Made by a program: the position numbers and the translations under genes
In this document: positions 1 to 64,000 of the stretch, one piece after another
How positions within the stretch are numbered: position 1 is the stretch's first letter
Layout: every line of letters begins with the position of its first letter
Source of the DNA: Candidatus Peribacteraceae bacterium
Lineage (GTDB): Bacteria > Patescibacteriota > Gracilibacteria > Peribacterales > Peribacteraceae
Assembly (NCBI GenBank): GCA_028703445.1
Contig: JAQVMW010000001.1
Coordinates: 62,001-126,000 of the forward strand
Length of the DNA stretch: 64,000 bases
Direction of reading: 5' to 3'
The notes under the pieces: model-generated
What the model saw: only the letters and a program-made list of their open reading frames with translations
What the model was told of the DNA's origin: nothing
Database searches by the model: none

Positions 1-885
1 CGTCGGCATCGCAAATCCTATGGACGGGGCTTCGATGCTCCTGGCCCACTGCACCTTCAGCTTGCTGTCCATTTTCACGATCACCGGCAATGCACCGGTC
101 GCCTGCTGCGTCGCGCGCGTGTCGATGTCGGCAAGAGCGATGAAGCTGCCGTCGGACAGGTACTCCATATCGGTCACGACAGCACTCAGGTTCTTGCTCC
201 ACGCGACCTTGCCGTTCTTGTCGAACTTGATGACGACGCTGTGTCCCGGCACGGCGTCAAAATCCGCGACGTCGGAGCCGTATCCTGTCTTCTTGAATTT
301 GGCGAGCAGGATCACGCCGCCATCGGACGCCGCCCACAGCTCCTGCGGAAAATCCATGCTGTAATCGCCGACCATCGTGGACCACATCACTTTTCCGCTG
401 GTGCTCACTTTCGTAACGAGAACATCCCCCCAGCCTTCTTTCCTGTCCTCATACGCCGCGTCGTAGAAATCAATGATGTCTCCCGCCACGACGAAATTGC
501 CATCACTCGTCTGTACGGAAAGGCGCTTTGTTTCCGTGAGTACGCCCTGCGCCGCGCTCTGGCTGTCGAACTGGCGGCTCCACAGGGCGGTACCCTTGGC
601 GTCGGTTCTGACAATGAAGGCGTTCCACACCCCCATGCCGGAACTGAGGACGGTATCGCCGGTGACGAGGTATCCGCCGTCTTTCGTCGACAGGAGTCCG
701 TACCCCTCGGCGCGATCGCGCATGCGGTACGTCTTGATGAAGGTATCCGTTGCAACAGGAGCGGCGGTGCAGCTGCCCGAGACATCTGCGAGGTAATCCG
801 AAGATCTTCCGACGGCAATCGTGGTGAGACCCGCCATCGCCAAAGCGGCGATCCCTATGAGTTTCCGGAGTGTATGTTTATTCAT
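1..885 (-). CDS. Secreted repeat protein, C-terminus cut by the window edge
   Basis: The frame is open from ATG at 885 to base 1 (295 codons), so the gene runs off the left edge. The N-terminus (MNKHTLRKLIGIAALAMAG) is a signal peptide. The mature part has spaced repeats of the type 'GKVMWS', 'GKVAWS', 'GTALWS' alternating with 'DGGYLVTGD' and 'DGNFVVAGD'. This pattern is typical of secreted beta-propeller proteins with a Trp-containing strand per blade. No catalytic residues are recognised. The function is probably structural or binding at the cell surface. The gene has a strong promoter of its own and is transcribed away from the cold-shock gene. The exact family is not certain. Confidence 0.75.
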   Translation of the reverse strand, partial: MNKHTLRKLIGIAALAMAGLTTIAVGRSSDYLADVSGSCTAAPVATDTFIKTYRMRDRAEGYGLLSTKDGGYLVTGDTVLSSGMGVWNAFIVRTDAKGTALWSRQFDSQSAAQGVLTETKRLSVQTSDGNFVVAGDIIDFYDAAYEDRKEGWGDVLVTKVSTSGKVMWSTMVGDYSMDFPQELWAASDGGVILLAKFKKTGYGSDVADFDAVPGHSVVIKFDKNGKVAWSKNLSAVVTDMEYLSDGSFIALADIDTRATQQATGALPVIVKMDSKLKVQWARSIEAPSIGFAMPT

Positions 886-892
886 CTTTTAT

Positions 893-921
893 ATTATAAC
901 ATAATATTATTATTTGTACAA
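893..921 (-). promoter_or_regulatory. Sigma70-type promoter, leaderless
   Basis: On the minus strand TTGTAC (916-921) and a perfect TATAAT (893-898) are separated by 17 nt. The ATG of the repeat protein follows only 7 nt after the -10 hexamer, so the transcript should start at or next to the start codon. Confidence 0.8.
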
Positions 922-1130
922 AGAGGCGTTCTGCCCTGGCCGTTTTGCCTCCCCATCCCCGAAACCCAACCATCAAAACCCTGTCTGGTATTCATCAACC
1001 TCCCACTTCTGCGCTCCACTCCTGCCCAATCTACCGTGCCAGATTATGCAGAGATAACGATGGCTTAGACGGACAAAGGAGTCTATGATCTCCCCGTCAT
1101 TCGACACATTTTTTTTCCCCATCTACAGTC

Positions 1131-1325
1131 ATGGCTACAGGAACTATCAAAAAGAAGACCGACAAGGGCTTCGGTTTTATCACCGTTCCGGGTTCGGCTG
1201 ATGTGTTTTTTCACAACAGCGCCTGCAACGGTCAGTACGACAGTATGAATGAAGGCGACACCGTAACGTTCGACATCGTGAAAGGCGACAAGGGTCCCAA
1301 GGCGGAGAACGTGGTCGCAGCCTAA
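1131..1325 (+). CDS. Cold-shock domain protein
   Basis: This 64-aa protein is one cold-shock OB fold that binds single-stranded RNA or DNA and acts as an RNA chaperone. RNP1 is visible as KGFGFI and RNP2 as DVFFH. The first strand is GTIKKKTDKGFGF, without the usual 'KWFN' aromatic stretch, so the nucleic-acid face is slightly reduced. Length matches the CspA family. The gene stands alone and is followed by a clear intrinsic terminator. No Shine-Dalgarno sequence is visible before the ATG. Confidence 0.92.
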   Translation: MATGTIKKKTDKGFGFITVPGSADVFFHNSACNGQYDSMNEGDTVTFDIVKGDKGPKAENVVAA

Positions 1326-1340
1326 TTCGTCTCTTGCATT

Positions 1341-1375
1341 CCCCGTGTTCCTTAAAAAAGGAGCGCGGGGTTTTT
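1341..1375 (+). terminator. Intrinsic terminator of the cold-shock gene
   Basis: CCCCGTGTTCCTT pairs with AAGGAGCGCGGGG (13 pairs, some G-U) around a short A-rich loop and is followed by TTTTT. It lies 16 nt after the cold-shock stop codon. Confidence 0.85.
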
Positions 1376-1394
1376 GCATGACAAGAATGCAAGC

Positions 1395-3518
1395 TCAGTC
1401 CCCTCTCTTCTTCGCGATCAACTCCGGAGGAAACCTCACCGCGCCTTCCGGCCGGAGTCGGTGCGCCTCCGCGATGAATTCCTTCCACAGGGGGGCCGCC
1501 ACGTTCATGCCGTCCGCCGTCGGGGCGAGCGGTGAGTAGTCGGCATTGCCCACCCAGATGCCCAGCACAAACTCGGGCGTGTAGCCCACCGTCCACACAT
1601 CCCCCGGCAGGTCATAGCACCTTTCCGTCGCGGGATTGAAGCCGATGCAGCGGTTTGATGTCCCCGTCTTGATGGCGGTCTGGATGCCGGGAACGGTCAG
1701 GGCTTTGTTCCACGCGGCAGTCGGGCGGAGAGAAGTGTCGCTCAGAATGGACGTGAGCCAGCGTGCGGCAAGCGGCTCGATGGCCTGCGTCCCGCCGCCG
1801 TGTCGGGAGCTCTGCAGCGGCTGACCGTCCACCGTACGAATACTCTCGATCGCGGTGAGCGGCCGCAGCCTGCCAGCATTGGCGAGGGTGAGGTACCCCT
1901 GCACCATCTCGAACAGCGGCACCTCTGCGGCTCCGATCGCAAGCGGGTAACCGAAGGAGTACTGCGGATCGGACTGTCTCTGATGGTCACGCATGGACAG
2001 CGGGGTTACGATGCCAGCTCGCGCTGCGGTAGCCAGAACGGGATCCTCGCCGCCCGAAAAGAGCAGCGCCAGAATCGCAGGGATGTTGCGCGAGGCCGCC
2101 AGCGCATGGCTGATGGAGGTCCAGTCACGGTAGCCGCCCTCGTAATTCCGCGGATGATCGCCCCCCAGCGTCAGCGGCCCATCCAGCAGGAACGTATCGG
2201 GATTCAGACCCGCCTCGAACGCCGTGGCGTACACGAAGGGTTTAAAGCTAGAGCCCGGCTGGCGCGGGACGCGCGCCATATCGATCATGGTTCCCGGTTC
2301 GTCATCGCTGTATCCCACGTTGCCGACATACGCGAGGATGTGCCCCGTCGCGCGGTCGGCGGCCACGAGTGCCATATTCCGGGCACCGTACTTTGTGCGA
2401 ATCTCCTCCGCGTGCTCAAGCACGATCCGCTCGGCGAGCACCTGGAATTGCGGATCAAGCGTGGTCTTGACGATGCATCCGCCGGCTTGAACGTCGCACG
2501 GCCGATCTGTCTGCGGAATTCCCTCACTCAGCTGCTGCTGCACATAGAGCGCGAAATACGGCATAGCAAGCGCCGACTGCCGCTCTAAAAACCGCATGGT
2601 CTTCAGCTCCTGCCGTGTGAAAGCGAGCTCGGTATCAGAGATGAATCCACTCTCGCGCATCGCCCGCAGCACCAGATCCGTCCGCCCTTCGACGTACACG
2701 GAACCCGTCGCCGTCAGAAAGTGCATGCCGAGGAGCCCGATGGAAACGGCGTCGGCAGGGAGGTCCTCCGCCCGGCTGATGCGTCCCTCCCTGATCGCAC
2801 GCGCGCTCTCACGGCTGATCGCCGTGTGCAGGTGGATGCCGTAAGGACTGAAATAGGTCGGTCTCTGGAGCAGAGCAGCCAGCACGGCAGACTGTGCAAG
2901 CGTGAGCTCGCCAGCGCTCACGCCAAAATACGTCCGGCTCGCCTCTTCCGCTCCGTACATCGTCCCACCGAAGGCCATGTGATTCAGGTAGAGCGTCAGG
3001 ATCCTCTCGCGGGGGACGCCCAGTTCCAACCGGCACGCGAGCAGCAGCTCCACGAGCTTGCGCGCGTAACTCTTGTCCTTGCGGTCGAGCAGCAGGTTGC
3101 CGACCAGTTGCTGCGTGATGGTGGAGGCGCCCTGAGCTTTGGCCTCCGTCATATCCGCCACCGCCGCCCGGGCAATGGCCCGCAGGTCGATACAACTGCG
3201 ATTGAAGAACCGCTCATCCTCGATGGCAATCACCGCCTGTTTCAGGAATGGCGAGAAATCATCGTCGTTGAGCTCGAGCCGGTCTTTCTCGAGGTACACA
3301 CGACGCAATTCCGTGCCGTTCGTATCCGTGAGAACCACCGTCTGCGGCAACAGCAAGTCACCGACGCCGATCGCCGAGAGCGCTCTCCATACGCCGAAGA
3401 GCTGCATCATAAGGATCGAGCCGAGGATGAGAAAATTGGCGAGGAGACTGTGCCGAAAGATATTCCGTCCCGGCATTTTTCGATGCATGCTGCCTGCGGG
3501 CGGTGACAGGGAAGCCAT
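1395..3518 (-). CDS. Class A penicillin-binding protein (glycosyltransferase + transpeptidase)
   Basis: Bifunctional peptidoglycan synthase at the outer face of the inner membrane: it polymerises lipid II and cross-links stem peptides. A membrane anchor (about residues 25-50) is followed by a GT51 domain with EDERFF and GASTITQQL. The transpeptidase domain has SxxK as PGSSFKPF, SxN as SRN and KTG as KTGTS, so both activities look intact. The total is about 710 aa, within the family range. A TATACC -10 at 3531-3536 overlaps the longest start (3530), so the next ATG (3518) is chosen. A start at MHRKMPGRN is also possible. The product is not specific enough to call ponA or pbpC. Confidence 0.9.
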   Translation of the reverse strand: MASLSPPAGSMHRKMPGRNIFRHSLLANFLILGSILMMQLFGVWRALSAIGVGDLLLPQTVVLTDTNGTELRRVYLEKDRLELNDDDFSPFLKQAVIAIEDERFFNRSCIDLRAIARAAVADMTEAKAQGASTITQQLVGNLLLDRKDKSYARKLVELLLACRLELGVPRERILTLYLNHMAFGGTMYGAEEASRTYFGVSAGELTLAQSAVLAALLQRPTYFSPYGIHLHTAISRESARAIREGRISRAEDLPADAVSIGLLGMHFLTATGSVYVEGRTDLVLRAMRESGFISDTELAFTRQELKTMRFLERQSALAMPYFALYVQQQLSEGIPQTDRPCDVQAGGCIVKTTLDPQFQVLAERIVLEHAEEIRTKYGARNMALVAADRATGHILAYVGNVGYSDDEPGTMIDMARVPRQPGSSFKPFVYATAFEAGLNPDTFLLDGPLTLGGDHPRNYEGGYRDWTSISHALAASRNIPAILALLFSGGEDPVLATAARAGIVTPLSMRDHQRQSDPQYSFGYPLAIGAAEVPLFEMVQGYLTLANAGRLRPLTAIESIRTVDGQPLQSSRHGGGTQAIEPLAARWLTSILSDTSLRPTAAWNKALTVPGIQTAIKTGTSNRCIGFNPATERCYDLPGDVWTVGYTPEFVLGIWVGNADYSPLAPTADGMNVAAPLWKEFIAEAHRLRPEGAVRFPPELIAKKRGD

Positions 3519-3607
3519 AAAGTATTCCATGGTATACCGATTGCCTTTCCGTCACGAGCGCGACTTACACGCTCCCCCACCCCTTGCATCCTCTCATGTA
3601 TACAAAC

Positions 3608-3702
3608 CTCTCCCCCTCACCCCCTCTCCATCGGAGAGGGGGAATGTTTTGTTTGTAGTTGTTCTCCCCTTCCTCTGGTGGAGGAAGGGGTCAGGGGATG
3701 GA
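3608..3702. repeat. Paired GC-rich hairpins (REP/BIME-like, nuclease-free copy)
   Basis: Two hairpins lie head to head between the PBP and TypA genes. The left one has CCCCCTCACCCCCTCTCC followed by GGAGAGGGGG. The right one is CCCCTTCCTC pairing with GAGGAAGGGG and then GGGGATGGAG. About 20 nt separate them. The same two hairpins flank the DUF559 cassette inside ribE (14470-14953), so this looks like the non-autonomous version of that unit. Confidence 0.75.
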
Positions 3703-3790
3703 GATTTGGATAAAAATAGGAAAAATCCCGACTTATCGCCTTCCGGAGTATTCCCGCAAGTGCCAAATTCTGGTAAAGTACATGGGATTC

Positions 3791-5587
3791 ATGTCCATCC
3801 GTAACATTGCAATCATCGCGCACGTCGACCACGGCAAAACCACGCTCGTGGATGCACTCCTGAAACAGGGCGGCGCATTCCAGGAGTACGAAGAGGTGGG
3901 CGAACTGATGATGGACTCTAACGCGCAGGAGAAGGAGCGCGGCATTACCATCTACGCCAAGAACACGTCCATCCACTACAAGGAGTGCAAGATCAACATC
4001 GTGGATACACCGGGGCACGCGGACTTCGGCTCCGAGGTGGAGCGGATTCTGCGCACGGTGGACTGTGTGCTGCTCGTCGTGGACGCGCAGGAGGGACCCA
4101 TGCCGCAAACCAAGTTCGTCTTGAAGAAATCGCTTGAACTGGGGCTCAAACCCATTGTCGTCATCAACAAGATCGACAAACCCGCCGCGCGCCCGATGGA
4201 AGTGGTGGACGAGGTCTTCGACCTCTTCATCGCCCTCAAGGCCAATGAGAAGCAGCTCGACTTCCCCTACATCTTTGCCGTGGCGCGCGAAGGTATCGCC
4301 AAGAGAACGCTGGAAGATCGCTCGGAGGACTTAACTCCCCTCTTTGATCTCATCATGGAACACGTGCCGGAAGCGGAACAGAATCTCACGGCTCCGTTCC
4401 GCATGCAGCCAAGCAGCCTTGCCTACGATAACTATCTGGGCCGCATGGCCGTGGGAAGAGTCTATGAGGGAATTGCGCGGCCGGGCAACAAGGTCTTCAT
4501 CAAAACGGCAGATGGATCGGTACGCACGGCAAAGGTGGCGAAAGTCATGGTCGCGGACGGGCTCAAGCGTACCGAGGTGAGCGAAGCGCACGCGGGCGAC
4601 ATCGTGACGATTGCGGGAATCCCCGACATCACCGTGGGCGAGACCATCACCACGGACGAGAACGCCGACCTGCTGCCGGCCATCCAGATCGACCCTCCTA
4701 CGATCTCGATGAACTTTCTCGTGAACAATTCCCCGTTCGCGGGGAAGGAAGGCAAGCTCGTGACCACCCGCCACATCAAGGCACGGCTGGAGAAAGAGAA
4801 AGAGACGAACGTGGGACTCAAAGTGGAAGAAATCCCCAATTCCGATACGTACAAGGTTTCGGGCAGAGGCGAATTGCACCTCTCGGTGCTCATCGAGGCC
4901 ATGCGCCGCGAGGGTTTTGAGTTGCAGGTGTCACAGCCGGAAGTGATTATGAAAGAGGAGAACAGCGTGAAGCTGGAGCCCATCGAGCAGGCGATTATCG
5001 ACGTACCCGAGGAATTCACCGGCACCGTGATCGACATGCTCTCCCGCCGCAAGGGCGAGATGGTGGACATGAAGACGCACGAGCATCACACGCGGCTGGA
5101 GTACAAAGTCCCGACGCGCGGCCTCCTCGGTTTTCGCGGGGACTTCATCATCGAAACGCGTGGCGAGGGCATCCTGACCCACTCCTTCATCGCCTACGAA
5201 CCCTTCAAGGGTGAACTGACGCACAAGTCGCACGGCTCCATGATCTCGATGGAGAACGGCGTGGCGGTGGCCTTCGCGCTGTGGGGGCTGCAGGAACGCG
5301 GACGCCTCTTCATCATTCCGCAGACCAAGGTCTACGTGGGCATGATCATCGGCGAGAGCAACAAATCGGACGAGATGACCGTGAATCCCACCAAAGAAAA
5401 GAAGCTCAGCAACATGCGCGCTTCGGGCACCGACGAGGCGATCAACCTCGTGCCCGTGCAGCCCATGACACTCGAACAGGCACTGGAATACATCGCGGAA
5501 GACGAACTTGTGGAAGTGACGCCCTTGAGTATCCGATTGAGAAAGAAACTGCTGACGGACAACGACCGCCGCCGGGCGCGAAGATAG
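3791..5587 (+). CDS. typA: GTPase TypA/BipA, ribosome-associated
   Basis: Translational GTPase of the EF-G/LepA group that acts in 50S assembly and stress growth. The G domain begins at the chosen start, [18 protein letters not shown], with the P-loop AHVDHGKT, switch [10 protein letters not shown] and NKID. Domains II, III and V and the TypA-specific C-terminal region follow. The protein is 598 aa, normal for the family. The frame is open further upstream, but that stretch encodes the REP-like hairpins and a TAAAGT -10 lies at 3774-3779, so ATG at 3791 is the start. It is a single-gene unit. Confidence 0.95.
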
Positions 5588-5593
5588 GCACTG

Positions 5594-5715
5594 TCATCCT
5601 GAGCACTGCTTGCCGGGCGTAGCCTTGGCGAAGACTGGTCGAAGGATGACCTCGTGTGTTCATGGTTCGACTTAGCCTTCGCTCGCTAGCTTCGGCGGGC
5701 AGGCAGAGCTCACCA
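5594..5715. repeat. Dispersed palindromes of the TCATCCTGAGC type
   Basis: The TypA-SLH gap holds imperfect inverted repeats: TCATCCTGAGC against GGTCGAAGGATGA, then ATGGTTCGACTTAGCC against GAGCTCACCATGA. The same palindrome family recurs at 28060-28125, at about 33651, and inside alaS. Confidence 0.6.
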
Positions 5716-5726
5716 TGACACCCTTC

Positions 5727-8075
5727 TTAAGGGATCCTATACAGCGTGGAGCTGACTTCCGCTTCATCCAAATCCACCCAATGGAACGCGCTGGTTCCGT
5801 CACTCCACGTCACGCCTCCGGATACGTCGCGGTTATTGAGGGAGGAAAGACTCGTCTGCAACAGACTGGCCGTCTGCGTGCTGTCGACGAAACCTCTGAG
5901 CCCCAACGTCACGTAGTCGTTGAAAGGAATGAGCGTATTCACGTCGTACGCCGCAAAACCGGAGCACGTCACGCGGATGGAGCCCGTGCGGGCCGATTGG
6001 GTGCAGGAAACGGAAACGGAGGGAGCCAGCATATTCACGAGCACGAAGCTGCCGGTTGAAAAGAGCACATTGGTAGCCGTCACATCGAACGAGAGCGTAG
6101 TGAGCGAAACGGAGCGGGATGAACGGGCAATGGACGGCTTATCCTGCGCCGTGAAGCGGAAGATGCCGATGGTACGAAGTCCCGTAGGAACCACGGTGCC
6201 ATCTCTATCCGTAGCGGCATTCGTGATGCTCCTCAGCGCGATGTGTACGACGTCGCTCGTCGGTCCCGTGATTGCGCTGTTCGCTCCTGCGGCCGACCGT
6301 CCAATGAAGACCTCGCCCTCCGCGCTGGAATCCCCGTCATTCTGGATGAGATCCTGCTGCGAAGCGATACCCGTGGCTTCCACGGCTTTGTCGAGCGCGG
6401 ACGTGTCGGCCGAAAGCGTGAGGGCAACGGTGTCGCCGCTCTTCGCTCCGTCATCCGCGGATGTGAGCAGCGCACGCACGATCACATCCCGCACAATGTC
6501 TTTGTGCACCGTGAATTGCACAGTCGTGCAGAGTTTGCCCGAGGCAGGAATCCGGCATCCGGACGTGTGCGCCGTGGCGAAGGGCATAGTGGCCGCCGGA
6601 TCGAAGAACTGGAGTTCCTCCACCGCATCCGTCGCCCCGGCAACCGCAAGCCGATCAACGATGATGTCTTCATCCGTCGCGCGGAAACTCAACCGCAGCA
6701 GATCGGCGCTCTGTACTCCTGCAAGAAGCTGATGGCTGCGCAACGATTGCGAAGCCTCCGTGACGAACAGGTTTCCGCGTTCCGTGAGCGTGACCGATTC
6801 GGCGTCCAGGGTGTAGACCGCGATCCAGCAGTTATCGGTGCGGGGACAACCCCCCGCATCGGTGCGAATGCCGACGAGCTCCCGTCCGTCGATGGCGCCG
6901 ACGGCTTCCACGTACGCGCTGTCACTGGTACGGAACGCCAGAGCCAGATGGCCAGAGGTCTGCACCAGATCCGCACGGACTTCAAAGCGTTTTCCGCGAC
7001 TGGTGAAAATCCGCGCGCCGAGACCGGAGAAGGAAAGCACGTCGTCACGCACCAGTCCCGAACCCACCAGCGTCTCCGGCTTGTTATCGCCATCGGAATC
7101 TTCGTACAGCCGATAATTCACCGCGGCGGTGAATGCCCCATATTCCGCATCAAACTTGAGTCCCGCAAGCATGGCATCCTGCCACTTCGCGTTGGCGTCG
7201 AAAGAGAAGAGCACCGTCTGACTGGAACCGCCCGCGACCGTATCCGTACCGAGGGCGCGCTGATCCAAGCGGATGGCAGAGTGCTGGATCGGCTCGGGCA
7301 CGATGACGCAGATCGAACTGCAACCATCCCCATCGTCAGCATTACCATCATCACACTGCTCCGTACCCTCTTTGACCCCGTTGCCGCACACGTTGTGGAC
7401 GTAGGCGGAGGAAACCGAGGAGGCTGAGGAGGCCGAGGATGCCGACGAGACCGAAGAGAGCGACGAGACCGAGGAGAAGGATGACATGGGCTCTTCGACG
7501 GTGGCGAGGGGCTGCCCAAAAGCGACAAGAAGCCACGCGGCATCTCCACGCGTGAGCAGATGATTTGGAGAACGCAGAAAGTACTCGGCAATACCACGAT
7601 CCGCCACCGCATCGAAGTACGGGTCGTACCAGTGATCTGGCGCACGCACGTACTCCGGAGTCGGCATCTGCCAGGCGCGTTCCGCCATGGCGAGCGCCTC
7701 GGCCAGATTCACAGTCTGCGCACCACGGAACGTACCGTCCGGATACCCCGTGAGGATGTTGTTCTCTTTTGCGGTACAGGCTGCGCCCCAGAACCATTGC
7801 GGTTCACCTGTGAAATCCATGAAGCATGGAGCGGCGGAACCGGCGTTCTCCTGACCGTATACTGCAAAGGTGAGGATCTTCAAAAATTCCGCACGGTTGA
7901 TCAGAATATCGGGACGGAAGAGCCCATGCCCGTATCCCTCCACGATACCGTGGATGCGGAGCATTTCGATTTGCGATGTTTGCGGATGATCCACCGCATC
8001 AAGAAAAGAATCCGACTGGGCACAGGCCGTTGAAACAAACAGGCCGGTGAGGAGAAGAACGAACAGCCGCCGCAC
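5727..8075 (-). CDS. Large secreted SLH-domain protein with Ser-rich linker
   Basis: This 782-aa surface protein starts with GTG and a signal peptide (MRRLFVLLLTGLFVSTACAQ). SLH repeats follow (about residues 25-190; HGIVEGYGHGLFRPD and LTGYPDGTFRGAQ), which usually anchor proteins to cell-wall polymers. A long Ser/Ala/Val linker (about 195-225) leads to a Cys-rich DUF4215-type repeat (CGNGVKEGTEQCDDGN) and then about 500 residues of beta-rich sequence without a known domain. A TACACT -10 (8084-8089) lies 8 nt before the GTG, which fixes the start. It is one of four SLH proteins in the window. Confidence 0.85.
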   Translation of the reverse strand: MRRLFVLLLTGLFVSTACAQSDSFLDAVDHPQTSQIEMLRIHGIVEGYGHGLFRPDILINRAEFLKILTFAVYGQENAGSAAPCFMDFTGEPQWFWGAACTAKENNILTGYPDGTFRGAQTVNLAEALAMAERAWQMPTPEYVRAPDHWYDPYFDAVADRGIAEYFLRSPNHLLTRGDAAWLLVAFGQPLATVEEPMSSFSSVSSLSSVSSASSASSASSVSSAYVHNVCGNGVKEGTEQCDDGNADDGDGCSSICVIVPEPIQHSAIRLDQRALGTDTVAGGSSQTVLFSFDANAKWQDAMLAGLKFDAEYGAFTAAVNYRLYEDSDGDNKPETLVGSGLVRDDVLSFSGLGARIFTSRGKRFEVRADLVQTSGHLALAFRTSDSAYVEAVGAIDGRELVGIRTDAGGCPRTDNCWIAVYTLDAESVTLTERGNLFVTEASQSLRSHQLLAGVQSADLLRLSFRATDEDIIVDRLAVAGATDAVEELQFFDPAATMPFATAHTSGCRIPASGKLCTTVQFTVHKDIVRDVIVRALLTSADDGAKSGDTVALTLSADTSALDKAVEATGIASQQDLIQNDGDSSAEGEVFIGRSAAGANSAITGPTSDVVHIALRSITNAATDRDGTVVPTGLRTIGIFRFTAQDKPSIARSSRSVSLTTLSFDVTATNVLFSTGSFVLVNMLAPSVSVSCTQSARTGSIRVTCSGFAAYDVNTLIPFNDYVTLGLRGFVDSTQTASLLQTSLSSLNNRDVSGGVTWSDGTSAFHWVDLDEAEVSSTLYRIP

Positions 8076-8166
8076 AGTGAAGAAGTGTAGCAGACGAAGC
8101 TTTAAGCTGTTAGCTGGTAGCTGTGAGCTTTAAGGAATCCCCTACCAGCTAAAAGCTGCAAGCTCA

Positions 8167-8580
8167 TTAACCCACCTGTTGCTGATACTCTTGGCCCGCT
8201 TGAGCTTGCTCCTCACGTTTATCCTCCTCTTTTTTAATGAGCCGCTCAGGCGTCGCCTTGGTCTTGGCCGTATCGATGTCCTCTTCTTCCTTCTCTTTGA
8301 TCGTTTCGGTGTGGAAGGTCTGATGCTTCTTGTCCTCATCCTCCTCACGGTTACGCTTCGTCTGCTCCTCCTGCTGCCGACCGGCCATCTGTGACTGAAG
8401 CTCACTCAGATTCACTTTCGTCTTCAGCTCCTTCAGTTTTTGCGCATCCTTGTCGAGAATGCTTTTGCCCTGCCTGCTCTCCACCTCGCGCTTGAGCGCG
8501 TCTTTACGCGGTTCCGCTCGCGTAAACTTTTCCTGCCGCGAGGTGCTCACCCACACGTCTTCGTCATCGCGGGTTCCCAT
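8167..8580 (-). CDS. Highly charged coiled-coil protein, unknown function
   Basis: The chosen start, MGTRDDEDVWVS at 8580, gives 137 aa. Almost the whole chain is Glu/Lys/Arg/Gln-rich with heptad-like spacing (DAQKLKELKTKVNLSELQ, NREEDEDKKHQ), so it should be a long helix or coiled coil. There is no signal peptide. A longer frame exists but would run through tRNA-Arg, and a TATACT -10 at 8587-8592 lies 6 nt before the chosen ATG. No family is recognised. Confidence 0.7.
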   Translation of the reverse strand: MGTRDDEDVWVSTSRQEKFTRAEPRKDALKREVESRQGKSILDKDAQKLKELKTKVNLSELQSQMAGRQQEEQTKRNREEDEDKKHQTFHTETIKEKEEEDIDTAKTKATPERLIKKEEDKREEQAQAGQEYQQQVG

Positions 8581-8649
8581 AACGACAGTATAGCGTGATT
8601 TCAAAAAATCGCCTGCGCCGTCTCCGGAGCAGGCTATACTACCTCCCGT

Positions 8650-8726
8650 GCCCCCGTAGCTCAGCTGAATAGAGCGCCTGGCTTCGAACCAGGAGGCCGT
8701 GGGTTTAAATCCTGCCGGGGGCACCA
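8650..8726 (+). tRNA. tRNA-Arg (anticodon UCG)
   Basis: Acceptor GCCCCCG pairs with CGGGGGC and ACCA is encoded. The D-arm GCTCAGCTGAATAGAGC and the anticodon stem CCTGG/CCAGG with loop CTTCGAA give anticodon TCG. The T-loop is TTTAAAT instead of the usual TTCAAAT or TTCGAAT. The last 16 bases and 6 downstream bases are repeated 113 bp further on. Confidence 0.93.
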
Positions 8727-9031
8727 TCCGGCTTCGTCTGCGGACTACGCCGTGATGTTTCCTGAGAGTTCGCAGCACAAAGCGGCACGGCGAAGTTCCG
8801 AGCACAGCGAGGAACGAAGACGGCCTGCCGGGGGCACCATCCGGCACATCTGCCAAAGAGGTGTTGTACACTTTACATTCCGGCGTAGAGTCACCAACCC
8901 AGCGTCCATGGATGCTGGCTGATCTTTGGCAGCAATCCTGAAGTGGATCGGTTTCCGCTTTTGATTCCTCACGCAACGCGAGGATTGAAATGCGGAAACC
9001 ACTTACCATTTCTCGTTACGGAGAACCGAAC
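8727..9031. other. Structured gene-free stretch after tRNA-Arg
   Basis: No credible gene is seen. The stretch contains a second copy of the tRNA 3' end (8824-8845), a near-palindrome CCAGCGTCCATGGATGCTGG around 8900-8920, the sequence GATCTTTGGCAG (8921-8932) whose inverse lies after the next gene, and a 64-nt hairpin at 8941-9004 (AAGTGG, GGTTTCCGC and ATTCCTC pairing with GAGGATT, GCGGAAACC and CCACTT). It could be a structured leader, a small RNA or an element end. Confidence 0.55.
8824..8845 (+). repeat. Direct repeat of the tRNA-Arg 3' end
   Basis: Twenty-two bases are identical to 8711-8732, which is the 3' half of the tRNA-Arg T-stem and acceptor plus 6 bases. A duplicated tRNA 3' end is the usual mark of a past site-specific integration (att site). 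Confidence 0.75.
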
Positions 9032-9391
9032 ATGAATCGCATCTCGATCTCGTTTTTTTTGGGCAAGGGCGCGGAAGCAACCATTCCCCAGATCTTCGCA
9101 GAAGGATGCAAGCACGCCGACATTGATGCCGACGAAGCGTTCTGGAAAGAACGCATCTCCTCCACGAAACTGCAGAAGGGAGAGATCTGCATCGAGCGGA
9201 CATTCAGCTTCAGCGTAGAGGCCGACAGTCCGCCCTCAGCAGACACCATCTGTGTCGTGATCACCTGCGATGAGGCATACATCTACGACCTCATCCAATT
9301 CCTGACGGTGGTGTGCTATCACTACCGTGCGGTGAGTGCCCACGAAGAACTCCTGCGGCTCGCGGCCGTCACCTACGCGTCGGTCGTGTGA
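9032..9391 (+). CDS. Conserved-looking small protein, unknown function
   Basis: The start MNRISISFFLGKG gives 119 aa; an ATG at 8990 would add 14 residues from inside the upstream hairpin and is less likely. The protein is soluble, with a mix of charged and hydrophobic segments (SADTICVVITCDEAYIYD, FLTVVCYHYRAV) and no signal peptide. The gene lies between 12-bp inverted repeats (8921-8932 and 9403-9414) and behind the duplicated tRNA-Arg end, so it may be cargo of a small former element. No family is recognised. Confidence 0.6.
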   Translation: MNRISISFFLGKGAEATIPQIFAEGCKHADIDADEAFWKERISSTKLQKGEICIERTFSFSVEADSPPSADTICVVITCDEAYIYDLIQFLTVVCYHYRAVSAHEELLRLAAVTYASVV

Positions 9392-9402
9392 CAAGTAGCG
9401 GT

Positions 9403-9450
9403 CTGCCAAAGATCTCCCCCATCATCACTGCGGTGGTGGGGGATATCTGT
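9403..9450 (+). repeat. Inverted repeat and hairpin after the orphan gene
   Basis: CTGCCAAAGATC (9403-9414) is the exact inverse of 8921-8932. It is followed by a strong hairpin, CCCCCATCATC pairing with GGTGGTGGGGG. No T-tract follows, so it is not a typical terminator. Confidence 0.55.
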
Positions 9451-9518
9451 ATGACACGCTGATTCCGTGCACTCATCTGTGTATTTGATATATTTCTATA
9501 TTGTTGTATAATACATAC

Positions 9519-9941
9519 ATGGCCATTCTCGACAATCTCGAGCGAACCACCAAGAGCGTTGCAGAAGTTCCTGTGGACTTCGCAAAGGCGGGCGTGGAAA
9601 CACTCGTGGGCGAAAATCCCCTCCCCAAAATGAAAGAGAGTATCAAGCGCGGCCTCTGGGATACCGTGGCATTGGGACCACGCATGCTACGCGATTCCGT
9701 CATCGGCATCCTCAAGGGAACGGGACGGCTCACTTGGAATCTCATCAAACTTTTGCCGCTGCCGCTGCCTATGCTCGATAGTTGGAAAGCGGAACGTGAA
9801 AACGTCATGTTGCGGACGAAAGACGCACTCGATCTCTTTCGGTTCGATGTAGACAGTAAATTTGCGTTGCCAACTCTCACTACCACACATCGGCAGGATG
9901 CTGCTGCCACTCCACAAAAAATGCACGCGCAGGCAGCGTAA
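9519..9941 (+). CDS. Small protein, unknown function
   Basis: 140 aa starting MAILDNLERTTKSVAEVP. It has an amphipathic N-terminal half, a hydrophobic stretch LTWNLIKLLPLPLPML near residue 85, and a polar tail ending in QAA. There is no signal peptide; membrane association is possible. The promoter is excellent: TTGATA (9485-9490), 16 nt, TATAAT (9507-9512), then ATG after 6 nt. This fixes the start and implies a leaderless mRNA. No family is recognised. Confidence 0.7.
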   Translation: MAILDNLERTTKSVAEVPVDFAKAGVETLVGENPLPKMKESIKRGLWDTVALGPRMLRDSVIGILKGTGRLTWNLIKLLPLPLPMLDSWKAERENVMLRTKDALDLFRFDVDSKFALPTLTTTHRQDAAATPQKMHAQAA

Positions 9942-10177
9942 TGAATCGCCCGATGATGGAGAATACTTTTCTAAAAAAACAGAACACACACCGGTTTCCT
10001 GCGTTCTCATGCCAGGCATTTTTTGTTTTAACGCGATGGGTGGCCGATGCCATCGTTCGATGAAAAGATCGCGCGAAGCACCGGGTGCCGAAGGTGGGGC
10101 CCGGTGCTGGAGCGCAACCATTGAAAGGAAAGAAGAGCTCATGAGAGAGAAACCGTAAGTGTCCCTCTCATGAAATT
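9942..10177. other. Intergenic stretch
   Basis: Between the 140-aa gene and the Lys-rich peptide I see only short A-runs and weak inverted repeats (GGTGCCGAAGGTGGGGCC around 10083). No gene or terminator can be supported. Confidence 0.4.
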
Positions 10178-10249
10178 CTACCGGCGCTTCTTCTTCGTTG
10201 CCTTTCGCTTCTTGGTCTTCCTGGCTTTCTTCTTCTTCACCATGATCAT
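10178..10249 (-). CDS. Very basic 23-residue peptide
   Basis: The frame encodes MIMVKKKKARKTKKR and then more Lys/Arg up to a TAG stop; about two thirds of residues are Lys or Arg. Such peptides resemble lysine-rich tails of histone-like proteins or small ribosome-bound proteins. There is no Shine-Dalgarno sequence. A short palindrome TATCTTGATA lies just upstream, at about 10270. It is too short for the family to be named, and it could be chance. Confidence 0.4.
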   Translation of the reverse strand: MIMVKKKKARKTKKRKATKKKRR

Positions 10250-10366
10250 GGGGGGAAAGAAATAGAACGTATCTTGATACTCTATGCAGAATGCCGCGCA
10301 AGGGAAATTCTTTCTGCGGCGCATTCGACGAAATGTGCCACCATCGAACACGGAGAAAAATAAAAA

Positions 10367-11578
10367 TTACACGGCGTGGATCGCGTGGCCGAGTTTTTCT
10401 CTCTTCGTTTCGAGGTACGCCCTCTGGTCCGATGTGGCATGAGTGAGCTCGATCGGGATGCGCTCCACAATCGAAAGTCCGTGGCCTTCAAGACCCACAG
10501 CCTTGCGCGGATTATTCGTGAGCAGGCGAATGTTTTTGACGCCGAGATCTTTGAGGATCTGCGCGCCGATGCCGTACTCCCGCAGATCCGCGGCAAAGCC
10601 GAGCCGCTCGTTCGCCTCCACGGTGTCGAGCCCCTGCGATTGTTGAAGCGCGTACGCACGGATCTTGTTGGTGAGCCCGATGCCGCGGCCTTCTTGCTTG
10701 AGATAGAGAAGCACGCCGCGGCCTTCGTGCTGGATGATCTGCATCGCGGTAGTGAGTTGATGCCCGCAATCGCACCGCAGCGACCCGAGCGTATCCCCCG
10801 TGAAGCATTCGGAATGCACGCGCACAAGCAGGGGGGCATCCCCACTCACGTCGCCCTTCGTCAGCGCGACATGCTCGCTTCCGTGCAGCAGATCCCGGTA
10901 CACCGCAATCGTCCACTCTCCTGTTTTAGTCTGGAGCGGCGACTGTGCTTCGCGGCGGACGAGCGTTTCGGTTCGGCGGCGATACGCAATAAGATCGGCA
11001 ATCTGAAGAATGGGAAGATGATGCTGATCCGAAAATTCCTGCAGAGATTTGAGCCGCATCATCGTGCCGTCGTCGTGCATGAGTTCACTCAGGACCGCAG
11101 CCTCCCGAAGTCCCGCGAGACGACACAGATCCACGGAAGCTTCTGTGTGTCCGGCGCGCACGAGCACACCTCCATCCTGCGCACGCAGGGGAAACACATG
11201 GCCCGGCCGCGCCAGATCCGACGGAGTGGCATTGGGATCAATCGCCGCACGGACGGTTCGAGCGCGGTCGTGCGCGGAGATGCCGGTATCCACTCCTTCC
11301 ACCGCCTCGATGCTCACGGTGAACGGTGTCTGATGTCTGGACGAATTTTCGCGCACCATCGGCGGAAGTCTGAGCTGATCGGCGATCGCATTGGAGAGCG
11401 AAAGACAGACGACGCCGCCGGTGTGCCGGATGATGAAGGCCATCGTCTCTTCTGAGATGTGCTTCGCCGCGCAGACGAGATCGCCTTCGTTCTCACGCTC
11501 CTCATCATCCACAACAATGATCATGCGCCCGGCCTTCAGTGCCTCGAGAGCCTGCGAAACAGAAGCGAAGGGTGGCAT
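10367..11578 (-). CDS. ribBA: Bifunctional DHBP synthase / GTP cyclohydrolase II
   Basis: Makes both precursors of riboflavin: 3,4-dihydroxy-2-butanone 4-phosphate from ribulose 5-phosphate, and the pyrimidine precursor from GTP. The RibB half (about residues 1-200) has [11 protein letters not shown] and the HTEASVDL region. The RibA half has the zinc site [20 protein letters not shown] and EGRGIGL. The 403-aa length is normal. A TATACT -10 (11587-11592) lies 8 nt before the ATG. It diverges from the YbaK gene with only 32 bp between them. No FMN riboswitch is visible. Confidence 0.96.
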
Positions 11579-11586
11579 GAGCGGCC

Positions 11587-11602
11587 AGTATACAAGTAAA
11601 AT
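11587..11602. promoter_or_regulatory. Back-to-back -10 elements of ribBA and the YbaK gene
   Basis: The 32-bp gap holds TATACT for ribBA on the minus strand (11587-11592) and TAAAAT for the YbaK gene on the plus strand (11597-11602). Each hexamer is exactly 8 nt from its start codon. The -35 regions must therefore lie inside the opposite coding sequence. Confidence 0.7.
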
Positions 11603-11610
11603 CCATCCCG

Positions 11611-12126
11611 ATGACTGATATTTTCTCCTTTCTCACGGAACACGGCATTCCCTTCGAGCAATTCGACCATCCCGCCGTCTTCACCTGCGAGGAAGCGGAG
11701 CGCCTGTGCCCGCCCATGCCCGGCACCGCCACCAAAAACCTCCTGCTGCGGGACCGCAAAGGCACACACAACTTTCTCGTCACGGTCGGCTACGACACTG
11801 CCGTGGATCTGAAGGGGCTCAAAGATCTGCTGCAAATCGATAAGCTCAGTTTCGCCTCGCCGGAGAGACTGAAATCACTTCTGGGAGTCGAACCGGGAGC
11901 CGTGACACTGCTCGGCATCGTGAACGACACAGAAGGAAGCGTTGAGGTTATTTTGGATGAAGCCATCTGGAACGCCGAAGCGCTGCAGTGCCACCCGCTC
12001 GTGAACACGGCGACGCTGGTGATCCCGCACGAAGGAATCGTCCGGTTTCTCGAGGCGACGCGCCACCCGCCACGCATCCTCCGCATCCCATCACGCAAAG
12101 ATCCTAACCCTAACCCTATTCCCTAA
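11611..12126 (+). CDS. YbaK/ProX-type aminoacyl-tRNA deacylase
   Basis: Single-domain trans-editing enzyme that hydrolyses mischarged tRNAs, in this family typically Ala- or Cys-tRNA(Pro). Recognisable parts are [16 protein letters not shown] at the N-terminus, [11 protein letters not shown] with the conserved Lys, and VTLLGIVND near residue 100. The 171-aa length fits. The last residues (DPNPNPIP) are encoded by a CCCTAA-type repeat that has run into the gene end. The start is supported by TAAAAT 8 nt upstream. Confidence 0.88.
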
Positions 12127-12146
12127 CCCTATTCCCTAACCCTATC
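12102..12146. repeat. Telomere-like CCCTAA repeat tract
   Basis: Five CCCTAA/CCCTAT units in a row, some separated by TTC, overlap the end of the YbaK gene. A related tract is found in frame inside the membrane gene at 43268-43325. Confidence 0.75.
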
Positions 12147-12181
12147 GTAAGGGCAGGAACAACAGCCAACACATCCGGTCT

Positions 12182-13549
12182 TCACTGCGCGAGGATCGTA
12201 TACGTCTGCCGCGCGTCACTGGGGAACATACGACCGACGGCAATGACGTACGTGCCCGGCTGGTACTCGTAGCGCTGACCGCAGGCCGGCCCCGAGAAGC
12301 CGTACAGATCCACATCCTCCATGGGATAGATCAGGCACGTGAGTTGTGTGGAATCCGTGACCGAAACCTGCAGGGTCTGCGCGGCGGAGACCGTGAACTT
12401 AAACCAATCCTGATAGTCGCCGGGGGCGAGCGTTCCCGTGCGGGCAAGATTCATCGGCAGGGTCTGTGCCTCGCCGAAACCGTCGCTCCCGTCGCCCGTG
12501 GGCAGCGTTTCCGCCTTCACACTGAAGGTGGTATCGGCGCTGGTGGGCTGGAGCTGGAGCTGATAACTGCCGGGCTTGAGGGTGGTCTTCAGGGTACAGG
12601 TGGATCCCTCCTGGAAGCCCATGAAGTACTCGAACGAAAATCCCGATTCCGCCATCAGATAGAGTCGGCACGAAATGTTCCCCGGCTGCCCCGACTGTAG
12701 TTTGGCCACCGTGGAAACGACGGCTGCGTTATCGAGTGTGAACCGGTACGTGACGGACTTACGCAGGGTGAACTTGCCGGCGGATTCGAAGGGGAACGGC
12801 ACGTCGTAACTCGAAGCCAGGCTGGAGGAAGAGGAGGATGAGATCGGTTGTATGGAGGCTCCCACGCTGCTCCGTGCCGAGGAAACCGATGAACTGCTCC
12901 CCTGCCTGCGTTCAATGAGATCGGCATTGAGCGCGTTGAAAATCATGGCAGCCGCCTCTCCTCTGAGGAGCGGCCAGTCGGGGTAGAAGCGCGACGCATC
13001 CTGCCCGGCGATGGGCAGAATCCCCTTTACATACGCCGCATACAGATATTTCGTGTACCACGCGGAAGTCGAGACATCCACGAACTTCACCACCTGGAGC
13101 GCCTCCTCGCCGATGTTCTCAACCGGAATACCTATGACCTGCGTGATCATCTTCAACGCCTCCACGCGATTGACGGAATTGGAGGGACGGAATGTACCGT
13201 CGGAGTACCCCTCCACGAAATGATTCGCTGCCGCATCGCAGACGTAATTTTCGTACCAGCCATACCGCTCCACGTCCGAAAAGCAGCCTCGGCTATTGAC
13301 GTCCGGCAATCTGCCGGTGGCCTTGTAGAGCATCTTGAGCATCTCGGCGCGATTCACCTGGCGATCAGGGTAGAACTTGCCATCGGGATTCCCGGTCAGG
13401 ACACCCGCATTCACCAGCGCATTGATCGGTTCTTCGAAGAGGTGCCCCACGGGGACATCGGGGAAAATCGCCGCCGCCGCGGCGCCGGTCGCGAGCCCTG
13501 CGAGCAGGGATCCTGAGAGAAAGAGAAATGTCCGCAGAGAGGCATGCAT
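12182..13549 (-). CDS. Secreted SLH-domain protein with PPC-like C-terminus
   Basis: The start MHASLRTFLFLSG begins a signal peptide ending in AAAA. Three SLH repeats follow (about residues 30-215; LTGNPDGKFYPDRQVNRAE, VEGYSDGTFRPSNSVNRVE, ILPIAGQDASRFYPDW). A Ser-rich linker leads to two beta-sandwich domains (TGTLAPGDYQDWFKFTV, YQLQLQPTSADTTF) that resemble bacterial pre-peptidase C-terminal domains. At 455 aa it is probably an envelope-bound structural protein. It lies directly downstream of ribH on the same strand but is functionally unrelated. Confidence 0.85.
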   Translation of the reverse strand: MHASLRTFLFLSGSLLAGLATGAAAAAIFPDVPVGHLFEEPINALVNAGVLTGNPDGKFYPDRQVNRAEMLKMLYKATGRLPDVNSRGCFSDVERYGWYENYVCDAAANHFVEGYSDGTFRPSNSVNRVEALKMITQVIGIPVENIGEEALQVVKFVDVSTSAWYTKYLYAAYVKGILPIAGQDASRFYPDWPLLRGEAAAMIFNALNADLIERRQGSSSSVSSARSSVGASIQPISSSSSSSLASSYDVPFPFESAGKFTLRKSVTYRFTLDNAAVVSTVAKLQSGQPGNISCRLYLMAESGFSFEYFMGFQEGSTCTLKTTLKPGSYQLQLQPTSADTTFSVKAETLPTGDGSDGFGEAQTLPMNLARTGTLAPGDYQDWFKFTVSAAQTLQVSVTDSTQLTCLIYPMEDVDLYGFSGPACGQRYEYQPGTYVIAVGRMFPSDARQTYTILAQ

Positions 13550-13659
13550 ACGAAAGATGAGGAGATTATTCGTAATCCTACAGGGATTTCGCAGTTTTCT
13601 ACAAGATGCCAGAACATAAATGCCGCAAGGCGCACAACAAGGCATGAGGATCCACACAT

Positions 13660-14121
13660 TCATCGTAGTGACTCGATCTGCGCAAGCACATGCAGAACTG
13701 CGCGAGCCGCTTCTGCCCCTCTGTCGGTTCGAGCGCGTGCCTGCTCAATGTTCTTGACGTACAGGATTTCGAATGTGAATGGGATTCTGTGCCGGACCTG
13801 CAGATTCATGATTGCACGTGCCGACTCTTGTGCGATGAGCGCGGCATGGTGCGTTTCACCGTCAACAATCACCCCAAGCGCGATGAGCGCGTCCACTTCT
13901 TTCGCTTCAATGAGCGAAGCTCCGATGAGCGGAATTTCGAAGGATCCGGGCGCGGCGTACGTGCGCACGTTCCCCGGTGCGATTCCCGCATCTTGAAAAA
14001 CCTTTTGCGCTCCCTGGATCAGCTGCGAAACGATTTCGGGATAGTACTGAGAATGGACGATGCCGATTCTCCATCCGGAGGAGATATGCGAAGGGAGTGG
14101 AAGGGACGGAGAGGAATGCAT
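13660..14121 (-). CDS. ribH: 6,7-dimethyl-8-ribityllumazine synthase
   Basis: Condenses the RibB and RibA/RibD products to the lumazine that RibE turns into riboflavin; normally forms pentamers or icosahedra. Visible are the substrate loop AAPGSFEIPL, then ALGVIVDGETHHAALIA, where the catalytic His follows GET, and the phosphate-side segment. The 153-aa length is normal. A TACACT -10 lies 6 nt before the ATG. Confidence 0.95.
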   Translation of the reverse strand: MHSSPSLPLPSHISSGWRIGIVHSQYYPEIVSQLIQGAQKVFQDAGIAPGNVRTYAAPGSFEIPLIGASLIEAKEVDALIALGVIVDGETHHAALIAQESARAIMNLQVRHRIPFTFEILYVKNIEQARARTDRGAEAARAVLHVLAQIESLR

Positions 14122-14211
14122 AGAGAGAGTGTATCAGAGCAGTAGCTGGGAGTTGGTAGCTCGGGAAACAGATATCGAACTACCAGCTACGAGCTACAAG
14201 CTACCGTCGAG

Positions 14212-15276
14212 TCATGGATTACTCTGTGCAACCAACATTCGGATCAGAATGTCCGTTTCGATATTCACAGAATCGCCCATCCGCTTCGTGCCGAGCGTCG
14301 TGCCCTTGAGCGTCATCGGGATGAGCGCGACGGTGCAGGAATCCACCCCCACGTCGGCAACCGTCAGCGACACTCCATCGAGACAGAGCGAGCCTTTGGG
14401 AACGATCATGCGCCTGAGTTCGGAAGGAATGCGAATCGTCAGACGCACATCGCCTCCGCGCTGATTTTCCTCTCCCCCTGATCCCCTCTCGGGGTTTTCC
14501 TCTCCCCCTAACCCCCTCTCCACAAGAGAGGGGGAACTTGAATGCCTTCTCACAAAAGCATGAATTTTTTCCATAGTGACATGTATGTCACTCTCAACTT
14601 CATCATTTTCCAAACGGAGCGTGATCACTCCGTATTCTTCGCGGAGATACTGGTCTCGCATACTGTCATCATTTTTTTGAAAATGAGTGTGATGAATGCC
14701 CCCATCCAGCTCAATCGCAATTCGATATCGCGGACAGAAGAAATCCAAAATGCGTCCTCCGAGAGGATATTGTCTGCGGAAACGACAACCTAATTGATCA
14801 TCCCGCAAATATGGCCAGAGCAGATCTTCCGCTTTAGGCGGTTGCTTCCGCATATCACGCGCGAAGGAAAGAATGTTTCTTGGTGTTGGAAGCTTTTTCC
14901 ATCTTCGTTCCTTCTCCCCTTCCTCTTGTGGAGGAAGGGGCCGGGGGATGGAGGAAATTCCGATCACCTCTCCTGTTCCTTCGATGTGCCCTTGAACGAC
15001 ATGCCCCTCAAACCGTCCGTGCGCCGGCAGCGCCCGCTCCAGATTGACAAAATCGCCAATCGCCAAATCGCCAATCGTTGTTTTTCGTATCGTCTCCGGC
15101 ATCACGTCGAAGGTGAGTGAGCGCTCATCCATCCCTACCACCGTCAGACACACGCCCGAAACGGCAATGCTCGAACCCGGCTTCACGTCATCAAAGGAAA
15201 CCGGCCGCTCCAGCGTGAGCCTGCCGTCGCCCTGTGCGATGATTTTGGCCGTTGTTTCGATGATTCCGGTGAACAC
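14212..15276 (-). CDS. ribE: Riboflavin synthase alpha chain with in-frame DUF559 nuclease insertion
   Basis: Dismutates two lumazines to riboflavin. The first lumazine-binding barrel (residues 1-107: FTGIIETT, SGVCLTV, FDVMPETIRKTT, GHVVQGHIEGTGEV) and the second (from about 276: VRLTIRIPSELRR, GVSLTVADV, TTLGTKRMGDSVN) are complete. Between them lie about 168 extra residues, so the protein is 354 aa instead of about 200. The insert sits exactly in the loop that opens the second barrel. Start is GTG at 15276, with TACACT 6 nt before it. Confidence 0.93.
   Translation of the reverse strand: MFTGIIETTAKIIAQGDGRLTLERPVSFDDVKPGSSIAVSGVCLTVVGMDERSLTFDVMPETIRKTTIGDLAIGDFVNLERALPAHGRFEGHVVQGHIEGTGEVIGISSIPRPLPPQEEGEKERRWKKLPTPRNILSFARDMRKQPPKAEDLLWPYLRDDQLGCRFRRQYPLGGRILDFFCPRYRIAIELDGGIHHTHFQKNDDSMRDQYLREEYGVITLRLENDEVESDIHVTMEKIHAFVRRHSSSPSLVERGLGGEENPERGSGGEENQRGGDVRLTIRIPSELRRMIVPKGSLCLDGVSLTVADVGVDSCTVALIPMTLKGTTLGTKRMGDSVNIETDILIRMLVAQSNP
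14452..14955 (-). mobile_element. DUF559 nuclease cassette with hairpin ends, inside ribE
   Basis: RibE residues 108-275 are foreign. The core (about 128-243) is a DUF559 domain (VSR/restriction-endonuclease-like fold) with the family residues AEDLLWPYLRD, CRFRRQYPLG, ILDFFCP and IAIELDGGIHH. Both flanks encode GC-rich hairpins: PRPLPPQEEGEKE at one end and SPSLVERGLGGEE, partly duplicated, at the other. The two end hairpins are inverted copies of each other. The same pair without the nuclease lies at 3608-3702. The whole unit keeps the ribE frame open. Confidence 0.8.
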
Positions 15277-15320
15277 AGGAACAGTGTACCGACCGCAACA
15301 TGCGAAGCGCACGCATTTGC

Positions 15321-15653
15321 CTACGAAACAATCCTCCGCATGGATTCTTGTACGAATGCGCGAGTAACCCGAAAACGGACCGTGCTTTCCTCTACGGGCA
15401 CGCCGCCCACCTCCACTCTCACGAGGGGCTTATCTGCTCCGGTGAATTCGACTCGATGGATGTCAACATTCGCAACCGTAAAAAGCGTTCCCGGTTCACA
15501 AATCATGCCACGAGGAAGCTCGAGAGATTCCACTGCTTCCAGCACATCACCCGTCTCAAGCTCCCATTCGGAGACAGGGCGCGATCTGTTCACGGTCTCT
15601 CGTAGGCAACCATTCATGGCAAGCCTTGAAACCAGTTGATCGACATTGTTCAT
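15321..15653 (-). CDS. Small protein, unknown function
   Basis: 110 aa with start MNNVDQLVSRLAMNG. An ATG 24 nt upstream overlaps a TACAAT -10 and is excluded. Sequence is mixed alpha/beta (LETGDVLEAVESLELPRG, VANVDIHRVEFTGAD, RFRVTRAFVQESM), with no signal peptide or membrane segment. It sits between ribE and a broken ribE start on the same strand. No family is recognised. Confidence 0.6.
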   Translation of the reverse strand: MNNVDQLVSRLAMNGCLRETVNRSRPVSEWELETGDVLEAVESLELPRGMICEPGTLFTVANVDIHRVEFTGADKPLVRVEVGGVPVEESTVRFRVTRAFVQESMRRIVS

Positions 15654-15681
15654 TGAAGAAAGTGGAAAGGAACGCATTGTA

Positions 15682-15738
15682 TCACTCCGTCAATGGCCAA
15701 ACGGAATCTTCCATTACTTCAATAATCCCGGTGAACAT
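15682..15738 (-). pseudogene. Duplicated 5' end of ribE
   Basis: An 18-codon frame reads [18 protein letters not shown] and stops. The first seven residues are the invariant start of riboflavin synthase, and a TAGAAT -10 lies 9 nt upstream, as in the real ribE. It looks like a copied promoter plus start of ribE that breaks off after a few codons. It may still be transcribed as a leader peptide for the next gene. Confidence 0.6.
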
Positions 15739-15775
15739 GGGAAGGACATTCTATTCCATTCCTGCCCCCAGACCC

Positions 15776-15838
15776 TAGACAGAACTCAAAATTTTCGCTA
15801 AGCTGGGCTCTCAGCCCCGCGCCCGCGGGGATTTTTAT
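15776..15838 (+). promoter_or_regulatory. uvrA promoter and 5' hairpin
   Basis: TAGACA (15776-15781), 17 nt, TAAGCT (15799-15804). Directly after the expected start point comes a perfect hairpin CCCCGCG-CC-CGCGGGG (15815-15830) with a T-rich tail. It is either an attenuator-like terminator in the leader or a 5' stabilising hairpin. GGGCT/AGCCC just before it could compete for the same C-run. Confidence 0.5.
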
Positions 15839-15854
15839 TATCCAATAATTTCTT

Positions 15855-18803
15855 ATGGATGCAATCGTCGTCAAAGGTGCGAAAATGCATAACCTGAAGA
15901 ACGTGGATGTGACGATCCCGAGGAACAAGCTGACCGTCATCACGGGGTTGTCCGGTTCGGGAAAATCCTCCCTCGCCTTCGATACGATCTTCGCGGAAGG
16001 GCAGCGCCGGTACGTCGAGAGCCTTTCCTCCTACGCCCGCCAGTTCATCGCGCAGATGGAAAAACCCGAAGTGGAAAGTATCGACGGACTCTCGCCGGCC
16101 ATCTCCATTGACCAGAAGACATCCGCCCGAAATCCCCGCTCCACCGTGGGCACCGTAACGGAAATCTACGACTACATGCGTCTGCTCTGGAGCAAGGCGG
16201 GGCACGTGCACTGCACGGTCTGCCATCGGGAATTGAGCCAGCAGTCCTCCACGCTGATCATCGAGACCATCGCGGCGATGCCGGAAGGCACGAAAGTATT
16301 CCTGCTCGCTCCCATCATCGAGGGACGCAAGGGGTCACACGTCAAAATACTCGACTCGATCCGCCGCGAGGGATTCGTGCGCATGCGCGTGGACGGACAA
16401 ATCGTCACGACGGATGAGGAAACGGAGTTGGACCCGAAGAAAAACCACACCATCGAGATCGTCGTGGACCGCCTGATCGTGCGCGACCTCAAGACGAAAG
16501 AAGGAGAGATGAACCCCAACCGTTCCCGCCTGGCAGACTCGGTGGAGCTCGCGATCAAGAAAGGAGAAGGCTCGCTGATCGTGCTGGATGCCGACACGAA
16601 CAAGGGAGCGCGCTTCTCGGAGCGTTTCGCCTGCCCGGATCACCCCAATGAAAGCGTGGCGCAATTGGAACCGCGCAACTTCTCGTTCAATTCCCCGCAC
16701 GGTGCCTGCGATGTCTGCCATGGACTCGGCGCCATCCAGCAGGTGGACGAGGCTGCGATCATCCCGAACCCCCGTCTCAGTCTCTCCGAAGGAGCAATTC
16801 ACCCGTGGGCCACCTCCGTTTCGCGCATGGGCTTCACCACGCGTCTGCTCGAGGCGCTCGCCGCGCGACTGGAATTCAGTATGAATACCCCGTGGGAAAA
16901 ACTCGCGCCGGAGCATCGCGAGGCGATTCTTCATGGCTCATCCGAAAGACTCTCCATCACAATGGAAGGTGAAAAAATCGACGGTAACTACGAAACGACC
17001 TTCGAGGGTGTGATTCCCAATCTCGAACGTCGGCACCGCGAGACGGATAGCAGTTACGTGCGCCAGCAGATCGAGGAGTACATGCTGGAGCTCCCCTGCC
17101 CCAGCTGTAATGGCAGACGGTTGAAGAAAGAAATCCTCGGCGTGACCGTGGGGGACAAAAACATCGTCGATGCCACTGACCTGAGCGTGAGCGCGGCCAA
17201 AACATTCTTTGAGGGACTGATCCCGACGAAAGAATTAAGAATGAAGAATAAAGAATTAAGCACGATTGGCTCCGAGAAACGAGAAACGAAAAACGAAAAA
17301 CCGGCAATGTTGTCCGCGTACGAATACGCCGTGGTCAGCAAAGTGCTTAAAGAAATCATCGCGCGTCTCTCCTTTCTCGAGAACGTCGGGCTCACGTACT
17401 TAACGCTCTCCCGTTCGGCAGCCACGCTCTCGGGCGGCGAGGCGCAGCGCATCCGGCTGGCGACGCAGATCGGCTCCGCACTGCAGGGCGTGCTGTACGT
17501 GCTCGATGAGCCGAGTATCGGCCTGCACCAGCGCGACAATGCCCGGCTCATTGCGACCCTCATGAAGCTCCGTGATCTGGGCAACACCGTCATCGTCGTG
17601 GAGCACGACGAAGAAACGATGCGCGCCGCGGACTACCTGCTCGAGATCGGGCCCGGCGCCGGGAAGTACGGCGGAGAGGTCATCGCGGAGGGTTCGCCCG
17701 AGGAGATCGTGAAGAATGCCAAATCCGTCACCGGCCAGTACTTGAGCGGTAAAAAAATCATTCCGACTCCGACGAAGCGGCGCAAGGGAACGGGCAAGAC
17801 CCTACGCATCCTTGATGCCTACCACCACAATCTGCAGCACATCGACGTCACATTGCCCCTCGGCGCCTTCATCGGCGTCACGGGGATTTCGGGTTCGGGA
17901 AAATCGAGCCTCATCCACGGCATCCTGGCTCCCGAACTGCAGCGCGTGCTCAACGGCGCCAAGTCGCGCCCGCAGGACGTGAAGGCGATTGAGGGCTTGG
18001 GCGAGCTCGACAAGGCTATCGTCATCGACCAGTCCCCCATCGGCCGCACGCCGCGCAGTAATCCAGCCACGTACACCGGCCTCTTCACCGAAATCCGCGA
18101 CGTCTACTCCTCGCTCCCCGAATCCAAGCTGCGCGGGTACAAGACCGGCCGCTTCAGCTTCAACGTGAAGGGCGGGCGCTGCGAGGACTGCGAGGGCGAC
18201 GGCATGAAGCGGATCGAAATGCACTTTCTGCCGGACGTGTTCGTGACGTGCGAGACCTGCAAAGGCCAGCGCTACAACCGCGAGACACTGGAAATCACGT
18301 ACAAGGGAAAGACGATTGCCGACGCGCTCGACATGACCGTGCGCGAGGCTCTGGGATTCTTCTCGGCGCTCCCGGGCATCAAGAGAAAATTGCAGACACT
18401 GGAGGATGTGGGCCTCGGCTACCTGCACCTGGGGCAGAGCGCGACCACCCTCTCCGGCGGGGAGGCGCAGCGTGTGAAACTGGCCACCGAGCTCACCAAG
18501 CGCGCCACCGGCCGGACCTTCTACATCCTGGATGAGCCCACGACGGGGCTCCACTTCGACGACATCGCGCGGCTGCTCGACGTGCTTCAGCGGCTCGTGG
18601 ACAAGGGTAACACCGTCCTCGTGATCGAACACAACCTCGACGTCATCAAGTCCGTGGATCACGTGCTCGACTTGGGTCCCGAAGGCGGCGACGCGGGCGG
18701 AAAAATCGTGGCGCAGGGCACGCCCGAAGAAGTGGCGAACGTGAAGGGAAGCTTCACCGGCGAGTACCTGAGCGGAATGCTGGCAAAGCCGAAGAAAGCG
18801 TGA
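15855..18803 (+). CDS. uvrA: Excinuclease ABC subunit A
   Basis: Damage-sensing ATPase of nucleotide excision repair; a dimer loads UvrB on DNA. Two ABC modules are present: Walker [14 protein letters not shown] and [13 protein letters not shown], signatures [13 protein letters not shown] and [13 protein letters not shown], and [11 protein letters not shown] and [11 protein letters not shown]. Zinc Cys pairs are [20 protein letters not shown] and CETCKG. The 982-aa length is a little long because about 25 residues of repeat-derived, Lys/Glu-rich sequence (about 459-484) lie before [14 protein letters not shown]. Confidence 0.96.
17230..17300 (+). repeat. Low-complexity repeat in frame inside uvrA
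   Basis: The tract is made of GAATTAAGAATGAAGAATAA-like units followed by CGAGAAACGAGAAACGAAAA-like units, of the kind usually found between genes. It encodes a Lys/Glu/Asn-rich loop in UvrA and does not break the frame. Confidence 0.65.
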
Positions 18804-18879
18804 GTGCGACTGCGGAAATCAAATGAGGGCCGATGGAGTATACTGAGGATTCTTTTCCCTACGCCCTACCCCCTATCGC

Positions 18880-19458
18880 ATGGTTCTCATCAACGATAAC
18901 TCCTCGGTCCTGAACATCGGCGATCCCCTGCCGCACTTTCGCTTGCCCGCCGTGGACGGACTGACCGTGGACACGCGCGCGATCAAGGATCCGTTCCTCG
19001 CCGTGATTTTCACCTGCAACCACTGCCCGTACGCGCAGGCATACGAAGACCGCATCCTCGAAATCGCGGAGCACTTCGATCAGGAGGGCGTACAGGTCAT
19101 TCTGATCAACAGCAATGACTCTACGGATTATCCGCAGGATTCCTTTGCAGCCATGAAGGAGCGCTATGAGGCAGAAGGGTATCCCTGCCCCTACTGCCGG
19201 GACGAAACGCAGGAAGTCGCCCGGGCATTCGGGGCGCTCGCAACACCGCACTGTTTCGTCTTCGGTCGCGACCGCACGCTCCGGTACAAAGGCAGAGTGG
19301 ATGACAACTGGGAACACCCCGATCAGGTGAAGCACAGAAACCTCTGGGATGCGCTCGATGCGCTCGTCGAGAACCGCGAACCGCCCGTTCACGAAGCCAA
19401 TGCCATTGGGTGCAGTATTAAGTGGAAGAACGAGAAGCTCCTCCACGCCGAAGCGTAA
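18880..19458 (+). CDS. Thioredoxin-fold peroxiredoxin/redoxin protein
   Basis: 192 aa, AhpC/TSA-like redoxin fold. The start of the fold is IGDPLPHFRLPAVDG. The active-site region is FTCNHCPYAQAYEDR, a CxxC with the peroxidatic-type Cys after Thr. PCPYCRDETQEVARAFGA and PHCFVFGRDR follow. There is no signal peptide, so it is probably a cytosolic thiol reductase or peroxidase. The exact substrate is unknown. A TATACT -10 lies about 38 nt upstream. Confidence 0.85.
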   Translation: MVLINDNSSVLNIGDPLPHFRLPAVDGLTVDTRAIKDPFLAVIFTCNHCPYAQAYEDRILEIAEHFDQEGVQVILINSNDSTDYPQDSFAAMKERYEAEGYPCPYCRDETQEVARAFGALATPHCFVFGRDRTLRYKGRVDDNWEHPDQVKHRNLWDALDALVENREPPVHEANAIGCSIKWKNEKLLHAEA

Positions 19459-19494
19459 GAAGGAACAAAGACAGGAATGCCATCGAATGCTGCA

Positions 19495-20658
19495 TCAAGT
19501 GGCAGAAGATGGTTTTGACCGTTGCGCTCTCTCCAATGACTCGGGTGAACGCGTCACACGCACTTCCGCCACGATGTGTTCATGATCGGGAGCCTCTTTG
19601 AAAATATGAGGATGACTGATGACAGCCATGCCACCCATCTCTCCCACGCGCCATGAGAATTTGTCGGGATGGAGGCGCGGCATGATTCCATAATTCGGCT
19701 CATTGAAACTGGTGGAAATATCGGTGATCGCGCAGATCACCGGCTGCTGATTGTCGGGCGTCGTGTTGTCCTGAAGAATTCTCGCAACTGCTCTCGCTGC
19801 AATTTCGGAATTATTTGCCGCGACCATTTCATGAATTTTGCGATACACGTCTGACCGTGCACGATCTCTTCGCGCGCTGGGAGGAAGAGCCCCGCGTGAT
19901 TCGTCGGATGTCACCTCACGCCAGCGTTCGTACAGGTGAGACTCGGTCGCCGCATTGGTTCCTGCGAGCACCATCGGTAGCACCGTAAAATGGAGAGGAA
20001 CAGGTTCACCTTCGTTGACTTCGATTCGCAGGTTTCCTGCACTCTTGGCCCCCACCACATTGCCGGGCATCCTGACGGGATTATCTGCAACGTTTAAGAG
20101 TTCTTCACCCAACTGTTGCTGCAGTGAATCCACGGTCACTTGATGGAATTGCTTCATGGCTGCATCAAAGAACTCCTGCTCTGTCTCCACATTTTCAAGA
20201 ATCGCTCTAATGCGATTACGAAACATGGTACTCAAGCCGCGCGTCAGATCGAACTGCATGCCAAAAACACGGTCGGGAGACAGCCCATTCTGAATAAGAT
20301 TCTGTACGGCGGAACGCACCGCATTCAGAGAAAAATCAATGACGATAATCCGATGGAGTTCGGAGAGAATGACGTTTGCAGTATGCACACTGATGTCATG
20401 ACCCACCGGCTGAAACCCCGGTCCCACCAGGCCGACATTCATTTCATTGAGGTTCAGCCTCTTCTCCTGTGAAACTTTCAGAATCCTGTTTGCAATGGTC
20501 GTGTCCATCCGGTCGTAATGCGTAGTCCATGCCTCAGGATGCCCCTCCTGATTCCTTCCCCACTCTCCTTCCTTGAGATAAAGATCATAGTCGGCAGCGG
20601 TGGGCTCGAAGAGCACGGAAAGTGGATCGATGGGGCCGTCGACGAAACGTTCTTGCAT
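19495..20658 (-). CDS. Rossmann-like protein, unknown function
   Basis: 387 aa, cytosolic. The segment NVGLVGPGFQPVGHDISVH followed by HRIIVIDFSLNAV looks like motifs I and II of a class I SAM-dependent methyltransferase, with FGMQFDLTRGLS as a possible motif III. The C-terminal half has ICAITDISTSFNEPNYG and GEMGGMAVISHPHIFKE. A methyltransferase activity is only an inference; no named family is recognised. It lies head-to-tail after the RelA/SpoT gene on the same strand. Confidence 0.6.
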   Translation of the reverse strand: MQERFVDGPIDPLSVLFEPTAADYDLYLKEGEWGRNQEGHPEAWTTHYDRMDTTIANRILKVSQEKRLNLNEMNVGLVGPGFQPVGHDISVHTANVILSELHRIIVIDFSLNAVRSAVQNLIQNGLSPDRVFGMQFDLTRGLSTMFRNRIRAILENVETEQEFFDAAMKQFHQVTVDSLQQQLGEELLNVADNPVRMPGNVVGAKSAGNLRIEVNEGEPVPLHFTVLPMVLAGTNAATESHLYERWREVTSDESRGALPPSARRDRARSDVYRKIHEMVAANNSEIAARAVARILQDNTTPDNQQPVICAITDISTSFNEPNYGIMPRLHPDKFSWRVGEMGGMAVISHPHIFKEAPDHEHIVAEVRVTRSPESLERAQRSKPSSAT

Positions 20659-20691
20659 TGAAAGGAGAAAGGGGCAAATTTTGACACAATT

Positions 20692-22626
20692 TCACCGCTT
20701 TCGCAAGATTCTTTTCACTCCCGGCACCTCCAGGATCGCATCGTAGAGATCGCTGAATTGCTGAAAATTCTTGACCTCCAGGCGGATTTTGTAGAGAGCA
20801 TCCATCGGTGGAAATGCAAAAACCAGGAATTTTGAAATGTTGATGCCTCTTTCAGCAAAGCATTTGGAAATGCTGTAAATCATACCGGGCTGGTCACGGG
20901 AATAGATCTCCAGATCAATAAGAGATGCCTCCTTATTGAGCACGCGCGTTCGCGGGAGCAGGTGCAGCCATTTCAGAATACGAATGGTCCAGCTCGGTGG
21001 CGTAATGAGAAGATGACGGTAATTTTCAATGACTGTACCCACCGAAATCGATCCGCTGCCAACTTCCTCAAGAAGAAGATCAAAGGATGAAAAATTGCAT
21101 TCCTGCGCCAGACGTTCCTGCACAGGACTGAAGTGGAACAGCCACCAGATGGGCAGCCGGTATTTGGCGCACTCGGCCTTCAGGAGGTTCGCACCATCTT
21201 TGCGACGCTCCGCCTTGGGATGATGCCGCAAGGTCTGCCGCAGACGTTCACGCGCACGCACGGACTTCACCTTTTCCACCCACACCGTACGACGGTCTGT
21301 TTTCTCTCCGTTGAGAAGAACAAGCTCCACGGTCTCCCCTTCATTGAGAATACGCGTTGCCTCACTGACTTCGCCGCCATCCACCCGGATGCCTGCCAGA
21401 TATCGAATATTGTCCGGATCAATTTCAAAAGCAAAATCCACTCCCGTCGCACCGGCGGGCAGTGTCACGATTTCGCCGGCACCGGTAAAGACATTGATGC
21501 GCTCGGCAAGAACCGTCTGCTGCAAATTCTGGAGGTACTGCTGATCGTTAAGCGTAAAGGCATGCAATGCACTCAGCGCATGGTAGACATCCCCTCCATT
21601 CTCCGATTCCCACGAAGAAATCTTGCGCTTGAACGAATACTCATGAATGACAGCAGTCTGAATCCGCAAACGAAACTCGTGGCTCTGCGAAAGGAACACT
21701 GTCGTATGGAGGGCTCGATATCCGTTAGGCTGCGGCGTGGAAATGTAATCACGAAAAGAGGCCGGACGCGCCTGATGGTGCTCATGAATTTCGCCCAGAA
21801 GCCAGTAACATTCCAGCGGAGATGACCGCTGCACAATGAGCAGACCGGAATCAATGGCATTCGCGTTTGTGAGACGGCTTAAGACACGTTGCATTTTGAT
21901 GAAGATTTCATAGTCGGTCATCAGCGAAAGCTCTGCATGGACTTCTGCACCCGTCTCCTGATTCACCTGCTGAATGAACTGGACACGCTCTCCACTCACT
22001 TCTGCCCGCACACGCTCAATGGCCTGATGCCACTCTTTACTCTCCTGAGGATACGCAACGGGAAAACAAATCTCTTCGAATTGCTTCTTCGCCTCCCACC
22101 ATCCGACGAGCCGGGCAAATGGAACGTAGATATCCAGCGTTTCGAGGGCGATGCGTTCCCGCTTCTGCTGCCGCAGAGCGGAAAGCGTTTCTACATTATG
22201 AAGCCGGTCTGCGATCTTGATCAGGATGACACGCAAATCATCGTTGGCCGTGAGCAGCATTTTTCGTAGTGACGCAACCTGCCGGTCCGAAAGTCTGCCC
22301 TCGTAGAGACTCTTGCTCATCTTCGTCACCCCCTCCACCAGATGCGCCACTGTCTTGCCAAATTCGCTCTCGATCTGTTCAACAGTCGCATGACCATCCT
22401 CCACCGTATCATGCAACAGAGCGGCGATGAGCATATCCTTCTGGGCTTCCAGTCGTGCAAGATAGAGAGCCGTCGTGATGGGATGGATTACATAGGCCTC
22501 GCCCGATTCCCGCTTCTGTCCTTCATGCAACTGCACAGAACGCGCAAGTGCACGCTCCACCTCCTCCCGATCTCGCACCCGAAGGTACAAAAGAGAATCA
22601 CGGAACTGGTGGTCAATTCCCGCCAT
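20692..22626 (-). CDS. RelA/SpoT-type (p)ppGpp synthetase/hydrolase
   Basis: Stringent-response enzyme. The HD hydrolase domain (about 25-190) has YVIHPITTALYL, LLHDTVEDG and KIADRLHNVETL. The synthetase region has YISTPQPNGYRALHTTVF, with the catalytic site less canonical than in Rel. A TGS domain (INVFTGAGEIVTLPAGAT) and a C-terminal ACT domain (SRDQPGMIYSISKCFAERG) follow. It has 644 aa. TATAAT at 22635-22640 overlaps an upstream ATG, so ATG at 22626, 8 nt downstream, is the start. Confidence 0.9.
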   Translation of the reverse strand: MAGIDHQFRDSLLYLRVRDREEVERALARSVQLHEGQKRESGEAYVIHPITTALYLARLEAQKDMLIAALLHDTVEDGHATVEQIESEFGKTVAHLVEGVTKMSKSLYEGRLSDRQVASLRKMLLTANDDLRVILIKIADRLHNVETLSALRQQKRERIALETLDIYVPFARLVGWWEAKKQFEEICFPVAYPQESKEWHQAIERVRAEVSGERVQFIQQVNQETGAEVHAELSLMTDYEIFIKMQRVLSRLTNANAIDSGLLIVQRSSPLECYWLLGEIHEHHQARPASFRDYISTPQPNGYRALHTTVFLSQSHEFRLRIQTAVIHEYSFKRKISSWESENGGDVYHALSALHAFTLNDQQYLQNLQQTVLAERINVFTGAGEIVTLPAGATGVDFAFEIDPDNIRYLAGIRVDGGEVSEATRILNEGETVELVLLNGEKTDRRTVWVEKVKSVRARERLRQTLRHHPKAERRKDGANLLKAECAKYRLPIWWLFHFSPVQERLAQECNFSSFDLLLEEVGSGSISVGTVIENYRHLLITPPSWTIRILKWLHLLPRTRVLNKEASLIDLEIYSRDQPGMIYSISKCFAERGINISKFLVFAFPPMDALYKIRLEVKNFQQFSDLYDAILEVPGVKRILRKR

Positions 22627-22691
22627 GATTGGCAATTATATCACGAAATCGTCTTCTGCAGGACTTTTTTGCACCTTCAAAATGAGTGATT

Positions 22692-23003
22692 TTATGGACA
22701 ATGCCCACGATGATTACCAACCACCGCCACGAGGAGCCCTAAAACGGCAGCGGTTAACGAGGAAATTGTATGACGACGATCCCGTTGCAATTCATCAGAT
22801 ACGGCTTGCTGCAGGTTATGTTCTTCCTCACGAATAACCCTACCCATGCCAAGTTGTGATAAAGCCTGGCGCGCCCGCAGAACAGCCGGATCAATGATGT
22901 CCCGTTGATCAGTTTCGGCCACCCCTTCCTGCGCAGACGCAAGCGTCGATCCATCATCCAGAATTCTCTGCGTGCCGTTGCTGGCATTAGTTAATACGGG
23001 CAT
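22692..23003 (-). CDS. Small tail-anchored-like protein
   Basis: 103 aa. A polar, helical N-terminal part (VLRARQALSQLGMGRV, REEEHNLQQAVSDELQRD) ends in one hydrophobic segment (SSLTAAVLGLLVAVVG) close to the C-terminus, as in tail-anchored membrane proteins. A TTGACA lies about 45 nt upstream. No family is recognised. It is divergent from ileS. Confidence 0.55.
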   Translation of the reverse strand: MPVLTNASNGTQRILDDGSTLASAQEGVAETDQRDIIDPAVLRARQALSQLGMGRVIREEEHNLQQAVSDELQRDRRHTISSLTAAVLGLLVAVVGNHRGHCP

Positions 23004-23142
23004 AAAACTTCAGAGCTAAATATTCTCAAGGAATCGGTCTAGTGTCAAAAACTTTCACTATGAAATTGGGCATTTTTTCCTATCACAAATTCATACAGGT
23101 CGGGTTACATCACCTCACAGCGTTTGCTGTACACTGACATCG

Positions 23143-26100
23143 ATGTTCGACCCCGTGGATCCCAAGCAGCGGCTGCCGGAACTGGAGGAAGGCATCCTCC
23201 GCTACTGGCAGGAGGAAGACATCTTTAAGAGGAGTCTCCGGCTTCGTTCGACAGGGACGGGCGACCTGCTGGATGGTCCCGTGGGAGGCAAAGGGGAAGC
23301 ATTTTCGTTCTACGACGGCCCGCCGTTCGCCACGGGTCTGCCCCACTACGGACACCTGCTTGCCGGCACGATCAAGGACGTGATCCCCCGCTACCAGACG
23401 ATGCGGGGCAAGTACGTAGAACGCCGGTTCGGCTGGGACTGCCACGGGCTGCCCGTTGAGAACCTGGTCGAGAAGGAACAGAACATCGCATCGCGCCGTG
23501 AGATCGAGCAGATGGGCGTGGATACATTCAACGCGCTCTGCCGCACCTCCGTGCAGCGCTACACGAAAGAGTGGCGGACGGTCGTTTCGCGTATGGGCCG
23601 CTTCGTGGACATGGACAATGACTACCGCACCATGGACCCCGAGTACATGGAATCGATTTGGTGGGTCTTTAATCAGCTGCACACGAAGGGACTCGTCTAC
23701 GAGGGACGGAAAGCCATGCAGGTCTGCCCTCGTTGCGAAACGCCGCTCAGTAACTTCGAGGTGACGCAGGGCTACAAGGATATCGATGACATCGCCGTCA
23801 CGTGGAAGTTCAGGCTCGCGGGAGAAAAGAACACCTTCGTGCTCGCCTGGACCACCACGCCGTGGAGCACGCTCTCCACGATGGGACTCTCCATCAAACC
23901 CGATGCTCTGTACGCCAAGGTTCGCGCAGGCGACGAAGACCTGATCATGGTGAAGAGTCGGGTGGCAGAGGTGATGAAAGGAACGGAACAGTTTGAAATC
24001 GTCGATGAATTCCCCGGCAGGAAACTGGTGGGCAAGGCCTACGAACACATCGCCCCCTGGTACGGGGAAATTCCGGAGGTCAAAAAGAATCCCCATGTCT
24101 ACCACATCTTCGCCGCGGACTACGTGGATCCGTCGGAGGGAACGGGCATCGTGACGATCAACGGCTCGTACGGCGAGATCGATATGGAGGCGGCGAAAAA
24201 GAACAAGCTGCCCATCATCATGGACGTGCAGATGAACGGCCACTTCGGCCCCGAGGCCGGCCCCTACGCGGGCATGCACGTGGAAGACGGGGAGAAACAG
24301 ATCATCGAAGACTCCCGCAAAAAGAGATTCGTCTGGCGCAAAGAGACCTATCGGCACAGCTATCCCCACTGCTGGCGGTGCGAGACGCCGCTCCTCAACT
24401 ACGCCACGAGCTCGTGGTTCGTGAACGTTTCGAAAATCAAGGAAGACATTCTCGCGTCCAATGCCAAAACCACGTGGGTCCCCGCGCACGTGCGCGACGG
24501 AAGGTTCGGCAAGTGGCTCGCAGGCGCGCGCGACTGGGCGATCAGCCGCAACCGCTACTGGGGCACTCCCCTGCCGATCTGGCGCTGCAATGAAACAAAA
24601 GATCTGACGGTGATCCAGAGCCGCGACGAACTCATGGCACAGCAACGCATCCGCTTCACCAAGGTATCGGTCCTGCGGCACGGAGAGAGTGAAGGAAATT
24701 TGGTGCCGGTTTATCAGGGCACCTGCCCGGGCACGCACTTGACGGCAACGGGAAAGAAACAGGCTGCGGCTGCGGCGGATTTTCTGAATGCTGGAGAAAT
24801 CTCCGCCATCTACTGTTCGCCCTTGGACCGGACGAAAGAAACCGCGGCGATCATCGCGAAGGCGACAGGTGCTCCCGTGATCGTGGATGAACGCCTGCAC
24901 GAAGTGCTCTTCGGGGACTATGAAGGCAAGACCGTCGACTTCTCGGATTTGACCTTCGTGAAAGCGCGCAGGGCTCACAAGCTCGAAACCAATGCCCCCG
25001 AAAGCATCTATCACTTTCCGGGCATGGAGACGTTTGGCGCCGTGCACGAGCGCATCAGCGCATTCCTCGAAGAAGTTCTCCCCCGGTACCGCGGCGGCCA
25101 CATCGTCATCGTCACGCATGCCGACCCGCTCCAGAACATCCAGCACTTCTTCACGCTGGAAGATCCCATGAAACTGAATCACCGGCCGTATCCCCGGTAT
25201 GCCGAGCCCGTAACCTTCTTCTGGGACCATCGCACTCAATCCCAACTCGACCTGCACAAGCACATCGTGGATGACATCATGTGGGGCGCTTCGGAGCAGA
25301 AGAATGACATTCAACTGACCTTGGTTCGCCACGGCGAAACGGACTACAACGCGAAAGATATCGTCAATGGCGGCAATGTCGACACGCTCCTCAATGAGAC
25401 GGGACGCTCTCAGGTCCGCGCACTCGCCAAGAAACTCAAGAAGAAGAAATACGACGTGATCATTTCGTCGAATCTGAAACGCGCCGTCGAAACGGCAGAG
25501 ATCCTCAGCGCGGAACTGAAGGTGCCGCATGCGGCCCGGTGGAAGGAACTGAATGAGCGCGACACGGGTGATTGGTCCGGCAAGCCCGAACAGAAGTACC
25601 GGACCGCTCTGCCGAATGGCGTGATCGCAAGCCCCGGGCTCTCTCCTCTGACTCCTCCGGGCGGCGAAAGCTTCGAAGCATTCCTGCGGCGATTGGAAGA
25701 AGCTTTGCAGCGCATCCGCGCGGAATACCCGGGCAAGCGCGTGCTCGTGGCCTGTCATGGCGGCCCGCTGAAATGCCTGCAGGCACTGGTTGACAATCTC
25801 TCCCTCGCGGAAGCGGCGGCACTCGCACCCAAGAACGCCGAGACGATTGATCTCAAGCTCCCGGCCCTCATGCAACGCATTCCGGAGGTGCTCGACTGCT
25901 GGTTCGAATCCGGTTCCATGCCGTACGCGCAGAGCCACTTCCCTTTCGCGTTCAGTAAGAACAACCACAATTCCAAGTTCCCACCCGGGTTCCCGGCGGA
26001 CTTCATCGCCGAGGGCATGGACCAGACGCGCGGGTGGTTCTACACCCTCATGATCCTGTCGACGGCTCTCTACAAGCAACCCGCGTTTTTGAACTGCATC

Positions 26101-27525
26101 GTCAACGGCATCGTGCTGGCCGAGGACGGCAAGAAGATGAGCAAGCGCCTCAAGAACTATCCGGAGCCGATCGAAGTGGTCCATCGCCACGGTGCGGACG
26201 CCGTGCGCTTCACGCTCATGAGTTCGCCCGCCGTCCGGGGCGAAGACCTGCGCTTCTCGGAAACACTCGTTTCGGAGACCGTGCGTTCCGTGCTACTTCC
26301 GCTCTGGAACGTCTTTGTCTTCTTCGTGACCTACGCGAACGCCGCGAAGTTCGAGCCGGTCGAAAGCCGCCGTCACAGTAACCATCCTCTGGATCGTTAC
26401 ATCCGCGCCGAGGTGCAGGATCTCGTCAACCGCATCACGCGCGAGCTCGACCGCTACGACCTGTCGGCCGCCTGCAGCGAGATGCACGACACGATCGACG
26501 CGCTCACCAACTGGTACGTGCGCCTCTCGCGCCGCCGTTTCGCCGGCAAGGGCGCGGTGGATGAAGAGGATACGAGCCCATCCGCGGAACTTTCGACACA
26601 TGAAGGAGAGCAGACGGAAGCGCTCGCGACTCTCTATGACGTGCTCCTCACCATCTGCCAGGTACTCGCCCCGTTCTGCCCGTTCATCACCGACGCGATC
26701 TACGTGAATCTCGTCCCCGAAGACCACGGATCGGTGCACCTGACCAACTGGCCCGACTGCAAGGAACTCACGACTGAAGAGCGTGCGCTCATCGAGCGCA
26801 ACCGCCTGCTTCGACTGATCGTGTCGCTCGGCCTCGGCATCCGCGGAGCAAAAAAACTCAAGGTGCGCCAACCGCTCGCGCGCGCCCTCGTCGCCCTGCC
26901 ACCGTCGGTCTCGACCGACGTGGCCCTGCCGCCGGCTCTCGCGAAGATTGCACTCACCGAAGGTGACCGCGACCTCCTCAAGAACGAACTCAATGTGAAA
27001 GATTTGGAATTCGCCGCAGACCCCGGCACGCTCGCTCAACGTTTCGCGCAGGTGGATGCGCGTAAGGTGGGTCCGCGCCTGGGTGCGCGCGTGCAGGAAA
27101 TCATCAAGGCAGGCAAGGCGGGGGATTTCACGGTGCGGGAGGATGGCGCCGTGCTCATCCTGGATGAAGTACTCGCTCCCGATGAGGTGAACATCACGTA
27201 TCGCAGCAGGGAGGGTGAAGACATCGCAGCCGACAAGGGCGTCGTCGTGAGCATGGAAACGACCGTGACTGAAGCGCTCAAACGCGAAGGCCTGGCACGC
27301 GATCTCATCCGCGCAGTACAGAAAATCCGCAAGGAAGCGGGATTGCACTTCGCCGACTCGATTGCGCTTGAGATAGACGGCCTACAGCAAATCTTGCAGG
27401 AACACGGCAACGTGATCGCACAGGAAACGCATGCCGTGCTGCAGGAGAATGATGGAAACCCGGTACGCGTGAACATTGACGGATCGGACGTGACGGTGAG
27501 GCTGAAGAAATTGTCACATGGATAA
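23143..27525 (+). CDS. ileS: Isoleucyl-tRNA synthetase with two inserted histidine-phosphatase domains
   Basis: Charges tRNA-Ile. HIGH is PPFATGLPHYGH, KMSKS is KMSKRLKNYPEP, and DCWFESGSMPYAQ, the anticodon domain and an eukaryote-like C-terminus are present. The catalytic core is broken twice. Residues about 505-690 are a phosphoglycerate-mutase/histidine-phosphatase domain (VLRHGESEGN; second His VTHADPL). After the native DLHKHIVDDIMW motif a second one follows (about 721-905; LVRHGETDYN; VACHGGPLK). Both keep their catalytic residues. Total 1460 aa against about 1000-1050 normally. TACACT lies 8 nt before the ATG. Confidence 0.95.
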   Translation: MFDPVDPKQRLPELEEGILRYWQEEDIFKRSLRLRSTGTGDLLDGPVGGKGEAFSFYDGPPFATGLPHYGHLLAGTIKDVIPRYQTMRGKYVERRFGWDCHGLPVENLVEKEQNIASRREIEQMGVDTFNALCRTSVQRYTKEWRTVVSRMGRFVDMDNDYRTMDPEYMESIWWVFNQLHTKGLVYEGRKAMQVCPRCETPLSNFEVTQGYKDIDDIAVTWKFRLAGEKNTFVLAWTTTPWSTLSTMGLSIKPDALYAKVRAGDEDLIMVKSRVAEVMKGTEQFEIVDEFPGRKLVGKAYEHIAPWYGEIPEVKKNPHVYHIFAADYVDPSEGTGIVTINGSYGEIDMEAAKKNKLPIIMDVQMNGHFGPEAGPYAGMHVEDGEKQIIEDSRKKRFVWRKETYRHSYPHCWRCETPLLNYATSSWFVNVSKIKEDILASNAKTTWVPAHVRDGRFGKWLAGARDWAISRNRYWGTPLPIWRCNETKDLTVIQSRDELMAQQRIRFTKVSVLRHGESEGNLVPVYQGTCPGTHLTATGKKQAAAAADFLNAGEISAIYCSPLDRTKETAAIIAKATGAPVIVDERLHEVLFGDYEGKTVDFSDLTFVKARRAHKLETNAPESIYHFPGMETFGAVHERISAFLEEVLPRYRGGHIVIVTHADPLQNIQHFFTLEDPMKLNHRPYPRYAEPVTFFWDHRTQSQLDLHKHIVDDIMWGASEQKNDIQLTLVRHGETDYNAKDIVNGGNVDTLLNETGRSQVRALAKKLKKKKYDVIISSNLKRAVETAEILSAELKVPHAARWKELNERDTGDWSGKPEQKYRTALPNGVIASPGLSPLTPPGGESFEAFLRRLEEALQRIRAEYPGKRVLVACHGGPLKCLQALVDNLSLAEAAALAPKNAETIDLKLPALMQRIPEVLDCWFESGSMPYAQSHFPFAFSKNNHNSKFPPGFPADFIAEGMDQTRGWFYTLMILSTALYKQPAFLNCIVNGIVLAEDGKKMSKRLKNYPEPIEVVHRHGADAVRFTLMSSPAVRGEDLRFSETLVSETVRSVLLPLWNVFVFFVTYANAAKFEPVESRRHSNHPLDRYIRAEVQDLVNRITRELDRYDLSAACSEMHDTIDALTNWYVRLSRRRFAGKGAVDEEDTSPSAELSTHEGEQTEALATLYDVLLTICQVLAPFCPFITDAIYVNLVPEDHGSVHLTNWPDCKELTTEERALIERNRLLRLIVSLGLGIRGAKKLKVRQPLARALVALPPSVSTDVALPPALAKIALTEGDRDLLKNELNVKDLEFAADPGTLAQRFAQVDARKVGPRLGARVQEIIKAGKAGDFTVREDGAVLILDEVLAPDEVNITYRSREGEDIAADKGVVVSMETTVTEALKREGLARDLIRAVQKIRKEAGLHFADSIALEIDGLQQILQEHGNVIAQETHAVLQENDGNPVRVNIDGSDVTVRLKKLSHG

Positions 27526-27652
27526 ATGACTGCATTGTTCGCAAGCGAACCCGTGCCGTGTGCAAATCTCATTTCTACCACCATGAAACAATGTAACAAT
27601 TTAACCATGTAGCCATTCCCCCATCAGCTCTTCAGCAGCTACACTCTCCCCC

Positions 27653-28048
27653 ATGTCCAACGATTCCGGAGGTTCCCTCCCACTCAAGATCACCATCAAA
27701 GCAATTCTGAACGTCACCCTCGTCTGGGCGATGGCCACATACCTCGATCAGTATTTCGCGCTCACCGGAGGGTGGCGGGCGATTGTCATCGTCGGTGCGC
27801 TCTTAACACTCTTGAATCTCCTCGTCCGCCCGATCCTCGCCGTTTTGACGCTCCCCTTAAAAATCTTCGCCACTATTCTCGCTGTGATCGTGGTGAACGG
27901 CATTTTCGTGTGGCTCGTGCATTTGCTCGTCCTCAAGATGGACCCCGCCATCGTGGGGCTCGAGATCTACGGCGGAGTCTGGGGCTGGATCGTCGTGGCC
28001 GCAGCGATCGGGTTTGCGAACTGGGTGATGAAGGAAATCATCCGATAG
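27653..28048 (+). CDS. Phage-holin superfamily IV / YvlD-like membrane protein
   Basis: 131 aa with four hydrophobic helices (IKAILNVTLVWAMATYL, IVIVGALLTLLNLLVRPIL, IFATILAVIVVNGIFVWLV, GWIVVAAAIGFANWV). LNLLVRPILAVLTLPL is the family signature. In bacteria these are housekeeping small membrane proteins linked to envelope stress, rather than lysis holins. TACACT lies 7 nt before the ATG. Confidence 0.85.
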   Translation: MSNDSGGSLPLKITIKAILNVTLVWAMATYLDQYFALTGGWRAIVIVGALLTLLNLLVRPILAVLTLPLKIFATILAVIVVNGIFVWLVHLLVLKMDPAIVGLEIYGGVWGWIVVAAAIGFANWVMKEIIR

Positions 28049-28059
28049 TGATACATGTC

Positions 28060-28125
28060 ATGGTGAGCACTGTCGAACCATAGACACACGAAGTCATCCT
28101 TCGACAGAGCTCAGGATGACAACAC
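28060..28125. repeat. Dispersed palindromes, CATGGTGAGC and TCATCCTTCGACAG types
   Basis: Two adjacent hairpins: CATGGTGAGCACTGTCGAACCATA, and GTCATCCTTCGACAG pairing with GAGCTCAGGATGAC. They are the same family as at 5594-5715 and the copy inside alaS. They sit between convergent genes. Confidence 0.7.
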
Positions 28126-28138
28126 TCGCGAAAGATCT

Positions 28139-28333
28139 CTACGGCAGCTTGTTCACAAAATCATGGAGCGCCCACGTGAGCCCTTTGATCGCCACGTTGG
28201 AGGGCATCTGACGGTACGAAGCGATGAAGCCGAACTCCTTCACGTCCTTCTGAAATCCGAAGACGATGAAGCTCGGAATATTGAGGTCTGCAAGGAATGC
28301 CTCAACGCGTTTCTGGAGTTCCTGGTGGTCCAT
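28139..28333 (-). CDS. Small conserved-type protein, unknown function
   Basis: 64 aa (MDHQELQKRVEAFLADLN), soluble, ending in GLTWALHDFVNKLP. The pattern of an N-terminal helix followed by short strands (SFIVFGFQKD, EFGFIASYRQ) suggests a small alpha/beta fold. No family is recognised. It is convergent with the holin-like gene. Confidence 0.55.
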   Translation of the reverse strand: MDHQELQKRVEAFLADLNIPSFIVFGFQKDVKEFGFIASYRQMPSNVAIKGLTWALHDFVNKLP

Positions 28334-28365
28334 AGTTCTGAGGGGAAATGACGATAGAATAGATT

Positions 28366-28435
28366 GTCGATTGGCGATTTGTCGATTGGCGCTATCTCAT
28401 CAAATTTGCCAATCGCCAATTTGAAAATCGCCAAT
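28366..28435. repeat. CGATTGGCGATTT repeat with inverted copies
   Basis: Two direct copies of GTCGATTGGCGATTT-like sequence are followed by two inverted copies (GCCAATCGCCAATTTG). A run of the same unit also encodes residues TIGDLAIGDF in RibE (around 15045-15075). Confidence 0.6.
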
Positions 28436-28485
28436 GATCAACCGTGCCTGTGCTACGATGCCTCACCGAGCTCCCGTTCACCTTC

Positions 28486-29640
28486 ATGTGCTTTCTTCGC
28501 TGGATCGTTTCCCTCTCAATCATCGCCATCGGATGCCTGCCCACCGCAGCAGCAGCTTCGGCTTTCTCGGATGTGCCTGATACGCACCCCTACGCCGAGG
28601 CGATCGAACTCCTGCGACAGCGTGGCATCGTGCAGGGATTCGTCGTGCCCGGGGAGTACCGCGTCTTCTGGCCCGAGTCCCCCGTGACCCGTGCGGAATT
28701 CGTAAAGATGATCGCGCATGCCCTGGCCCCGCAGACACTCATCGACGGCTGCCTGAGCGACGCTTCCACGCTCCAGAAGTACGGCCTCGGCATGGAATTT
28801 AGTGATGTGACACCCGATGCGTGGTACGCCCCGGCGGTCTGTGTGGCATGGTCGTACAGATTTATCTCGGGCTACGGGGACGGCAGCTTCCGCCCGGATC
28901 GCCCGATCACCCTCGCCGAAGGATCCAAAATCCTCTCGATCGCATTCAAATTAGCACCGGTGCAAATCCCGGATTTGGATTCACTGGGCAAGGAGTGGTA
29001 TAAGCCCTACTTGCATTACATGGATAGCGCGGGAGCTATTCCGCCGACCGCACAGGACTACGCGCATATCCTCACCCGCGGCGAAGTGGCCGAAATGCTC
29101 GCTCGGCTCTTAAAGCTCCCCTCCGAACTGCCACCCGCGGAGCGCATCGCGCTCGATGAAGTGGAAGTGGCAAATCCCGTCACATGGGCGGAGGCACGCA
29201 ACGCCTCCCTCGGCTACGCACTCTCCTACCCCAGCTCCTGGCCCACTCCGCATCTCGTGACCCGCGGCTCGTACGATGGAACGATTGCCCCCAAACTGCC
29301 CGCACTCTGGAAACTCTACGTCGGCCCGCAGAGAAAATGCTGGGGCTGGAACGCTTGTGTCGAGACGGATTTCTCGCTCACGGGCTTCGATCGGGACCAT
29401 GCGGCACAAGCTCTGGCTGAACTGAACGAAGCCGCCAATGTTTCGATCCTCTCGGATCAGACCGTTGACCACACGCGGACAATCCTTTATGAAGAAACTA
29501 CTTCTTGCTCTGTGCGTGGTGCCTTTATCATCACCGCACAACGTTTCCTGCGTTTCACCATGCACTGCGGGAGTAAGTTGCATAATCCACAAACGGCCTA
29601 TATGCGCATACTGGGGAAACTGCAGATCTCTGAGAATTGA
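28486..29640 (+). CDS. Secreted SLH-domain protein
   Basis: The start MCFLRWIVSLSIIAIG begins a signal peptide; the longer frame adds 14 residues that overlap a TACGAT -10. Three SLH repeats follow (about 25-200; FSDVPDTHPYAEAIELL, FISGYGDGSFRPDRPI, AHILTRGEVAEML). The C-terminal 170 residues (SLGYALSYPSSWP, CSVRGAFIITAQRF) have Cys pairs and resemble PsbP/DUF-type exported domains. 384 aa. It is followed by another SLH gene. Confidence 0.82.
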   Translation: MCFLRWIVSLSIIAIGCLPTAAAASAFSDVPDTHPYAEAIELLRQRGIVQGFVVPGEYRVFWPESPVTRAEFVKMIAHALAPQTLIDGCLSDASTLQKYGLGMEFSDVTPDAWYAPAVCVAWSYRFISGYGDGSFRPDRPITLAEGSKILSIAFKLAPVQIPDLDSLGKEWYKPYLHYMDSAGAIPPTAQDYAHILTRGEVAEMLARLLKLPSELPPAERIALDEVEVANPVTWAEARNASLGYALSYPSSWPTPHLVTRGSYDGTIAPKLPALWKLYVGPQRKCWGWNACVETDFSLTGFDRDHAAQALAELNEAANVSILSDQTVDHTRTILYEETTSCSVRGAFIITAQRFLRFTMHCGSKLHNPQTAYMRILGKLQISEN

Positions 29641-29789
29641 TCACTCCGAGCAAAGCTCGGGATGGCCACTTTTCAATCCGTCAACGAAAGGACTGCCTGC
29701 ATCAGAAGCACAGGGCAATTCCTGTGTTCAACGCCTGTTGCAGAGATGACAAGAAGCGTTCACAATCACTTCCTTTTCCCCATGTTCCC

Positions 29790-30404
29790 ATGCGTACTCG
29801 CCCTCTCTCTTTCTTCCTCGTCTGTTCCCTGTTCCTTCCGCAACTTGCGTCCGCGTACTTCCCCGAAGACGTGACGTTGCCGCCCGGCCCGCCCATGCAG
29901 GTCGAGGAGCCCCTCCTCGAGGCCCTGCCTCCTCCGCTGCCCGCCGTGGAGCCTGTCGCCTACACCTGGAACTCCGATTCGACGATCAAACGCTCCACCT
30001 TCGTGGCCGCGATCGTGCGCCGGCTCTTTAAGCCATCGGAGCGCTGCTTCCTCAAACTCTCGGAATCCGACTACTCCCTGCTGGCGCGTGATGTTGAGAA
30101 GGACGCCTCGTACGGCATCGATCTCTGCACCGCTATGCGTGCGGGAGTCATGCGCGGCTTCACGGACGGCAATTTCCGCCCGAACGCACTCGTGACGCGC
30201 GCCGAGGCCGCCAAGGCGTTGGCCAAGGCCTTTGAGCTGGCAACGGATACCACCGACCCTGCCGAACAGTGGTTTGCTCACTACGTCAAAGCGCTCATCG
30301 ACGGCGGCGCGCTCTCGGCCGATGCCGACCTGAATGGCCCCATCACCCGCGGCGAACTCTCGAAGATGCTGTGGGCTGCGCGGGCAATGAAGAAAGCGCA
30401 GTAA
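29790..30404 (+). CDS. Short secreted SLH-domain protein
   Basis: The start MRTRPLSFFLVCSLFLPQ is a signal peptide, so the upstream 50 codons of open frame are excluded. A Pro-rich stretch (LPPGPPMQVEEPLLEALPPP) is followed by SLH repeats (VMRGFTDGNFRPNALVTRAE, GGALSADADLNGPITRGE). 204 aa. It probably forms an envelope pair with the SLH gene before it and ends at a strong terminator. Confidence 0.82.
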   Translation: MRTRPLSFFLVCSLFLPQLASAYFPEDVTLPPGPPMQVEEPLLEALPPPLPAVEPVAYTWNSDSTIKRSTFVAAIVRRLFKPSERCFLKLSESDYSLLARDVEKDASYGIDLCTAMRAGVMRGFTDGNFRPNALVTRAEAAKALAKAFELATDTTDPAEQWFAHYVKALIDGGALSADADLNGPITRGELSKMLWAARAMKKAQ

Positions 30405-30417
30405 ATTCCATTCGACA

Positions 30418-30468
30418 TGCAACACCACCCCGATCGCGAGAGAGGGGTGGTTGTTCCTGTTTTTTTCG
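30418..30468 (+). terminator. Intrinsic terminator of the SLH pair
   Basis: CAACACCACCCC pairs with GGGGTGGTTGTT around a loop with GATCGCGAGAGA. A run of seven T follows a few bases later. It lies between convergent genes. Confidence 0.75.
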
Positions 30469-30475
30469 AGAAAGA

Positions 30476-31267
30476 TCAGCACTCATTCACACGATTGATT
30501 GCTTCCAGAATCTCCCTTCCGCGCGCCTGCAGAAACGAAACGGCGCCGGCCATGTACTCGGTCATTTTCTCGGGAGTGACCGCGTACGAGAGGAAACACC
30601 GCAAGGCATCAGTGGCCCCCCGGACGTTCTCCTCCACGAGAAACCGGCCGACGAATGCGTGCTGTTCCACATTATCCGTGTCGTCGAATGAGAAACCAAC
30701 TGATGCGCCTGATCCTTGCCGCCGGACGAAGAAGAAATACGCATCAAACGGAAGTGAAATACCGAAATGGGAAGCCATACGGATATGAGACGCAATCTCT
30801 GCAAGAAGAGGAGTGAAATTATCGATCTCCGTGAGCGGCTGACGTTCCAGTTTTCCGCGTGCAAGACTGGAGTTCTGCGAAACCGTGAGCACGCCATCGG
30901 CGTTGCCGTCCGGCATCATGATGATCTCTTTCATCGGCGATGTCTCGCGCTGATAGGTGGGGAAAACGGGAAGCGCATTACGCCTGAGCAGCTCGTGATT
31001 CCGCTGCGCCCGCAGCGCATCGCCCCTCAGCAAAAAACACTTCATGACGCAATCGCGCACAGCCGAACGTCGCCCAGCTTCCCCTCCCCCAAGAATTTCC
31101 GCCACACGGCAACGAACATGATAAATGACGCCGAACGCCCCCTCGCCGATCCACTCCGCACTCTCCACGATCACACCCTGTTCTCCGCCGCCCTCCCGGT
31201 CGAACGTAAGCGTATCACCCGCCTCCACACGGGGAAGATCGTCGGCAGAGGGACGATGCTCGGACAT
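30476..31267 (-). CDS. Protein-kinase-like protein
   Basis: 263 aa. A glycine-rich loop WIGEGAFGVIYHVRC and a following VMKCF, like the VAIK lysine, are typical of Ser/Thr protein kinases. After that the usual HRD and DFG motifs are not visible: NFTPLLAEIASHIRMA stands where the catalytic loop would be. It may be a divergent kinase or a pseudokinase. There is no membrane segment. A TACAGT -10 lies about 10 nt before the ATG. It is convergent with the SLH pair. Confidence 0.55.
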   Translation of the reverse strand: MSEHRPSADDLPRVEAGDTLTFDREGGGEQGVIVESAEWIGEGAFGVIYHVRCRVAEILGGGEAGRRSAVRDCVMKCFLLRGDALRAQRNHELLRRNALPVFPTYQRETSPMKEIIMMPDGNADGVLTVSQNSSLARGKLERQPLTEIDNFTPLLAEIASHIRMASHFGISLPFDAYFFFVRRQGSGASVGFSFDDTDNVEQHAFVGRFLVEENVRGATDALRCFLSYAVTPEKMTEYMAGAVSFLQARGREILEAINRVNEC

Positions 31268-31348
31268 AGGAGCGGCACTGTAACACTCTGCATCCGGAAG
31301 AACCAGAAAGCGGAATTCTGCAGAGAACAGACGGATACGGCCAAGCCC

Positions 31349-32098
31349 TCACACCTCAATCCGCGAGAAGAGGTAGCTGCCAATGAAGAGGCACAGGAAG
31401 GTCCAGAGCGAGAGCACGGAAAGATCGGTCAGCATGCCCAAATGCGACGCGCCGATAAAAACGCCGCGCATGGCATCCACCCCGTACGTCAGCGGATCGA
31501 TGCGGGTGATGACCGCGACGAGCGGAGGCAGGCCCTCCAGCGGAAAGAGCGCGCCCGAAAGGAAGAAGAGCGGCATGACGAGGAAGTTCATGACCAGCTG
31601 AAAACCGTGGAAGTCATCCATGACCGAGGCGATCCCCGTGCCGAACGCCGTGAAGAGAAGGGCAATCAGGAACATGATGGGGAGCGCGAGCGCGACGGAG
31701 AACACGGACTCGGGACGGAACCCGGCAATGAGGGCGATCAGGAATACGATGAGACCCTGAATCGTGGCTACCGTGGCGCCGCCGAGCGTGCGGCCCAGCA
31801 TGATGCTCATGCGCGAGACGGGGGCGACGAGCGTCTCCTTCAAAAATCCGAACTGCCGGTCCCAGATGATCTCGATGCCCGTGAAGACCGAGGTGAACAG
31901 GATCGCCATGCAGATCACGCCCGGAGCCAGAAACTGGATGTAATTGCCTCCGCCGGATTTCTGGAACATGGGACCGAGCCCGAACCCGAGCGCGAAGAGA
32001 AAGAGGATCGGCTGGCCGAGCGAGCCGATCACGCGCGCGCGGGAGCGCACGAAGCGCTTGAGTTGGCGGAGCCAGAGGATGGAGAGGGTGGAAAGCAT
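31349..32098 (-). CDS. ABC-2 type exporter, membrane subunit
   Basis: 249 aa with six hydrophobic segments (PILFLFALGFGLG, GVICMAILFTSVFTG, VATIQGLIVFLIALIAG, ALPIMFLIALLFTAFG, NFLVMPLFFLSGALFP, LSLWTFLCLFIGSYLF). ETLVAPVSR and FFLSGALFPLEGLPP are the ABC-2/DrrB signatures. It starts 11 nt after the ATPase gene. The longer open frame upstream lies inside the ATPase gene and is not used. Substrate unknown; drug- or lipid-type export is usual. Confidence 0.9.
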   Translation of the reverse strand: MLSTLSILWLRQLKRFVRSRARVIGSLGQPILFLFALGFGLGPMFQKSGGGNYIQFLAPGVICMAILFTSVFTGIEIIWDRQFGFLKETLVAPVSRMSIMLGRTLGGATVATIQGLIVFLIALIAGFRPESVFSVALALPIMFLIALLFTAFGTGIASVMDDFHGFQLVMNFLVMPLFFLSGALFPLEGLPPLVAVITRIDPLTYGVDAMRGVFIGASHLGMLTDLSVLSLWTFLCLFIGSYLFSRIEV

Positions 32099-32109
32099 GA
32101 TGGAAAGAA

Positions 32110-32904
32110 TTAGCGGCGCATGTTGCGCATGCGCATGCGGAATTGGTCGGCAGCTCCCAGCTGCTCGTCGCGGATCTGGTGCCCCGTGAGGGAGAGGAAC
32201 GCCTCTTCGAGGCTCTTGGTCTGCGTGCGCTGCTGAAGCTCTGCCGACGTGCCGTGTGCGACGATCTTGCCGTGATCGATGACCGCGATCGTATCGGCCA
32301 CGCGATCGGCCTCTTCCATGTAGTGCGTAGTGAGAAATACGGTGATGCCCTCGGACTTGTTGAGCGCCATAACGTACTCCCACATGTGATTGCGCGTCTG
32401 AGGGTCGAGGCCGATGGTCGGCTCGTCGAGGAAGAGCACCTTGGGGTGGTGCAGGAGCCCGCGGGCGATCTCGAGCCGCCGCTTCATGCCGCCCGAGAAT
32501 TCCCTCATGAGGTCGTTCTTGCGGTCCGAGAGCTCGACGATCGAAAGGAGCTGCTCGATGCGGTCCCGCCGGAGCTTTTTTTCAAGTCCGTACAGGACCC
32601 CGTGGATTTCCATGTTCTCCCACGCCGTGAGCTCGTCATCCACGCTGGGATCCTGAAAGACGATGCCGAACGACTTACGCGCTTCACTCTGATGCGCCAC
32701 CGGATCGTGCCCGTCGATCTCGATCGTGCCGCTCGTGGGGTGGAGCAACGTCGTGAGCATCTTGATCGTGGTCGTCTTGCCGGCGCCGTTGGGGCCGAGG
32801 AAAGCGAAGATCTGCCCGTGTTCCACTTCAAACGAGATGTGATCCACGGCCGTGAAGTCGCGAAATTTCTTGGTCACCTCTGTTGCGCGGATGATGGCCG
32901 TCAC
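32110..32904 (-). CDS. ABC exporter ATPase (DrrA/CcmA type)
   Basis: 264 aa. Walker A GPNGAGKTTTIKML, Q-loop FQDPSVDD, signature FSGGMKRRLEIARGL, Walker B VLFLDEPTIGLDPQTR, H-loop TTHYMEEAD. It drives the membrane subunit encoded next. The start is GTG at 32904 (VTAIIRATEVTKKF), because TATACT (32912-32917) lies 7 nt before it; a more distant ATG would put the -10 inside the gene. Confidence 0.93.
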   Translation of the reverse strand: MTAIIRATEVTKKFRDFTAVDHISFEVEHGQIFAFLGPNGAGKTTTIKMLTTLLHPTSGTIEIDGHDPVAHQSEARKSFGIVFQDPSVDDELTAWENMEIHGVLYGLEKKLRRDRIEQLLSIVELSDRKNDLMREFSGGMKRRLEIARGLLHHPKVLFLDEPTIGLDPQTRNHMWEYVMALNKSEGITVFLTTHYMEEADRVADTIAVIDHGKIVAHGTSAELQQRTQTKSLEEAFLSLTGHQIRDEQLGAADQFRMRMRNMRR

Positions 32905-32994
32905 GGAAAGAAGTATAGCAGAGAGGGCATTAAGAATGATTAAGGGAAAGAAGCGGGTCTGCAAACTGCCGGCTATGAGCGGGCAAAACTCTTC

Positions 32995-33447
32995 TTAGGG
33001 AGCTTCTGTGTTCCCTGCGCTTGGATTCGGGTCGCTGGGATCCGGACAATCGCCGTCGAGGTTCGATTGTGCATTGCACAGCGTGCCGTCAATGCGTTTG
33101 CACATCGGGGTTGCCGTTCCCACGCCTTCCACTTTTCCGCCGGTGACTATGCAATAAATCTCCGCTTCATTTTCATAACCGGTAATCTTCAGCCCGCCCA
33201 CCGGACAATTGCCGCGCAGAAGCGCCCACTCTTCGCATTGCCGATTGTCCTCGAAAAGACACACGCCGTATTCGCCTTTCTTGTTTTTTCGGATTTCAAG
33301 CGTGCCGCCTTTATCAACGCAATTCACGGAAGCGGGATTGGCCATTTGTGCGTTTTTTCCGTCGTCGGTTTTGTCTGCGGGGGAACTTTGGCATCCGGCC
33401 AGAATGAACAGCGCACTCGCGCCAAGAATCAAAAATGTTTTTTTCAT
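32995..33447 (-). CDS. DUF333-family lipoprotein
   Basis: 150 aa. A lipoprotein signal (MKKTFLILGASALFILAGC, lipobox LAGC) is followed by a DUF333 domain with NPASVNCVDKGGTLEIR, GEYGVCLFEDNRQCEEW and LLRGNCPVGG. A second Cys-rich part (EIYCIVTGGKVEG, NAQSNLDGDC) seems to be a degenerate repeat. It acts outside the cytoplasmic membrane; the function of the family is not established. Confidence 0.88.
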   Translation of the reverse strand: MKKTFLILGASALFILAGCQSSPADKTDDGKNAQMANPASVNCVDKGGTLEIRKNKKGEYGVCLFEDNRQCEEWALLRGNCPVGGLKITGYENEAEIYCIVTGGKVEGVGTATPMCKRIDGTLCNAQSNLDGDCPDPSDPNPSAGNTEAP

Positions 33448-33732
33448 AATAACTTTGTTGGAAAAACGAATAGAAGCCTCCTTCTATCTTCTTCTCTCCC
33501 CTCCCGAGAGTCCACCCAACACAGCAATTTGTCGATGGAAGAGTGGTAGAGAAACCAAAGGAGCGTAGAATGACGGTCTCGATCGTTCACAGCATGGGGA
33601 TAACCCGACTACGCGGATATTTCGTTTCTCGATAGATTCTGATCACATTGTGCCCTTCGGCAAGCTCAGGGCACAGGATCTTCGGCCTCACGCTGCGCGC
33701 TGCGCGCTTGCGTTCGGCTCGCATTCACCTGT
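33448..33732. other. Gap before tmRNA with one palindrome
   Basis: No gene is seen. GTGCCCTTCGGCAAGCTCAG at 33651-33676 pairs with its own 3' part (GAGCTTG-type palindrome) and matches the copy in alaS. A second self-complementary run, CTGCGCGCTGCGCGC, is at about 33693. The tmRNA promoter could not be placed. Confidence 0.45.
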
Positions 33733-34146
33733 GGGGATGAAATGGTTTCGACAGCGTGATACTGGCGTGGTTTCGCTTCTGTTCGGGAGGGCAACGGTTC
33801 CCGCACCCACTGTTGCACCCAATAAATGCTGATAAAGGCATTTTTGCTGCCCTCGAAGATACGGTTCTCGGCGCGCTCCGCAAGGTGAACGCTGTACCTG
33901 CCTTCGCTCTCGCAGCGTAAGTCCGCTCTACGCGGACACGTCTCACCCTCGATTCTCGCTACAGGAATGAGGCGCAATCAGCGAGGTAGCAGAGCCGTCT
34001 GATGTCGCGGCACTGTGGTCAACCAGGCATCATCCCTCGCACCTTTCTCTGCTCTTCTCTTAGGGCTGCGAGTACGAGAAGTCCATGACAGTACAGGCAG
34101 CGGCGCTACACGTTGGACCCGGGTTCGATTCCCGGCATCTCCACCA
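33733..34146 (+). ncRNA. ssrA: tmRNA
   Basis: Rescues stalled ribosomes. The 5' end GGGGATGAAATGGTTTCGAC and the 3' end GGACCCGGGTTCGATTCCCG close an alanine-type acceptor (GGGGATG with CATCTCC, one G-U) followed by ACCA. A PK1-like fold (GCAACGGT with ACTGTTGC) ends about 9 nt before the resume codon. The tag frame runs from GCT at 33828 to TAA at 33918-33920 and gives 30 residues ending in PAFALAA, with the typical ALAA degron. The tag is unusually long. Confidence 0.93.
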
Positions 34147-34159
34147 TCATTACAACGTA

Positions 34160-34187
34160 TTGACATTGTATGTACAAAGAGTACAAT
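34160..34187 (+). promoter_or_regulatory. Toxin-antitoxin promoter, leaderless
   Basis: TTGACA (34160-34165), 16 nt, TACAAT (34182-34187), and the antitoxin ATG 6 nt later. The spacer holds TTGTATGTACAA, an inverted repeat that may be the operator. Confidence 0.8.
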
Positions 34188-34193
34188 GAATCC

Positions 34194-34466
34194 ATGACAA
34201 CCACTATTCAGGTGCGCACCAATCAGGCCACTAAAAAGACTGCTCAATTGATTCTGGAAAAACTGGGCTTGGATTTGAGCACCGCGATTAATATCTATTT
34301 GGTCCAGATTATTGAAAAACAAGGAATCCCTTTTGAGGTGGTGACGGAAAACGGCATGACTCCTGCCGAAGAGGAGAAAATTCTCAAAGAGCTCGCATGG
34401 GCAAAAAAACATGGGAAGAGATACGCATCCGCAAAAGCATTGCATGATGCTATATTGAAGGAATGA
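34194..34466 (+). CDS. RelB/DinJ-family antitoxin
   Basis: 90 aa. MTTTIQVRTNQATKKTAQLI is the ribbon-helix-helix start of DinJ-type antitoxins, followed by STAINIYLVQIIEKQGIPF, the conserved second helix. It binds the toxin and its own promoter. The stop overlaps the toxin start (ATGA). An upstream ATG in the same frame overlaps the promoter and is excluded. Confidence 0.9.
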   Translation: MTTTIQVRTNQATKKTAQLILEKLGLDLSTAINIYLVQIIEKQGIPFEVVTENGMTPAEEEKILKELAWAKKHGKRYASAKALHDAILKE

Positions 34467-34750
34467 AGAGATACGCAGTCGTGGCGACAAAGCAGTATAA
34501 GAAAGACTACAAGATTTTGTGTAGAACAGGACATGATCTACAGAAACTCGATCATGTCATCGACACCCTGGCTGCAGGGAAAGAGCTACAAGTGACGCAT
34601 CGTGATCATGCGCTCAAAGGCAAATTGCTCGGAACACGCGAGTGCCATATCGGTCCCGATTGGCTGCTTCGGTATGCGAAGGATGAGGATCGTCTGGTGC
34701 TCCTCTTGATTCAAACGGGTGATCACAGAAAGGTACTTGGAATCGAGTGA
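34463..34750 (+). CDS. YafQ-family mRNA interferase toxin
   Basis: 95 aa RelE/YafQ fold. Visible are FKKDYK-like YKKDYKILCRTGHDL, LKGKLLGTRECHIGPDWLLRY (YafQ hallmark) and the C-terminal QTGDHRKVLG, where the catalytic His normally stands. It cleaves mRNA on the ribosome. It is translationally coupled to the antitoxin by a 4-nt overlap. Confidence 0.92.
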   Translation: MKRYAVVATKQYKKDYKILCRTGHDLQKLDHVIDTLAAGKELQVTHRDHALKGKLLGTRECHIGPDWLLRYAKDEDRLVLLLIQTGDHRKVLGIE

Positions 34751-34812
34751 AGAAGGACGCCCCACCTCTGAGTGAACGCAAACAATTAGTTCCACCCATT
34801 TCGAATCCTTTC

Positions 34813-34851
34813 CACCGCACTTCGCTCCCCGTTGGGGAGCTTCGCGTGGTG
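34813..34851. repeat. Strong palindrome after the toxin gene
   Basis: CACCGCACTTCGCTCCCC pairs almost fully with GGGGAGCTTCGCGTGGTG around GTT. No T-tract follows. It may insulate the convergent units. Confidence 0.6.
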
Positions 34852-34907
34852 AATCATACCCGACTCGTGTCCATGACTTGAACAGGAAGAAATACCGTAT
34901 CCGTTCA

Positions 34908-35888
34908 CTACTCCTGCCTCACATAACTTTCGATCGCATTTCCTCCGATCCTGTCTCCTTCCGAAAGATACAGCCTCATGACATCCCCCACGCGAATAAT
35001 TTTTGGATCGCTGCCACGGTGAAAAATAGCTCTATCGGTGATGTGCCACTCCAAGCCGTCATTGGAGACAGCCTCGTAAATTCCGCTCCATGACCACCTC
35101 TTCCAAGACTTCAGGTCTTCCCATGGTGAAAAACCCGCGCCGAAATACATGTGATAGATACCATCCTCTTTGAACACGGTGCAGCTCTCCGCCCTCTGCA
35201 TGTACCGCAACGGTTCCTGTTCGTATTCGATCCTGACACCGGCCTCCAGACTCCAGTGCATGCCGTCCTCCGAATACAGACTGCGGATTCTCGACACCGG
35301 CCATGCCCAATGCTCCTGCGCGTACCGCTCAAAATCCACGGGCGTCAAACCGCCCTCGTCGAAATACATCCTGTATCCCTTATCGAGTTGCACAAGCTCG
35401 AAGTGAGACATCGTCCTAATTGTTTTCAGTTCCCCCTTTCCGGTGACAAGCAGGGGTGTCGCATGGACGGTGAAATGCAATCCGTCATCCGACGTCGCCA
35501 CCATGAACGCCTGTGCTCCGTTACCCATTCCTCTCTGAAAATAGAGCATCACCTTTCCGTCGCTCATCGGCAGAACGGCTGGCATGGCAGCCATATCGAT
35601 CCGCTTCCCTTCGAATTGCCAATATAATCCGTCGCAGGAACGATGACTGTATATGCTCATCTTTCCGTCTCCAGCAGGAGCGCCATGCGCATAGAGCCGG
35701 TAGCATCCATCGCGCAAGGGAATGATGTCCGGATTCTGGTTCGTGTCTTGTTCGCCTGAGACAACCGTTCCCTCTGCTTTCCAAACAGGAAAACCGAAGA
35801 ATGGATTGTAACCGGCACCGCGGAACAACACAAAAAACACCAGAGCAACGAATACTGCAAACGCAGATACTGTCATGCCTCTCTTCAT
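34908..35888 (-). CDS. Membrane-anchored five-bladed propeller, glycosidase-like
   Basis: 326 aa. An N-terminal anchor (SAFAVFVALVFFVLF) is followed by repeats of the type PDIIPLRDGCYRLYAHG, MPAVLPMSDGKVMLYFQ, HFELVQLDKGYRMYFDEGG, SCTVFKEDGIYHMYFGAG and KIIRVGDVMRLYLSE. This is the GH43/GH32-like beta-propeller pattern (DxxV...YRMYY). Catalytic acids cannot be assigned safely. It is probably an extracellular carbohydrate-binding or -cleaving protein. The start is ATG at 35888, because TACAAT (35897-35902) lies 8 nt upstream. Confidence 0.7.
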   Translation of the reverse strand: MKRGMTVSAFAVFVALVFFVLFRGAGYNPFFGFPVWKAEGTVVSGEQDTNQNPDIIPLRDGCYRLYAHGAPAGDGKMSIYSHRSCDGLYWQFEGKRIDMAAMPAVLPMSDGKVMLYFQRGMGNGAQAFMVATSDDGLHFTVHATPLLVTGKGELKTIRTMSHFELVQLDKGYRMYFDEGGLTPVDFERYAQEHWAWPVSRIRSLYSEDGMHWSLEAGVRIEYEQEPLRYMQRAESCTVFKEDGIYHMYFGAGFSPWEDLKSWKRWSWSGIYEAVSNDGLEWHITDRAIFHRGSDPKIIRVGDVMRLYLSEGDRIGGNAIESYVRQE

Positions 35889-35987
35889 AGACACGCATTG
35901 TAGACGCACTGAAATGTCCCCTCAAACGAGCGAATGTATGAGAGTGACCATGAATGCCGCTTCAGTTCTGCGCTATACTGCCTTTCG

Positions 35988-36995
35988 ATGCAGGACCGTT
36001 TCGATGCCATCATCATCGGCATGGGCCCCGCGGGACTGCAGTGCGCGCGGACACTCAAGAACACGGGCAAATCCGTCCTCATCATCGACCGGAAAACAGT
36101 GATCGGACCCAAGCCCTGCGGCGGAGGTTTGACGTACCAGGATGAACCCTTCGGGATTCCGGAGTCGATCTCGCGCCCCGCCTCCACCCATATCATCCGC
36201 ATCGGGAAGCATGAGACAACGATTCACCTCCACCATCCCCTGCGCTCCATCACGCGCCTTGATCTGGGGCAGTTCCTGCTCAAGGAAATCACGGGCGTGC
36301 CGAACATCAGCGTGCTCACGGACACGAAAGTGACGGAAATTCACAAAGACAGTGCCGTGACGGATAAAGGAACATTCAGCTTCAAAACACTCGTGGGCGC
36401 GGACGGGACCGACTCGATGGTGCGCCGCTTTCTGAAGCTCCCGAAGAAGATCACGCTCGGCTTCACGTTCGACATCCCCGTGAAAACGGACAAAGTCCTG
36501 TGGTACTTCAACCCGCCGGGACTGAAAACGGCGTACTTCTGGTTCTTCCCGAAGCAGGAGAACGTGACGAACGTGGGCGGATACTACGATCCGGACGAGA
36601 TATCGTTTGAGAAAGTTCTGGAGGAGTTCAAGGCGTTCATGACGGACATGGGATTCCCATTTTCGCTCGACCAACTGAAAGGCGCGCCGCTCGGCGTCCT
36701 GTACAAAGGGGTCGCATTCGGAAACATCTACCTCGCAGGCGAAGCTGCCGGCATGACCGAGGCGCTCACCGGCGAAGGCATCGCGTTCGCGCTCACGTCC
36801 GGGCAGGAAGTGGCAAAGCGCATCCTCGATCCGTCGTATCCCATGCCGGAATTGGAGCGCATCCTCGCCCTCAAGCGTCTTCGGGAGGGCATGCTGGCCC
36901 GCGCCCGCAAACATCCCCGTTTTCAGAAGTGGATCTTCCGGATGGGCGCCCGCATGCTCAAGAATTCCAAGTACCAGTTGCGCTTCGGGACGTAA
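35988..36995 (+). CDS. Geranylgeranyl-reductase-family FAD oxidoreductase
   Basis: 335 aa. FAD motif AIIIGMGPAGLQCARTL, the family motif KPCGGGLTYQD, GADGTDSMVRRFL and LAGEAAGMTEALTGEGIAFA are all present. These enzymes saturate isoprenoid chains or carry out related oxidations on lipids. The substrate here is unknown. TATACT (35974-35979) lies 8 nt before ATG 35988, so the longer open frame is excluded. Confidence 0.88.
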   Translation: MQDRFDAIIIGMGPAGLQCARTLKNTGKSVLIIDRKTVIGPKPCGGGLTYQDEPFGIPESISRPASTHIIRIGKHETTIHLHHPLRSITRLDLGQFLLKEITGVPNISVLTDTKVTEIHKDSAVTDKGTFSFKTLVGADGTDSMVRRFLKLPKKITLGFTFDIPVKTDKVLWYFNPPGLKTAYFWFFPKQENVTNVGGYYDPDEISFEKVLEEFKAFMTDMGFPFSLDQLKGAPLGVLYKGVAFGNIYLAGEAAGMTEALTGEGIAFALTSGQEVAKRILDPSYPMPELERILALKRLREGMLARARKHPRFQKWIFRMGARMLKNSKYQLRFGT

Positions 36996-37038
36996 TTGTT
37001 CCCTCTATTCCACGCTCATCGCTATCATGGAATGTACA

Positions 37039-37487
37039 ATGAAAAACTTACCCCTCTCTTTCGCGGCGGCCATGCTCGCATCACTCGCGTTCTCCGCCTG
37101 CCTTCCTGCTGCCGGAACACCCGATGATGGCGGGGCATCCTCCTCTCAGAGTTCCGAGACCAGTTCGACCGCGAGCGATATTTCCGTGCACAACCCGCCC
37201 CCAATGAAACCGTGCAAAGCCCGCTCACGGTGGAGGGCGAAGCTCGGGGAACGTGGTACTTCGAGGCCAGTTTCCCCGTGCGGTTACTGGATGCCGATGG
37301 AAACGAGATCGCGGCCGCACCCGCACAAGCTGAGAGCAACTGGATGACGACGGACTTCGTCCCCTTCAGAGTCACGCTGACATTCTCCGCGACTCCCGGG
37401 ACGACGGGCACGCTCGTGCTTCAGAAAGATAACCCGTCAGGCGATCCTGCGAAGACGCAGAGCGTACGTATTCCGGTGAAGTTCTAG
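37039..37487 (+). pseudogene. Lipoprotein with Gmad2-like Ig domain, frameshifted
   Basis: The first frame (start MKNLPLSFAAAMLASL) has a lipobox-like FSAC and a Ser-rich linker, and then goes out of frame. The second frame carries SPLTVEGEARGTWYFEASFP and GTTGTLVLQKDNPSGDP, a Gmad2-type immunoglobulin-like domain. The switch lies in the C-run CCCGCCCCC near 37195-37203; one base gained or lost would join both parts into about 149 residues. It is either a recent pseudogene or a sequencing error. Confidence 0.65.
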
Positions 37488-37554
37488 CCTCATTGTGTCT
37501 CGTAAGAGGAAAAAGCTCACGAGGCATCCTGCTGGGTTTCAGAGGTTCTGTCGA

Positions 37555-37899
37555 TCATCCTTGAGCCGTTTCCGGCCCACGATGATTTCCATTCGCGCTT
37601 CTCTCTCTATAGAACGCACGCAGTTTTCCCATATCCGTAGCAAGATCCTGCGCAATTGCCTGAGGGAAAGGACCCGTTGCATACGTGAGCCTGCGCACCT
37701 CCTGTGTAATCTCAATGATATTCGCGGGCACAGGACTCCCGCGCAATCCTTCACGTTCATAGCAGGCCCGCTGCAGCCGATCCAGCTCACTGGCAAGCTC
37801 CGTTGCATCGGCGGGTAATCCTTCGGGCCATGAGTCGGTAGCAGGCAGGGAAGGCGGTTCACCCTCTTCGGAAACGCGGAGTGCTTCGGCGGTCGACAT
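37555..37899 (-). CDS. Small helical protein, unknown function
   Basis: 114 aa, MSTAEALRVSEEGEPPSL, then mainly helical (ELASELDRLQRACYEREG, IIEITQEVRRLTYA). No signal peptide or membrane segment. A TTGACG-17 nt-TAGAAC promoter can be read upstream on the minus strand (37934-37962). No family is recognised. Confidence 0.5.
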   Translation of the reverse strand: MSTAEALRVSEEGEPPSLPATDSWPEGLPADATELASELDRLQRACYEREGLRGSPVPANIIEITQEVRRLTYATGPFPQAIAQDLATDMGKLRAFYRERSANGNHRGPETAQG

Positions 37900-38215
37900 A
37901 GGTGAGGAAGGAAAAAAGGGAAAAGATACTCTGTTCTAGTCACTGCTGCGCGCGCCGTCAACAAGCGTTCCACGTCACAAAACGACACTGTTTGATTTTC
38001 CGACAACACAAGACGTTCCACGCACAGCCCTTACGGTAGCGGAACCTACAGAAGAACACCGCGCGCATGCAACACTGTTCACCTGCGTTACATCTTGCGG
38101 ACTCCTCAACGTATGACCCGATGGTTTTTTTGAACGGCACAGCGATGCTCACCTGAGCATCACGGGCACAATGGAAAAACCGGCCACAACGGAGGTTCAG
38201 AGACGCACCCGGGCA
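37900..38215. other. Gene-poor gap between two minus-strand genes
   Basis: Only the presumed promoter of the 114-aa gene and a palindrome GATGCTCACCTGAGCATC at about 38147-38164 are seen. The palindrome may end the histidine-kinase transcript, but it has no T-tract. Confidence 0.45.
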
Positions 38216-39661
38216 TCACTGCACCACAGGCAGTGAAAAAGTGATCGTCGTCCCCTTCCCCTCCACAGAGCGCACCGCAATCTTCCCGCCGAAACGCTCG
38301 ATGATGCCTTTGGCGATGTACAGACCCACTCCTGTTCCATTGGGATCGTATTTGCCCGCGTTGGAACCGCGGCTGAAGCGTTCGAAGACACGCGGGAGAT
38401 CCTCGGATGAAATTCCTGCGCCCTGGTCGGATACCTGCACTTCCACCAGTTTGTTATGTCGGTGGACACGCATGCTCACTACACCATTCTGGGGTGAATA
38501 GACCATCGCATTATCCAGGAGCTCCCGGAGCACTCCCGCGAGCAGCCGGCGATCCAGGTGCAACAGGACATCCTCCGGCATGTCCACTCGTACCTGCTGG
38601 GCACGCTTGGACAAACGGGACTGGATTCCGGCAACGGTTTCGTCGATGACGCTCTTGAACGAGACACGCTCCTCCGCCACCTGCATGCTTCCCTCCTGAA
38701 TGCGGTCCGCCGCCAGGAGGACTTCCGTCACATGATCGAGGCGCGAGACGCCGTCTTCCATGATGAGCGTGTTCTCCTGTACTTCCGCCCGCGCCGATTC
38801 CGGCAGGTGCGGCAACATCTCCTGCAAAGACTCGACCCCCCATTTAAAGATCGTGAGCGGAGTGCCCACCTGGTGCAGGATGAGCTGCAGAAGCCAGCGC
38901 CGCTCCGCATCAAGATGATTCATCTCCTCCGCGCGATTGCGGAGGACAAAGCCCATCACTGAAAACGTGACCAGAATCCCGCCCAGCAGCACAAGCAGCA
39001 TAGCCTGCATCGAAAAAATGCTCTGCAGAATAGCAGCGTAATCCTCAGCCATCATGTCGAGTCCGAGCACGGCTACCGCCTGTCCGTTGCCGTCGTAGAT
39101 CGGCGCATAGCCCGAGAGCGAGTGCCCCCACTGATCCAGTGTGATCTCTTTGTCTGTCGTGGGAGTCAAAAACGCCTCCGACTGAAGCGCCGGCATATCC
39201 ACAATGGAATACACATCCCCCGGTAAGCCCGGCTCCTCCGAAGAATCAATCGTTCCGTTCTTATTGAAATCGAGTTCTGCAATGGAGCTGAGCGCATCGG
39301 CATCCACTACGAATTCCAGCATGTTCGGATTTTCCGTACGGCGCATGATGTAGGCGAAACGAATCTGCGGCATGCGCGCACGAATATCCTTGAGCCGCCA
39401 GACGAGCGCCCCAAATTCCGGAGATTGCATATCGGCCTGTGTATGAATGGATTGCAATTCCTCTCCGGTAAAATTCATTGCGGCAATGGCCGCTTCGTTG
39501 CGCAAACGATCCTTTACGAGGTGGTCGATGATCCCTCGGCTATGCAGGAAGAAGAAGATGCACGCTCCCGCGATCACCGCCAGAGAAACCCCAAGGAACA
39601 GAACGATCTTCCATGACAACAGGGCCGAAGAGCGCCGTACGGGAGGTGTGGAGAAGTTCAT
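38216..39661 (-). CDS. Orphan sensor histidine kinase
   Basis: 481 aa. Membrane helices near residues 15-40 and about 235-260 (IVLFLGVSLAVIAGACIFFF; MLLVLLGGILVTFSVMGFVL) enclose an extracytoplasmic sensor domain of about 195 residues. The H-box is LQLILHQVGTPLTIFKWG, with HQVGTPL instead of HELRTPL. N-box LLDNAMVYSP, G1 VSDQGAGIS, F-box VFERFSRG and G2 GTGVGLYIAKG are intact. No response regulator is next to it. TATAAT lies 15 nt before the ATG, and the longer frame overlaps it. Confidence 0.9.
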   Translation of the reverse strand: MNFSTPPVRRSSALLSWKIVLFLGVSLAVIAGACIFFFLHSRGIIDHLVKDRLRNEAAIAAMNFTGEELQSIHTQADMQSPEFGALVWRLKDIRARMPQIRFAYIMRRTENPNMLEFVVDADALSSIAELDFNKNGTIDSSEEPGLPGDVYSIVDMPALQSEAFLTPTTDKEITLDQWGHSLSGYAPIYDGNGQAVAVLGLDMMAEDYAAILQSIFSMQAMLLVLLGGILVTFSVMGFVLRNRAEEMNHLDAERRWLLQLILHQVGTPLTIFKWGVESLQEMLPHLPESARAEVQENTLIMEDGVSRLDHVTEVLLAADRIQEGSMQVAEERVSFKSVIDETVAGIQSRLSKRAQQVRVDMPEDVLLHLDRRLLAGVLRELLDNAMVYSPQNGVVSMRVHRHNKLVEVQVSDQGAGISSEDLPRVFERFSRGSNAGKYDPNGTGVGLYIAKGIIERFGGKIAVRSVEGKGTTITFSLPVVQ

Positions 39662-39802
39662 ATGTGTATTGCGCTTATTATAGCAAAAAACTGCCATTTT
39701 TGCCATAGCAACGCAGCCGTGAAAACACCATCCATGCACTCAAGAAAAATCTTCAAATACCAGATGCGCCGAGACAACAATCTTCTGATATCCTTGCCCC
39801 AC

Positions 39803-41659
39803 ATGCGACCAACAAGCACCGATGATATTCGAAAGGCGTACTTGGACTTCTTCAAAAAAGAAGGGCATGCCGTGATCCCGGGAGCTTCGTTGATCCCGGA
39901 GAATGATCCCACCGTGCTCTTCACCACGGCCGGCATGCACCCGCTCGTGCCCTACCTGCTCGGCGAAACGCACCCCGCGGGGCACCGCCTGTGCGACGTG
40001 CAAAAGTGCATCCGCACGCAGGACATCGACGAGGTGGGCGATGCGTCGCACCTGACCTTCTTCGAGATGCTGGGCAACTGGAGTCTCGGCGACTACTTCA
40101 AAGAGGGAGCGATCACGATGAGCTTCACGTTCCTCACTGAAGTTCTCAAGATCCCCGTTGAGATGCTGTCTGTCACATGTTTTGGAGGAGACGACCGTTT
40201 TCCGGCGCTTCCGCGTGACGCTGAAGCAGCGGAAATTTGGAAGAAAATCGGTATCCCGCAAGAGCGCATCGCTTTCATGAAAGGAGGCGTAAAGGAGAGC
40301 AAGCAGAACTGGTGGGGACCCGCGGGTCAGACCGGCCCCTGCGGCCCCGACACCGAGATGTTCTACTGGATCGGAAAAGGAGAGCCGAAAGGAAATCCCG
40401 CGACGCACGAGGATGAATGGCTCGAAATTTGGAATGATGTTTTCATGCAGTACAACAAGAAAACAGATGGCACGTTCGAACCCCTGAAACAACAGAACGT
40501 GGATACGGGCATGGGGCTGGAGCGCGCGGCGAAAGTACTGCAGAACGTTTCGAGCGTGTACGAGACGGACCGGATGAAACCGATCCTGGACCGCGTGATG
40601 GAAATGGCCGACCACAGGGATGAGCGGCATCTGCGCATCATCGTGGATCACCTCAAGGCAGCGACGTTCATTATTGCGGACGGCGTCCTGCCCTCGAACG
40701 TGGATCAGGGCTACATCCTGCGACGCCTCGTCCGCCGTGCCATTCGCTCCGCGCGCCAACTTAAAGTAGAGCACGACGGCACGTTCACGCCCAAAGTGGC
40801 AGAGGCAGTAATCGCGCAGTACGGCCACGTGTACGCAAAATTGAAGGAACGACAACCTGAAATCCTGGATGCTCTGAAGCGGGAGGAGGAGCAATTCGGC
40901 AGGACGCTTAAGGAAGGGATGAAACAGTTCGAGCGTGCAGTACAAGAAACAGGAACACAAATGGACGGTACGACCGTCTTCCACCTCTACGACACGTACG
41001 GCTTTCCGCTGGAACTCACAAAGGAGCTCGCGCAGGAAAAGGGGCTCACCGTGGATGAGAAAGGATTCAGGACGAAATTTGAGGAGCATCAGGCGCTCTC
41101 GCGTGCCGGAGCGGAGGCCAAGTTCAAGGGAGGATTACAGGATCACAGTGGTGAGACCACCAAGCTCCACACGGCGACCCACCTGCTCGACACGGCGCTG
41201 CGCACGGTGTTGGGTACGCATGTTTTTCAGAAAGGATCGAACATTACGGCGGAGCGGCTGCGGTTCGACTTCAATCATCCGGATAAAATGACGCCCGAAC
41301 AGATCAAAGAAGTGGAGAAACTGGTGAACGGCGCGATTGCGGCCGACCTGCCGGTGACGTATCACGTCACGACTGTGGAGGGCGCGAAGAAGGAAGGTGC
41401 GATCGGCGTCTTCGATGCGCGGTACGGGGCGGAAGTGAAGGTGTATCGGGTGGGCCCTTCGACAAGCTCAGGGCGAGACGAATGGTCTGCGAGACCATTC
41501 AGTCTCGAAATCTGCGGTGGCCCGCACGTGGCCCGCACCGGATTCTTGGGGAGCTTCAAGATTTTGAAAGAGGAAAGCTCCTCGGCAGGCGTGCGGCGGA
41601 TTAAGGCAGTGCTCGAAGGAGGCGCAAAGGAAATCACTGTGGCGCAGGAGGAGAGGTGA
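39803..41659 (+). CDS. alaS: Alanyl-tRNA synthetase without C-Ala domain
   Basis: Charges tRNA-Ala. Class II motifs are in VIPGASLIPENDPTVLFTTA and FFEMLGNWSLGDYF. The editing domain has HTATHLL and the zinc motif CGGPH. The protein is 618 aa against about 875 normally: it ends after the editing domain (SAGVRRIKAVL), as often seen in reduced bacteria. About 14 residues (GPSTSSGRDEWSARP) before SLEICGGPH come from an in-frame palindrome. The start is MRPTSTDDIRKAYLDFF; 47 upstream codons are dismissed by homology. Confidence 0.95.
   Translation: MRPTSTDDIRKAYLDFFKKEGHAVIPGASLIPENDPTVLFTTAGMHPLVPYLLGETHPAGHRLCDVQKCIRTQDIDEVGDASHLTFFEMLGNWSLGDYFKEGAITMSFTFLTEVLKIPVEMLSVTCFGGDDRFPALPRDAEAAEIWKKIGIPQERIAFMKGGVKESKQNWWGPAGQTGPCGPDTEMFYWIGKGEPKGNPATHEDEWLEIWNDVFMQYNKKTDGTFEPLKQQNVDTGMGLERAAKVLQNVSSVYETDRMKPILDRVMEMADHRDERHLRIIVDHLKAATFIIADGVLPSNVDQGYILRRLVRRAIRSARQLKVEHDGTFTPKVAEAVIAQYGHVYAKLKERQPEILDALKREEEQFGRTLKEGMKQFERAVQETGTQMDGTTVFHLYDTYGFPLELTKELAQEKGLTVDEKGFRTKFEEHQALSRAGAEAKFKGGLQDHSGETTKLHTATHLLDTALRTVLGTHVFQKGSNITAERLRFDFNHPDKMTPEQIKEVEKLVNGAIAADLPVTYHVTTVEGAKKEGAIGVFDARYGAEVKVYRVGPSTSSGRDEWSARPFSLEICGGPHVARTGFLGSFKILKEESSSAGVRRIKAVLEGGAKEITVAQEER
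41455..41500 (+). repeat. Palindromes in frame inside alaS
   Basis: CCCTTCGACAAGCTCAGGG (41455-41473), a member of the dispersed palindrome family, is followed by a perfect hairpin GAATGGTC-TGCGA-GACCATTC (41480-41500). Together they add about 14 codons without breaking the gene. Confidence 0.8.
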
Positions 41660-41716
41660 TTCCTGTCTCACCCCCCTGACCTCGTCATCCTGAATGGGCG
41701 TGAAAACAGAAAGAGT

Positions 41717-41770
41717 GCGCCCCTCTCCCGTTGACATGCGGTGCGGGTGAGGAGAGGGGTTGGGGATGAG
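41717..41770. repeat. GC-rich hairpin of the CCCCTCTCC family
   Basis: CCCCTCTCC, a short spacer with GCGGTGCGGGTGAG, then GGAGAGGGGTTGGGG. It is related to the hairpins at 3608-3702 and in ribE, and lies after alaS. Confidence 0.6.
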
Positions 41771-41809
41771 ACAAAGCCAGCAAATGCTGTACTATGATTC
41801 TAATCCTCC

Positions 41810-42997
41810 ATGCGTCTCCTTCGTCCCCTCCTCTTCGCCCTCCTCCTCACGCTGCCCTTTGCCGCCGAAGCGGAGCAGCAAACCATGCTGAGTCTGGGCG
41901 ACCGCACCGAACAGGCACAGTGGAACACCATCGGGCTCCCGCCAGTGACATCTCTCTCGAACGGTATCCGCATCGTAACATCGCAGAAAGGGACGCTCTC
42001 CCGCCCCCTCGCTCTCTCCTACGGCATCGACATGGTGACCGTTTACTACACGAGTCCCCGTGGGGCATCCCTCTCGTTCATCTGGCGTAGTCAAGACAGC
42101 CCGGCCGGCAAGTACCTGCAGATTCCCATCACACTCCGGCCGAGTACGGTTTCCACATCGATCATCGTGGACTTGAGCGCAATCGGAGGGTGGGATCCAA
42201 GAGCCAGCGCCATCGGTTTCCAGATCCCAGCCGCTACCGACATCACCTTCCATGGCATCGAACTACAGGGCTGGAGCACCGGGGAACAAGTGGTTGAAGC
42301 TGTGAAGTGCTTCTGGACCTTCGACGGACTCAAAGCCTACAGCATCAATTTCTTCTGGGGCCCCCTGCTCTGTTCCACTCCGGTCTCCCGTGCGAATCTT
42401 TACAGGAACCAGCCGCCCATCGCCCACTCCGGCATGCGCGTGATCTATGTGCTCCTGATTCTCGGCACAGCAAGTCTGGCCATCCGCGCATGGCTGCAAC
42501 CCGACGGGAGGCGCGGGAGGAGAATCCTCTTTGGGACGGCAGCGCTCTTCTCCATTTTCTGGATCGTGCTCGATATCCGTATGGGAGCGGAGTTCATCGC
42601 TACATGGACGTACGACGTGCGCTCGTACCTCCGGGAGCCCGTGGGCAAGCGCACGTTCCGCACCATCAACTTCCTTCCCGATTTCGCCGCAGCGGCCCGC
42701 GGGATTCTGGCCGACCAGCCGCGCTACGTTCTGCTCGCGCCCACCACCGACACCTTCATGAACTTCATGCGCTACCAGACATATCCGAGCCTGCCCGTGA
42801 CTCCGGCGGACGGATCGGGGACGACGATCTGGCTTGTCTACGAGCGGCCAGATCTCTCGATCGGCTCCGGCGGACAGATCATGGAGGATGGTCTGCCGAT
42901 CTCCCCACCCGGGCAGATCATTCATGAATTCATGAAAGGAACCTTCGTCTTCCGGACACTGCCGTTCACTTCCCCAACGTCCACGAAACAACCATGA
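41810..42997 (+). CDS. Exported membrane-anchored protein, partner of the next gene
   Basis: 395 aa. A signal peptide (MRLLRPLLFALLLTLPFAAE) is followed by a beta-rich extracellular part (about 20-205) and two membrane helices (VIYVLLILGTASLAIRAWL; FGTAALFSIFWIVLDI), then a second outside domain. The stop overlaps the next start (ATGATG), so both are translationally coupled. No family is recognised; a role in surface polysaccharide or lipid assembly with the next gene is inferred from context. Confidence 0.7.
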   Translation: MRLLRPLLFALLLTLPFAAEAEQQTMLSLGDRTEQAQWNTIGLPPVTSLSNGIRIVTSQKGTLSRPLALSYGIDMVTVYYTSPRGASLSFIWRSQDSPAGKYLQIPITLRPSTVSTSIIVDLSAIGGWDPRASAIGFQIPAATDITFHGIELQGWSTGEQVVEAVKCFWTFDGLKAYSINFFWGPLLCSTPVSRANLYRNQPPIAHSGMRVIYVLLILGTASLAIRAWLQPDGRRGRRILFGTAALFSIFWIVLDIRMGAEFIATWTYDVRSYLREPVGKRTFRTINFLPDFAAAARGILADQPRYVLLAPTTDTFMNFMRYQTYPSLPVTPADGSGTTIWLVYERPDLSIGSGGQIMEDGLPISPPGQIIHEFMKGTFVFRTLPFTSPTSTKQP

Positions 42998-44406
42998 TGT
43001 TTCTCTGGCTCTTCTTCGGCATCGCGCTCCCCACTCTCATAGGCTGGCTCCTCGTGCGGCTCTGCGAAGGGCGACACCCCGTGCTCTTTCCGCTCGAACG
43101 CTTCGTACTCGGCTTCCTGCTGGGCACGACCGCCACGATGTTCATGGTCTTTCTCGCGAACATTGCGGGGCTCATCCTCTTCGCGCGCCTGGACTTTCTC
43201 TCCGTTGAGGGTGCACTGACGCTCCTGCTGCTCCTTTTGAGAATCCTGCAATGGCACTTCTTCCCGAACCTTAGCCCTAACCCTATCCCTCTTCCGAAAT
43301 CCGAAATCCGGCTCCCGAAGTCTGTCTCTGTCCTCCTCATCCTTCTTGCCCTCTGGACCATCGCAAAGATCGCCTTCGGCTCCTTCATCCTCGTCACGAC
43401 GCCCGCGTACTTCGATGACACGCTCAAGAACTGGAACTATCGCGCAAAGGTGTTCTCTCTCACGCACACACTCGACGTCGGCGCTGCGGGAGAAGAGGAG
43501 TCTGGCACCTTGAGCAGCTACCCGCCCACTGTCTCGCTCTTCAAGACTTCGCTGGTCTCTCTCTTCGGGCAGTGGCACGAAGGCCTTGTGAACAGCATTC
43601 ATATCCTCTGGTTCCTCGCTTCCTTGATCCTGCTCTTCTTCGCGTTGCGCCATCGAACATCATGGCAGTGGGCTCTGCTCGGCACATACCTGCTCGCAAG
43701 CCTGCCGCTCTACTTCTTCGGCGGCGTGAACGCGTACGCGGATGTCTTCCTCTCTGCCCACCTCTTCGCTGCGGGCGCACTGCTGGCGCGGGGACTTACG
43801 GAGACGGACGCTCATCGCCGCCAGAGCTTGTTTCGTCTCTCCGCTCTGGCAATGGGACTCCTCGTCTTCACCAAAAACGAAGCGCTCATTCTCTACCTGC
43901 CGCTCCTCCTTCTGGTGCTCGCGGGAGGATTGATCTTTCTCTGGAGTCAGAAACGGATGACGCGGCGGGAGATCTTACTCTCTCTCGCATGGGTGGCGGG
44001 ATGGCTGCTCGTGATCATGTTGCCGTGGGTGCTCTTCAAGTGGACACATGGCCTTGCATTCGGCAACGCCAAAGCGATTTCCAGTAGCTACTCCTTCGGC
44101 TGGCAACCGGGAGTGCTGTACGTGCTCCGGGTGAATACGTTCTTCGAGGGTAACTGGAACCTGCTCTTCCCGCTTCTGCTGCTGCTCGTCGCACTCGCGC
44201 GGAAACGTCTGTTTTCGTCCACGCTCGCTCCCCTCTCGTTCTTCGTGCTCGCCGCGATTGCGCTCCAGGCGGGGCTCTTTCTCTTCACTTCCCTTTCCGT
44301 GGAAGCTCTGAAACAGACCGGACTTGCTCGCGGCTTCGTGCAGCTCGCGCCGCTGGTGACGATGCTGACGGTTCTGCTGTTGAGGGAAGAAATGAAAAAA
44401 GTATAA
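42994..44406 (+). CDS. Polytopic membrane protein, GT-C glycosyltransferase-like
   Basis: 470 aa with about ten to twelve hydrophobic helices. After the second helix group, TTPAYFDDTLKNWNYRAKVF resembles the acidic first outer loop of GT-C enzymes (ArnT/PMT type), followed by SSYPPTVSLFK. GT-C enzymes move sugars from lipid carriers at the outer membrane face. A stretch SPNPIPLPKSEIRLPKS (about 93-109) derives from intergenic-type repeats. The assignment is by layout and loop motif only. Confidence 0.7.
   Translation: MMFLWLFFGIALPTLIGWLLVRLCEGRHPVLFPLERFVLGFLLGTTATMFMVFLANIAGLILFARLDFLSVEGALTLLLLLLRILQWHFFPNLSPNPIPLPKSEIRLPKSVSVLLILLALWTIAKIAFGSFILVTTPAYFDDTLKNWNYRAKVFSLTHTLDVGAAGEEESGTLSSYPPTVSLFKTSLVSLFGQWHEGLVNSIHILWFLASLILLFFALRHRTSWQWALLGTYLLASLPLYFFGGVNAYADVFLSAHLFAAGALLARGLTETDAHRRQSLFRLSALAMGLLVFTKNEALILYLPLLLLVLAGGLIFLWSQKRMTRREILLSLAWVAGWLLVIMLPWVLFKWTHGLAFGNAKAISSSYSFGWQPGVLYVLRVNTFFEGNWNLLFPLLLLLVALARKRLFSSTLAPLSFFVLAAIALQAGLFLFTSLSVEALKQTGLARGFVQLAPLVTMLTVLLLREEMKKV
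43268..43325 (+). repeat. CCCTAA and CCGAAAT repeats in frame inside the membrane gene
   Basis: TTAGCCCTAACCCTATCCCT is followed by CCGAAATCCGAAATCCGG. Both are repeat types found between genes elsewhere. They encode a polar loop and keep the frame. Confidence 0.6.
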
Positions 44407-44466
44407 ACGCGATTGCAGGGAGAGAGCTGTACGAACATCCCCTGCAACGCTATCCTGCAACCCGTT

Positions 44467-45735
44467 ATGCCTTCCTACGCCGCCTTCCTCGGTCACCAAC
44501 CCCGCATCTCACTCGCCGAACTTTCGGCCACCGTTCCAGGCTTCGTCTTCCGCAGTGTCCTCAAAGATTCCATTGTGCTCTTCGAGAGTCCCGTGGAACT
44601 GGAAAGCGCGTTTCTCGATTCGCTCGGCGGCATCGTGATTCTCGCCAGACGGGTGACCGATCAGGCGGTGACCATCGCGGAAGTGCCGGCCATCCTCTTA
44701 AGCGAACTCAAAGATGCGAAACGGGGCAAAGTCGTGTTCGCCCTACGCACGTTCCTGATGCCGAAACAGACGATCCACAGCCTCTATCGCCAGTGCAAGG
44801 AATCCCTCAGAAAGCAGGGCCGTCCCTGCCGCTACGTGGGGAGTGAACGCGAGCCGGCGGCTGCCGTGCTCCTCAGGGATGCGGGGCTTCTGGACCCCAA
44901 GCGGGGATGCGAGCTCGTTTTGCTCTACGAGGGCGACGAAGAAGAAAGCAGAACGCTCTGGGTCGGCCGCACCGTTGCGGCGCAGGACGTGAACGCCTAT
45001 GTGAAGCGGGATATCGGCAAACCCGTTCGCGATACGACGGTGGGGCTGCTGCCGCCCAAACTCGCGCAGATTCTGCTCAACTTGGGCGGGTGGCTTGCCC
45101 GCAACTGCCAAACACCCGTGCCGGATCCCACCCAGAAGAAAGCGAAGAAGCCGGAACCGCTGACCGTCTTCGATCCATTCTGCGGGACAGGCGTGATCCC
45201 GATGGAATGCCTGATGCGCGGATGGAATGTGCTCGCGTCGGATATCGCGCAAAAAGCGGTGAACGGCTGCGAGAAGAATCTGGAGTGGCTGCGCAAGGAA
45301 ATGAAGATCCCCAAGAAAGATACCGATTCTCTGGTGTGGAAGCAGGATGCCACCAAGCCTTTTACTTTGAAGAAACTTCCGGATCTCGTCGTGACCGAGT
45401 CGACCCTCGGCCCTGCCCTCGAAGACCGCCCCTCGCAGAAATCCGCCGCCAAGATGAAGACGGAACTCGAAAAACTGGAAGCCGCTTTCGTCGAGAATTG
45501 CGCCAAAACGCTTCCGGGCATCCCGCTCGCGGTCACGTGGCCATTCTGGAAAATCAAGAATGAGACGGTCTTCTTAGACCGCGCGTGGGAGGCCGCGCAA
45601 AGTTCCGGTTACATGGCGACCCTCCCCCCCGGAATCACGCCCAGCCGCGAAGAGCGCCTCTCTCTCCTCTACCGCCGCCCGGATCAGTTCGTGGGACGCG
45701 AAATCGTGCTGCTGATACCGAAGAAAAGGAAGTAA
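44467..45735 (+). CDS. Trm11/TrmG10-like RNA methyltransferase
   Basis: 422 aa. The N-terminal half resembles a THUMP-type RNA-binding region. The start of the methyltransferase part, DTTVGLLPPKLAQILLNLGG, and motif I VFDPFCGTGVIPME match the Trm11/TrmG10 family of tRNA guanine-N2 methyltransferases, which is unusual in bacteria but common in CPR. Motif IV is VTESTLGP instead of DPPY, so the target may differ. TATCCT lies 10 nt before the ATG. The longer frame (from 44413) is not used. Confidence 0.8.
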   Translation: MPSYAAFLGHQPRISLAELSATVPGFVFRSVLKDSIVLFESPVELESAFLDSLGGIVILARRVTDQAVTIAEVPAILLSELKDAKRGKVVFALRTFLMPKQTIHSLYRQCKESLRKQGRPCRYVGSEREPAAAVLLRDAGLLDPKRGCELVLLYEGDEEESRTLWVGRTVAAQDVNAYVKRDIGKPVRDTTVGLLPPKLAQILLNLGGWLARNCQTPVPDPTQKKAKKPEPLTVFDPFCGTGVIPMECLMRGWNVLASDIAQKAVNGCEKNLEWLRKEMKIPKKDTDSLVWKQDATKPFTLKKLPDLVVTESTLGPALEDRPSQKSAAKMKTELEKLEAAFVENCAKTLPGIPLAVTWPFWKIKNETVFLDRAWEAAQSSGYMATLPPGITPSREERLSLLYRRPDQFVGREIVLLIPKKRK

Positions 45736-45845
45736 CAATTCCCCTACCCTTGAAGCCGCAACTTCGTATAATGCCCATGCGTCTTTCGGCAATCCTGATC
45801 TTTCTCTCACTCACGTTCCAATGGTTTGCCACTCACGCACCGTAT

Positions 45846-45920
45846 TCCCCTGTAGCTCAGCGGTAGAGCAGGGCGCTGTTAACGCCAAGGTCGCTGGTTC
45901 GAATCCAGCCGGGGGAGCCA
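45846..45920 (+). tRNA. tRNA-Asn (anticodon GUU), integration target
   Basis: Acceptor TCCCCTG pairs with CGGGGGA, then discriminator G and an encoded CCA. The anticodon stem GGCG/CGCC with loop CTGTTAA gives GTT. The T-arm is CTGGTTCGAATCCAG. The last nine bases, GGGGAGCCA, are the att core shared with the element borders at 53.0, 56.4 and 58.1 kb. Confidence 0.95.
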
Positions 45921-47372
45921 ATTTTCACTTTTATTACACTCAACGATACCTGCAAACACACTTTTCAGCTTGTAGTTGAGCTTTTCGCCTTCTACGGAAG
46001 CGTTCGCAAATACGAAACGTAACAATCGGTTCTTTTGGTCGGGTTGCGAACGCATGAAAAGCTCGGAAGCCCTTTTTGCCACTTCAAGTATGTAAGAGCA
46101 TGAAAGTACGAAGGCTTCATCAGCCTCGGAATGACCCTTCAATTCTTCCAAAAATGTTGCCTCTTGCTGCTTACAGACCACCACTCTTTTGTCGTACTCA
46201 TCGGACGTAATACGCCCGTCCAATCTATCGTCGTACATCGTTGCCATGCGCTTTCTGATTTTCTTCAATTCGCCGTTGATACGTTCCACGTTGTCTTCAT
46301 AGAACGTCTGTTCATCCTTGAAATACATATGCAGCTTTTCGCGCAGGTCATCAACGATTGTGGGCGGGATTGTAAGGTCGGTAAAAATGTTTGAGGCTTG
46401 TTCAAGCAATGTCGCTTCTTTCACATGCACCGCGTTGCAGTTGTGGCAACGCACATAATTGATGTTCTTGGTCGTGTACGTTGAAAGATGCCATCCACAC
46501 TTCGCGCATGTGATAAGCCGTTTGAAGGCAAAGAACTTTGTGTTGTATTTGAGCGGGGTCTTGCCATAGCTTTCGCGGACTTCTTGGCATTTCAACCAGA
46601 GCCACTTTGGAATCAGCTTTTCGTATTTGTGCTGATAGAGTTTTCCTTTGTAATCCATATCACCGTAGTAGAAGGGATTTTTGAGGATTTGCGCTTCAAG
46701 GTAGCTGGTGTACATCGGACGCTGGCTAGATGCGTTCGTAGTCAGCCCCAACTTTGCTAGTTCCTTGGCGAGAGCTTTGATGGAATACCGACCAGTTGAG
46801 TACATTTCAAAAGCCTTCTTTACGAGCGGCGCACGTTCAGGGTCTAGCTCAATCCATGCGCTGCCATCGTCGCGTTCCACGTTCATGTAGCCACACGGGG
46901 CTTTGGTTGCCCACTCGCCATTGCGTACCTTGTGCAGCCAAGTCGTAGCCCCGTCTTCCTGCAATCGGTTGAGGTATTGCTTTGCCAAGAACACCTGCAA
47001 ATCCCAGTCCTGTATATCGCGCCCATAGGAGCTGGCTGTCAGAACAAGGCGGTTATAAACGAAATGCAGTTCCTTTCCTTCTTCCACACGCAGGTTGTCC
47101 AGCAAGACGGCATCGCGGAAGTTGCGAGTAGTTCTGTCCACGCGATACGCGAGTATCGCACCGATGTCGGGTTGGCTTTTTACATGGGCAATCAGTTCAT
47201 CAAATCGCTTTCGTATTTTGTGACCTGCACTTTCTTGGAAGACAAACTCTTTTGTAACTTCCATGCCCTTTTCCTTCGCATAGGCGCGTAGTGTTTCCAA
47301 CTGATTGTCCAAGGACAATCCTTCTTCTTCCTGTCGTTTGCTGGATACGCGGGCGAGGATTACAGCTTTCAT
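45879..47372 (-). CDS. Large serine recombinase (integrase) of element 1
   Basis: 497 aa. The catalytic domain starts MKAVILARVSSKRQEEEGLSL with the nucleophile Ser in ARVSS. A recombinase domain (KAPCGYMNVERDD, YTSYLEAQILKNPFYYGD), a zinc ribbon (CAKCGWHL, CHNCN) and a coiled coil follow. The last 13 residues (WLPRLDSNQRPWR) and the TAA stop are antisense tRNA-Asn, so the original tail was lost on integration. ATG at 47372 overlaps the stop of the Rep gene (ATGA). Confidence 0.93.
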   Translation of the reverse strand: MKAVILARVSSKRQEEEGLSLDNQLETLRAYAKEKGMEVTKEFVFQESAGHKIRKRFDELIAHVKSQPDIGAILAYRVDRTTRNFRDAVLLDNLRVEEGKELHFVYNRLVLTASSYGRDIQDWDLQVFLAKQYLNRLQEDGATTWLHKVRNGEWATKAPCGYMNVERDDGSAWIELDPERAPLVKKAFEMYSTGRYSIKALAKELAKLGLTTNASSQRPMYTSYLEAQILKNPFYYGDMDYKGKLYQHKYEKLIPKWLWLKCQEVRESYGKTPLKYNTKFFAFKRLITCAKCGWHLSTYTTKNINYVRCHNCNAVHVKEATLLEQASNIFTDLTIPPTIVDDLREKLHMYFKDEQTFYEDNVERINGELKKIRKRMATMYDDRLDGRITSDEYDKRVVVCKQQEATFLEELKGHSEADEAFVLSCSYILEVAKRASELFMRSQPDQKNRLLRFVFANASVEGEKLNYKLKSVFAGIVECNKSENWLPRLDSNQRPWR

Positions 47373-48574
47373 AGTGGTTGTGGGGACAATATAGCAAAAT
47401 CTGTACTTTTTAGAGGTACAAAGGTTTCTAGTGCCTTTGTCACATGCTGGAACGGCTTTGCCTTGTTGAGTATGCGGAAGTCCAGCCCCTTGATGTCCTT
47501 GTATATGCGTTCCAATGTGCGTGGCGAGAAACGTTTTACGAGGCGGCTGCGGGTCTTTCGGTGTCCCTCGGTGCGTATCATGGCACAGATAGCAACAGCC
47601 GCGAGTGAACGCTGTGGCTTCCACTGCGGACGCTGTTTCACGATGAGCGCGAACTGTTGGGACGCATCAAGTTCTTGCAACAAAACGGGAACCAATTGCT
47701 CATAGATGTCATCCCAGTAGTCACGAAGTAGAGCTTGTGACATGCGCTTACTGAACAGCGATTGCAGTGTGCAGTCGCTATCAATGCCGACCTTTTCAAA
47801 CAGAGCTTTCATTTTTTGCTGGCTTTTCAGGCGCAGTTCCAACCGCAGGACTTCCACAGGCTTACCTTGTCGCCGTACCGCATCAAAGATGTTCATTTGC
47901 AGATTGCAATCGCGTTCTTCTTTTTCCATCGCCCTGTCCGCGCTTTTCGTGAGGTCTGCAACTTTGTCGTACAGCACAAACTCGTATGCCTTGGAGTAGT
48001 AGCGTACTGCCTCGCCTTGATTGCGGAAGTCCGTGCGGTTCAAATCCATGTGTCTGTTCATCTTTATTTTTTCCAAATCGGCAAGAATCATGCTCGCCGT
48101 AGTGAAGTCATCAAACATGATGTTCTTGGAGTAGTGGACGGCATGGACGGCTGCGGAACGCAGGTTGTCCTGCGTGACAAGCACGCCCATGAGCAAGAGC
48201 TGCTTTTTGAGTGCGGCTATAACCGCATCAAAATGCACGTCGTCTAACTCATCAAAGTTGTTTCCAAAAATCAGTTTCGGCAGCGACAGTTCTATGTGCA
48301 GATTGATGCGAAAGCCGCCGTGAGCAACGCGCTTGTAAATGGTAAGGCGTGGACGGTAGATGCCCTGTTTGAGGTCTTCCTTGCTAGGGTTGTTGATGGC
48401 TTTGAGATACGGCTGTCCGTGGAATGGTAGATAAGGTTGGCGAAGCAAACCCATGGCGTTCGGTTCAAAGCTGTCAGGCTTCGTGACCGAAAACTTGTCG
48501 GCTGGGATTTTGAGTAAGACGGTATCAATCATGGTTACAACTTTGGGGCGGTAAAGACGGGGCTTTTCAGCCAT
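47369..48574 (-). CDS. Phage/plasmid replication protein, gene II/X family
   Basis: Initiator of rolling-circle replication of the filamentous-phage type. MIDTVLLKIPADKF is the family start; RLTIYKRV, IELSLPKLIFGNN, VHYSKNIMFDD, LNRTDFRNQGEAVRYYS and VLYDKVADL are its successive motifs. 401 aa from the first ATG; MIDTV at 48532 could be the true start. It overlaps the SpoVG-like gene upstream and the recombinase downstream. Confidence 0.85.
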   Translation of the reverse strand: MAEKPRLYRPKVVTMIDTVLLKIPADKFSVTKPDSFEPNAMGLLRQPYLPFHGQPYLKAINNPSKEDLKQGIYRPRLTIYKRVAHGGFRINLHIELSLPKLIFGNNFDELDDVHFDAVIAALKKQLLLMGVLVTQDNLRSAAVHAVHYSKNIMFDDFTTASMILADLEKIKMNRHMDLNRTDFRNQGEAVRYYSKAYEFVLYDKVADLTKSADRAMEKEERDCNLQMNIFDAVRRQGKPVEVLRLELRLKSQQKMKALFEKVGIDSDCTLQSLFSKRMSQALLRDYWDDIYEQLVPVLLQELDASQQFALIVKQRPQWKPQRSLAAVAICAMIRTEGHRKTRSRLVKRFSPRTLERIYKDIKGLDFRILNKAKPFQHVTKALETFVPLKSTDFAILSPQPL

Positions 48575-48833
48575 GTAGTTTTAGGTATTCCTCAAACAGC
48601 ACCTGCTCTATCGCCTTGGATAGTTCGGGTGTGATGGGATGGAAAATGGTGCGGTCTTCGTTGCCAGCGCGTTTCGTCGGGTACGTCAGACGAAAGCCCG
48701 AACCATCCAGCTTTCGGTGAATGGCGATTGAGTTGAGGCGTATGTTCCCATTGAGAACAACGCTGGCGAAGGCAAGAAGCCCGTTCATGGGCGGCACGGG
48801 TGTAATCCGCACCTGTGAGATGTCATAGGTCAT
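48567..48833 (-). CDS. SpoVG-like protein
   Basis: 88 aa, start MTYDISQVRITPVPP. The segments ISQVRITPV, LLAFASVVLNGNIRLNSIAI, GFRLTYPTKR and FHPITPELSKAIEQVL follow the SpoVG fold, a small nucleic-acid-binding protein. The gene overlaps both neighbours by 8-11 nt, so it belongs to the replication operon of the element. Confidence 0.8.
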   Translation of the reverse strand: MTYDISQVRITPVPPMNGLLAFASVVLNGNIRLNSIAIHRKLDGSGFRLTYPTKRAGNEDRTIFHPITPELSKAIEQVLFEEYLKLHG

Positions 48834-49017
48834 CGGCTTGCTGGGAAAGGCGTAGGTCGCGGTCAATTTCAATAAGCAACGCGAAGAAACCGACGAGGCT
48901 GTTGCTCGCGTCAGCAAACTCATCGTCGTCCAACGATTTGTTGCACAGCTTTTCGTATCCCTGTCGTGTTGCGTCAGTTTCCACTGACGACACGATAGGA
49001 AACAGGCTTCCGCTCAA
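48823..49017 (-). CDS. Small protein of the replication operon
   Basis: 64 aa, TTG start (SGSLFPIVSSVETDATRQGY). Acidic middle KSLDDDEFADASNS, then hydrophobic GFFALLIEIDRDL. Its end overlaps the SpoVG-like start by 11 nt. No family is recognised; the start codon is uncertain. Confidence 0.5.
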   Translation of the reverse strand: MSGSLFPIVSSVETDATRQGYEKLCNKSLDDDEFADASNSLVGFFALLIEIDRDLRLSQQADDL

Positions 49018-49085
49018 AGACGGGAAGACTTTTAGGCTTTCACAAGCCGTCTTTGTATCTTTCTATAATGAAAAACGGGAGTGAT

Positions 49086-50006
49086 TTAGAGCAGACTTTG
49101 TGTCACACGGGCGGGTACGGTCAGATTGATTGTGGTCGTGTCCTTGGCGATTATCGGAAAACCAAATGTCTTGTTAGCCTTGCGGTTGATACCATCAACT
49201 GCATTTTTGATTTTGTCCTTTTCTGCTGCGCCAAGCGTCGTGCGCTGCTCGCCGAACATGTGGTTGTACGCATCAATCATTTCCACTTTTTCGCCGATGC
49301 TGTACTGGAATATAAAGGCGCAGAGTGATGCCTCGTTGCTGTCTACTTTCAGCGGACAGACAAAATCGTAGAAGCACACCTTGGCTTGGTCTATCAGGTA
49401 CGTCAGTGGGCTGCGGATGTCCTCGGACAGAGTTTTGTAGAAGCCCATGAGTACGGCGACCTTGGCATCAAGGTTGCGCGTTATGTTGATGTACTTTGCA
49501 AAGCCATACGAGCCGCCGAATGGCGAAGGATTGGAATAAAACTCGCCCCGTGCGTCCATGAACGTGTGAATAGGCGTGAAGTCCATAAAGATGCCTTCCA
49601 GTATTTCCGTTGTCTCATCGCGCCAGTCGGCGTATTTCTGTTCCAGTTCTTCCATTCTTGGTTCCGCGATTTTGGAAGAAAAGCCGTCGTGACCCAAAAA
49701 AGATGGAACCGATGGCATCATGGCTTCCATCACAGCCAGACCGCCAAAGGCTTTGGCAGGATTGGGTATTGAGACTTTGCTGCCGTCAGGCATTGCCCAT
49801 TCAAGGTTGTCGGGCTGACTTTGTGCCGCCTTGATTGCCCTTTGCCGTTTTTCTTCTGCGCCAGTGACGTATTCTTCGTGTTCGGCTTCAATGTCCTTTT
49901 CCATTTTTTCGTACATTGAATGTAGAAGTCGTCCTGTCTTCGTACCCGCTTTCACAAGCGCATCTACCGCTTGAACGGCAGCCTTCGGTGACACTTTCAG
50001 TCGCAT
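49086..50006 (-). CDS. Element protein of 306 aa, unknown function
   Basis: The N-terminus MRLKVSPKAAVQAVDALVKAG is followed by a Glu/Lys-rich coiled region (about 30-60) and a folded part with PIHTFMDARGEFYSNPSPFGG and CFYDFVCPLKVDSN. No known domain is recognised. The first gene of the minus-strand operon. A fragment starting MRLKVSPKEAL is found in element 2 (53318-53421), so this protein belongs to the conserved core of the element family. Confidence 0.65.
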   Translation of the reverse strand: MRLKVSPKAAVQAVDALVKAGTKTGRLLHSMYEKMEKDIEAEHEEYVTGAEEKRQRAIKAAQSQPDNLEWAMPDGSKVSIPNPAKAFGGLAVMEAMMPSVPSFLGHDGFSSKIAEPRMEELEQKYADWRDETTEILEGIFMDFTPIHTFMDARGEFYSNPSPFGGSYGFAKYINITRNLDAKVAVLMGFYKTLSEDIRSPLTYLIDQAKVCFYDFVCPLKVDSNEASLCAFIFQYSIGEKVEMIDAYNHMFGEQRTTLGAAEKDKIKNAVDGINRKANKTFGFPIIAKDTTTINLTVPARVTQSLL

Positions 50007-50068
50007 TACAGCTTTGGGAAATACGCTATTGCCCGTATTCTACGCCGTTTTGCAACTGGGCGGCAGGT

Positions 50069-50296
50069 TTACGAAGGAAACCGCAGCAATTCCCAAAGTT
50101 CCATATCAAACGCACCTGCCAGCTTTTCCAGCGTGATGATGGTGGCGTTTTTCTTTTGTACGCGAGCTTCAAGGACTTGAACGTAGTAAAGGCTCAATCC
50201 AGCCTTCTGCGCGAGTTTTTCCTGCGTGAGTTCGTGCTTGGCGCGTAGCTGCCGTATTCTTTCTGCCAGTTTTATGCGGATGTCCGTGTTTTTCAC
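50069..50296 (-). CDS. XRE-family repressor
   Basis: 75 aa helix-turn-helix protein: IRIKLAERIRQLRAKHELT, QEKLAQKAGLSLYYVQVLE, then ITLEKLAGAFDMELWELL. Divergent from the zinc-ribbon gene, with a 20-bp perfect palindrome between them. It is the likely regulator of the element. Confidence 0.9.
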   Translation of the reverse strand: MKNTDIRIKLAERIRQLRAKHELTQEKLAQKAGLSLYYVQVLEARVQKKNATIITLEKLAGAFDMELWELLRFPS

Positions 50297-50329
50297 GACC
50301 TTGATTGTGGTCTGTTTGTGTCTATTGGT

Positions 50330-50349
50330 TTACAAACCAAGGTTTGTAA
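50330..50349. promoter_or_regulatory. Probable operator of the XRE repressor
   Basis: TTACAAACC-AA-GGTTTGTAA, perfect 9-bp arms, in the divergent promoter region. A TTGTAA-16 nt-TAAGCT promoter for the plus-strand gene overlaps its right arm. Confidence 0.7.
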
Positions 50350-50437
50350 TCCAAATCGGACGGTGTAAGCTAGGTGGCAACAATAGCCGCTTGCTTGTAG
50401 TTTTGAGGCAAGTAAGCACTTCCTTCCCGCAGCCCAA

Positions 50438-51826
50438 ATGAGTAAATCCAAATGCCCTTATTGCGCCGAAGAAATACAGCCCGAAGCCATCAAGTGTAAG
50501 CACTGCGGCGAAGACCTCGCAAAGTTCCGTCAGCAGGAAAAGAGCAAGGCTACGAAAAAGCGCGACCAGAAAATCCTTGTGGTCATCTTCGCGGTATTCG
50601 TTGGGCTGCTCATTTTGATAGCAAATCCACCCTTTGCCCTATTCCTGTTTGTCGTCGGCGGTATCGGATGGTTTCTTTATAAGCGTCCTTCAACTCGCGC
50701 AAAGCTGGCTCATACAACAAAGCAGAGCGGCAATCGTTTCTGGCAGTTCCTTTTGCCACTCATCACAAAGTACAAGGTTCAAATCGGCATCGCTGTAGTG
50801 CTTTTGCTAGTGGCAAGGGGAGCGTATGGGATGTTCACAGCAAGCAGTCCTGTCATCACACTCAATGACAAATATGACTTTTCGGGTAGCTCTGTGAGCA
50901 TTACGGGGCAGGTAAAAGCTGATTGTCGCTGCACAGTGCAAGCGACACTGAACGATAAACCTTTGTCTTTGCAGGATGATGGCACGTTCACTTTCAGCCT
51001 TCCCGTAGATGCCGCTGAAAACACTGGAAAAATCCAAGTGAAAGCAGAGGCAAAGCCCCTGCACATCAGTTCAACAACAAAAGATGCAACCGCCGACAGC
51101 ACGTATAACCGTCAGCCGACAACCATTGATGTTACAGACGTGCCACAGGACTGGGGTAGCGCAAAGCTGACGCTGGCACTGCATGGACAGCCAAATGCGT
51201 CCGTGACCGTCAAAGAGTCGCCGAACGTCAAAGTAACGCTGGATGGCGATGGCAAAGGAAGTGCCGTGATACCTTTTAGCCTCGCGTACAACGCGGAAAC
51301 CAACTCGTACACTATCATCGCAAAAGCAGACGGTTTTGCAGAAGGCAGCAAGCAAGTGAGCGTGAAGAACCAGAAATACGATGCTAAGCGGGTGGCAAAG
51401 GAAGAAGACGCGAAGAAGCTCAAAGAAATGGCAGAAAAGGCAAAGAATGACATGGAAACCTACACAGGGAATGGCGATGTCCAACTTGCAGTCGGAAGCG
51501 ACATCAAAGAGAACAGGTGTATCAGTTATAGCTGCGTGAACAATGGATGGAAGTTCATCACAGTGATTGCGCTGGTACGCAACGCTGGCGATGGGGTCGT
51601 CTATGTAAATCCAAACGACTTCACGTTGCAGGACACTGACGGACAAACCTTTACATACGACTCTTCTACATTCAGTTACGACCACCCGTTTGACGCTGTT
51701 TCACTTCAATCAGGCGGCAAGAGTGGCGGCGTACTCGTCTTCATTGTTCCAAAGGACTCAAAGGTCTTCACACTCATCTATGCAGGTCACAATGGCTCGG
51801 TAGCCAAGCCCATCGCCATTTTATAA
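50438..51826 (+). CDS. Zinc-ribbon membrane protein with Ig-like domains
   Basis: 462 aa. A zinc ribbon (CPYCAEEIQPEAIKCKHCG) at the N-terminus is followed by two or three membrane helices (ILVVIFAVFVGLLILIA, FALFLFVVGGIGWFLY, VQIGIAVVLLLVARGAYG), two Ig/carboxypeptidase-like beta domains (VITLNDKYDFSGSSVSITG; VTVKESPNVKVTLDGDG), a short coiled coil and a DUF4352-like C-terminal domain (VNPNDFTLQDTDGQTF). It is probably exposed outside the cell as a surface protein of the element; its role is unknown. Confidence 0.75.
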   Translation: MSKSKCPYCAEEIQPEAIKCKHCGEDLAKFRQQEKSKATKKRDQKILVVIFAVFVGLLILIANPPFALFLFVVGGIGWFLYKRPSTRAKLAHTTKQSGNRFWQFLLPLITKYKVQIGIAVVLLLVARGAYGMFTASSPVITLNDKYDFSGSSVSITGQVKADCRCTVQATLNDKPLSLQDDGTFTFSLPVDAAENTGKIQVKAEAKPLHISSTTKDATADSTYNRQPTTIDVTDVPQDWGSAKLTLALHGQPNASVTVKESPNVKVTLDGDGKGSAVIPFSLAYNAETNSYTIIAKADGFAEGSKQVSVKNQKYDAKRVAKEEDAKKLKEMAEKAKNDMETYTGNGDVQLAVGSDIKENRCISYSCVNNGWKFITVIALVRNAGDGVVYVNPNDFTLQDTDGQTFTYDSSTFSYDHPFDAVSLQSGGKSGGVLVFIVPKDSKVFTLIYAGHNGSVAKPIAIL

Positions 51827-51844
51827 CCCCTTCCCCTTCCCAGT

Positions 51845-52039
51845 ATGCTCGCTGAAATTGGTATCATGGTCGGTTTCTACATCCTAACGAGGATGCTGAC
51901 GATTGAACGGAATAAGGACGGAAAAGTGTCTTCTTTCGGCAAGGTGTTCGCAGCGGTCACGTTCATCGTCACGGCTATTATAATCATTGACTTGGCGATG
52001 CGTGGCTTATCGGCAAGCAGCGCGATGCCGTCGCTCTAA
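51845..52039 (+). CDS. Small two-helix membrane protein
   Basis: 64 aa: MLAEIGIMVGFYILTRML, then VFAAVTFIVTAIIIIDLAM. It follows the zinc-ribbon gene by 18 nt, probably in one transcript. Holin-like in size, but no family is recognised. Confidence 0.65.
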   Translation: MLAEIGIMVGFYILTRMLTIERNKDGKVSSFGKVFAAVTFIVTAIIIIDLAMRGLSASSAMPSL

Positions 52040-52884
52040 GCCATCCCTTCCATCCTCGCTGGATTGAGGCGTGGGTCACTGCCCTGTCTCATTTTCAGCA
52101 TGGCAGAGGCGAGGATTTCTTCTACGAGATTTGCTCGCCATACAACGCCAATGTGACTGTCCAAACCATCTTCTTCAAAGTCTTCACCAATACGCAGTCT
52201 TCCCGAATAAACACCCAAGAACTTGTCGTTTACTCTGCCGTTCATCAAATTGGTCTGGCTGGTTCTGACGCTGCCGATGCGCCGCGCAATTACCATAGAA
52301 CCAGACATACTTGGTTTCGTTGTGCTGCTAATCAGAAAAGCGGGTAGCCCTTTCCAATCCACGGCAAAGTCGGTCGCCAACGCGCCATTGACCCAGATTG
52401 GCAATAAGCCACCTGCCGACTGCCCGAACGGGTAGCCGACGACCGTTACCTGTTCCGTGGGCAACAAGTCCATATCAGTATCTTTCAGGCTCAAATCCAA
52501 ATCGTTCGGCGCAATGCCCGTCGGATAGTTGGGAATTGGTAATGCGACGACATCAACTTGGTCAGCATGAGTAGGATGTTCAAACCATTGAGGTGTCTGC
52601 GCCGCGTCCAACAGTGGAACGCTGACGATTTTGCAGAAGTCCATGCTCATCATCGCCCTCAATTTGAAATTGAGCTTATTGGGTATTCCTAATGCCGCGT
52701 TGCCGACAACGACATGACGATTGGTGATAAGAAAAGGGGTTTCCTCGCTTTTCACAACAAAGCCCGTTGCTGTCCCAAGCTGCGTTTCATCTCGGAAAGG
52801 CGCGAGCATGAGGGGTATCAAGGATAAGCCGTCCACACCTATACCGCGTGGCGTTCCTTCGGTGGTTTGTCCGTTGGGTGTCAT
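52036..52884 (-). CDS. Trypsin-like serine protease
   Basis: 282 aa. His in GFVVKSEETPFLITNRHVV, Asp in QVDVVALPIPN and Ser in PSMSGSMVIAR give the usual triad order, although the Ser loop lacks the common GNSGGP. There is no signal peptide, so it acts in the cytoplasm or on phage/element proteins. Its ATG overlaps the stop of the recombinase tail (ATGA), which means it is translated together with the recombinase in the circular form. Confidence 0.8.
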   Translation of the reverse strand: MTPNGQTTEGTPRGIGVDGLSLIPLMLAPFRDETQLGTATGFVVKSEETPFLITNRHVVVGNAALGIPNKLNFKLRAMMSMDFCKIVSVPLLDAAQTPQWFEHPTHADQVDVVALPIPNYPTGIAPNDLDLSLKDTDMDLLPTEQVTVVGYPFGQSAGGLLPIWVNGALATDFAVDWKGLPAFLISSTTKPSMSGSMVIARRIGSVRTSQTNLMNGRVNDKFLGVYSGRLRIGEDFEEDGLDSHIGVVWRANLVEEILASAMLKMRQGSDPRLNPARMEGMA

Positions 52885-53363
52885 AGACGGGCATAATACC
52901 GCTCATCCATTTGTACTGGAACCACGAACCCTGTGAGCTTTATTTCCCTGCCAAGGTCTATAATGTCTTGCGCCCAATCCGTTCGCATACGTTCAAGGAT
53001 GGGGAGCCATTCTTGTGATTTGACACACTGTACGATCCCTGAGAAGGGACTTTTCAGGTTGTAGATGAGCTTTTCGCCCTTCACGCTCGCGTTCGCAAGT
53101 ACGAACCGCAGAAGACGGTTCTTTTGAGCGGCCTGCGAACGGGCGAAGAGGTCGGATGCGCGTTGCAGCAGTTCCAGCAGGTAAGAACATGAAATCAGGA
53201 ATGTCTCGTCGGCCTTGCTATGTGACCGCATTTCGTCGTGTAGTTGCTCTTCTTTGGACTTCATCTGCACGATCAGTTTGTCGTACTCGTCGTGGGTAAT
53301 TCCTCTGAATACCAAGAGCGTACTCGGCCTCTGATTCCATCGAACAAAGAAGAACACTGCCAT
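52881..53363 (-). pseudogene. Hybrid recombinase remnant: element 2 body + element 1 tail
   Basis: 160 codons match the last third of the element 1 recombinase: HDEYDKLIVQMKSKEEQL, FLISCSYLLELLQRASDLF, QKNRLLRFVLANASVKGEKL. At the core (codons WLP, 53001-53009) it passes into the natural recombinase C-terminus, ILERMRTDWAQDIIDLGRE. Upstream of 53363 the gene is lost. I read it as the right border of element 1 joined to a truncated recombinase of element 2. Confidence 0.8.
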
Positions 53364-53421
53364 TCAGAACAAGCTCATTGATTTTACTGAGTGCCTCTTT
53401 TGGTGACACTTTTAGGCGCAT
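53318..53421 (-). pseudogene. Fragment of a second MRLKVSPK gene
   Basis: The frame starts MRLKVSPKEALSKINELV, like the 306-aa gene of element 1, but after about 35 codons runs into recombinase sequence in another frame. A deletion of several kilobases inside element 2 explains this. Confidence 0.65.
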
Positions 53422-53517
53422 TACAACCTTGGGATCGCACCCATTATACATACCAATATTGCCATTCTGTCGCTTTTTCGACCTAGATTGCGGAAGTATT
53501 TCTGCTAACATCACCCC

Positions 53518-53635
53518 GTACCCAACGACGCAGGCTTCATGCCGTAGTTTTCCCTACGAGCAGAGCAAAAAGGGGCATCCTGCCTCGGTCAACGCTCTGC
53601 CACGATAGGGAAACCTGCGCGTCAACGTTGGGTAC
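53518..53635. repeat. 118-nt imperfect inverted repeat
   Basis: Outer arms GTACCCAACG and CGTTGGGTAC, then CAGG/CCTG, and inner arms TTTCCCTA/TAGGGAAA and GCAGAGC/GCTCTGC fold into one long stem with internal loops. It may be a remnant single-strand origin of element 2, because the intact element carries a rolling-circle Rep. No gene overlaps it. Confidence 0.6.
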
Positions 53636-53713
53636 ACCGAGTTTGGTGTCCCTTCTTGTCTTGTGGAAACCCACTCGAAGTCGCGATGAACAAGTGACGT
53701 TTCCCTCAAGGTT

Positions 53714-55482
53714 ATGGCAGGAATCCGACTCTTCTCTTCAGATCACAAAGAATGGCAAGTCAACAAATATTTGATTGTCGGTGTTCTCTTCTTGGCATGT
53801 ATGAAAGAACTTTGGGATTTGGTGTGGCGCATGTCCATTGAGTTTCATACGACAATTTGCTGCTCAGGAGTGGCATACATGATTAGCGGAAGAGGCATTC
53901 TCAACGGACTCATTCTTTACAAGGATTTGCTCGACGTGAAGGCACCCGGAGTGATCTTACTTGCAGCCCTCTCTCAGCTAATTACAGGCGATGAAAGGTT
54001 CATTTGGATACTGCAAATCATTGTGCTGCTTGCAGTGCCAGCCATCATGATGATTCTTGCATACCATGAAACGCGGACTTCTGATTGGTTCGAGCGATTG
54101 ACACTGATTGCCCTCTCTTTCCTTGTTGGATCTGCCTTCCTACTTTATGAAGTCGAACGTGCTGGGCGATTTGAAACTGAATCTTTCGGAACATTCTTCG
54201 CACTTCTTTATCTTCTCGTAATAGTTTGGGATAGGAAGAGAATGTCCTACCTGCGACTCGGACTCACTTCGCTCTTTATGCTTTGTACGATAGGAATGAA
54301 AGAGTCATTTTTGTTCATTCTGTTAGCGATGTGTTTGCTGCTCTCTCGTGATGTCTACTTCTTTCTTCGTTCTTTCCTCATTCCACTCGTTATCTCTCTC
54401 TCTTGGCGGGTGTGTTGATTCTTGCAGTTCTTGGCTATCTCTGGCCATATCTGACCATTTACTTGCCCACCGTCATAGCTGATCGTCTTCCTTCCGATCA
54501 CGGACTTCTCTTTCGTGGAATCATCATTATTCGCGTACTGAAAGATGTGGCGTGGTTTTCCCCGGTTCCGATGCTCGGCTATGCGATCTTCTACCTGTGG
54601 GCTGCTCACCCGTTCTTCAAATATCAGGAACGATGGAAGTATCTGATTCTTTCTGTGGTATCTATTGTCCTTCTTGCAGCTTTCTCTCATTTCTTTTCGC
54701 TCTACTGGCAACTGATTGAGAAGTTGCACTACTCGTTCCCACTGAAAGACGCATTCTTCATGCAACTGACACTCAAGTACATTGCATCAATCGTGGTGGT
54801 ACTTATTTCTCTTGGGATTCTGTTATTCAGATCGCAGGAACTTTTTTGGGGTGTTTTATTTTCATGCATCGCCGGGTATCTGGTTGTATTTGCTATTGGC
54901 TCAGGCGACTTCCATCTCAATCACTATCTTTTGGCTGTCCCAGCATACGCAGCAGTCTTCCTCATTTTCGTCGGTAATCGGAATCGAACCATCTTTGCTA
55001 AAGCTCTATTTTACCTCGCCATTTTTCCCATCGTCCTCATCCCGTTCTACCATCCAAAATTGCAGTACGACAAGAAGGTACAAGAAGCGAAAACCCAGTT
55101 CCAAGCCATGCAAAAAGCAAAAGTGGCTGCCAAGTATGCGGATGAAGTGATGGATCGTTGCAATCTCGCTCAATATTCTTCTCTTTCTACGGCTAGTGCC
55201 ATCACGCCATTTACACTGCATTCGCCCACTGATCTTGGTTTCACGCAGTCATCTTTCGCAAAAGATAAACCAGAACTACGAAAGAGATTTCTTGAGCGTT
55301 TGGAGGTGGCTCCCGTCGTCTTCGTCCCACCGGATTTTTTCCAAACCAATGACGATAAGGACGTTGCTGACTACCTACAAAATCAGACAACTGCGAAGCC
55401 GCCTTCCTGTGCTGAAAATATCGAACTTGATCGAGAGGGCATTATGCCCCTGTATAAGAAAACCACTATTCCTTCCCTTTGA
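53714..55482 (+). pseudogene. Polytopic membrane glycosyltransferase-like gene, split by a frameshift
   Basis: Two frames make one protein. 53714-54418 has membrane helices with ILYKDLLDVKAPGVILLAAL, the acidic outer loop of GT39-like enzymes; 54403-55482 continues with more helices and a soluble C-terminus. The switch is exactly in a (TC)5 tract (54393-54402): removing one TC joins both into about 590 residues. It is a pseudogene or a phase-variable gene. AT-rich cargo of element 2. Confidence 0.7.
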
Positions 55483-55522
55483 TAAGTTCGTATTCTTTGA
55501 CGCAAGAGCATATTACACCTCA

Positions 55523-55551
55523 TTGCAGCACTATAAATATAGTGATATAAT
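55523..55551 (+). promoter_or_regulatory. Promoter with operator for the Doc-type unit
   Basis: TTGCAG (55523-55528), 17 nt, TATAAT (55546-55551). The spacer is almost filled by CACTATA-AA-TATAGTG (55529-55544), a perfect inverted repeat, as expected for an autoregulated toxin-antitoxin unit. Confidence 0.75.
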
Positions 55552-55587
55552 AGTAAATCCGCTAGACTTTCACTCCCCACAATTGAT

Positions 55588-55782
55588 ATGTTTCAATCAA
55601 TCATGTGTCATCTGATGAGAATCAGAACTGGCAAGAGAGATGAAAGCGCTAATAATGTGTCTGCAAATTCTCGTGCTCTGAATAACTTGAGAGGGGCGAA
55701 GAAGACGAGAAGCTTTTCTGATCTCGATCGAAAACGCGATGAAGGGTTTGGGGACCTTATCAGAGCACTCTCTAAAGAGTAA
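55588..55782 (+). CDS. Small basic protein before the Doc-type gene, possible antitoxin
   Basis: 64 aa (MFQSIMCHLMRIRTGKRDES), Arg/Lys-rich and probably disordered, ending SDLDRKRDEGFGDLIRALSKE. It is not similar to Phd. It ends 9 nt before the Doc-type gene and shares its regulated promoter, so an antitoxin role is an inference from position. Confidence 0.5.
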   Translation: MFQSIMCHLMRIRTGKRDESANNVSANSRALNNLRGAKKTRSFSDLDRKRDEGFGDLIRALSKE

Positions 55783-55791
55783 TGTTTCTGA

Positions 55792-56307
55792 GTGGCTTTC
55801 GCATACATAAGTATTGGTGATTGTAAGGCTCGGTGTTTCCCATACATCAAGGAGAATTTGCAGTATGCAGAATCAGTACCATCTTATGAGAAAGATCAGG
55901 ACGGGATAAATGCCCTAGAAAGTATCTTAGAATTCGTAAAAAACGATAACTACTACTCCACATTTGCCGAGAAAGCCGCCTATCTATTTTGTTCTGTTGC
56001 GAACCGTCACGCATTCGGAAATGGCAATAAACGGTTATCAGCAACTCTGCTGCGATATTTTTTGGCAGATAATCATGTGAAGACAATCGAAGCTACTGCT
56101 GACCAATGGAAAGACGTAATGCAGGGGTTATTTCCATCTTATGCATGGAAATCAGTAGATTTAGGCGATGCATTTTACTTACTGCTCTACAACCTCGCAT
56201 TTGTTGCCGCAGATGGGCAACTGAGACCCGGAATTAGTTTTGACGCATGCAAAGGCTTACTCACCGCACTGTTCGAGAAAATCTTTGATGTGCCGAAGGA
56301 TTGCTAA
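55792..56307 (+). CDS. Doc-type Fic protein (toxin)
   Basis: 171 aa, GTG start. The active-site motif is HAFGNGNKRLSATLLRYFL, close to the Doc form HxFxNANKR rather than the Fic form HPFxxGNGR. Doc phosphorylates EF-Tu; Fic proteins AMPylate. The N-terminal part (YIKENLQYAESVPSYEKDQ) covers the target-binding flap. The 3' end overlaps the recombinase tail remnant on the other strand. Confidence 0.8.
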   Translation: MAFAYISIGDCKARCFPYIKENLQYAESVPSYEKDQDGINALESILEFVKNDNYYSTFAEKAAYLFCSVANRHAFGNGNKRLSATLLRYFLADNHVKTIEATADQWKDVMQGLFPSYAWKSVDLGDAFYLLLYNLAFVAADGQLRPGISFDACKGLLTALFEKIFDVPKDC

Positions 56308-56414
56308 GAATGAAGTGCTGGGAAAAGGAACGTTCCATCACGCACAAACTCTCTTCCCAGTTCCAATATATCCCGCATCCAATCCGTTCGCATATGTTGC
56401 AGAATGAGGAGCCA
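56304..56414 (-). pseudogene. Detached recombinase C-terminus (right border of element 2)
   Basis: Starting in the core, the frame reads FWLLILQHMRTDWMRDILEL and ends after a few more residues. This matches the recombinase tail at 53 kb. No recombinase body is attached. Confidence 0.7.
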
Positions 56415-56447
56415 AAATTTGATGCCACAGTCAAAATAGGGATGTCA

Positions 56448-56606
56448 TCAGGCCTTCGATTTTCGTGGCTGTATTTTCCAGTGCTTTCTGCTTTCCATGA
56501 CGAATTTCCCGGCATCAATCAGCCAATTCATCCTTTGCTCGGGAGTCGTCCCGTACTTGATGCGACGCAGTCGGTCCCGATCGATGGATGACGCGTAGTT
56601 CTTCAT
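56448..56606 (-). CDS. 52-aa partner of the nucleotidyltransferase
   Basis: MKNYASSIDRDRLRRIKYGT, then TPEQRMNWLIDAGKFVMES and a basic end. ATG overlaps the stop of the nucleotidyltransferase gene (ATGA), so both are translated together. The 'TPEQRMNWL' pattern is typical of short proteins that follow such nucleotidyltransferases. A toxin-antitoxin-type pair is inferred. Confidence 0.65.
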   Translation of the reverse strand: MKNYASSIDRDRLRRIKYGTTPEQRMNWLIDAGKFVMESRKHWKIQPRKSKA

Positions 56607-57091
56607 AGGCCTTTGTATTCTAGCAAAGTTGCAACATCCAGAGCATCTTTTTCTCGATCAGATTGCTTCTTCATACCGATAAGGTCATCGATTGAAACAA
56701 CCGGCAGAGAGAGACCCCAAACATCGATATTCAGCTGATTGACCTTGTAACGATTGAATTCCAGTGATGGTCCCACGATGACATCGATGCTATAGAGAGG
56801 TTCATTCGGATTGTAGAATGTGTAGGCAAGTAGATTCTTTTCGTTCGTCAATTTCAGCGCCTTCTTCTCGTCGCCAAGCTCATCCAGTGCGAGAGGAACG
56901 CGCTGCTCGTACCCCATCGCCTTCATGGCTTTCTTCATGGCCCGAAGGTTTTCTCTATCGAGAGCAAGCAGGATGTCGATGTCGTTGGTGAATCGTGGAC
57001 AACCAAGCAAGTTCATCGCTACCCCTCCGACAATGAGGTAGCACACTCCTGATGCATTGAGCATCCGGAAAATATGCTCGTAGGAATCCAT
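56603..57091 (-). CDS. AbiEii/MNT-like nucleotidyltransferase
   Basis: 162 aa. GVCYLIVGGVAMNLLG and RFTNDIDILLALDRENL give the polymerase-beta-type hG[GS]...DxD site; YSIDVIVGPSLEF carries the third Asp and IDDLIGMKKQSDREKDALD is the usual helix after it. The fold is shared with AbiEii toxins and MNT antitoxins. TATACT (57098-57103) lies 6 nt before ATG 57091, so the longer frame, which reads into a repeat, is excluded. Confidence 0.85.
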   Translation of the reverse strand: MDSYEHIFRMLNASGVCYLIVGGVAMNLLGCPRFTNDIDILLALDRENLRAMKKAMKAMGYEQRVPLALDELGDEKKALKLTNEKNLLAYTFYNPNEPLYSIDVIVGPSLEFNRYKVNQLNIDVWGLSLPVVSIDDLIGMKKQSDREKDALDVATLLEYKGL

Positions 57092-57172
57092 GCGGAGAGT
57101 ATAGGGAGAATTGCCCTGTTTTGCATTGAAAATTTCGTGGGCTAAAGTTGAGATGAATGACGGATGAGCGCA

Positions 57173-57200
57173 TTCGAATCCCGCCTGCCCTTCCGTAGCT
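57173..57200. repeat. 28-bp repeat, copy 1
   Basis: Identical to 58560-58587. It contains TTCGAATCC, like a tRNA T-loop, and both copies are followed at some distance by CGCCGAGCCAAT, which resembles the tRNA-Asn 3' end and att core. The copies may mark another pair of borders. Confidence 0.6.
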
Positions 57201-57325
57201 TTGTAGGAACCAGAGGGTTCAGCGCGCCGAGCCAATTCTTCGTTTTTCTGCTTTCAACAATATCTACCAACAATCAACGCAAGAATGCCATTCTGAGGAT
57301 TTTCGTGTAGCATCCTCTTGATCCC

Positions 57326-57985
57326 ATGAAAGCCAAAGCCTACAATAATAAAGCTAAACCCACTGCCCTCTCGCCTCACGGCGGGACGGCAGTTTTAGAA
57401 ACTCAACCGAAACGGGCAACCGTATTCGTGGACGGGAGCAACTGGTATCACAAGCTCAAGAAGCTCCTGAACGCGAATCACAATGCAACGAAAGACGAAA
57501 TGAAGCCGCCTGTTGATTTTGACTTGAGAGCATTCGTGAAAGAAATGACTTCACCCGACACTCTGACAGATATTCGTTACTACATCGGAAAAGTGCGACG
57601 CATCCGAGGCGATGACAAGAGTGAGTTGCTGTATGCGAATCAACAGAGGCTCATTGCCTTTCTGCAACAACAGCAAATCCAACTCGGCTTCGGCAACCTC
57701 ATTTCTTATCCCGATGGGTCGTACCATGAGAAGGGAGTGGACATCTTGCTCGCCGTTGAAATGATACGGCTTGGATTGGAAAAGAAGTACGATGTAGCGT
57801 ACCTGCTCAGTTCCGATACCGATCTTGTACCCGCCGTTGAAGAATGCAGACGACTTGGAAGAGAGGTCGTCTATGTCGGGTGTTCATTACACGGTCAATC
57901 CTTCGGCCTCACGAAAGCCTGCAACAGGACGATCCTCTTGCAGACCAAGGATGTCACGCCCTACGTCCCGCCGAAGCTTCTCTAA
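57326..57985 (+). CDS. NYN-domain (LabA/DUF88-like) protein
   Basis: 219 aa. ATVFVDGSNWYHKLKKLL, KGVDILLAVEMIRLGLEKK and YLLSSDTDLVPAVEECRRLG carry the conserved acidic residues of the NYN/PIN-like ribonuclease fold. It is probably a metal-dependent RNase. It is cargo of element 3 and may be defence- or RNA-related, which is inference. Confidence 0.85.
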   Translation: MKAKAYNNKAKPTALSPHGGTAVLETQPKRATVFVDGSNWYHKLKKLLNANHNATKDEMKPPVDFDLRAFVKEMTSPDTLTDIRYYIGKVRRIRGDDKSELLYANQQRLIAFLQQQQIQLGFGNLISYPDGSYHEKGVDILLAVEMIRLGLEKKYDVAYLLSSDTDLVPAVEECRRLGREVVYVGCSLHGQSFGLTKACNRTILLQTKDVTPYVPPKLL

Positions 57986-58122
57986 CCACTGCCATTTCAA
58001 TAGCTTCCAGCGTTGGCTGGTAGAAGAGTGATGAACCGTCTATGAACGGCTCAAGCTCTCTTCCAAGCTCAATGATTTCCTGCGCCCACTCTGTTCTCAT
58101 ATGTTCCAGCAAGGGGAAGCCA
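57954..58122 (-). pseudogene. Detached recombinase C-terminus (right border of element 3)
   Basis: From the core the frame reads GFPLLEHMRTEWAQEIIELG and continues to a stop at 57954. It matches the tails at 53.0 and 56.4 kb at both DNA and protein level. Its 3' part overlaps the NYN gene end. Confidence 0.7.
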
Positions 58123-58163
58123 ACCAAATTGCTAGAGACGCACTTTTTGCTATAATGAAATTT

Positions 58164-58451
58164 ATGAAAATGAATTTTTTCCCGAAATCTCTGTTAGGAA
58201 AGTGTGCGGTGGGGCTTGGTATCGTTTTAGTTGCGACGATTGCGCTTGAACTTCTTTTTGCAGCTGCCATAGGGGGAGACCCTGCTGTTATTGAAGCAAA
58301 TCCCCTCTTATCGATACTCGCCACCGCACTCGCTGTCACATTTTCTCTTGCTGCCCCGCTCTCTTCACTTTTTGGAATCATTACCATTATCAAAAATAGA
58401 GAATGGTCTGTATGTAAACCTTGGGGGTGTTATACGCCCTTACCCTTTTGA
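58164..58451 (+). CDS. Small membrane protein, probably frameshifted near its end
   Basis: 95 aa with two helices (AVGLGIVLVATIALELLFAA; LLSILATALAVTFSLAAPL). TATAAT (58151-58156) overlaps an earlier ATG and lies 7 nt before ATG 58164. After KNREWSV the frame soon stops; the -1 frame from about 58425 reads LGVLYALTLLMFIIGEF, a good third helix, and ends at about 58487. A base missing in the GGGGG run is likely. Confidence 0.6.
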   Translation: MKMNFFPKSLLGKCAVGLGIVLVATIALELLFAAAIGGDPAVIEANPLLSILATALAVTFSLAAPLSSLFGIITIIKNREWSVCKPWGCYTPLPF

Positions 58452-58736
58452 TGTTTATCATCGGAGAATTCGCTTTTCCACATTGACATTGCCGAATTCG
58501 AAAGGCAACCAGCCTGTGGAGGCCATCATGGACACAGAGACTCCTAGAAAGAGCGCACGTTCGAATCCCGCCTGCCCTTCCGTAGCTCCTGCTTGTCCTC
58601 CGTAGCCCTTCCTGCCGGCCGTAGTCGAAGCGAAGGCTGGGCGAAGGAGGAAGGAGCGGAGGAGTGTCCAGTACGCCGAGCCAATCCTGTACGAGCTCCC
58701 GAGTGATTGACAGAGGGAAGCACAATGAGTAACTTC
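58452..58736. other. Repeat-rich gap before the arsR operon
   Basis: It holds the possible end of the frameshifted gene, the second 28-bp repeat (58560-58587), GC-rich self-complementary runs (CTTCCTGCCGGCCGTAGTCG) and CGCCGAGCCAAT at about 58672. No gene is seen. Confidence 0.5.
58560..58587. repeat. 28-bp repeat, copy 2
   Basis: Identical to 57173-57200, and both copies are preceded by GAGCGCA. The spacing between copies is about 1.4 kb. Confidence 0.6.
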
Positions 58737-58757
58737 ATCAATGTTTGTTGATATAGT
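58737..58757 (+). promoter_or_regulatory. ArsR operator and -10
   Basis: ATCAA-N6-TTGAT (58737-58752) is the usual ArsR/SmtB operator layout and touches a TATAGT -10 (58752-58757). The ArsR ATG follows 12 nt later. The repressor should block its own operon. Confidence 0.65.
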
Positions 58758-58769
58758 TTTCTCGTACCC

Positions 58770-59096
58770 ATGATCAATCCCTCTTGCAGCTGCAAAACGA
58801 AGCGTGCGACTGCCGCTCTAGCAAAAACCGTTTCATTCATGCGAACGGTCGGTGACGAGAATCGCCTGCGCATCCTCTGTCTCCTGCAGGAAGGAGAACG
58901 ATGCGTCTGTGAAATCTGGCAACATCTCGATCTCCCCCAAAATCTCACGTCTCATCATCTCTCTGTTTTGAAGGATAGGGATCTCATCCGCGCACGGAAA
59001 GAGGGGCTCAAAGTCTTCTATTCCATCAATGAGAAGATCATGGCTCATCATCTTCATTCCCTCTCCCACTTCCTATGGCGAACGCATCGATCATGA
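58770..59096 (+). CDS. ArsR-family thiol-metal(loid) repressor
   Basis: 108 aa winged-helix protein. VGDENRLRILCLLQEGERCVCEIWQHL has the CVC metal site in the recognition-helix region, as in As(III)/Sb(III) sensors. QNLTSHHLSVLKDRDLI is the DNA-reading helix. A second Cys pair (CSC) is at the N-terminus. Its stop overlaps the next start. It controls the thioredoxin/permease genes. Confidence 0.9.
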   Translation: MINPSCSCKTKRATAALAKTVSFMRTVGDENRLRILCLLQEGERCVCEIWQHLDLPQNLTSHHLSVLKDRDLIRARKEGLKVFYSINEKIMAHHLHSLSHFLWRTHRS

Positions 59097-59440
59097 ACAT
59101 CGAAATCATCGGCTCCGGCTGTGCAAAGTGCAAGAAGCTGCACGAGTTGACAAAGGCCGCTGCAGCGGAACTCGGCTTGCAGACGGAAATCGCCTACAGC
59201 ACCGCTATCGAAAAGATCGTCATGATGGGCGTGATGTCGAGCCCTGTACTCGCGGTTAACGGAAGGCCCGTGCTGGTCGGCTCCGTGCCGGACATCCAGA
59301 CGATTAAGAAGCTTCTTTCTGAACACACGAAGCAGAAGGCCGAAAAAGAAGGCTGCTGCAGCGGGAAGGACTGCTGCGGCATCGATTGTTCCCCGAAGAA
59401 CCAACCTGAGGGCGGAGGTTGTTCCTGCGGTTCGTGCTGA
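59093..59440 (+). CDS. Small redox-active thioredoxin with Cys-rich tail
   Basis: 115 aa. MNIEIIGSGCAKCKKLHEL has the CxxC of the TM0996/MTH895 family, with MMGVMSSPVLAVNGRPVLVG as the cis-Pro part. The last 30 residues hold 10 Cys (EGCCSGKDCC, GGCSCGSC), an added metal-binding tail. The ATG overlaps the arsR stop (ATGA). It probably delivers or reduces thiophilic metals for the permease. Confidence 0.88.
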   Translation: MNIEIIGSGCAKCKKLHELTKAAAAELGLQTEIAYSTAIEKIVMMGVMSSPVLAVNGRPVLVGSVPDIQTIKKLLSEHTKQKAEKEGCCSGKDCCGIDCSPKNQPEGGGCSCGSC

Positions 59441-59443
59441 GCC

Positions 59444-60418
59444 ATGGACATATTCTTCCCTCTTCAAGTGGCCGCCGACTGGCTGGCGTACGGTGTTCTC
59501 TCTCTGTCCTCCGAAACCCACCTTGGACAGGCGGTCGATTTCTTCCTGTATGACACTGCCAAAATCATCATTCTCGTGTATATCATTTCAATCCTCTCGG
59601 GGATCGTCAATTTCTACCTCCCCGTAGAACGCATACGCGATTATCTCGCAACCCATAAGCTCTGGGGGTTGGATTACTTCCTCGCAACCGTCTTCGGCGC
59701 AATCACGCCCTTCTGCAGCTGCTCGTCCATTCCGCTCTTCATTGGTTTCTTGAAAGCGGGCATTCCCCTGGGGGTCACTTTCGCGTACCTCATCTCTTCA
59801 CCCCTCATCAGCGAGATTGCGTTCGCGCTCATGATCGGGCTCTTCGGCATCAAGATTGCGATACTTTATGTCGTTGCGGGGAGCGTCATCGGCATGATAG
59901 GGGGCTTCGTCATCGGCAGGCTCAAAATGGAGAAGTACGTGGAGGATTTTGTCTGGAAGGCAAGCGCGGCCGTATCCGCAACGGAGACGAAGCGTACCGG
60001 ACTCAGAGAGGCCTTTCCCGGTATCGTGCGGGAATCCTCGAGCATTCTCTGGGGCATACTCCCGTATGTTCTCATCGGTATCGGCGTTGGTGCCGCCATC
60101 CATGGTTTCGTTCCCGCCAATTTTTTTGAGTTCATTCTCACGCGACTCGGAGCCTTCAGCCTTCCGGTTGCCGTCTTTGTTGCCGTTCCCATGTACGCCA
60201 ATCCGGCCGGTGTATTGCCTATCTTGGAGTCGCTTGTTGCAAAGGGAGTCCCGATTGGCACGGGGCTCGCCTTCATGATGGGCGTGGTCGGGCTCTCGCT
60301 GCCGGAAGCATTGATTCTCAAGAAGGTTCTCAAATTGCCCCTTCTCTTTGCCTTCTTCGGCATTGTCACGGTCGGAATCATCCTCATCGGCTATCTCTTC
60401 AATTTCCTCCTCGCCTGA
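59444..60418 (+). CDS. ArsP/YraQ-type permease
   Basis: 324 aa with about eight helices. FGAITPFCSCSSIPLFIGF is the family motif with a CxC pair; AYLISSPLISEIAFALMIG and FVAVPMYANPAGVLPILESL follow. ArsP-type members export trivalent organoarsenicals; others are unassigned. It is in one operon with arsR and the thioredoxin gene, so metal(loid) efflux is the likely role. Confidence 0.88.
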   Translation: MDIFFPLQVAADWLAYGVLSLSSETHLGQAVDFFLYDTAKIIILVYIISILSGIVNFYLPVERIRDYLATHKLWGLDYFLATVFGAITPFCSCSSIPLFIGFLKAGIPLGVTFAYLISSPLISEIAFALMIGLFGIKIAILYVVAGSVIGMIGGFVIGRLKMEKYVEDFVWKASAAVSATETKRTGLREAFPGIVRESSSILWGILPYVLIGIGVGAAIHGFVPANFFEFILTRLGAFSLPVAVFVAVPMYANPAGVLPILESLVAKGVPIGTGLAFMMGVVGLSLPEALILKKVLKLPLLFAFFGIVTVGIILIGYLFNFLLA

Positions 60419-60487
60419 CTGGCACGTTTTTTTGCCGAATGAAATTTGCCCATCGCTCCGGACTCTTTTCGCCCGTAGAATGACTCC

Positions 60488-61060
60488 ATGCGGCTGCGTC
60501 GAAAGAAAACCGCCCTGTACCTCGTTCCTCTTTTGATGTTCCTCGCGTGGACGGTTTTCATCTACCAGTTCCCACCTGCGGATATCGTGACCTACGTCGG
60601 CATGAAGAACGGATACCTCGCAACGCTCTGCATCGCTTTCATCGGCGGCCTGTCCGTGCTCATCAGCATCCCCTACCACCTCGTCATCATGACATTCGCG
60701 GCAGGGGGGCTCAATCCATGGCTGCTCGGCCTTGCGGCCAGCATCGGCCAGTTGGGCGGCGACACCACGTCCTATATGCTGGGATTCTCGGGCGGGAGCA
60801 TCGCCTCCGGCCGTTTCGCCGCAGCCATGGATCGGTTTAGAAACTGGGTCATCCGGCGCCCGTACCGGCAGATGGCCTGCGCGCTCTTCGTCTATGGATC
60901 AATCTCGCCGATTTCCAATGACTGGATGCTCGTCCCCATGGGGCTGGCCCGCTATCCGTACTGGCGGGTCATGCTGCCTCTCGAATTGGGGAATGTAGTT
61001 TTCAACACCACTATGGCGTTGCTCGGAACCTACGGTCTTGCTTCCGTCCTCGGCGCCTAA
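60488..61060 (+). CDS. VTT/DedA-like membrane protein
   Basis: 190 aa with five to six helices; AAGGLNPWLLGLAASIGQLGGDTTSYMLG corresponds to the VTT core, with the family's 'G...G..YWLG'-like pattern. Such proteins scramble or flip lipids (undecaprenyl phosphate). TAGAAT lies 6 nt before the ATG, so it has its own promoter and is not part of the ars operon. Confidence 0.75.
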   Translation: MRLRRKKTALYLVPLLMFLAWTVFIYQFPPADIVTYVGMKNGYLATLCIAFIGGLSVLISIPYHLVIMTFAAGGLNPWLLGLAASIGQLGGDTTSYMLGFSGGSIASGRFAAAMDRFRNWVIRRPYRQMACALFVYGSISPISNDWMLVPMGLARYPYWRVMLPLELGNVVFNTTMALLGTYGLASVLGA

Positions 61061-61091
61061 GGCGCCAGTGCTACACTTTCTCACTCCACCT

Positions 61092-61697
61092 ATGACAACG
61101 CAGCGGATCATCACCATCGCAGGAATCATCCTGTGCTCTGGAGCGGCGATCCTGCTCGCAGGACTTCTCTTCTCCGTCCTGCACACGAGCGGCTTCTGGC
61201 TGCTGCCGGGATTCGGACTACTGGGCATTGTGGTTTTTTTGCAATCCTTCCCTCTGTTTCCGCTGTCGGTCATCATCGTCCTGGCAATCGCGCTTGCCTT
61301 CCTTCTACGCCGATTTGCCGCTTTTCGCCGCCACGCGCTGCCCTGCATCTCGTTCGCGCTGCTGACACTCATTCTCCTGAGCGGATTCTTCTTCAGTCTC
61401 ACATCGGTCTTGAACAAGTGGCAACCGCCGCCCCCACCCAAGGATGACCATCTTGCGGAGTCATTCCTGCGCGGGTACGGAGCCTGGAGATTCCACAACG
61501 TCTTTCAGGGGACGATCACCGACGTGGGCGAGCATTCGTATGTCATGCGCAGTCCGAATGATCGCCGTGTGTCGGTGGAACTGATGCCCGGCATGCGCCT
61601 TCCTGCAGGACCGCAAATCGGATCGGGCGACACCGTGCTGATCATCGGCGAAATCAGGGGTGAGATCATCCGGGCGTTCGGCATTCGGAAATTGTAA
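61092..61697 (+). CDS. Membrane protein with small C-terminal beta domain
   Basis: 201 aa, start MTTQRIITIAGIILCSG. Four helices are followed by an outside domain (about 120-200) with FHNVFQGTITDVGEHSYVM and GDTVLIIGEIRGEIIRAFGI, which looks like an OB-type barrel. Upstream open frame is excluded by a TACACT about 14 nt before this ATG. No family is recognised. Confidence 0.65.
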   Translation: MTTQRIITIAGIILCSGAAILLAGLLFSVLHTSGFWLLPGFGLLGIVVFLQSFPLFPLSVIIVLAIALAFLLRRFAAFRRHALPCISFALLTLILLSGFFFSLTSVLNKWQPPPPPKDDHLAESFLRGYGAWRFHNVFQGTITDVGEHSYVMRSPNDRRVSVELMPGMRLPAGPQIGSGDTVLIIGEIRGEIIRAFGIRKL

Positions 61698-61724
61698 CCG
61701 CGAGGAGCACGGCTCTGCTCAGGT

Positions 61725-61991
61725 ATGCCAACAACACGGCTCCTTGCATGCGCCGCAGTACTGATTGCCGTACTCGTGCTGCTTGCCTGCTGTGCACGCG
61801 GCGCTGCAACAGAGCGATCGCATGTGCACCCTCTGCTCCGTGGTGAATACTATCTCGTTCTCCTTACCGCTCTTCGCGTGCTTACGGCAGAAGGATCTGC
61901 CGTGCGACGGGCAATGGCATCCGTTGACCTTGCAAGTGGTGGGAGCGGGAGTGGGAATGGGTGGAGGGGGAAGAAGAAGATGAGCGCGTAA
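61725..61991 (+). CDS. Doubtful small exported protein
   Basis: 88 codons with a hydrophobic start (MPTTRLLACAAVLIAVLVLL) and a lipobox-like LLAC, but a low-complexity Gly/Ser end. An overlapping frame (61765-61983) is equally Cys-containing. Neither is similar to a known family and codon use gives no decision. Confidence 0.25.
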   Translation: MPTTRLLACAAVLIAVLVLLACCARGAATERSHVHPLLRGEYYLVLLTALRVLTAEGSAVRRAMASVDLASGGSGSGNGWRGKKKMSA

Positions 61992-62175
61992 GAATGTGAT
62001 TCTACGTTTCTTTCAAGAAATTTTCAATGAATTGCCCTTTTTTCTTTGGCAAAAAACCCACTGAATCCTCCCCGGAACTGTCCAGAATGGCAGTGCACGG
62101 CCCCTGCATTTTCACCTCGCTTTCGTAGGTGATTGCGGTACAGAGGACTATCATGGATCTTCCTCACACATCGTA

Positions 62176-63468
62176 ATGTCTGACACAGTACCCACGCATC
62201 CCAGCCCGAGCTTCCTCACGCTCGGTATCGCCCCGCAGATCCTCGGAATCCTCGCGAGCAGGAATTTTACGATCCCGACGCCCATCCAGCAGCAATCGAT
62301 CCCGCCGGCGATTGAGGGCAAGGATATTGTCGGTATTGCACAGACAGGTACGGGCAAGACCTTCGCCTTCGGCATCCCCATGCTCCAGCAACTTGCGCAG
62401 AAACCCGGTCGCGGGCTCGTGATCGTGCCGACGCGCGAGCTTGCCACCCAGGTGGATGAATCTCTGCGCACCTTCGCGCCGCAGCTCGGCATTCGCACGG
62501 CGGTCCTCATCGGAGGAGCATCCATGTACTTGCAGCGCGAGATGATCCGCCGCAACCCCCGCGTGATCATTGCCACGCCCGGGCGCCTCAACGACCATCT
62601 GAAACAGGGCACCATCACACTCAAAGAAGTAAATGTCCTCGTCTTGGACGAGGCGGACCGTATGCTCGACATGGGGTTCCGTCCGCAGATCGAAATGATC
62701 TTCCGGCACGTACCCCGCGAGCGCCAGACAATGCTCTTCTCGGCCACTATGCCCGCGGAAATCATGAAGCTCGCCAACGCACACATGAAGCTGCCCATCC
62801 GCATCGAGGTGGCGCCTTCGGGCACGACGGCAAAAGGCGTTCTACAGGAACTCTTCATCGTGCATAAAATGGAGAAGCTCGCGCTGCTCGAAGTGCTACT
62901 CAAGGAACATCACGGGTCGATCCTGGTCTTCTCGCGCACCAAGCACGGAGCCAAAAAAATCACACGCGCCGTGCAGGCCATGGGCCATGCCGCCGCCGAG
63001 ATCCATGCCAACCGATCCCTCGCCCAGCGGCGTGAAGCGCTGCAGGGATTCAAGACGGGCAAGTACCGTATTCTCGTCGCCACGGATATCGCGGCGCGCG
63101 GCATCGACGTGAAGGAAATCGAAGTGGTGATCAATTTCGATCTGCCGGATGATCCGAACGACTACGTGCACCGCATCGGCCGCACCGCGCGCGCCGGACG
63201 TGAAGGCCGTGCGATCTCGTTCGCAACCGCGGAACAGAAAGGATCCATCCGCGACATCGAGCGGCTCGTCCGCTCGTCCCTGCGCCGTCCCCCTACTCCC
63301 GCCCTTCCGGCACATCCTCCATCCGCACCCGTAGACCATGTCCGCTCCGACTCCGCCGCGTCGTTCACGAACGACCGTGGCTCTGCATGGCAACGCTCAT
63401 CCTCGCATCCCGCCTTCCGTCCGCGCAGAAATTTTCAGTCCTTCCGCGGACAACGGAGAAGGAAGTAG
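62176..63468 (+). CDS. DEAD-box RNA helicase
   Basis: 430 aa. Q-motif PTPIQQQSIP, Walker A AQTGTGKTFAFG, Ia PTRELATQ, II VLDEADRMLDMGF, III SAT, V ATDIAARGIDV, VI HRIGRTARAGREG: all helicase motifs are intact. The short Arg-rich end (RPRRNFQSFRGQRRRK) is RhlE-like. It unwinds RNA in ribosome assembly or decay. The 180-nt stretch before it holds only short inverted repeats (TTGCCCTTTTTTCTTTGGCAA). Confidence 0.95.
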   Translation: MSDTVPTHPSPSFLTLGIAPQILGILASRNFTIPTPIQQQSIPPAIEGKDIVGIAQTGTGKTFAFGIPMLQQLAQKPGRGLVIVPTRELATQVDESLRTFAPQLGIRTAVLIGGASMYLQREMIRRNPRVIIATPGRLNDHLKQGTITLKEVNVLVLDEADRMLDMGFRPQIEMIFRHVPRERQTMLFSATMPAEIMKLANAHMKLPIRIEVAPSGTTAKGVLQELFIVHKMEKLALLEVLLKEHHGSILVFSRTKHGAKKITRAVQAMGHAAAEIHANRSLAQRREALQGFKTGKYRILVATDIAARGIDVKEIEVVINFDLPDDPNDYVHRIGRTARAGREGRAISFATAEQKGSIRDIERLVRSSLRRPPTPALPAHPPSAPVDHVRSDSAASFTNDRGSAWQRSSSHPAFRPRRNFQSFRGQRRRK

Positions 63469-63500
63469 AAAACCTCTCCTTTTCCCGAAACGACGAGATA

Positions 63501-63529
63501 TAGACATATCTACGGCCATATTGTATAAT
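63501..63529 (+). promoter_or_regulatory. Promoter of the exchanger gene
   Basis: TAGACA (63501-63506), 17 nt, TATAAT (63524-63529). The start codon lies 16 nt downstream. Confidence 0.75.
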
Positions 63530-63545
63530 AATACATAACAGTCTC

Positions 63546-64000
63546 ATGGCAATCCTCACCCACATCCTGTCCTTCCTCCTGGCGACGAGCGTCATCTGGT
63601 TCCTCTCGGGAATCCTGATTGATGCCACGGATACGGTGGCCAAGCACTACCACAAGCCCGGATTCGCCGTGGCGTTCTTCGTGCTCGGATTCCTCACGTC
63701 CATCGGTGAAATTTCGGTTGCGACGAATGCCACCCTGCAGGGAATCCCTCAGGTCTCGGCGGGAAACCTGGTGGGCGCCTCGATTGTCATCATCTTATTC
63801 ATCATCCCGCTTTTGGCGGTGCTGGGGAACGGCATCCCGATGACACGGGCATTGCGACCGAGCACGGTGGCACTCCTCCTCTTCGTCGTTCTGCTGCCCG
63901 CTCTGTGCGCACTCGATGGCAAGATCACGCCCATGGAAGGCGCGCTGATACTGCTCTTCTACGGCGCGCTCATCCTGCACATCCGGAAAAAGGTTCCCGC
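63546..64000 (+). CDS. Calcium/cation exchanger family protein, 3' end outside the window
   Basis: 151 codons are seen. Helices SFLLATSVIWFLSGILIDA and VAFFVLGFLTSIGEISVATN are followed by GIPQVSAGNLVGASIVIILF. This is the first alpha repeat of CaCA exchangers (GExxxxxxAxxxGxxxxxxGNxxGA). The second repeat must lie beyond 64000. It probably exports Ca2+ or Na+ against a counter-ion. Confidence 0.85.
   Translation, partial: MAILTHILSFLLATSVIWFLSGILIDATDTVAKHYHKPGFAVAFFVLGFLTSIGEISVATNATLQGIPQVSAGNLVGASIVIILFIIPLLAVLGNGIPMTRALRPSTVALLLFVVLLPALCALDGKITPMEGALILLFYGALILHIRKKVP

Follow-up and report, generated by a model that had tools for sequence, protein, structure and literature searches.

A hairpin pair beside typA in Candidatus Peribacteraceae as a putative nuclease-free copy of a REPIN/BIME-like family associated with DUF559 nucleases

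The closest described systems are the REPtrons, in which REP, BIME and REPIN sequences are found together with RAYT (TnpA-REP) enzymes (PMC8266576; PMC3733652). In these systems, inverted pairs of tagged hairpins are dispersed and mostly intergenic, the enzyme gene is flanked by the same hairpins, and a large number of pairs is often accompanied by only a few enzyme genes. All of this is shared by the family of hairpin pairs described here, one copy of which lies beside typA in a Candidatus Peribacteraceae genome, within the stretch of 64,000 nucleotides that was analysed as a whole (hereafter the window). The family differs from REPtrons in its tag, which is C-rich (CCTC-NCCCC type, CCTCTCCCCCTNA and GGGGGATGGAGG) as opposed to GTAG or CGTC, and in its enzyme, which is a DUF559 nuclease as opposed to a Y1 transposase, with cassettes that are also found in frame within genes. 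The REPIN criterion of two inverted tagged palindromes in many copies is met by the pairs; that of a RAYT flanked by the same palindromes is not met at the 19 Y1 places. The pairs also meet the criterion for a MITE, being short, non-coding, bounded by terminal inverted repeats and related to a putative autonomous element, but no target-site duplication was found in them, and the partner encodes a DUF559 nuclease, whose mobilising activity is inferred, where the autonomous partner of a MITE encodes a transposase.

Several other systems resemble the nuclease-bearing form of the family, the DUF559 cassette. One such system is that of I-Bth0305I, which exemplifies the EDxHD homing endonuclease family (PMC3943268) and shares with the cassette its nuclease fold and the reuse of the same sites, but is intron-linked and has extra DNA-binding domains, whereas the cassette has no intron and ends in tagged hairpins. 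Inteins similarly carry a nuclease in frame in conserved genes at recurring sites; the cassette differs in that no splicing domain was found in it, and its nuclease, on present evidence, remains part of the protein. Pfam searches of the cassette ORFs returned only the host domain and DUF559, with no splicing (Hint) domain, and the linkers are disordered in the model. The ShiLan domain of a phage methylase (PMC11855218) is likewise a non-spliced, stop-free insertion with a homing-type nuclease, but its HNH gene is out of frame and it has no hairpin pair, as opposed to the DUF559 domain, which is read in the host frame. In Rickettsia palindromic elements and PARCELs (PMC3733652; PMC2996958), palindromic DNA is also translated in frame within proteins, but the sequences are different and no nuclease is linked to them. 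LAGLIDADG insertion elements of CPR rRNA genes (PMC11270868) are homing-type, common in Patescibacteria and reuse sites, but they lie in rRNA genes, encode another nuclease and have no hairpin pairs. As for DUF559 itself, VsrA, a DUF559 protein of Caulobacter, is behind the DNA damage of cells that lack a cytosine methyltransferase (PMC12907096), and segments of Legionella DNA that combine a DUF559 gene with a transposase have been flagged, cautiously, as possible recombination hotspots (PMC12308824). A link of DUF559 to palindromic repeats was not found in the open-access literature searched; subscription papers and preprints were outside the scope of that search, and priority is not established. 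Within this scope the family appears to be a kind of mobile element not described before.

The element beside typA (3604-3708, about 100 bp, no strand assigned) was delimited by BLAST, an alignment of copies and a covariance model, and is flanked by a penicillin-binding protein (PBP) gene on the minus strand, starting at 3530, and by typA on the plus strand, starting at 3791, both genes being identified by Pfam. Read in order, it consists of AAACCTCTCCCCCTCACCCCCTCTCCATCGGAGAGGGGG, a spacer and CTCCCCTTCCTCTGGTGGAGGAAGGGGTCAGGGGATGGAGATTTG. Its left half (3606-3644, plus strand) comprises the tag CCTCTCCCCCTCA and the hairpin CCCCCTCTCC/GGAGAGGGGG, whose stem (3620-3629/3633-3642) is paired at 10 of 10 positions, and its right half (3662-3703, plus strand), which is inverted with respect to the left, comprises the hairpin CCCCTTCCTC/GAGGAAGGGG, also paired at 10/10 bp (3666-3675/3681-3690), and the tag TCAGGGGATGGAG. 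Both halves are conserved in 14 copies. The tags at the outer ends are inverted copies of each other, and in the consensus structure of the 14 copies an outer helix of 11 pairs encloses both hairpins. When folded as single-stranded DNA, the pair reaches -24.5 kcal/mol, as opposed to -15.8 (sd 2.9) for shuffled sequences (z = -3.1); the stems of the aligned copies are too invariant for covariation to give proof of the structure.

An initial annotation, made from sequence alone, had placed two hairpins at 3608-3702 between the PBP gene and typA, about 20 nt apart and in the same order and orientation as the hairpins around a DUF559 cassette in ribE. These claims held: both hairpins were located, with perfect stems, their order and orientation are identical to those at the ribE cassette, and the left (3607-3644) and right (3662-3703) halves show 89% and 93% identity to 14499-14536 and 14912-14953 at the sides of that cassette. 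The distance was essentially confirmed, as the gap between the halves measures 17 nt at the typA site versus about 375 nt in ribE. We read this stretch as a nuclease-free, non-autonomous copy of a mobile, REPIN/BIME-like family of hairpin pairs whose cognate enzyme is a DUF559 nuclease, and give this reading a probability of roughly 0.6. It is shown that the unit is paired and has defined ends, that its copies are dispersed and vary in presence, that its ends are like those of DUF559 cassettes and that DUF559 genes in general are associated with ends of this kind. The mobility of the hairpin-pair family is supported, whereas its mobilisation by DUF559 is inferred, with no experiment showing that DUF559 cuts the hairpins.

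In the 1.37-Mb genome from which the window was taken (G000), BLAST with a 113-bp query matched 14 other places (E 2.8e-32 to 9.8e-13), most of them full-length, and partial copies were matched as well. In the full copies both hairpins are preserved, as are their order, the spacing (about 91-122 bp overall) and the ends, and pair copies differ from one another by several sequence changes. The covariance model gave 15 places at or above 85 bits and about 29 distinct places in all in G000, matches on both strands being merged by hand, and found matches in 25 of 39 related genomes. Such a number of dispersed copies with constant pairing of the two halves is more than chance. A genome-wide count of single, paired and nuclease-containing copies, proposed as a check in the initial annotation, showed that all three occur in G000, as degraded singles, nuclease-free pairs and nuclease cassettes, and that the pairing of the halves is constant. 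Since the nuclease-free pairs share a spacer of their own, they were amplified as nuclease-free units, as opposed to each being an independent deletion of a cassette. A third related hairpin, annotated at 41717-41770, also held, as the sole hairpin (41720-41759; stem 41720-41728/41751-41759) surviving within a degraded related element (41664-41773, no strand assigned), which is bounded by 12-nt terminal inverted repeats of its own, TGTCTCACCCCC/GGGGATGAGACA, at 41664-41675 and 41762-41773.

Other repeats were seen in the same genome. A further family of hairpin pairs, about 155 bp long and with CCTCACCCCCTCTCCCCCTCTCCA as its ends, is present in about 10 copies (for example C3:46600-46757, C11:165315-165470 and C12:75683-75839); its tags resemble the tags of L035 and L037, two free-standing nucleases. 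Within the window, a 34-nt inverted pair of the GTCGAAGGATGAC type lies at 5638-5671 and 28072-28105, and short repeats of the CGCCAATCG type lie at 15048-15077 and 28368-28430, one of them inside ribE.

The ribE gene of the window (riboflavin synthase, 14212-15312, minus strand) is an ORF of 366 aa with the cassette between its two lumazine-binding domains. The DUF559 nuclease domain (14551-14874, minus strand; PF04480 at G000:C11:76551-76874) was identified by Pfam, alignment and a structure model, lies in frame and has conserved catalytic-type residues. At its sides are a half-element of the same type as the left half of the typA-side pair (14499-14536, plus strand) and one of the same type as the right half (14912-14953, plus strand), and on the outer side of the cassette there is a partial extra copy of the left type, consisting of tag and half-stem (14465-14490, plus strand). 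Such tandem partial units are found at one end of several cassettes (L131, L134, L141 and the one just described); they look like stepwise extension of the ends and may be traces of the process. In a model of RibE with the cassette, of modest quality (mean pLDDT 72, pTM 0.38), the RibE halves and a separate nuclease domain are seen together with two linkers of low confidence, and it is these linkers that the tags and hairpins encode. Other short extra sequences, with no nuclease, were seen in the RibE inter-domain loop of L085 (G033) and L095 (G032), and this loop therefore seems open to insertions generally.

A profile of 15 intragenic nucleases matched the DUF559 protein 3hrl (E 1.8e-25) and the I-Bth0305I catalytic domain 3r3p (E 0.003), and the best folds for a model of the domain (pLDDT 92) include 3hrl, 3r3p and Vsr, with I-Bth0305I at Foldseek rank 2-4. 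The assignment of the cassette nuclease to the Vsr/I-Bth0305I fold rests on this profile and this model. Invariant residues in the nuclease alignment are E21, D49, E60, D62, H66 and D75, and in a comparison with the EDxHD motif E21, D49, H66 and D75 are invariant, yet not all of them align to I-Bth0305I residues. The nuclease is under purifying selection, as dN/dS is 0.03-0.16 in the eight pairs with usable dS.

DUF559 was found in 43 of 57 genomes of this Peregrinibacteria family, and nearly all of the nine matches in G000 are flanked on either side by tagged hairpins wherever the contig extends far enough. For 100 distinct nucleases, the reverse-complemented upstream flank was aligned to the downstream flank, with the 99th percentile of control stretches as the threshold. 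Inverted hairpins on both sides accompany about 85% of the roughly 100 DUF559 genes (control 1%); the threshold was exceeded by 83% of free-standing and 88% of intragenic genes, and by 29% of flanks taken from different loci. Most of the signal comes from the hairpin together with a C-rich tag that is unpaired and abuts the stem on its outer side. Twenty-five distinct nucleases lie inside ORFs of 346-929 aa, the others in ORFs of 87-248 aa. RibE is the host in 13 genomes, always at one linker position between its two domains, and the other hosts, by Pfam, are RsmG (three times), a Mur ligase (twice), a group-4 glycosyltransferase (twice), RibD, a TsaD-family protein, Sua5/YrdC and an F420 ligase, together with one protein without identification. 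The Mur ligases we take to be MurD, by a C-terminal motif, and the TsaD-family host to be TsaB-like. Repeated insertions into one gene share the same position, which is before ILDLGTGGGFP in RsmG, before the C-terminal LLSP motif in MurD and between PNG and GCVARL in the glycosyltransferase, as well as the linker in RibE.

In a nuclease tree, the intragenic nucleases and one free one form a single clade (SH-aLRT 97), in which the host labels switch repeatedly: RibE needs nine changes, at least two of them forced by well-supported branches, and sister nucleases occur in RibE and RsmG of G078 (98) and in a glycosyltransferase and a MurD (97). This clade has moved between host genes, but the number of moves is uncertain, since with only 117 alignment columns many forks are unresolved. 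For G006 and G067, which belong to the same genus and both have a RibE cassette, dS is 1.76 for the nuclease (95% from 1.02 upwards) versus 0.35-0.36 (up to 0.58) for the RibE halves, as would be expected if a diverged copy had replaced the earlier one or had invaded the same site anew, although this contrast rests on one genome pair and a simple method (NG86).

G006 has one PF04480 match, in RibE, versus at least 28 distinct nuclease-free pair places (strands merged by hand), and almost all of 21 pair copies from this genome belong to two sharply defined sub-families, which have shared spacers and the ends CCTC...GAGGA. The pair ends of G006 match its own cassette better than any other, as do those of G000 and G013; this best match within the own genome fails in G007, G017 and G020. 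As a match to the pair ends, free-standing cassettes score well below intragenic ones in every genome but G017, where they come close (46 vs 49). In G017, pair matches number about 15 over both strands, and two of the DUF559 cassettes are intragenic. Pairs are also present in G001, G002 and G010, in which no intact intragenic cassette was seen; this, like the failed match in G007, G017 and G020, counts against the reading given above.

Evidence for mobility comes from orthologous sites, the initial annotation having asked for polymorphic presence and target-site duplications. In the congeners G001, G002 and G003 the order of the PBP gene and typA is kept, as is the promoter region of typA, but the pair is absent; the exact junction is unreadable because the surrounding intergenic DNA has diverged. 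The ribE gene is uninterrupted in G001-G004, and at another pair copy (L012) G002 joins both flanks without the element. At a further copy (L003) the intergenic DNA has diverged and the comparison gave no clear reading. One pair site is common to G000 (L007) and G003 (L249), with matching flanks in both genomes, and this pair is therefore inherited. The presence of the pair varies within the genus, and the earlier claim of mobility of the whole family is supported by the copies and their presence or absence among congeners. Target-site duplication was not detectable: direct repeats at the ends of G000 pairs are no longer than in mismatched flanks, which counts against a classical cut-and-paste transposon. 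This result rests on G000, as some G006 right ends were misplaced in that analysis. A TGTGCA motif is found on one side of G000 pairs in 6 of 26 flanks (background 5%); it was picked post hoc and is a lead only. In G006 pair copies L254-L272, the flanks directly outside the ends (15-30 nt per side) are T/G-rich on the left and A/C-rich on the right (81% and 87% over the first 15 nt), are low-complexity and differ from copy to copy.

In the mechanism that we infer, the DUF559 enzyme would recognise the tagged hairpins and/or a target and then cut DNA, and repair of the break would copy the element into the cut site, so that nuclease-bearing and nuclease-free copies may spread both in cis and in trans. 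Inside genes, the only survivors would be in-frame insertions in loops and linkers, predicted to be tolerable because the tag-hairpin DNA would be translated into a flexible linker, rich in Pro, Gly and Glu, that surrounds a nuclease domain able to fold by itself. The earlier proposal that the pair is a non-autonomous (MITE/BIME) derivative of the DUF559 unit is in this sense supported; which form came first is not shown, and the role of DUF559 is inferred.

An alternative is that a RAYT or another Y1 transposase moves the pairs in trans as REPINs, with DUF559 as a separate homing gene that lands in them. In its favour, the architecture of the pairs is that of REPINs, 11 of the 13 genomes tested carry Y1 (RAYT/IS200) genes, and in one case a tag is located at a distance of 459 bp from such a gene, the tag pattern being otherwise absent near Y1 genes. 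Against it, the flanks of the 19 Y1 places carry different palindromes (for example CCAGCGCACGAAGCTTCGTGCGCTGG), Y1 genes are lacking from G017 and G004, of which G017 nonetheless has its pair matches, and the pairs resemble the ends of DUF559 cassettes; we consider this explanation unlikely. Less likely still is that the pairs are old repeats without present mobility, both they and the cassettes having been spread by an enzyme since lost, with DUF559 kept for a different role, for example repair or defence. The several changes between pair copies, the action of the Caulobacter protein in DNA damage (PMC12907096) and the pair site common to two species would agree with this, but the variable presence among congeners, the sharp, near-uniform G006 copies and the recent copies of one nuclease in two G078 genes speak against it.

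It could also be argued that these are ordinary terminators or regulatory hairpins that are alike through G+C-rich composition, and the stems are indeed strong and G+C-rich. This explanation is all but excluded, as neither stem is followed by a T run, a unit with the same two different halves recurs at many unrelated sites, and congeners that share the gene order lack the pair. A terminator at 3604-3708 was rejected on the basis of the divergent genes and the empty sites in congeners; the PBP gene and typA both point away from the element, and there is therefore nothing to terminate. The finding that would have refuted the initial annotation, unrelated terminators without constant pairing, was accordingly not met, the pairing being constant and the flanking genes divergent.

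Returning to the preferred reading of a hairpin-pair family with a DUF559 enzyme, a bolder version can be put forward, which we regard as about as likely as not: DUF559 nucleases would be the enzymes of a bacteria-wide REP-like class, built of C-rich tagged hairpins in inverted pairs and independent of the RAYT REPtrons that it parallels, which spreads as nuclease-free pairs and as in-frame cassettes in essential genes, with the palindromes translated as linkers. A scan of named genomes, which used a 4-sequence alignment because a 15-sequence one was too varied, gave 28 loci outside Peregrinibacteria (Bacteroidota, Proteobacteria, Chloroflexi, Campylobacterota, Myxococcales and others). Flanking inverted repeats exceed every same-locus control stretch in 16 of the 26 testable loci, and Saprospiraceae ends such as TTTAACCCATCCCCGACCCTTCCCTTTGAAAGGGAAGGGAG have the same plan as the Peregrinibacteria cassette ends. 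In-frame association was seen with HemD (Bacteroidota), guanylate kinase (Bacteroidaceae), an amidohydrolase (Cyclobacteriaceae) and restriction-modification genes (Helicobacter, Campylobacter and Chloroflexi). Since this sample was drawn with intragenic-type queries, its rates cannot be generalised.

If true, this would assign a role to part of DUF559, which is very common but whose function is unknown, and would offer a likely enzyme for a class of palindromic repeats for which none is known. It would also explain palindrome-encoded Pro/Gly-rich peptides within unrelated bacterial proteins, and would mean that a nuclease can reside in essential enzymes without splicing. The spread of transposase-less palindromic repeats would become a testable question, with a named nuclease, ends and empty sites. 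As a separate observation, a Y1 (IS200/RAYT-type) domain was seen in frame inside leucyl-tRNA synthetase, before the editing domain, in three genera (L277 in G003, L278 in G006 and L293 in G034), a second case of a mobile-element enzyme within an essential gene.

Follow-up and report, generated by a model that had tools for sequence, protein, structure and literature searches.

An isoleucyl-tRNA synthetase of a Candidatus Peribacteraceae bacterium carries two histidine-phosphatase domains in connective peptide 3

Introduction

The closest described relatives of the protein studied here are the eukaryote-like (type 2) isoleucyl-tRNA synthetases (IleRS), such as those of S. cerevisiae (7d5c/8wnd) and IleRS2 of Priestia megaterium (8c8v), which are its best matches in sequence and in fold. 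Outside the inserts described below they share its domain order and fold, but their connective peptide 3 (CP3) is short and lacks any phosphatase domain. The family NF040702 (IleRS with an N-acetyltransferase domain) is likewise an IleRS plus an extra enzyme domain. The domain is a different one, however, and our protein reaches only 229.9 bits against that family's cut-off of 1999 and has no GNAT domain. A foreign domain has also been gained by fusion or swapping in the patescibacterial B2-TyrRS (PMC5370408); that domain is an N-terminal RNA-binding OB fold, unlike the inserted enzyme of IleRS.

The inserts themselves share their fold and catalytic residues with the PhoE/CobC/PspA-like branch of histidine phosphatases (HPs), for example PhoE (1h2e) and the phosphoserine phosphatase of H. 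thermophilus (4ij6). The enzymes of this branch are free proteins, whereas our HPs are inserted, and neither inserted domain reaches the cut-off of any NCBIfam family of known substrate. The initial annotation of the window (the whole 64,000-nucleotide stretch of DNA that was analysed) had stated that no described enzyme of this form was known to it. Our literature search, with a coverage that lay mostly outside subscription journals, agrees, since it found no published description of an HP-bearing IleRS or valyl-tRNA synthetase (ValRS).

Results

Two HP domains lie within one IleRS frame. The gene is a single open frame of 1460 amino acids from an ATG at 23143 to a stop at 27525 (Table 1). 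The protein scores 777 bits with the equivalog TIGR00392 (ileS, cut-off 621.4) and has both class I signatures, HYGH at residues 68–71 (HIGH) and KMSKR at 998–1002 (KMSKS). The Pfam domains are tRNA-synt_1 and His_Phos_1, each split over two stretches, together with Anticodon_1 and DUF5915, with His_Phos_1 reaching 270 bits (E 1e-80) over its two stretches on the whole protein. Hence the domain search confirms the architecture that had been read from the letters and translations. Structure prediction agrees with it as well. The AlphaFold2 (AF2) model of residues 1–1200 (pLDDT 88.4, pTM 0.86) finds its best PDB matches in the yeast IleRS structures, one of several lines of evidence for the N-terminal IleRS part. 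Insert A modelled alone (pLDDT 92.9) has PhoE (1h2e, TM 0.82) as its nearest PDB entry, and the fold of insert B was predicted within the large model.

Table 1. Features of the ileS locus; positions count from the first letter of the window.
Feature	Positions	Strand	Evidence
RelA/SpoT homologue (HD_4, RelA_SpoT, TGS, ACT_4), divergent neighbour of ileS	20692..22635	-	Pfam
ileS, isoleucyl-tRNA synthetase with two HP inserts	23143..27525	+	Single frame, TIGR00392, Pfam
N-terminal IleRS part, residues 1-497: HYGH, CP1 editing domain, WGTPLPIW, SRDEL	23143..24633	+	
Insert A, residues 498-702, HP core ~508-682	24634..25248	+	His_Phos_1, AF2 of domain
Native CP3 stretch DLHKHIVDDIMW, residues 703-714, separating inserts A and B	25249..25284	+	
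Insert B, residues 715-911, HP core ~725-902	25285..25875	+	His_Phos_1
C-terminal IleRS part, residues 912-1460: RIPEVLDCWFESG, KMSKR, anticodon-binding domain, DUF5915	25876..27525	+	

Insert A begins directly after SRDEL (residues 493–497), and native IleRS sequence returns after insert B with RIPEVLDCW at residue 912. The 12 residues that the two inserts flank align with DLHKHxVDxI of insert-free IleRS, so these are indeed two neighbouring insertions around a native stretch, as first proposed. They do not, however, lie inside the catalytic core, where the initial annotation had placed them. The domain map of yeast IleRS defines the boundaries of CP3 (PMC7955072), and by this map both inserts fall within CP3, which is the edge of the catalytic domain.

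Each domain alone scores far above the PF00300 gathering score of 21.7 (128.7 bits for A, 150.8 for B). The catalytic Arg, His, Arg, Glu and His of branch 1 of the HP superfamily are complete in insert A (R512, H513, R563, E587, H659) and in insert B (R729, H730, R780, E805, H872). Both domains, each scored alone, stay below the CobC cut-off (TIGR03162, 162.9 bits; A 91.2, B 110.6). For the 2,3-bisphosphoglycerate-dependent phosphoglycerate mutase family (dPGM; TIGR01258, cut-off 81.7 bits), B reaches 55.5 and A is not listed. The genome's separate stand-alone HP scores as the dPGM, with 215 bits, and hence the inserts are not a glycolytic mutase moved into ileS.

The catalytic residues are conserved in relatives, too. 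Among 57 family domains at site A all five are invariant (the second His in 56, plus one gap). Among 50 family domains at site B the second Arg, the Glu and the second His are present in all, the first His in 49 and the first Arg in 48, with one domain having lost this Arg. Site A domains of other Patescibacteria (n=28) also keep all five without exception, at a mean column conservation of 0.49. In the HPs of ValRS the Glu position deviates in 5 of 10. The dN/dS of both HPs is 0.07–0.20, similar to that of the IleRS core. As far as aligned sequences can tell, the phosphate-binding Arg and His and the acidic Glu are thus shown to be kept under purifying selection.

The insertion is widespread in the family. 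Its 57 IleRS loci (window included) carry two HPs in 47 cases, three in one and one in nine, one of the nine being a fragment. Hence the double insertion, which had been known from a single genome, is conserved: 48 of the 57 loci, including those of the single-contig genomes G004 and G033, have a double or triple insertion. Across Patescibacteria, HPs sit singly to triply at four or more IleRS sites (A, B, C and D), and ValRS carries them at the segment that matches the IleRS site. These insertions stem from several independent acquisitions. The tree also shows that domains A and B are of different origin. Domain A falls into an old clade of HPs associated with synthetases, and domain B into another clade, found in this family alone; this excludes a tandem duplication as the origin of the pair. 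One family locus (L044) has an extra copy within the B clade, but its two B copies are only 49% identical. A phage origin was rejected, domain B matching phage proteins at only ~31% identity.

Which proteins host such domains? Among ~80 random genomes of other classes, the only proteins above 900 amino acids with an HP were IleRS or ValRS (11 hosts, nine IleRS and two ValRS). Further long frames from the window's own class gave the same two hosts. Insert-free IleRS are numerous in this class, and hence the HP activity is not generally required. In a small sample, the ~30 non-Patescibacterial IleRS loci listed, the insert was not found. Unrelated domains have entered these synthetases as well (GNAT, Y1_Tnp, MuF_C, HAD and Ser_hydrolase), and a tolerance of insertions may thus account for some of the pattern.

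Insert B had been thought to replace a Cys-containing stretch. This is correct insofar as the loop at this site bears a CxxC in many distant relatives. It is not correct for closer relatives, as in family members without insert B, of which there are several, the loop is already free of Cys.

HPs also occur as separate genes beside ileS. In four Patescibacteria a free-standing HP gene lies upstream of an insert-free ileS. The coupling is tight in three of them, with a 4-nt overlap (L121), a 4-nt gap (L229) and a 14-nt gap (L228), while in the fourth (L230) other genes lie between. The separate HPs of the three tightly coupled loci nest with the inserted HPs (97). In Bacillota an HP gene directly follows ileS as well, but only in six of 41 genomes; these six belong to the family of Urinicoccus. 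The one Urinicoccus HP tested in the tree falls outside the inserted clade; the Bacillota pairing is an independent case. The RelA/SpoT homologue next to ileS in the window adjoins ileS in 13 other family loci, and it may be related.

The editing site deserves a separate remark. We take the canonical post-transfer editing site to be Asn250, His333 and Asp342 (E. coli numbering). Our protein departs from it: in WTTTPWSTLST and GTGIVTINGSYGEID the Asn and the His are each replaced by Thr, and the Asp is kept. This alteration bears on editing, not on the identity of the protein as an IleRS. Most other IleRS of the family retain the Asn and the His. One could argue that the loss of editing is the reason for the insert. 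We reject this explanation because the altered site occurs with and without an HP, and because most HP-bearing IleRS keep both residues.

Discussion

Our results suggest that the inserted domains are very likely active phosphatases and that they are probably tied to the synthetase in function. The invariant residues, the core-like dN/dS and the separate HP genes beside ileS all argue for active, synthetase-linked enzymes and not for inert spacers. The cell's IleRS would then carry two catalytically active HPs on the surface of CP3. The phosphatase probably works together with IleRS, or in other lineages with ValRS, and their fusion, or their coupling in an operon, would hold phosphatase and synthetase close together and in a fixed ratio. 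As a guess, the HP could dephosphorylate a small molecule, a nucleotide or an RNA end that is produced by Ile/Val-tRNA charging or blocks it, and this might protect or tune charging. The sequence speaks neither for nor against the substrates that the initial annotation had suggested (AMP, tRNA ends or an alarmone). We consider this explanation as a whole, active HPs on CP3 of IleRS that work with charging, reasonably likely. An alarmone-like nucleotide is one candidate substrate because genes for RelA/SpoT-like HD_4 hydrolases recur beside ileS, but any particular substrate is quite unlikely, at best.

An unlikely alternative is that a housekeeping small-molecule phosphatase has been parked in an essential gene, with the synthetase as a tolerant carrier that is never lost from small genomes. 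Several genomes indeed have an HP solely inside a synthetase, the nearest relatives of known structure are broad phosphatases, PhoE among them, and synthetases carry other unrelated domains too. However, the large-protein carriers in the sampled genomes were solely IleRS and ValRS. The HP often occurs beside other HPs in the genome, two or three copies are found in the family, and split HPs stay adjacent to ileS; all of this speaks against mere parking.

It is very unlikely that the HP is instead a sensor of a phosphometabolite, in which a ligand bound in the pocket would control aminoacylation by way of CP3 and catalysis would be of minor importance. The Glu, which matters more for turnover than for binding, is invariant in the family's A and B domains and in the A domains of other Patescibacteria, and free-standing HPs could not gate in the same way. 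Such a sensor would be well placed, since the inserts interrupt CP3 and lie beside the catalytic domain's second half, and most conserved pocket residues would suit binding as well.

We regard an inert structural insertion in place of a CP3 zinc loop as highly improbable. Site B does occupy the loop with the CxxC of many relatives, and some family members live without insert B. But the catalytic residues are invariant, dN/dS is low, only some of the four sites are close to the zinc loop and split HP genes exist. Finally, an assembly or binning artefact has practically no chance of explaining the data: the genome is a multi-contig assembly and probably a metagenome bin, but identical junctions across dozens of genomes, G004 and G033 among them, refute an assembly error.

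The enzyme first noted in the window is one instance of a recurrent patescibacterial pattern that includes ValRS and partner genes. More broadly, and only tentatively, bacteria may possess a phosphatase dedicated to Ile/Val-tRNA charging, which in Patescibacteria was fused repeatedly, at several sites, to IleRS and ValRS or is encoded as a coupled neighbour, and which is paired with ileS once more in some Bacillota. Its substrate would come from, or poison, the synthesis of branched-chain aminoacyl-tRNA.

Few enzymes are as conserved as the synthetases, and the patescibacterial proteins provide a natural series for studying how an essential enzyme copes with 20-kDa insertions, be it one, two or three. 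Since HPs of the same kind are found within both IleRS and ValRS and also as a gene of their own, their activity and their partnership with the synthetase can be assayed separately. An intact and selected phosphatase that was acquired repeatedly, not always at the same site and by two sister synthetases, implies an unexplored chemical step of charging or of its protection. A dedicated charging phosphatase, if it exists, would add a fourth activity to activation, transfer and editing.

The synthetase and its two inserts

In the window, a single unbroken frame encodes an isoleucyl-tRNA synthetase (IleRS) that scores 777 bits against the ileS equivalog TIGR00392 (cut-off 621). Pfam matches two stretches each of tRNA-synt_1 and His_Phos_1, together with Anticodon_1 and DUF5915. 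The initial annotation had described two neighbouring histidine-phosphatase (HP) insertions around a native 12-residue stretch, and the domain search bears this out. It had also placed them inside the catalytic core; their presence in IleRS stands, but by the published yeast IleRS domain map (PMC7955072) both fall within connective peptide 3 (CP3). The AlphaFold2 model of residues 1-1200 (pLDDT 88.4, pTM 0.86) has yeast IleRS structures as its best PDB matches. For insert A modelled alone (pLDDT 92.9), the nearest solved structures are Bacillus PhoE and Hydrogenobacter phosphoserine phosphatase. Named relatives of the protein (identity 56-63%) belong to 'Candidatus Peregrinibacteria' and 'Candidatus Peribacteria', which places the window in the Patescibacteria. 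The genome (1.37 Mb, 23 contigs) has just one HP beyond ileS, a glycolytic dPGM.

The editing site is also altered, in nine family loci (window included) and L111, with a variant form in L070. Compared across IleRS loci, this alteration does not track HP insertion.

Coordinates of the features discussed (aa, amino acids)
Feature	Nucleotides (strand)	Residues	Remark
RelA/SpoT homologue	20692-22635 (-)		divergent neighbour of ileS
IleRS	23143-27525 (+)		1460 aa
Editing site WTTTPWSTLST	23848-23880	236-246	versus WTTTPWTLPxN
Editing site GTGIVTINGSYGEID	24139-24183	333-347	versus GTGIVHxAPxFGEDD
SRDEL		493-497	last native residues before insert A
Insert A		498-702	HP
DLHKHIVDDIMW		703-714	native, between inserts
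Insert B		715-911	HP
RIPEVLDCW		from 912	native IleRS resumes
Small membrane protein, Phage_holin_4_2 family	27653-28048 (+)		downstream of ileS in most family loci
L044 (G001) IleRS		518-1097	insert A and two site-B copies; 1644-aa frame
L086 IleRS		351-428	in-frame IS200-like Y1 transposase domain, editing region
L088 IleRS		370-449	same as L086
L230	3542-4051 (+)		RelA/SpoT-like HD_4 gene between HP and ileS, upstream of ileS
L249 (G330) ValRS	827-4660		HAD hydrolase, serine hydrolase and HP inserted
Site C			after SMPYAxxHYPF
Site D			start of anticodon-binding part

Conservation and selection

Two HP domains are found in 47 of the 57 family IleRS loci (window included), so the double insertion is conserved among relatives. 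One locus of the window's genus, L044, has three, and nine have one (one of these being a fragment). The catalytic residues, already noted as kept in both inserts, proved near-invariant across the family. At site A (n=57) the catalytic R, H, R, Glu and H are invariant, with one gap at the last His; at site B (n=50) there is no variation at R2, Glu or the last His, the first His is present in 49 (one gap) and the first Arg in 48 (one Leu, one gap). None of the five varies among the 28 site-A domains compared from other Patescibacteria, where mean column conservation is 0.49. In the RHG motif of site A, Ala often replaces Gly. Pairwise dN/dS between close relatives is 0.07-0.19 for A, 0.12-0.20 for B and 0.08-0.18 for the IleRS core. 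With catalytic residues kept and dN/dS like that of the core, the inserted domains are selected as enzymes, and the sequences show the window protein to be an intact IleRS with intact HP domains.

Recurrence and origins

Other families of the class carry HPs at site A, B, C or D of IleRS, with up to three per protein (e.g., B, C and D in L078). In several genomes, ValRS has one or two in the segment corresponding to CP3. We searched frames >900 aa in 87 Patescibacterial genomes. Among the 80 from outside the class, 11 have such an HP, nine of them in IleRS (always at site A) and two in ValRS; no other protein >900 aa in the sampled genomes carries one.

Further domains occur in these synthetases. 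Internal GNAT acetyltransferase domains are present in three IleRS (L087, L091, L124), the last of which (1787 aa) additionally contains an HP and a stretch matching MuF_C. Separately, five proteins of 437-463 aa (L251-L255) have a C-terminal HP, with an N-terminal VTT membrane domain in all three tested (L251, L253, L255).

In the HP tree, a supported branch divides the domains. On one side are the inserts of sites A and C, the majority of those at site D, and two ValRS HPs; on the other are family site B, f9 site B, f5 site D, the larger ValRS group and stand-alone HPs. The IleRS core tree needs approximately 9 label changes for A, 6 for B, 3 for C and 4 for D; both trees were built by a quick method, and many of their nodes are weak. 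On this evidence the window's inserts were acquired separately, A being old and B family-specific.

Phosphatase genes beside ileS

HPs are shown, by gene order, to be partnered with ileS as separate genes too. L121 (Patescibacteria UBA4067) has an ileS free of inserts, and the gene for a 195-aa HP runs 4 nt into its start. The arrangement is similar in L229 (gap 4 nt), L228 (gap 14 nt) and L230, but in L230 other genes, one with an HD_4 domain, intervene. The L121, L228 and L229 HPs group with inserted HPs in a clade of eight rows (support 97), so most likely the HP left the synthetase and then stayed beside ileS; the separate gene may instead have come first. The nearest relative of the L121 HP, in L227, lies away from ileS. 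Outside Patescibacteria, ileS is followed directly by an HP gene in 6 of 41 genomes from the family of Urinicoccus (Bacillota), at a distance of 0-60 nt (measured in five). Such partner genes argue strongly against a purely structural role.

Possible functions

We infer that the inserted HPs are active phosphatases working with IleRS or ValRS. The strongest rival is a housekeeping enzyme merely parked in the synthetase: in some genomes HP is confined to the synthetase, and GNAT, Y1_Tnp, MuF_C, HAD and Ser_hydrolase domains likewise sit inside these proteins. Yet parking leaves unexplained why IleRS and ValRS are the sole HP carriers among large proteins of the sampled genomes, and why split HPs remain with ileS. 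The invariance of the catalytic Glu makes a pure sensor less probable. The invariant catalytic residues, the low dN/dS and the separate HP genes contradict an inert insertion.

For active phosphatases, one could guess at an alarmone-like nucleotide as a substrate, since a RelA/SpoT homologue adjoins ileS in the window and 13 further family loci and L230 has its HD_4 gene. Further candidates would be AMP, tRNA 3' phosphates, phosphorylated inhibitors and phosphoproteins.

Synthetases with inserted or fused domains are already known (PMC13114784; PMC5370408), NF040702 (NCBIfam) being a further case of an extra domain, so that HP insertion is a variant of a known phenomenon. No synthetase with an inserted phosphatase came up in the literature searched, and there is a real chance that the function of an HP-bearing synthetase is new.

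Follow-up and report, generated by a model that had tools for sequence, protein, structure and literature searches.

The C-terminus of a large serine recombinase (LSR) is exchanged when the element that carries its gene integrates into a tRNA gene. In the window, the 64,000-nucleotide stretch of a Candidatus Peribacteraceae genome analyzed here, the integrated recombinase ends in codons read from the antisense strand of tRNA-Asn, and its predicted free form would end in a longer tail that now lies at the far end of the element. The overall reading, that attP lies in the last codons of the LSR gene and that the state-dependent exchange of the tail alters the enzyme, is on balance probable.

Tail exchange at the tRNA-Asn locus

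The integrative element is ~7.1 kb long and is bounded by tRNA-Asn (45846-45920) and position 53009, with the core GGGGAGCCA at both ends, at the 3' end of the tRNA gene (attL) and at attR (Table 1). Its genes encode the recombinase, Rep, a SpoVG-like protein, a 306-aa protein, an HTH regulator, a DUF4352 protein, and a trypsin-like protease. The recombinase contains the resolvase catalytic domain (PF00239, 1e-13) and the Recombinase domain (PF07508, 3.6e-13), with R8, V9, and S10 invariant. Its C-terminal domain matches the A118 integrase (4kis, E 3.7e-16 over 177-470), and the structural model predicts helices at 337-384 and 390-413 (coiled coil).

The open reading frame (ORF) of the integrated recombinase runs on the minus strand from 47372 to 45879 and terminates in ECNKSENW, followed by LPRLDSNQRPWR. 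The TGG codon of W485 is the antisense of CCA, the next 12 tail codons are all antisense tRNA-Asn, and the TAA stop (45881-45879) overlaps the anticodon. In the model, this tail, which lies past the complete body, is predicted to be disordered (pLDDT below 50 at 488-497). The core, TGGCTCCCC on the minus strand, recurs at 53009 in the same reading frame, with a constant offset of 7089 and no gap, and the frame continues past the attR core as LPILERMRTDWAQDIIDLGREIKLTGFVVPVQMDERYYARL, 41 residues in length. The element's own circle, whose junction is deduced from these two ends, would encode in frame a recombinase of 526 codons ending in W-LPILERMRTDWAQDIIDLGREIK...ARL. The first-pass annotation had claimed that the integrated protein ends in antisense tRNA-Asn codons with a TAA stop, that the circle form would end in 19 plus about 20 residues, and that integration changes the protein. 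The ORF translation bears out the first of these claims, the 41-residue in-frame continuation at attR agrees with the second, and the C-terminus is indeed swapped in the predicted frame.

Host DNA was rejected as the source of the codons to the right of attR (53010-53300); this segment is the C-terminal fragment of an older recombinase that is related (~60-62% identical), and the locus is, therefore, a tandem insertion site. In a genome of the same genus that lacks the element (L225), tRNA-Asn adjoins the same neighboring gene and the site is empty, and the 3' end of the tRNA, CCGGGGGAGCCA, is repeated ~90 bp downstream. Elsewhere in the window (33733-34146), there is a tmRNA whose predicted tag, ADKGIFAALEDTVLGALRKVNAVPAFALAA, is unusually long.

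Table 1. Features of the element and its borders in the window.
Feature	Position	Strand	Basis
Large serine recombinase (integrase), integrated form, 497 aa	45879..47372	-	PF00239, PF07508; A118 integrase CTD by profile; translation
tRNA-Asn(gtt), integration target; 3' end = attB/attL	45846..45920	+	ARAGORN
Antisense-tRNA tail LPRLDSNQRPWR and stop of the integrated recombinase	45879..45917	-	Translation; predicted disordered
attL core TGGCTCCCC; inferred crossover dinucleotide TC 45916-45915	45912..45920	-	9-bp repeat; dyad of attR arms
attB-type zinc-domain motif GATTCGAAC, antisense of tRNA T loop	45897..45905	-	Crossover-based numbering of PMC3783163
attR core TGGCTCCCC; inferred crossover dinucleotide 53005-53004	53001..53009	-	9-bp repeat, motif scan
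attP-type zinc-domain motif TATGCGAAC, positions 16-24 from crossover	52981..52989	-	Motif scan
Free-form recombinase tail (W + 41 codons + TGA), separated from its own gene	52881..53009	-	Junction reading, codon-position test
Trypsin-like protease; ATG overlaps tail TGA (ATGA)	52036..52884	-	PF13365
C-terminal fragment of older related recombinase, begins at ATTAC	53010..53300	-	Sequence comparison
N-terminal remnant, second copy of MRLKVSPK gene, fused to recombinase fragment	53301..53421	-	Comparison with ORF 49086-50006
GTATTAC within recombinase gene, putative Rep nick site	46207..46213	-	Motif comparison
Rolling-circle Rep (G2P/Phage_CRI-like)	47369..48574	-	4/14 homologues match PF05144, best 3.1e-8
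SpoVG-like protein	48567..48923	-	PF04026
306-aa element protein (MRLKVSPK...), no family assigned	49086..50006	-	ORF
HTH regulator	50069..50296	-	PF01381

Attachment sites and related recombinases

In the attR sequence, the inverted arms CAAGAAT...ATCCTTG flank the core, and the crossover is therefore placed at TC. Numbered from the crossover, GATTCGAAC occupies positions 11-19 of the half-site on the tRNA side, where it corresponds to the T loop, and TATGCGAAC occupies positions 16-24 of the half-site on the tail side. This offset of 10 on the tRNA side and 15 on the tail side is the same 5-bp shift of the zinc-domain motif that distinguishes attB from attP in the A118 integrase (PMC3783163), observed here for the P' arm only, the arm on the integrase side having no clear motif. 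When all the loci were scanned, CGAAC was found at offset 10 in the tRNA-side sites following the core and at offset 15 in the non-tRNA sites, or 16 in a single locus (L116), with a few chance matches outside the 10/15 offsets given by the loose scan pattern. The strict tail-side pattern, TGGCTCCCC-N14-[CG]CGAAC, returned 29 matches in 22 of the 353 genomes of the class, and its reversed control none in the same 353 genomes. The zinc-domain motif is thus the conserved T loop of the tRNA, which would provide a simple reason for the use of many tRNAs: the zinc domain would recognize the T loop, which is nearly universal, at a constant spacing, and the acceptor stem would supply the core.

The arrangement is general among the recombinases of the class. 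An antisense tRNA is found at the end of, or is traversed by, 62 of the 69 complete LSR ORFs, whereas only one of 523 other long ORFs has its end in a tRNA in this way, and the tRNAs involved are Asn, Gln, Lys, Glu, Tyr, Val, Ser, Gly, and His, together with Arg, Met, Asp, Pro, Ile, and Trp. Two of the seven exceptions nonetheless read an antisense tRNA: in L036 a group I intron interrupts the tRNA-Asn, and in L126 the tRNA is not recognized as a whole. A Legionella plasmid (tRNA-Asn), a Neochlamydia plasmid (tRNA-Tyr), and a fecal phage contig (tRNA-Leu) each carry a relative with the same arrangement; in a second fecal contig, tRNA-Glu lies just past the match. The exchange accounts for recombinases with DSNQRP-like peptide ends. 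The integrated tail extends from 2 to about 100 aa past the W, depending on the tRNA, and a sequence-specific signal in the acquired tail was rejected because these tails vary freely with the tRNA used; if any signal exists, only the loss of the free tail could be it.

The group I intron in tRNA-Asn is present in two sister species (L223, 806-1066; L224, 943-1247; L036, 8234-8538), and in L036 the reading of the recombinase continues from the antisense tRNA into the antisense intron.

Both protein states of such a recombinase occur in nature, in a distant family of phage LSRs that was recovered by scanning IMG/VR with the tail-side pattern and is ~22-26% identical to the recombinase of the window. 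In this family, the ORF passes through the core into a conserved tail. The collection contains 45 free and 32 integrated forms, the bodies of which match up to the W, where the tails switch. One free form (L298), for example, ends in SERKW-LPEPSLLGTIRVPMVVFTRKLPPQLRKAA, and an integrated form (L306), with a tRNA-Asn identified by ARAGORN, ends in SERKW-LPLPDSNGGPAD, the two bodies being 99.2% identical over 514 aa; the same relation links free L272 and integrated L284. ARAGORN identifies a tRNA in 10 of the integrated forms, and 22 terminate no more than 100 nt from the end of the locus, as expected of trimmed proviruses, any other case being assigned from the peptide alone. None of the free forms has an ARAGORN tRNA, and three terminate as close to the end of their locus. 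The free tails end in -AA, in the manner of an ssrA tag, in 30 of the 45 cases, against none of the 32 integrated forms, and a net positive charge was found in all 44 of the free tails tested. No relative was found when IMG/VR was scanned with P0001 for free circles from the clade of the window.

Possible role of the free tail

In the favored mechanism, attP is built into the last codons of the recombinase's own gene, and recombination with attB at the 3' end of tRNA-Asn places the crossover (TC in TGGCTCCCC) between the body and the tail. The free circle would encode a recombinase with a tail of ~40 residues, and the integrated element encodes an identical body that ends in an antisense-tRNA tail, short and predicted to be disordered. 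The integrated copy would be a different recombinase, probably less competent for integration, and the switch of state, modelled on Mx8 Int and on integration-dependent immunity, would need no extra regulator. Tail exchange as a functional switch, which the first-pass annotation had suggested as a possible choice between integration and excision, is plausible from the sequences, and the loss of the tail may, by analogy, alter the activity or the lifetime of the enzyme.

The closest precedent is the Int of the Myxococcus phage Mx8, in which attP lies within int, integration gives the gene a new 3' end, and the altered integrase is reported to be changed in its specificity, not inactive (PMC6070905). 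The likeness is in the attP core inside the int frame and the new 3' end. Compared with Mx8, the enzyme here is a large serine recombinase, which occurs both in elements of the Patescibacteria and in another family, from phages; the targets are many different tRNAs, and antisense tRNA codons form the new end. In the integration-dependent immunity of the mycobacteriophage BPs and its relatives, attP lies in a coding sequence, and integration removes a C-terminal segment of the repressor, together with the ssrA-like tag of its free form (PMC4557955, PMC9934374). The -AA end of the 30 phage-family free tails, removed in the integrated forms, resembles this tag and may be a signal for degradation; the switched gene, however, is the repressor in BPs and the integrase itself here, and the window's clade has no -AA end. 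The serine integrase of the Listeria phage A118 shares the domain layout and the 5-bp motif shift, whereas it is not reported to have attP within its own gene (PMC3783163), and the target here is a tRNA.

The main competing explanation is that the exchange is a harmless by-product, with attP lying in the last part of the recombinase gene to save space and the exchange having no regulatory role: the body would be complete at W485, any tail would be tolerated, and the start of the tail would be conserved as attP DNA. This is possible but doubtful. Integrated tails of any length and sequence are compatible with it, and the body appears to be tolerant because the integrated forms work with tails of such different lengths. 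The P' arm dictates the first 10 codons of the free tail, and in a second set of tail-side sites the tails are short and not conserved (WLPRLDAVRTFYV and others like it). In the window's clade, however, the free tails share W-L-P-x-L-x-x-[ML]-R-T-[DE]-W-x-[QE]-[ED]-I-x-[ED]-L, and codons 11-24, which lie past the att motif, keep their amino acids and vary mostly at the third position (p = 0.0002 with nine sequences, 0.0008 with seven, and 0.007 with five, by permutation within codon columns, the sequences tested being related to each other). The same test found no third-position excess in codons 24-33, and in the phage family it was not significant (p about 0.09-0.12). These results support selection on the free tail of the window's clade as protein, and its first ~24 residues look like a conserved amphipathic helix. 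The -AA end of two thirds of the phage free tails also argues against a by-product. The tails in the window's clade end in ARL, TAV, NQC, AYG, MAV, and CTV; an -AA degron was thus rejected there, since no free tail has this ending. A common function of the tail is not evident, given that the free tails of the two families, helical in one and basic with -AA in the other, are unrelated.

It is rather unlikely that the main switch is transcriptional, with the circle joining the recombinase and the protease, or other cargo, in an operon that integration separates. The first-pass annotation had predicted that the stop of the circle form would overlap the protease start, and the tail TGA (52883-52881) does overlap the ATG (52884) as ATGA. 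In the archaeal virus SNJ2, also a rolling-circle element, circularization rebuilds an operon and its coding arrangement beside the integrase (PMC13107129), although the integrase and Rep families differ, and a downstream ORF is created there with no new integrase tail. Among ten other attR sites, however, the -4 overlap is found in only one, with a doubtful TTG start, and other elements differ in their cargo and gaps. The annotation's claim that integration cuts the protease off from the recombinase consequently holds for this element, but not as a general mechanism, since the overlap is not conserved in the relatives.

It is highly improbable that the repeat at the right end is a relic of an earlier element, with the true circle junction elsewhere, even though 53010-53300 is an old recombinase fragment: chance or debris was rejected on the conserved offset, the zero controls, and the presence of the same core, motif offset, and tail, but no recombinase fragment, in L036, L047, L150, L152, and L155.

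A literature search of partial coverage found no description of such a tail exchange for serine integrases; the exchange is a variant of the known Mx8-like principle, and its novelty is judged with moderate certainty. More broadly, and as a tentative proposal, attP may also be the point at which a C-terminal control tail is detached, in two or more lineages of serine integrases that target tRNAs and are only distantly related to each other. The tail would be a conserved helix in the elements of the Peribacteria and an ssrA-like -AA degron in the phages, and integration itself would reset how active or how long-lived the integrase is, with neither a repressor nor a directionality factor. The swapped tail may serve as an automatic marker of the integrated state. 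How the directionality of serine integrases is controlled is a central question, and a bottleneck for their use in engineering. The matched natural pairs of integrases with and without a defined tail, tied to the state of integration, make this question directly testable in vitro.

Rep and the recombinase fragments

The PF05144 match that suggests a Rep of the filamentous-phage G2P (Phage_CRI) type was obtained with homologues and not with the window copy itself, and a fold search of the Rep against the PDB gave no confident match. The motif GTATTAC is present in frame in 11 of the 12 recombinase genes that adjoin Rep, as against three of the 59 others, and is kept in genes where the codon encodes R, S, or C alike. 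C-terminal pieces of this recombinase stand alone in many genomes, and about a dozen share the exact start ATTAC (window 53010-53300, L040, L047, L048, L049, L050, L051, L115, and L116, for example). The DNA upstream of these fragments is unrelated, and mostly ends in GAGA or similar, with a consensus near GGAGA. N-terminal counterparts were not found among the loci compared, and the idea that the fragments are a separate gene was rejected, as they have no consistent start codon. On the simplest reading, Rep might nick at GTATTAC in the recombinase gene, and early termination of the rolling circle might generate small circles that lack the recombinase N-terminus and keep attP.

Tandem arrays of elements of 1-3 kb are also found at tRNA-Asn, in L115 (2050, 3105, 6189, 8223) and L049 (3844, 6074, 7594, 8658). 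These elements have attP-type sites at their bounds and no full recombinase, and are likely to be non-autonomous derivatives.
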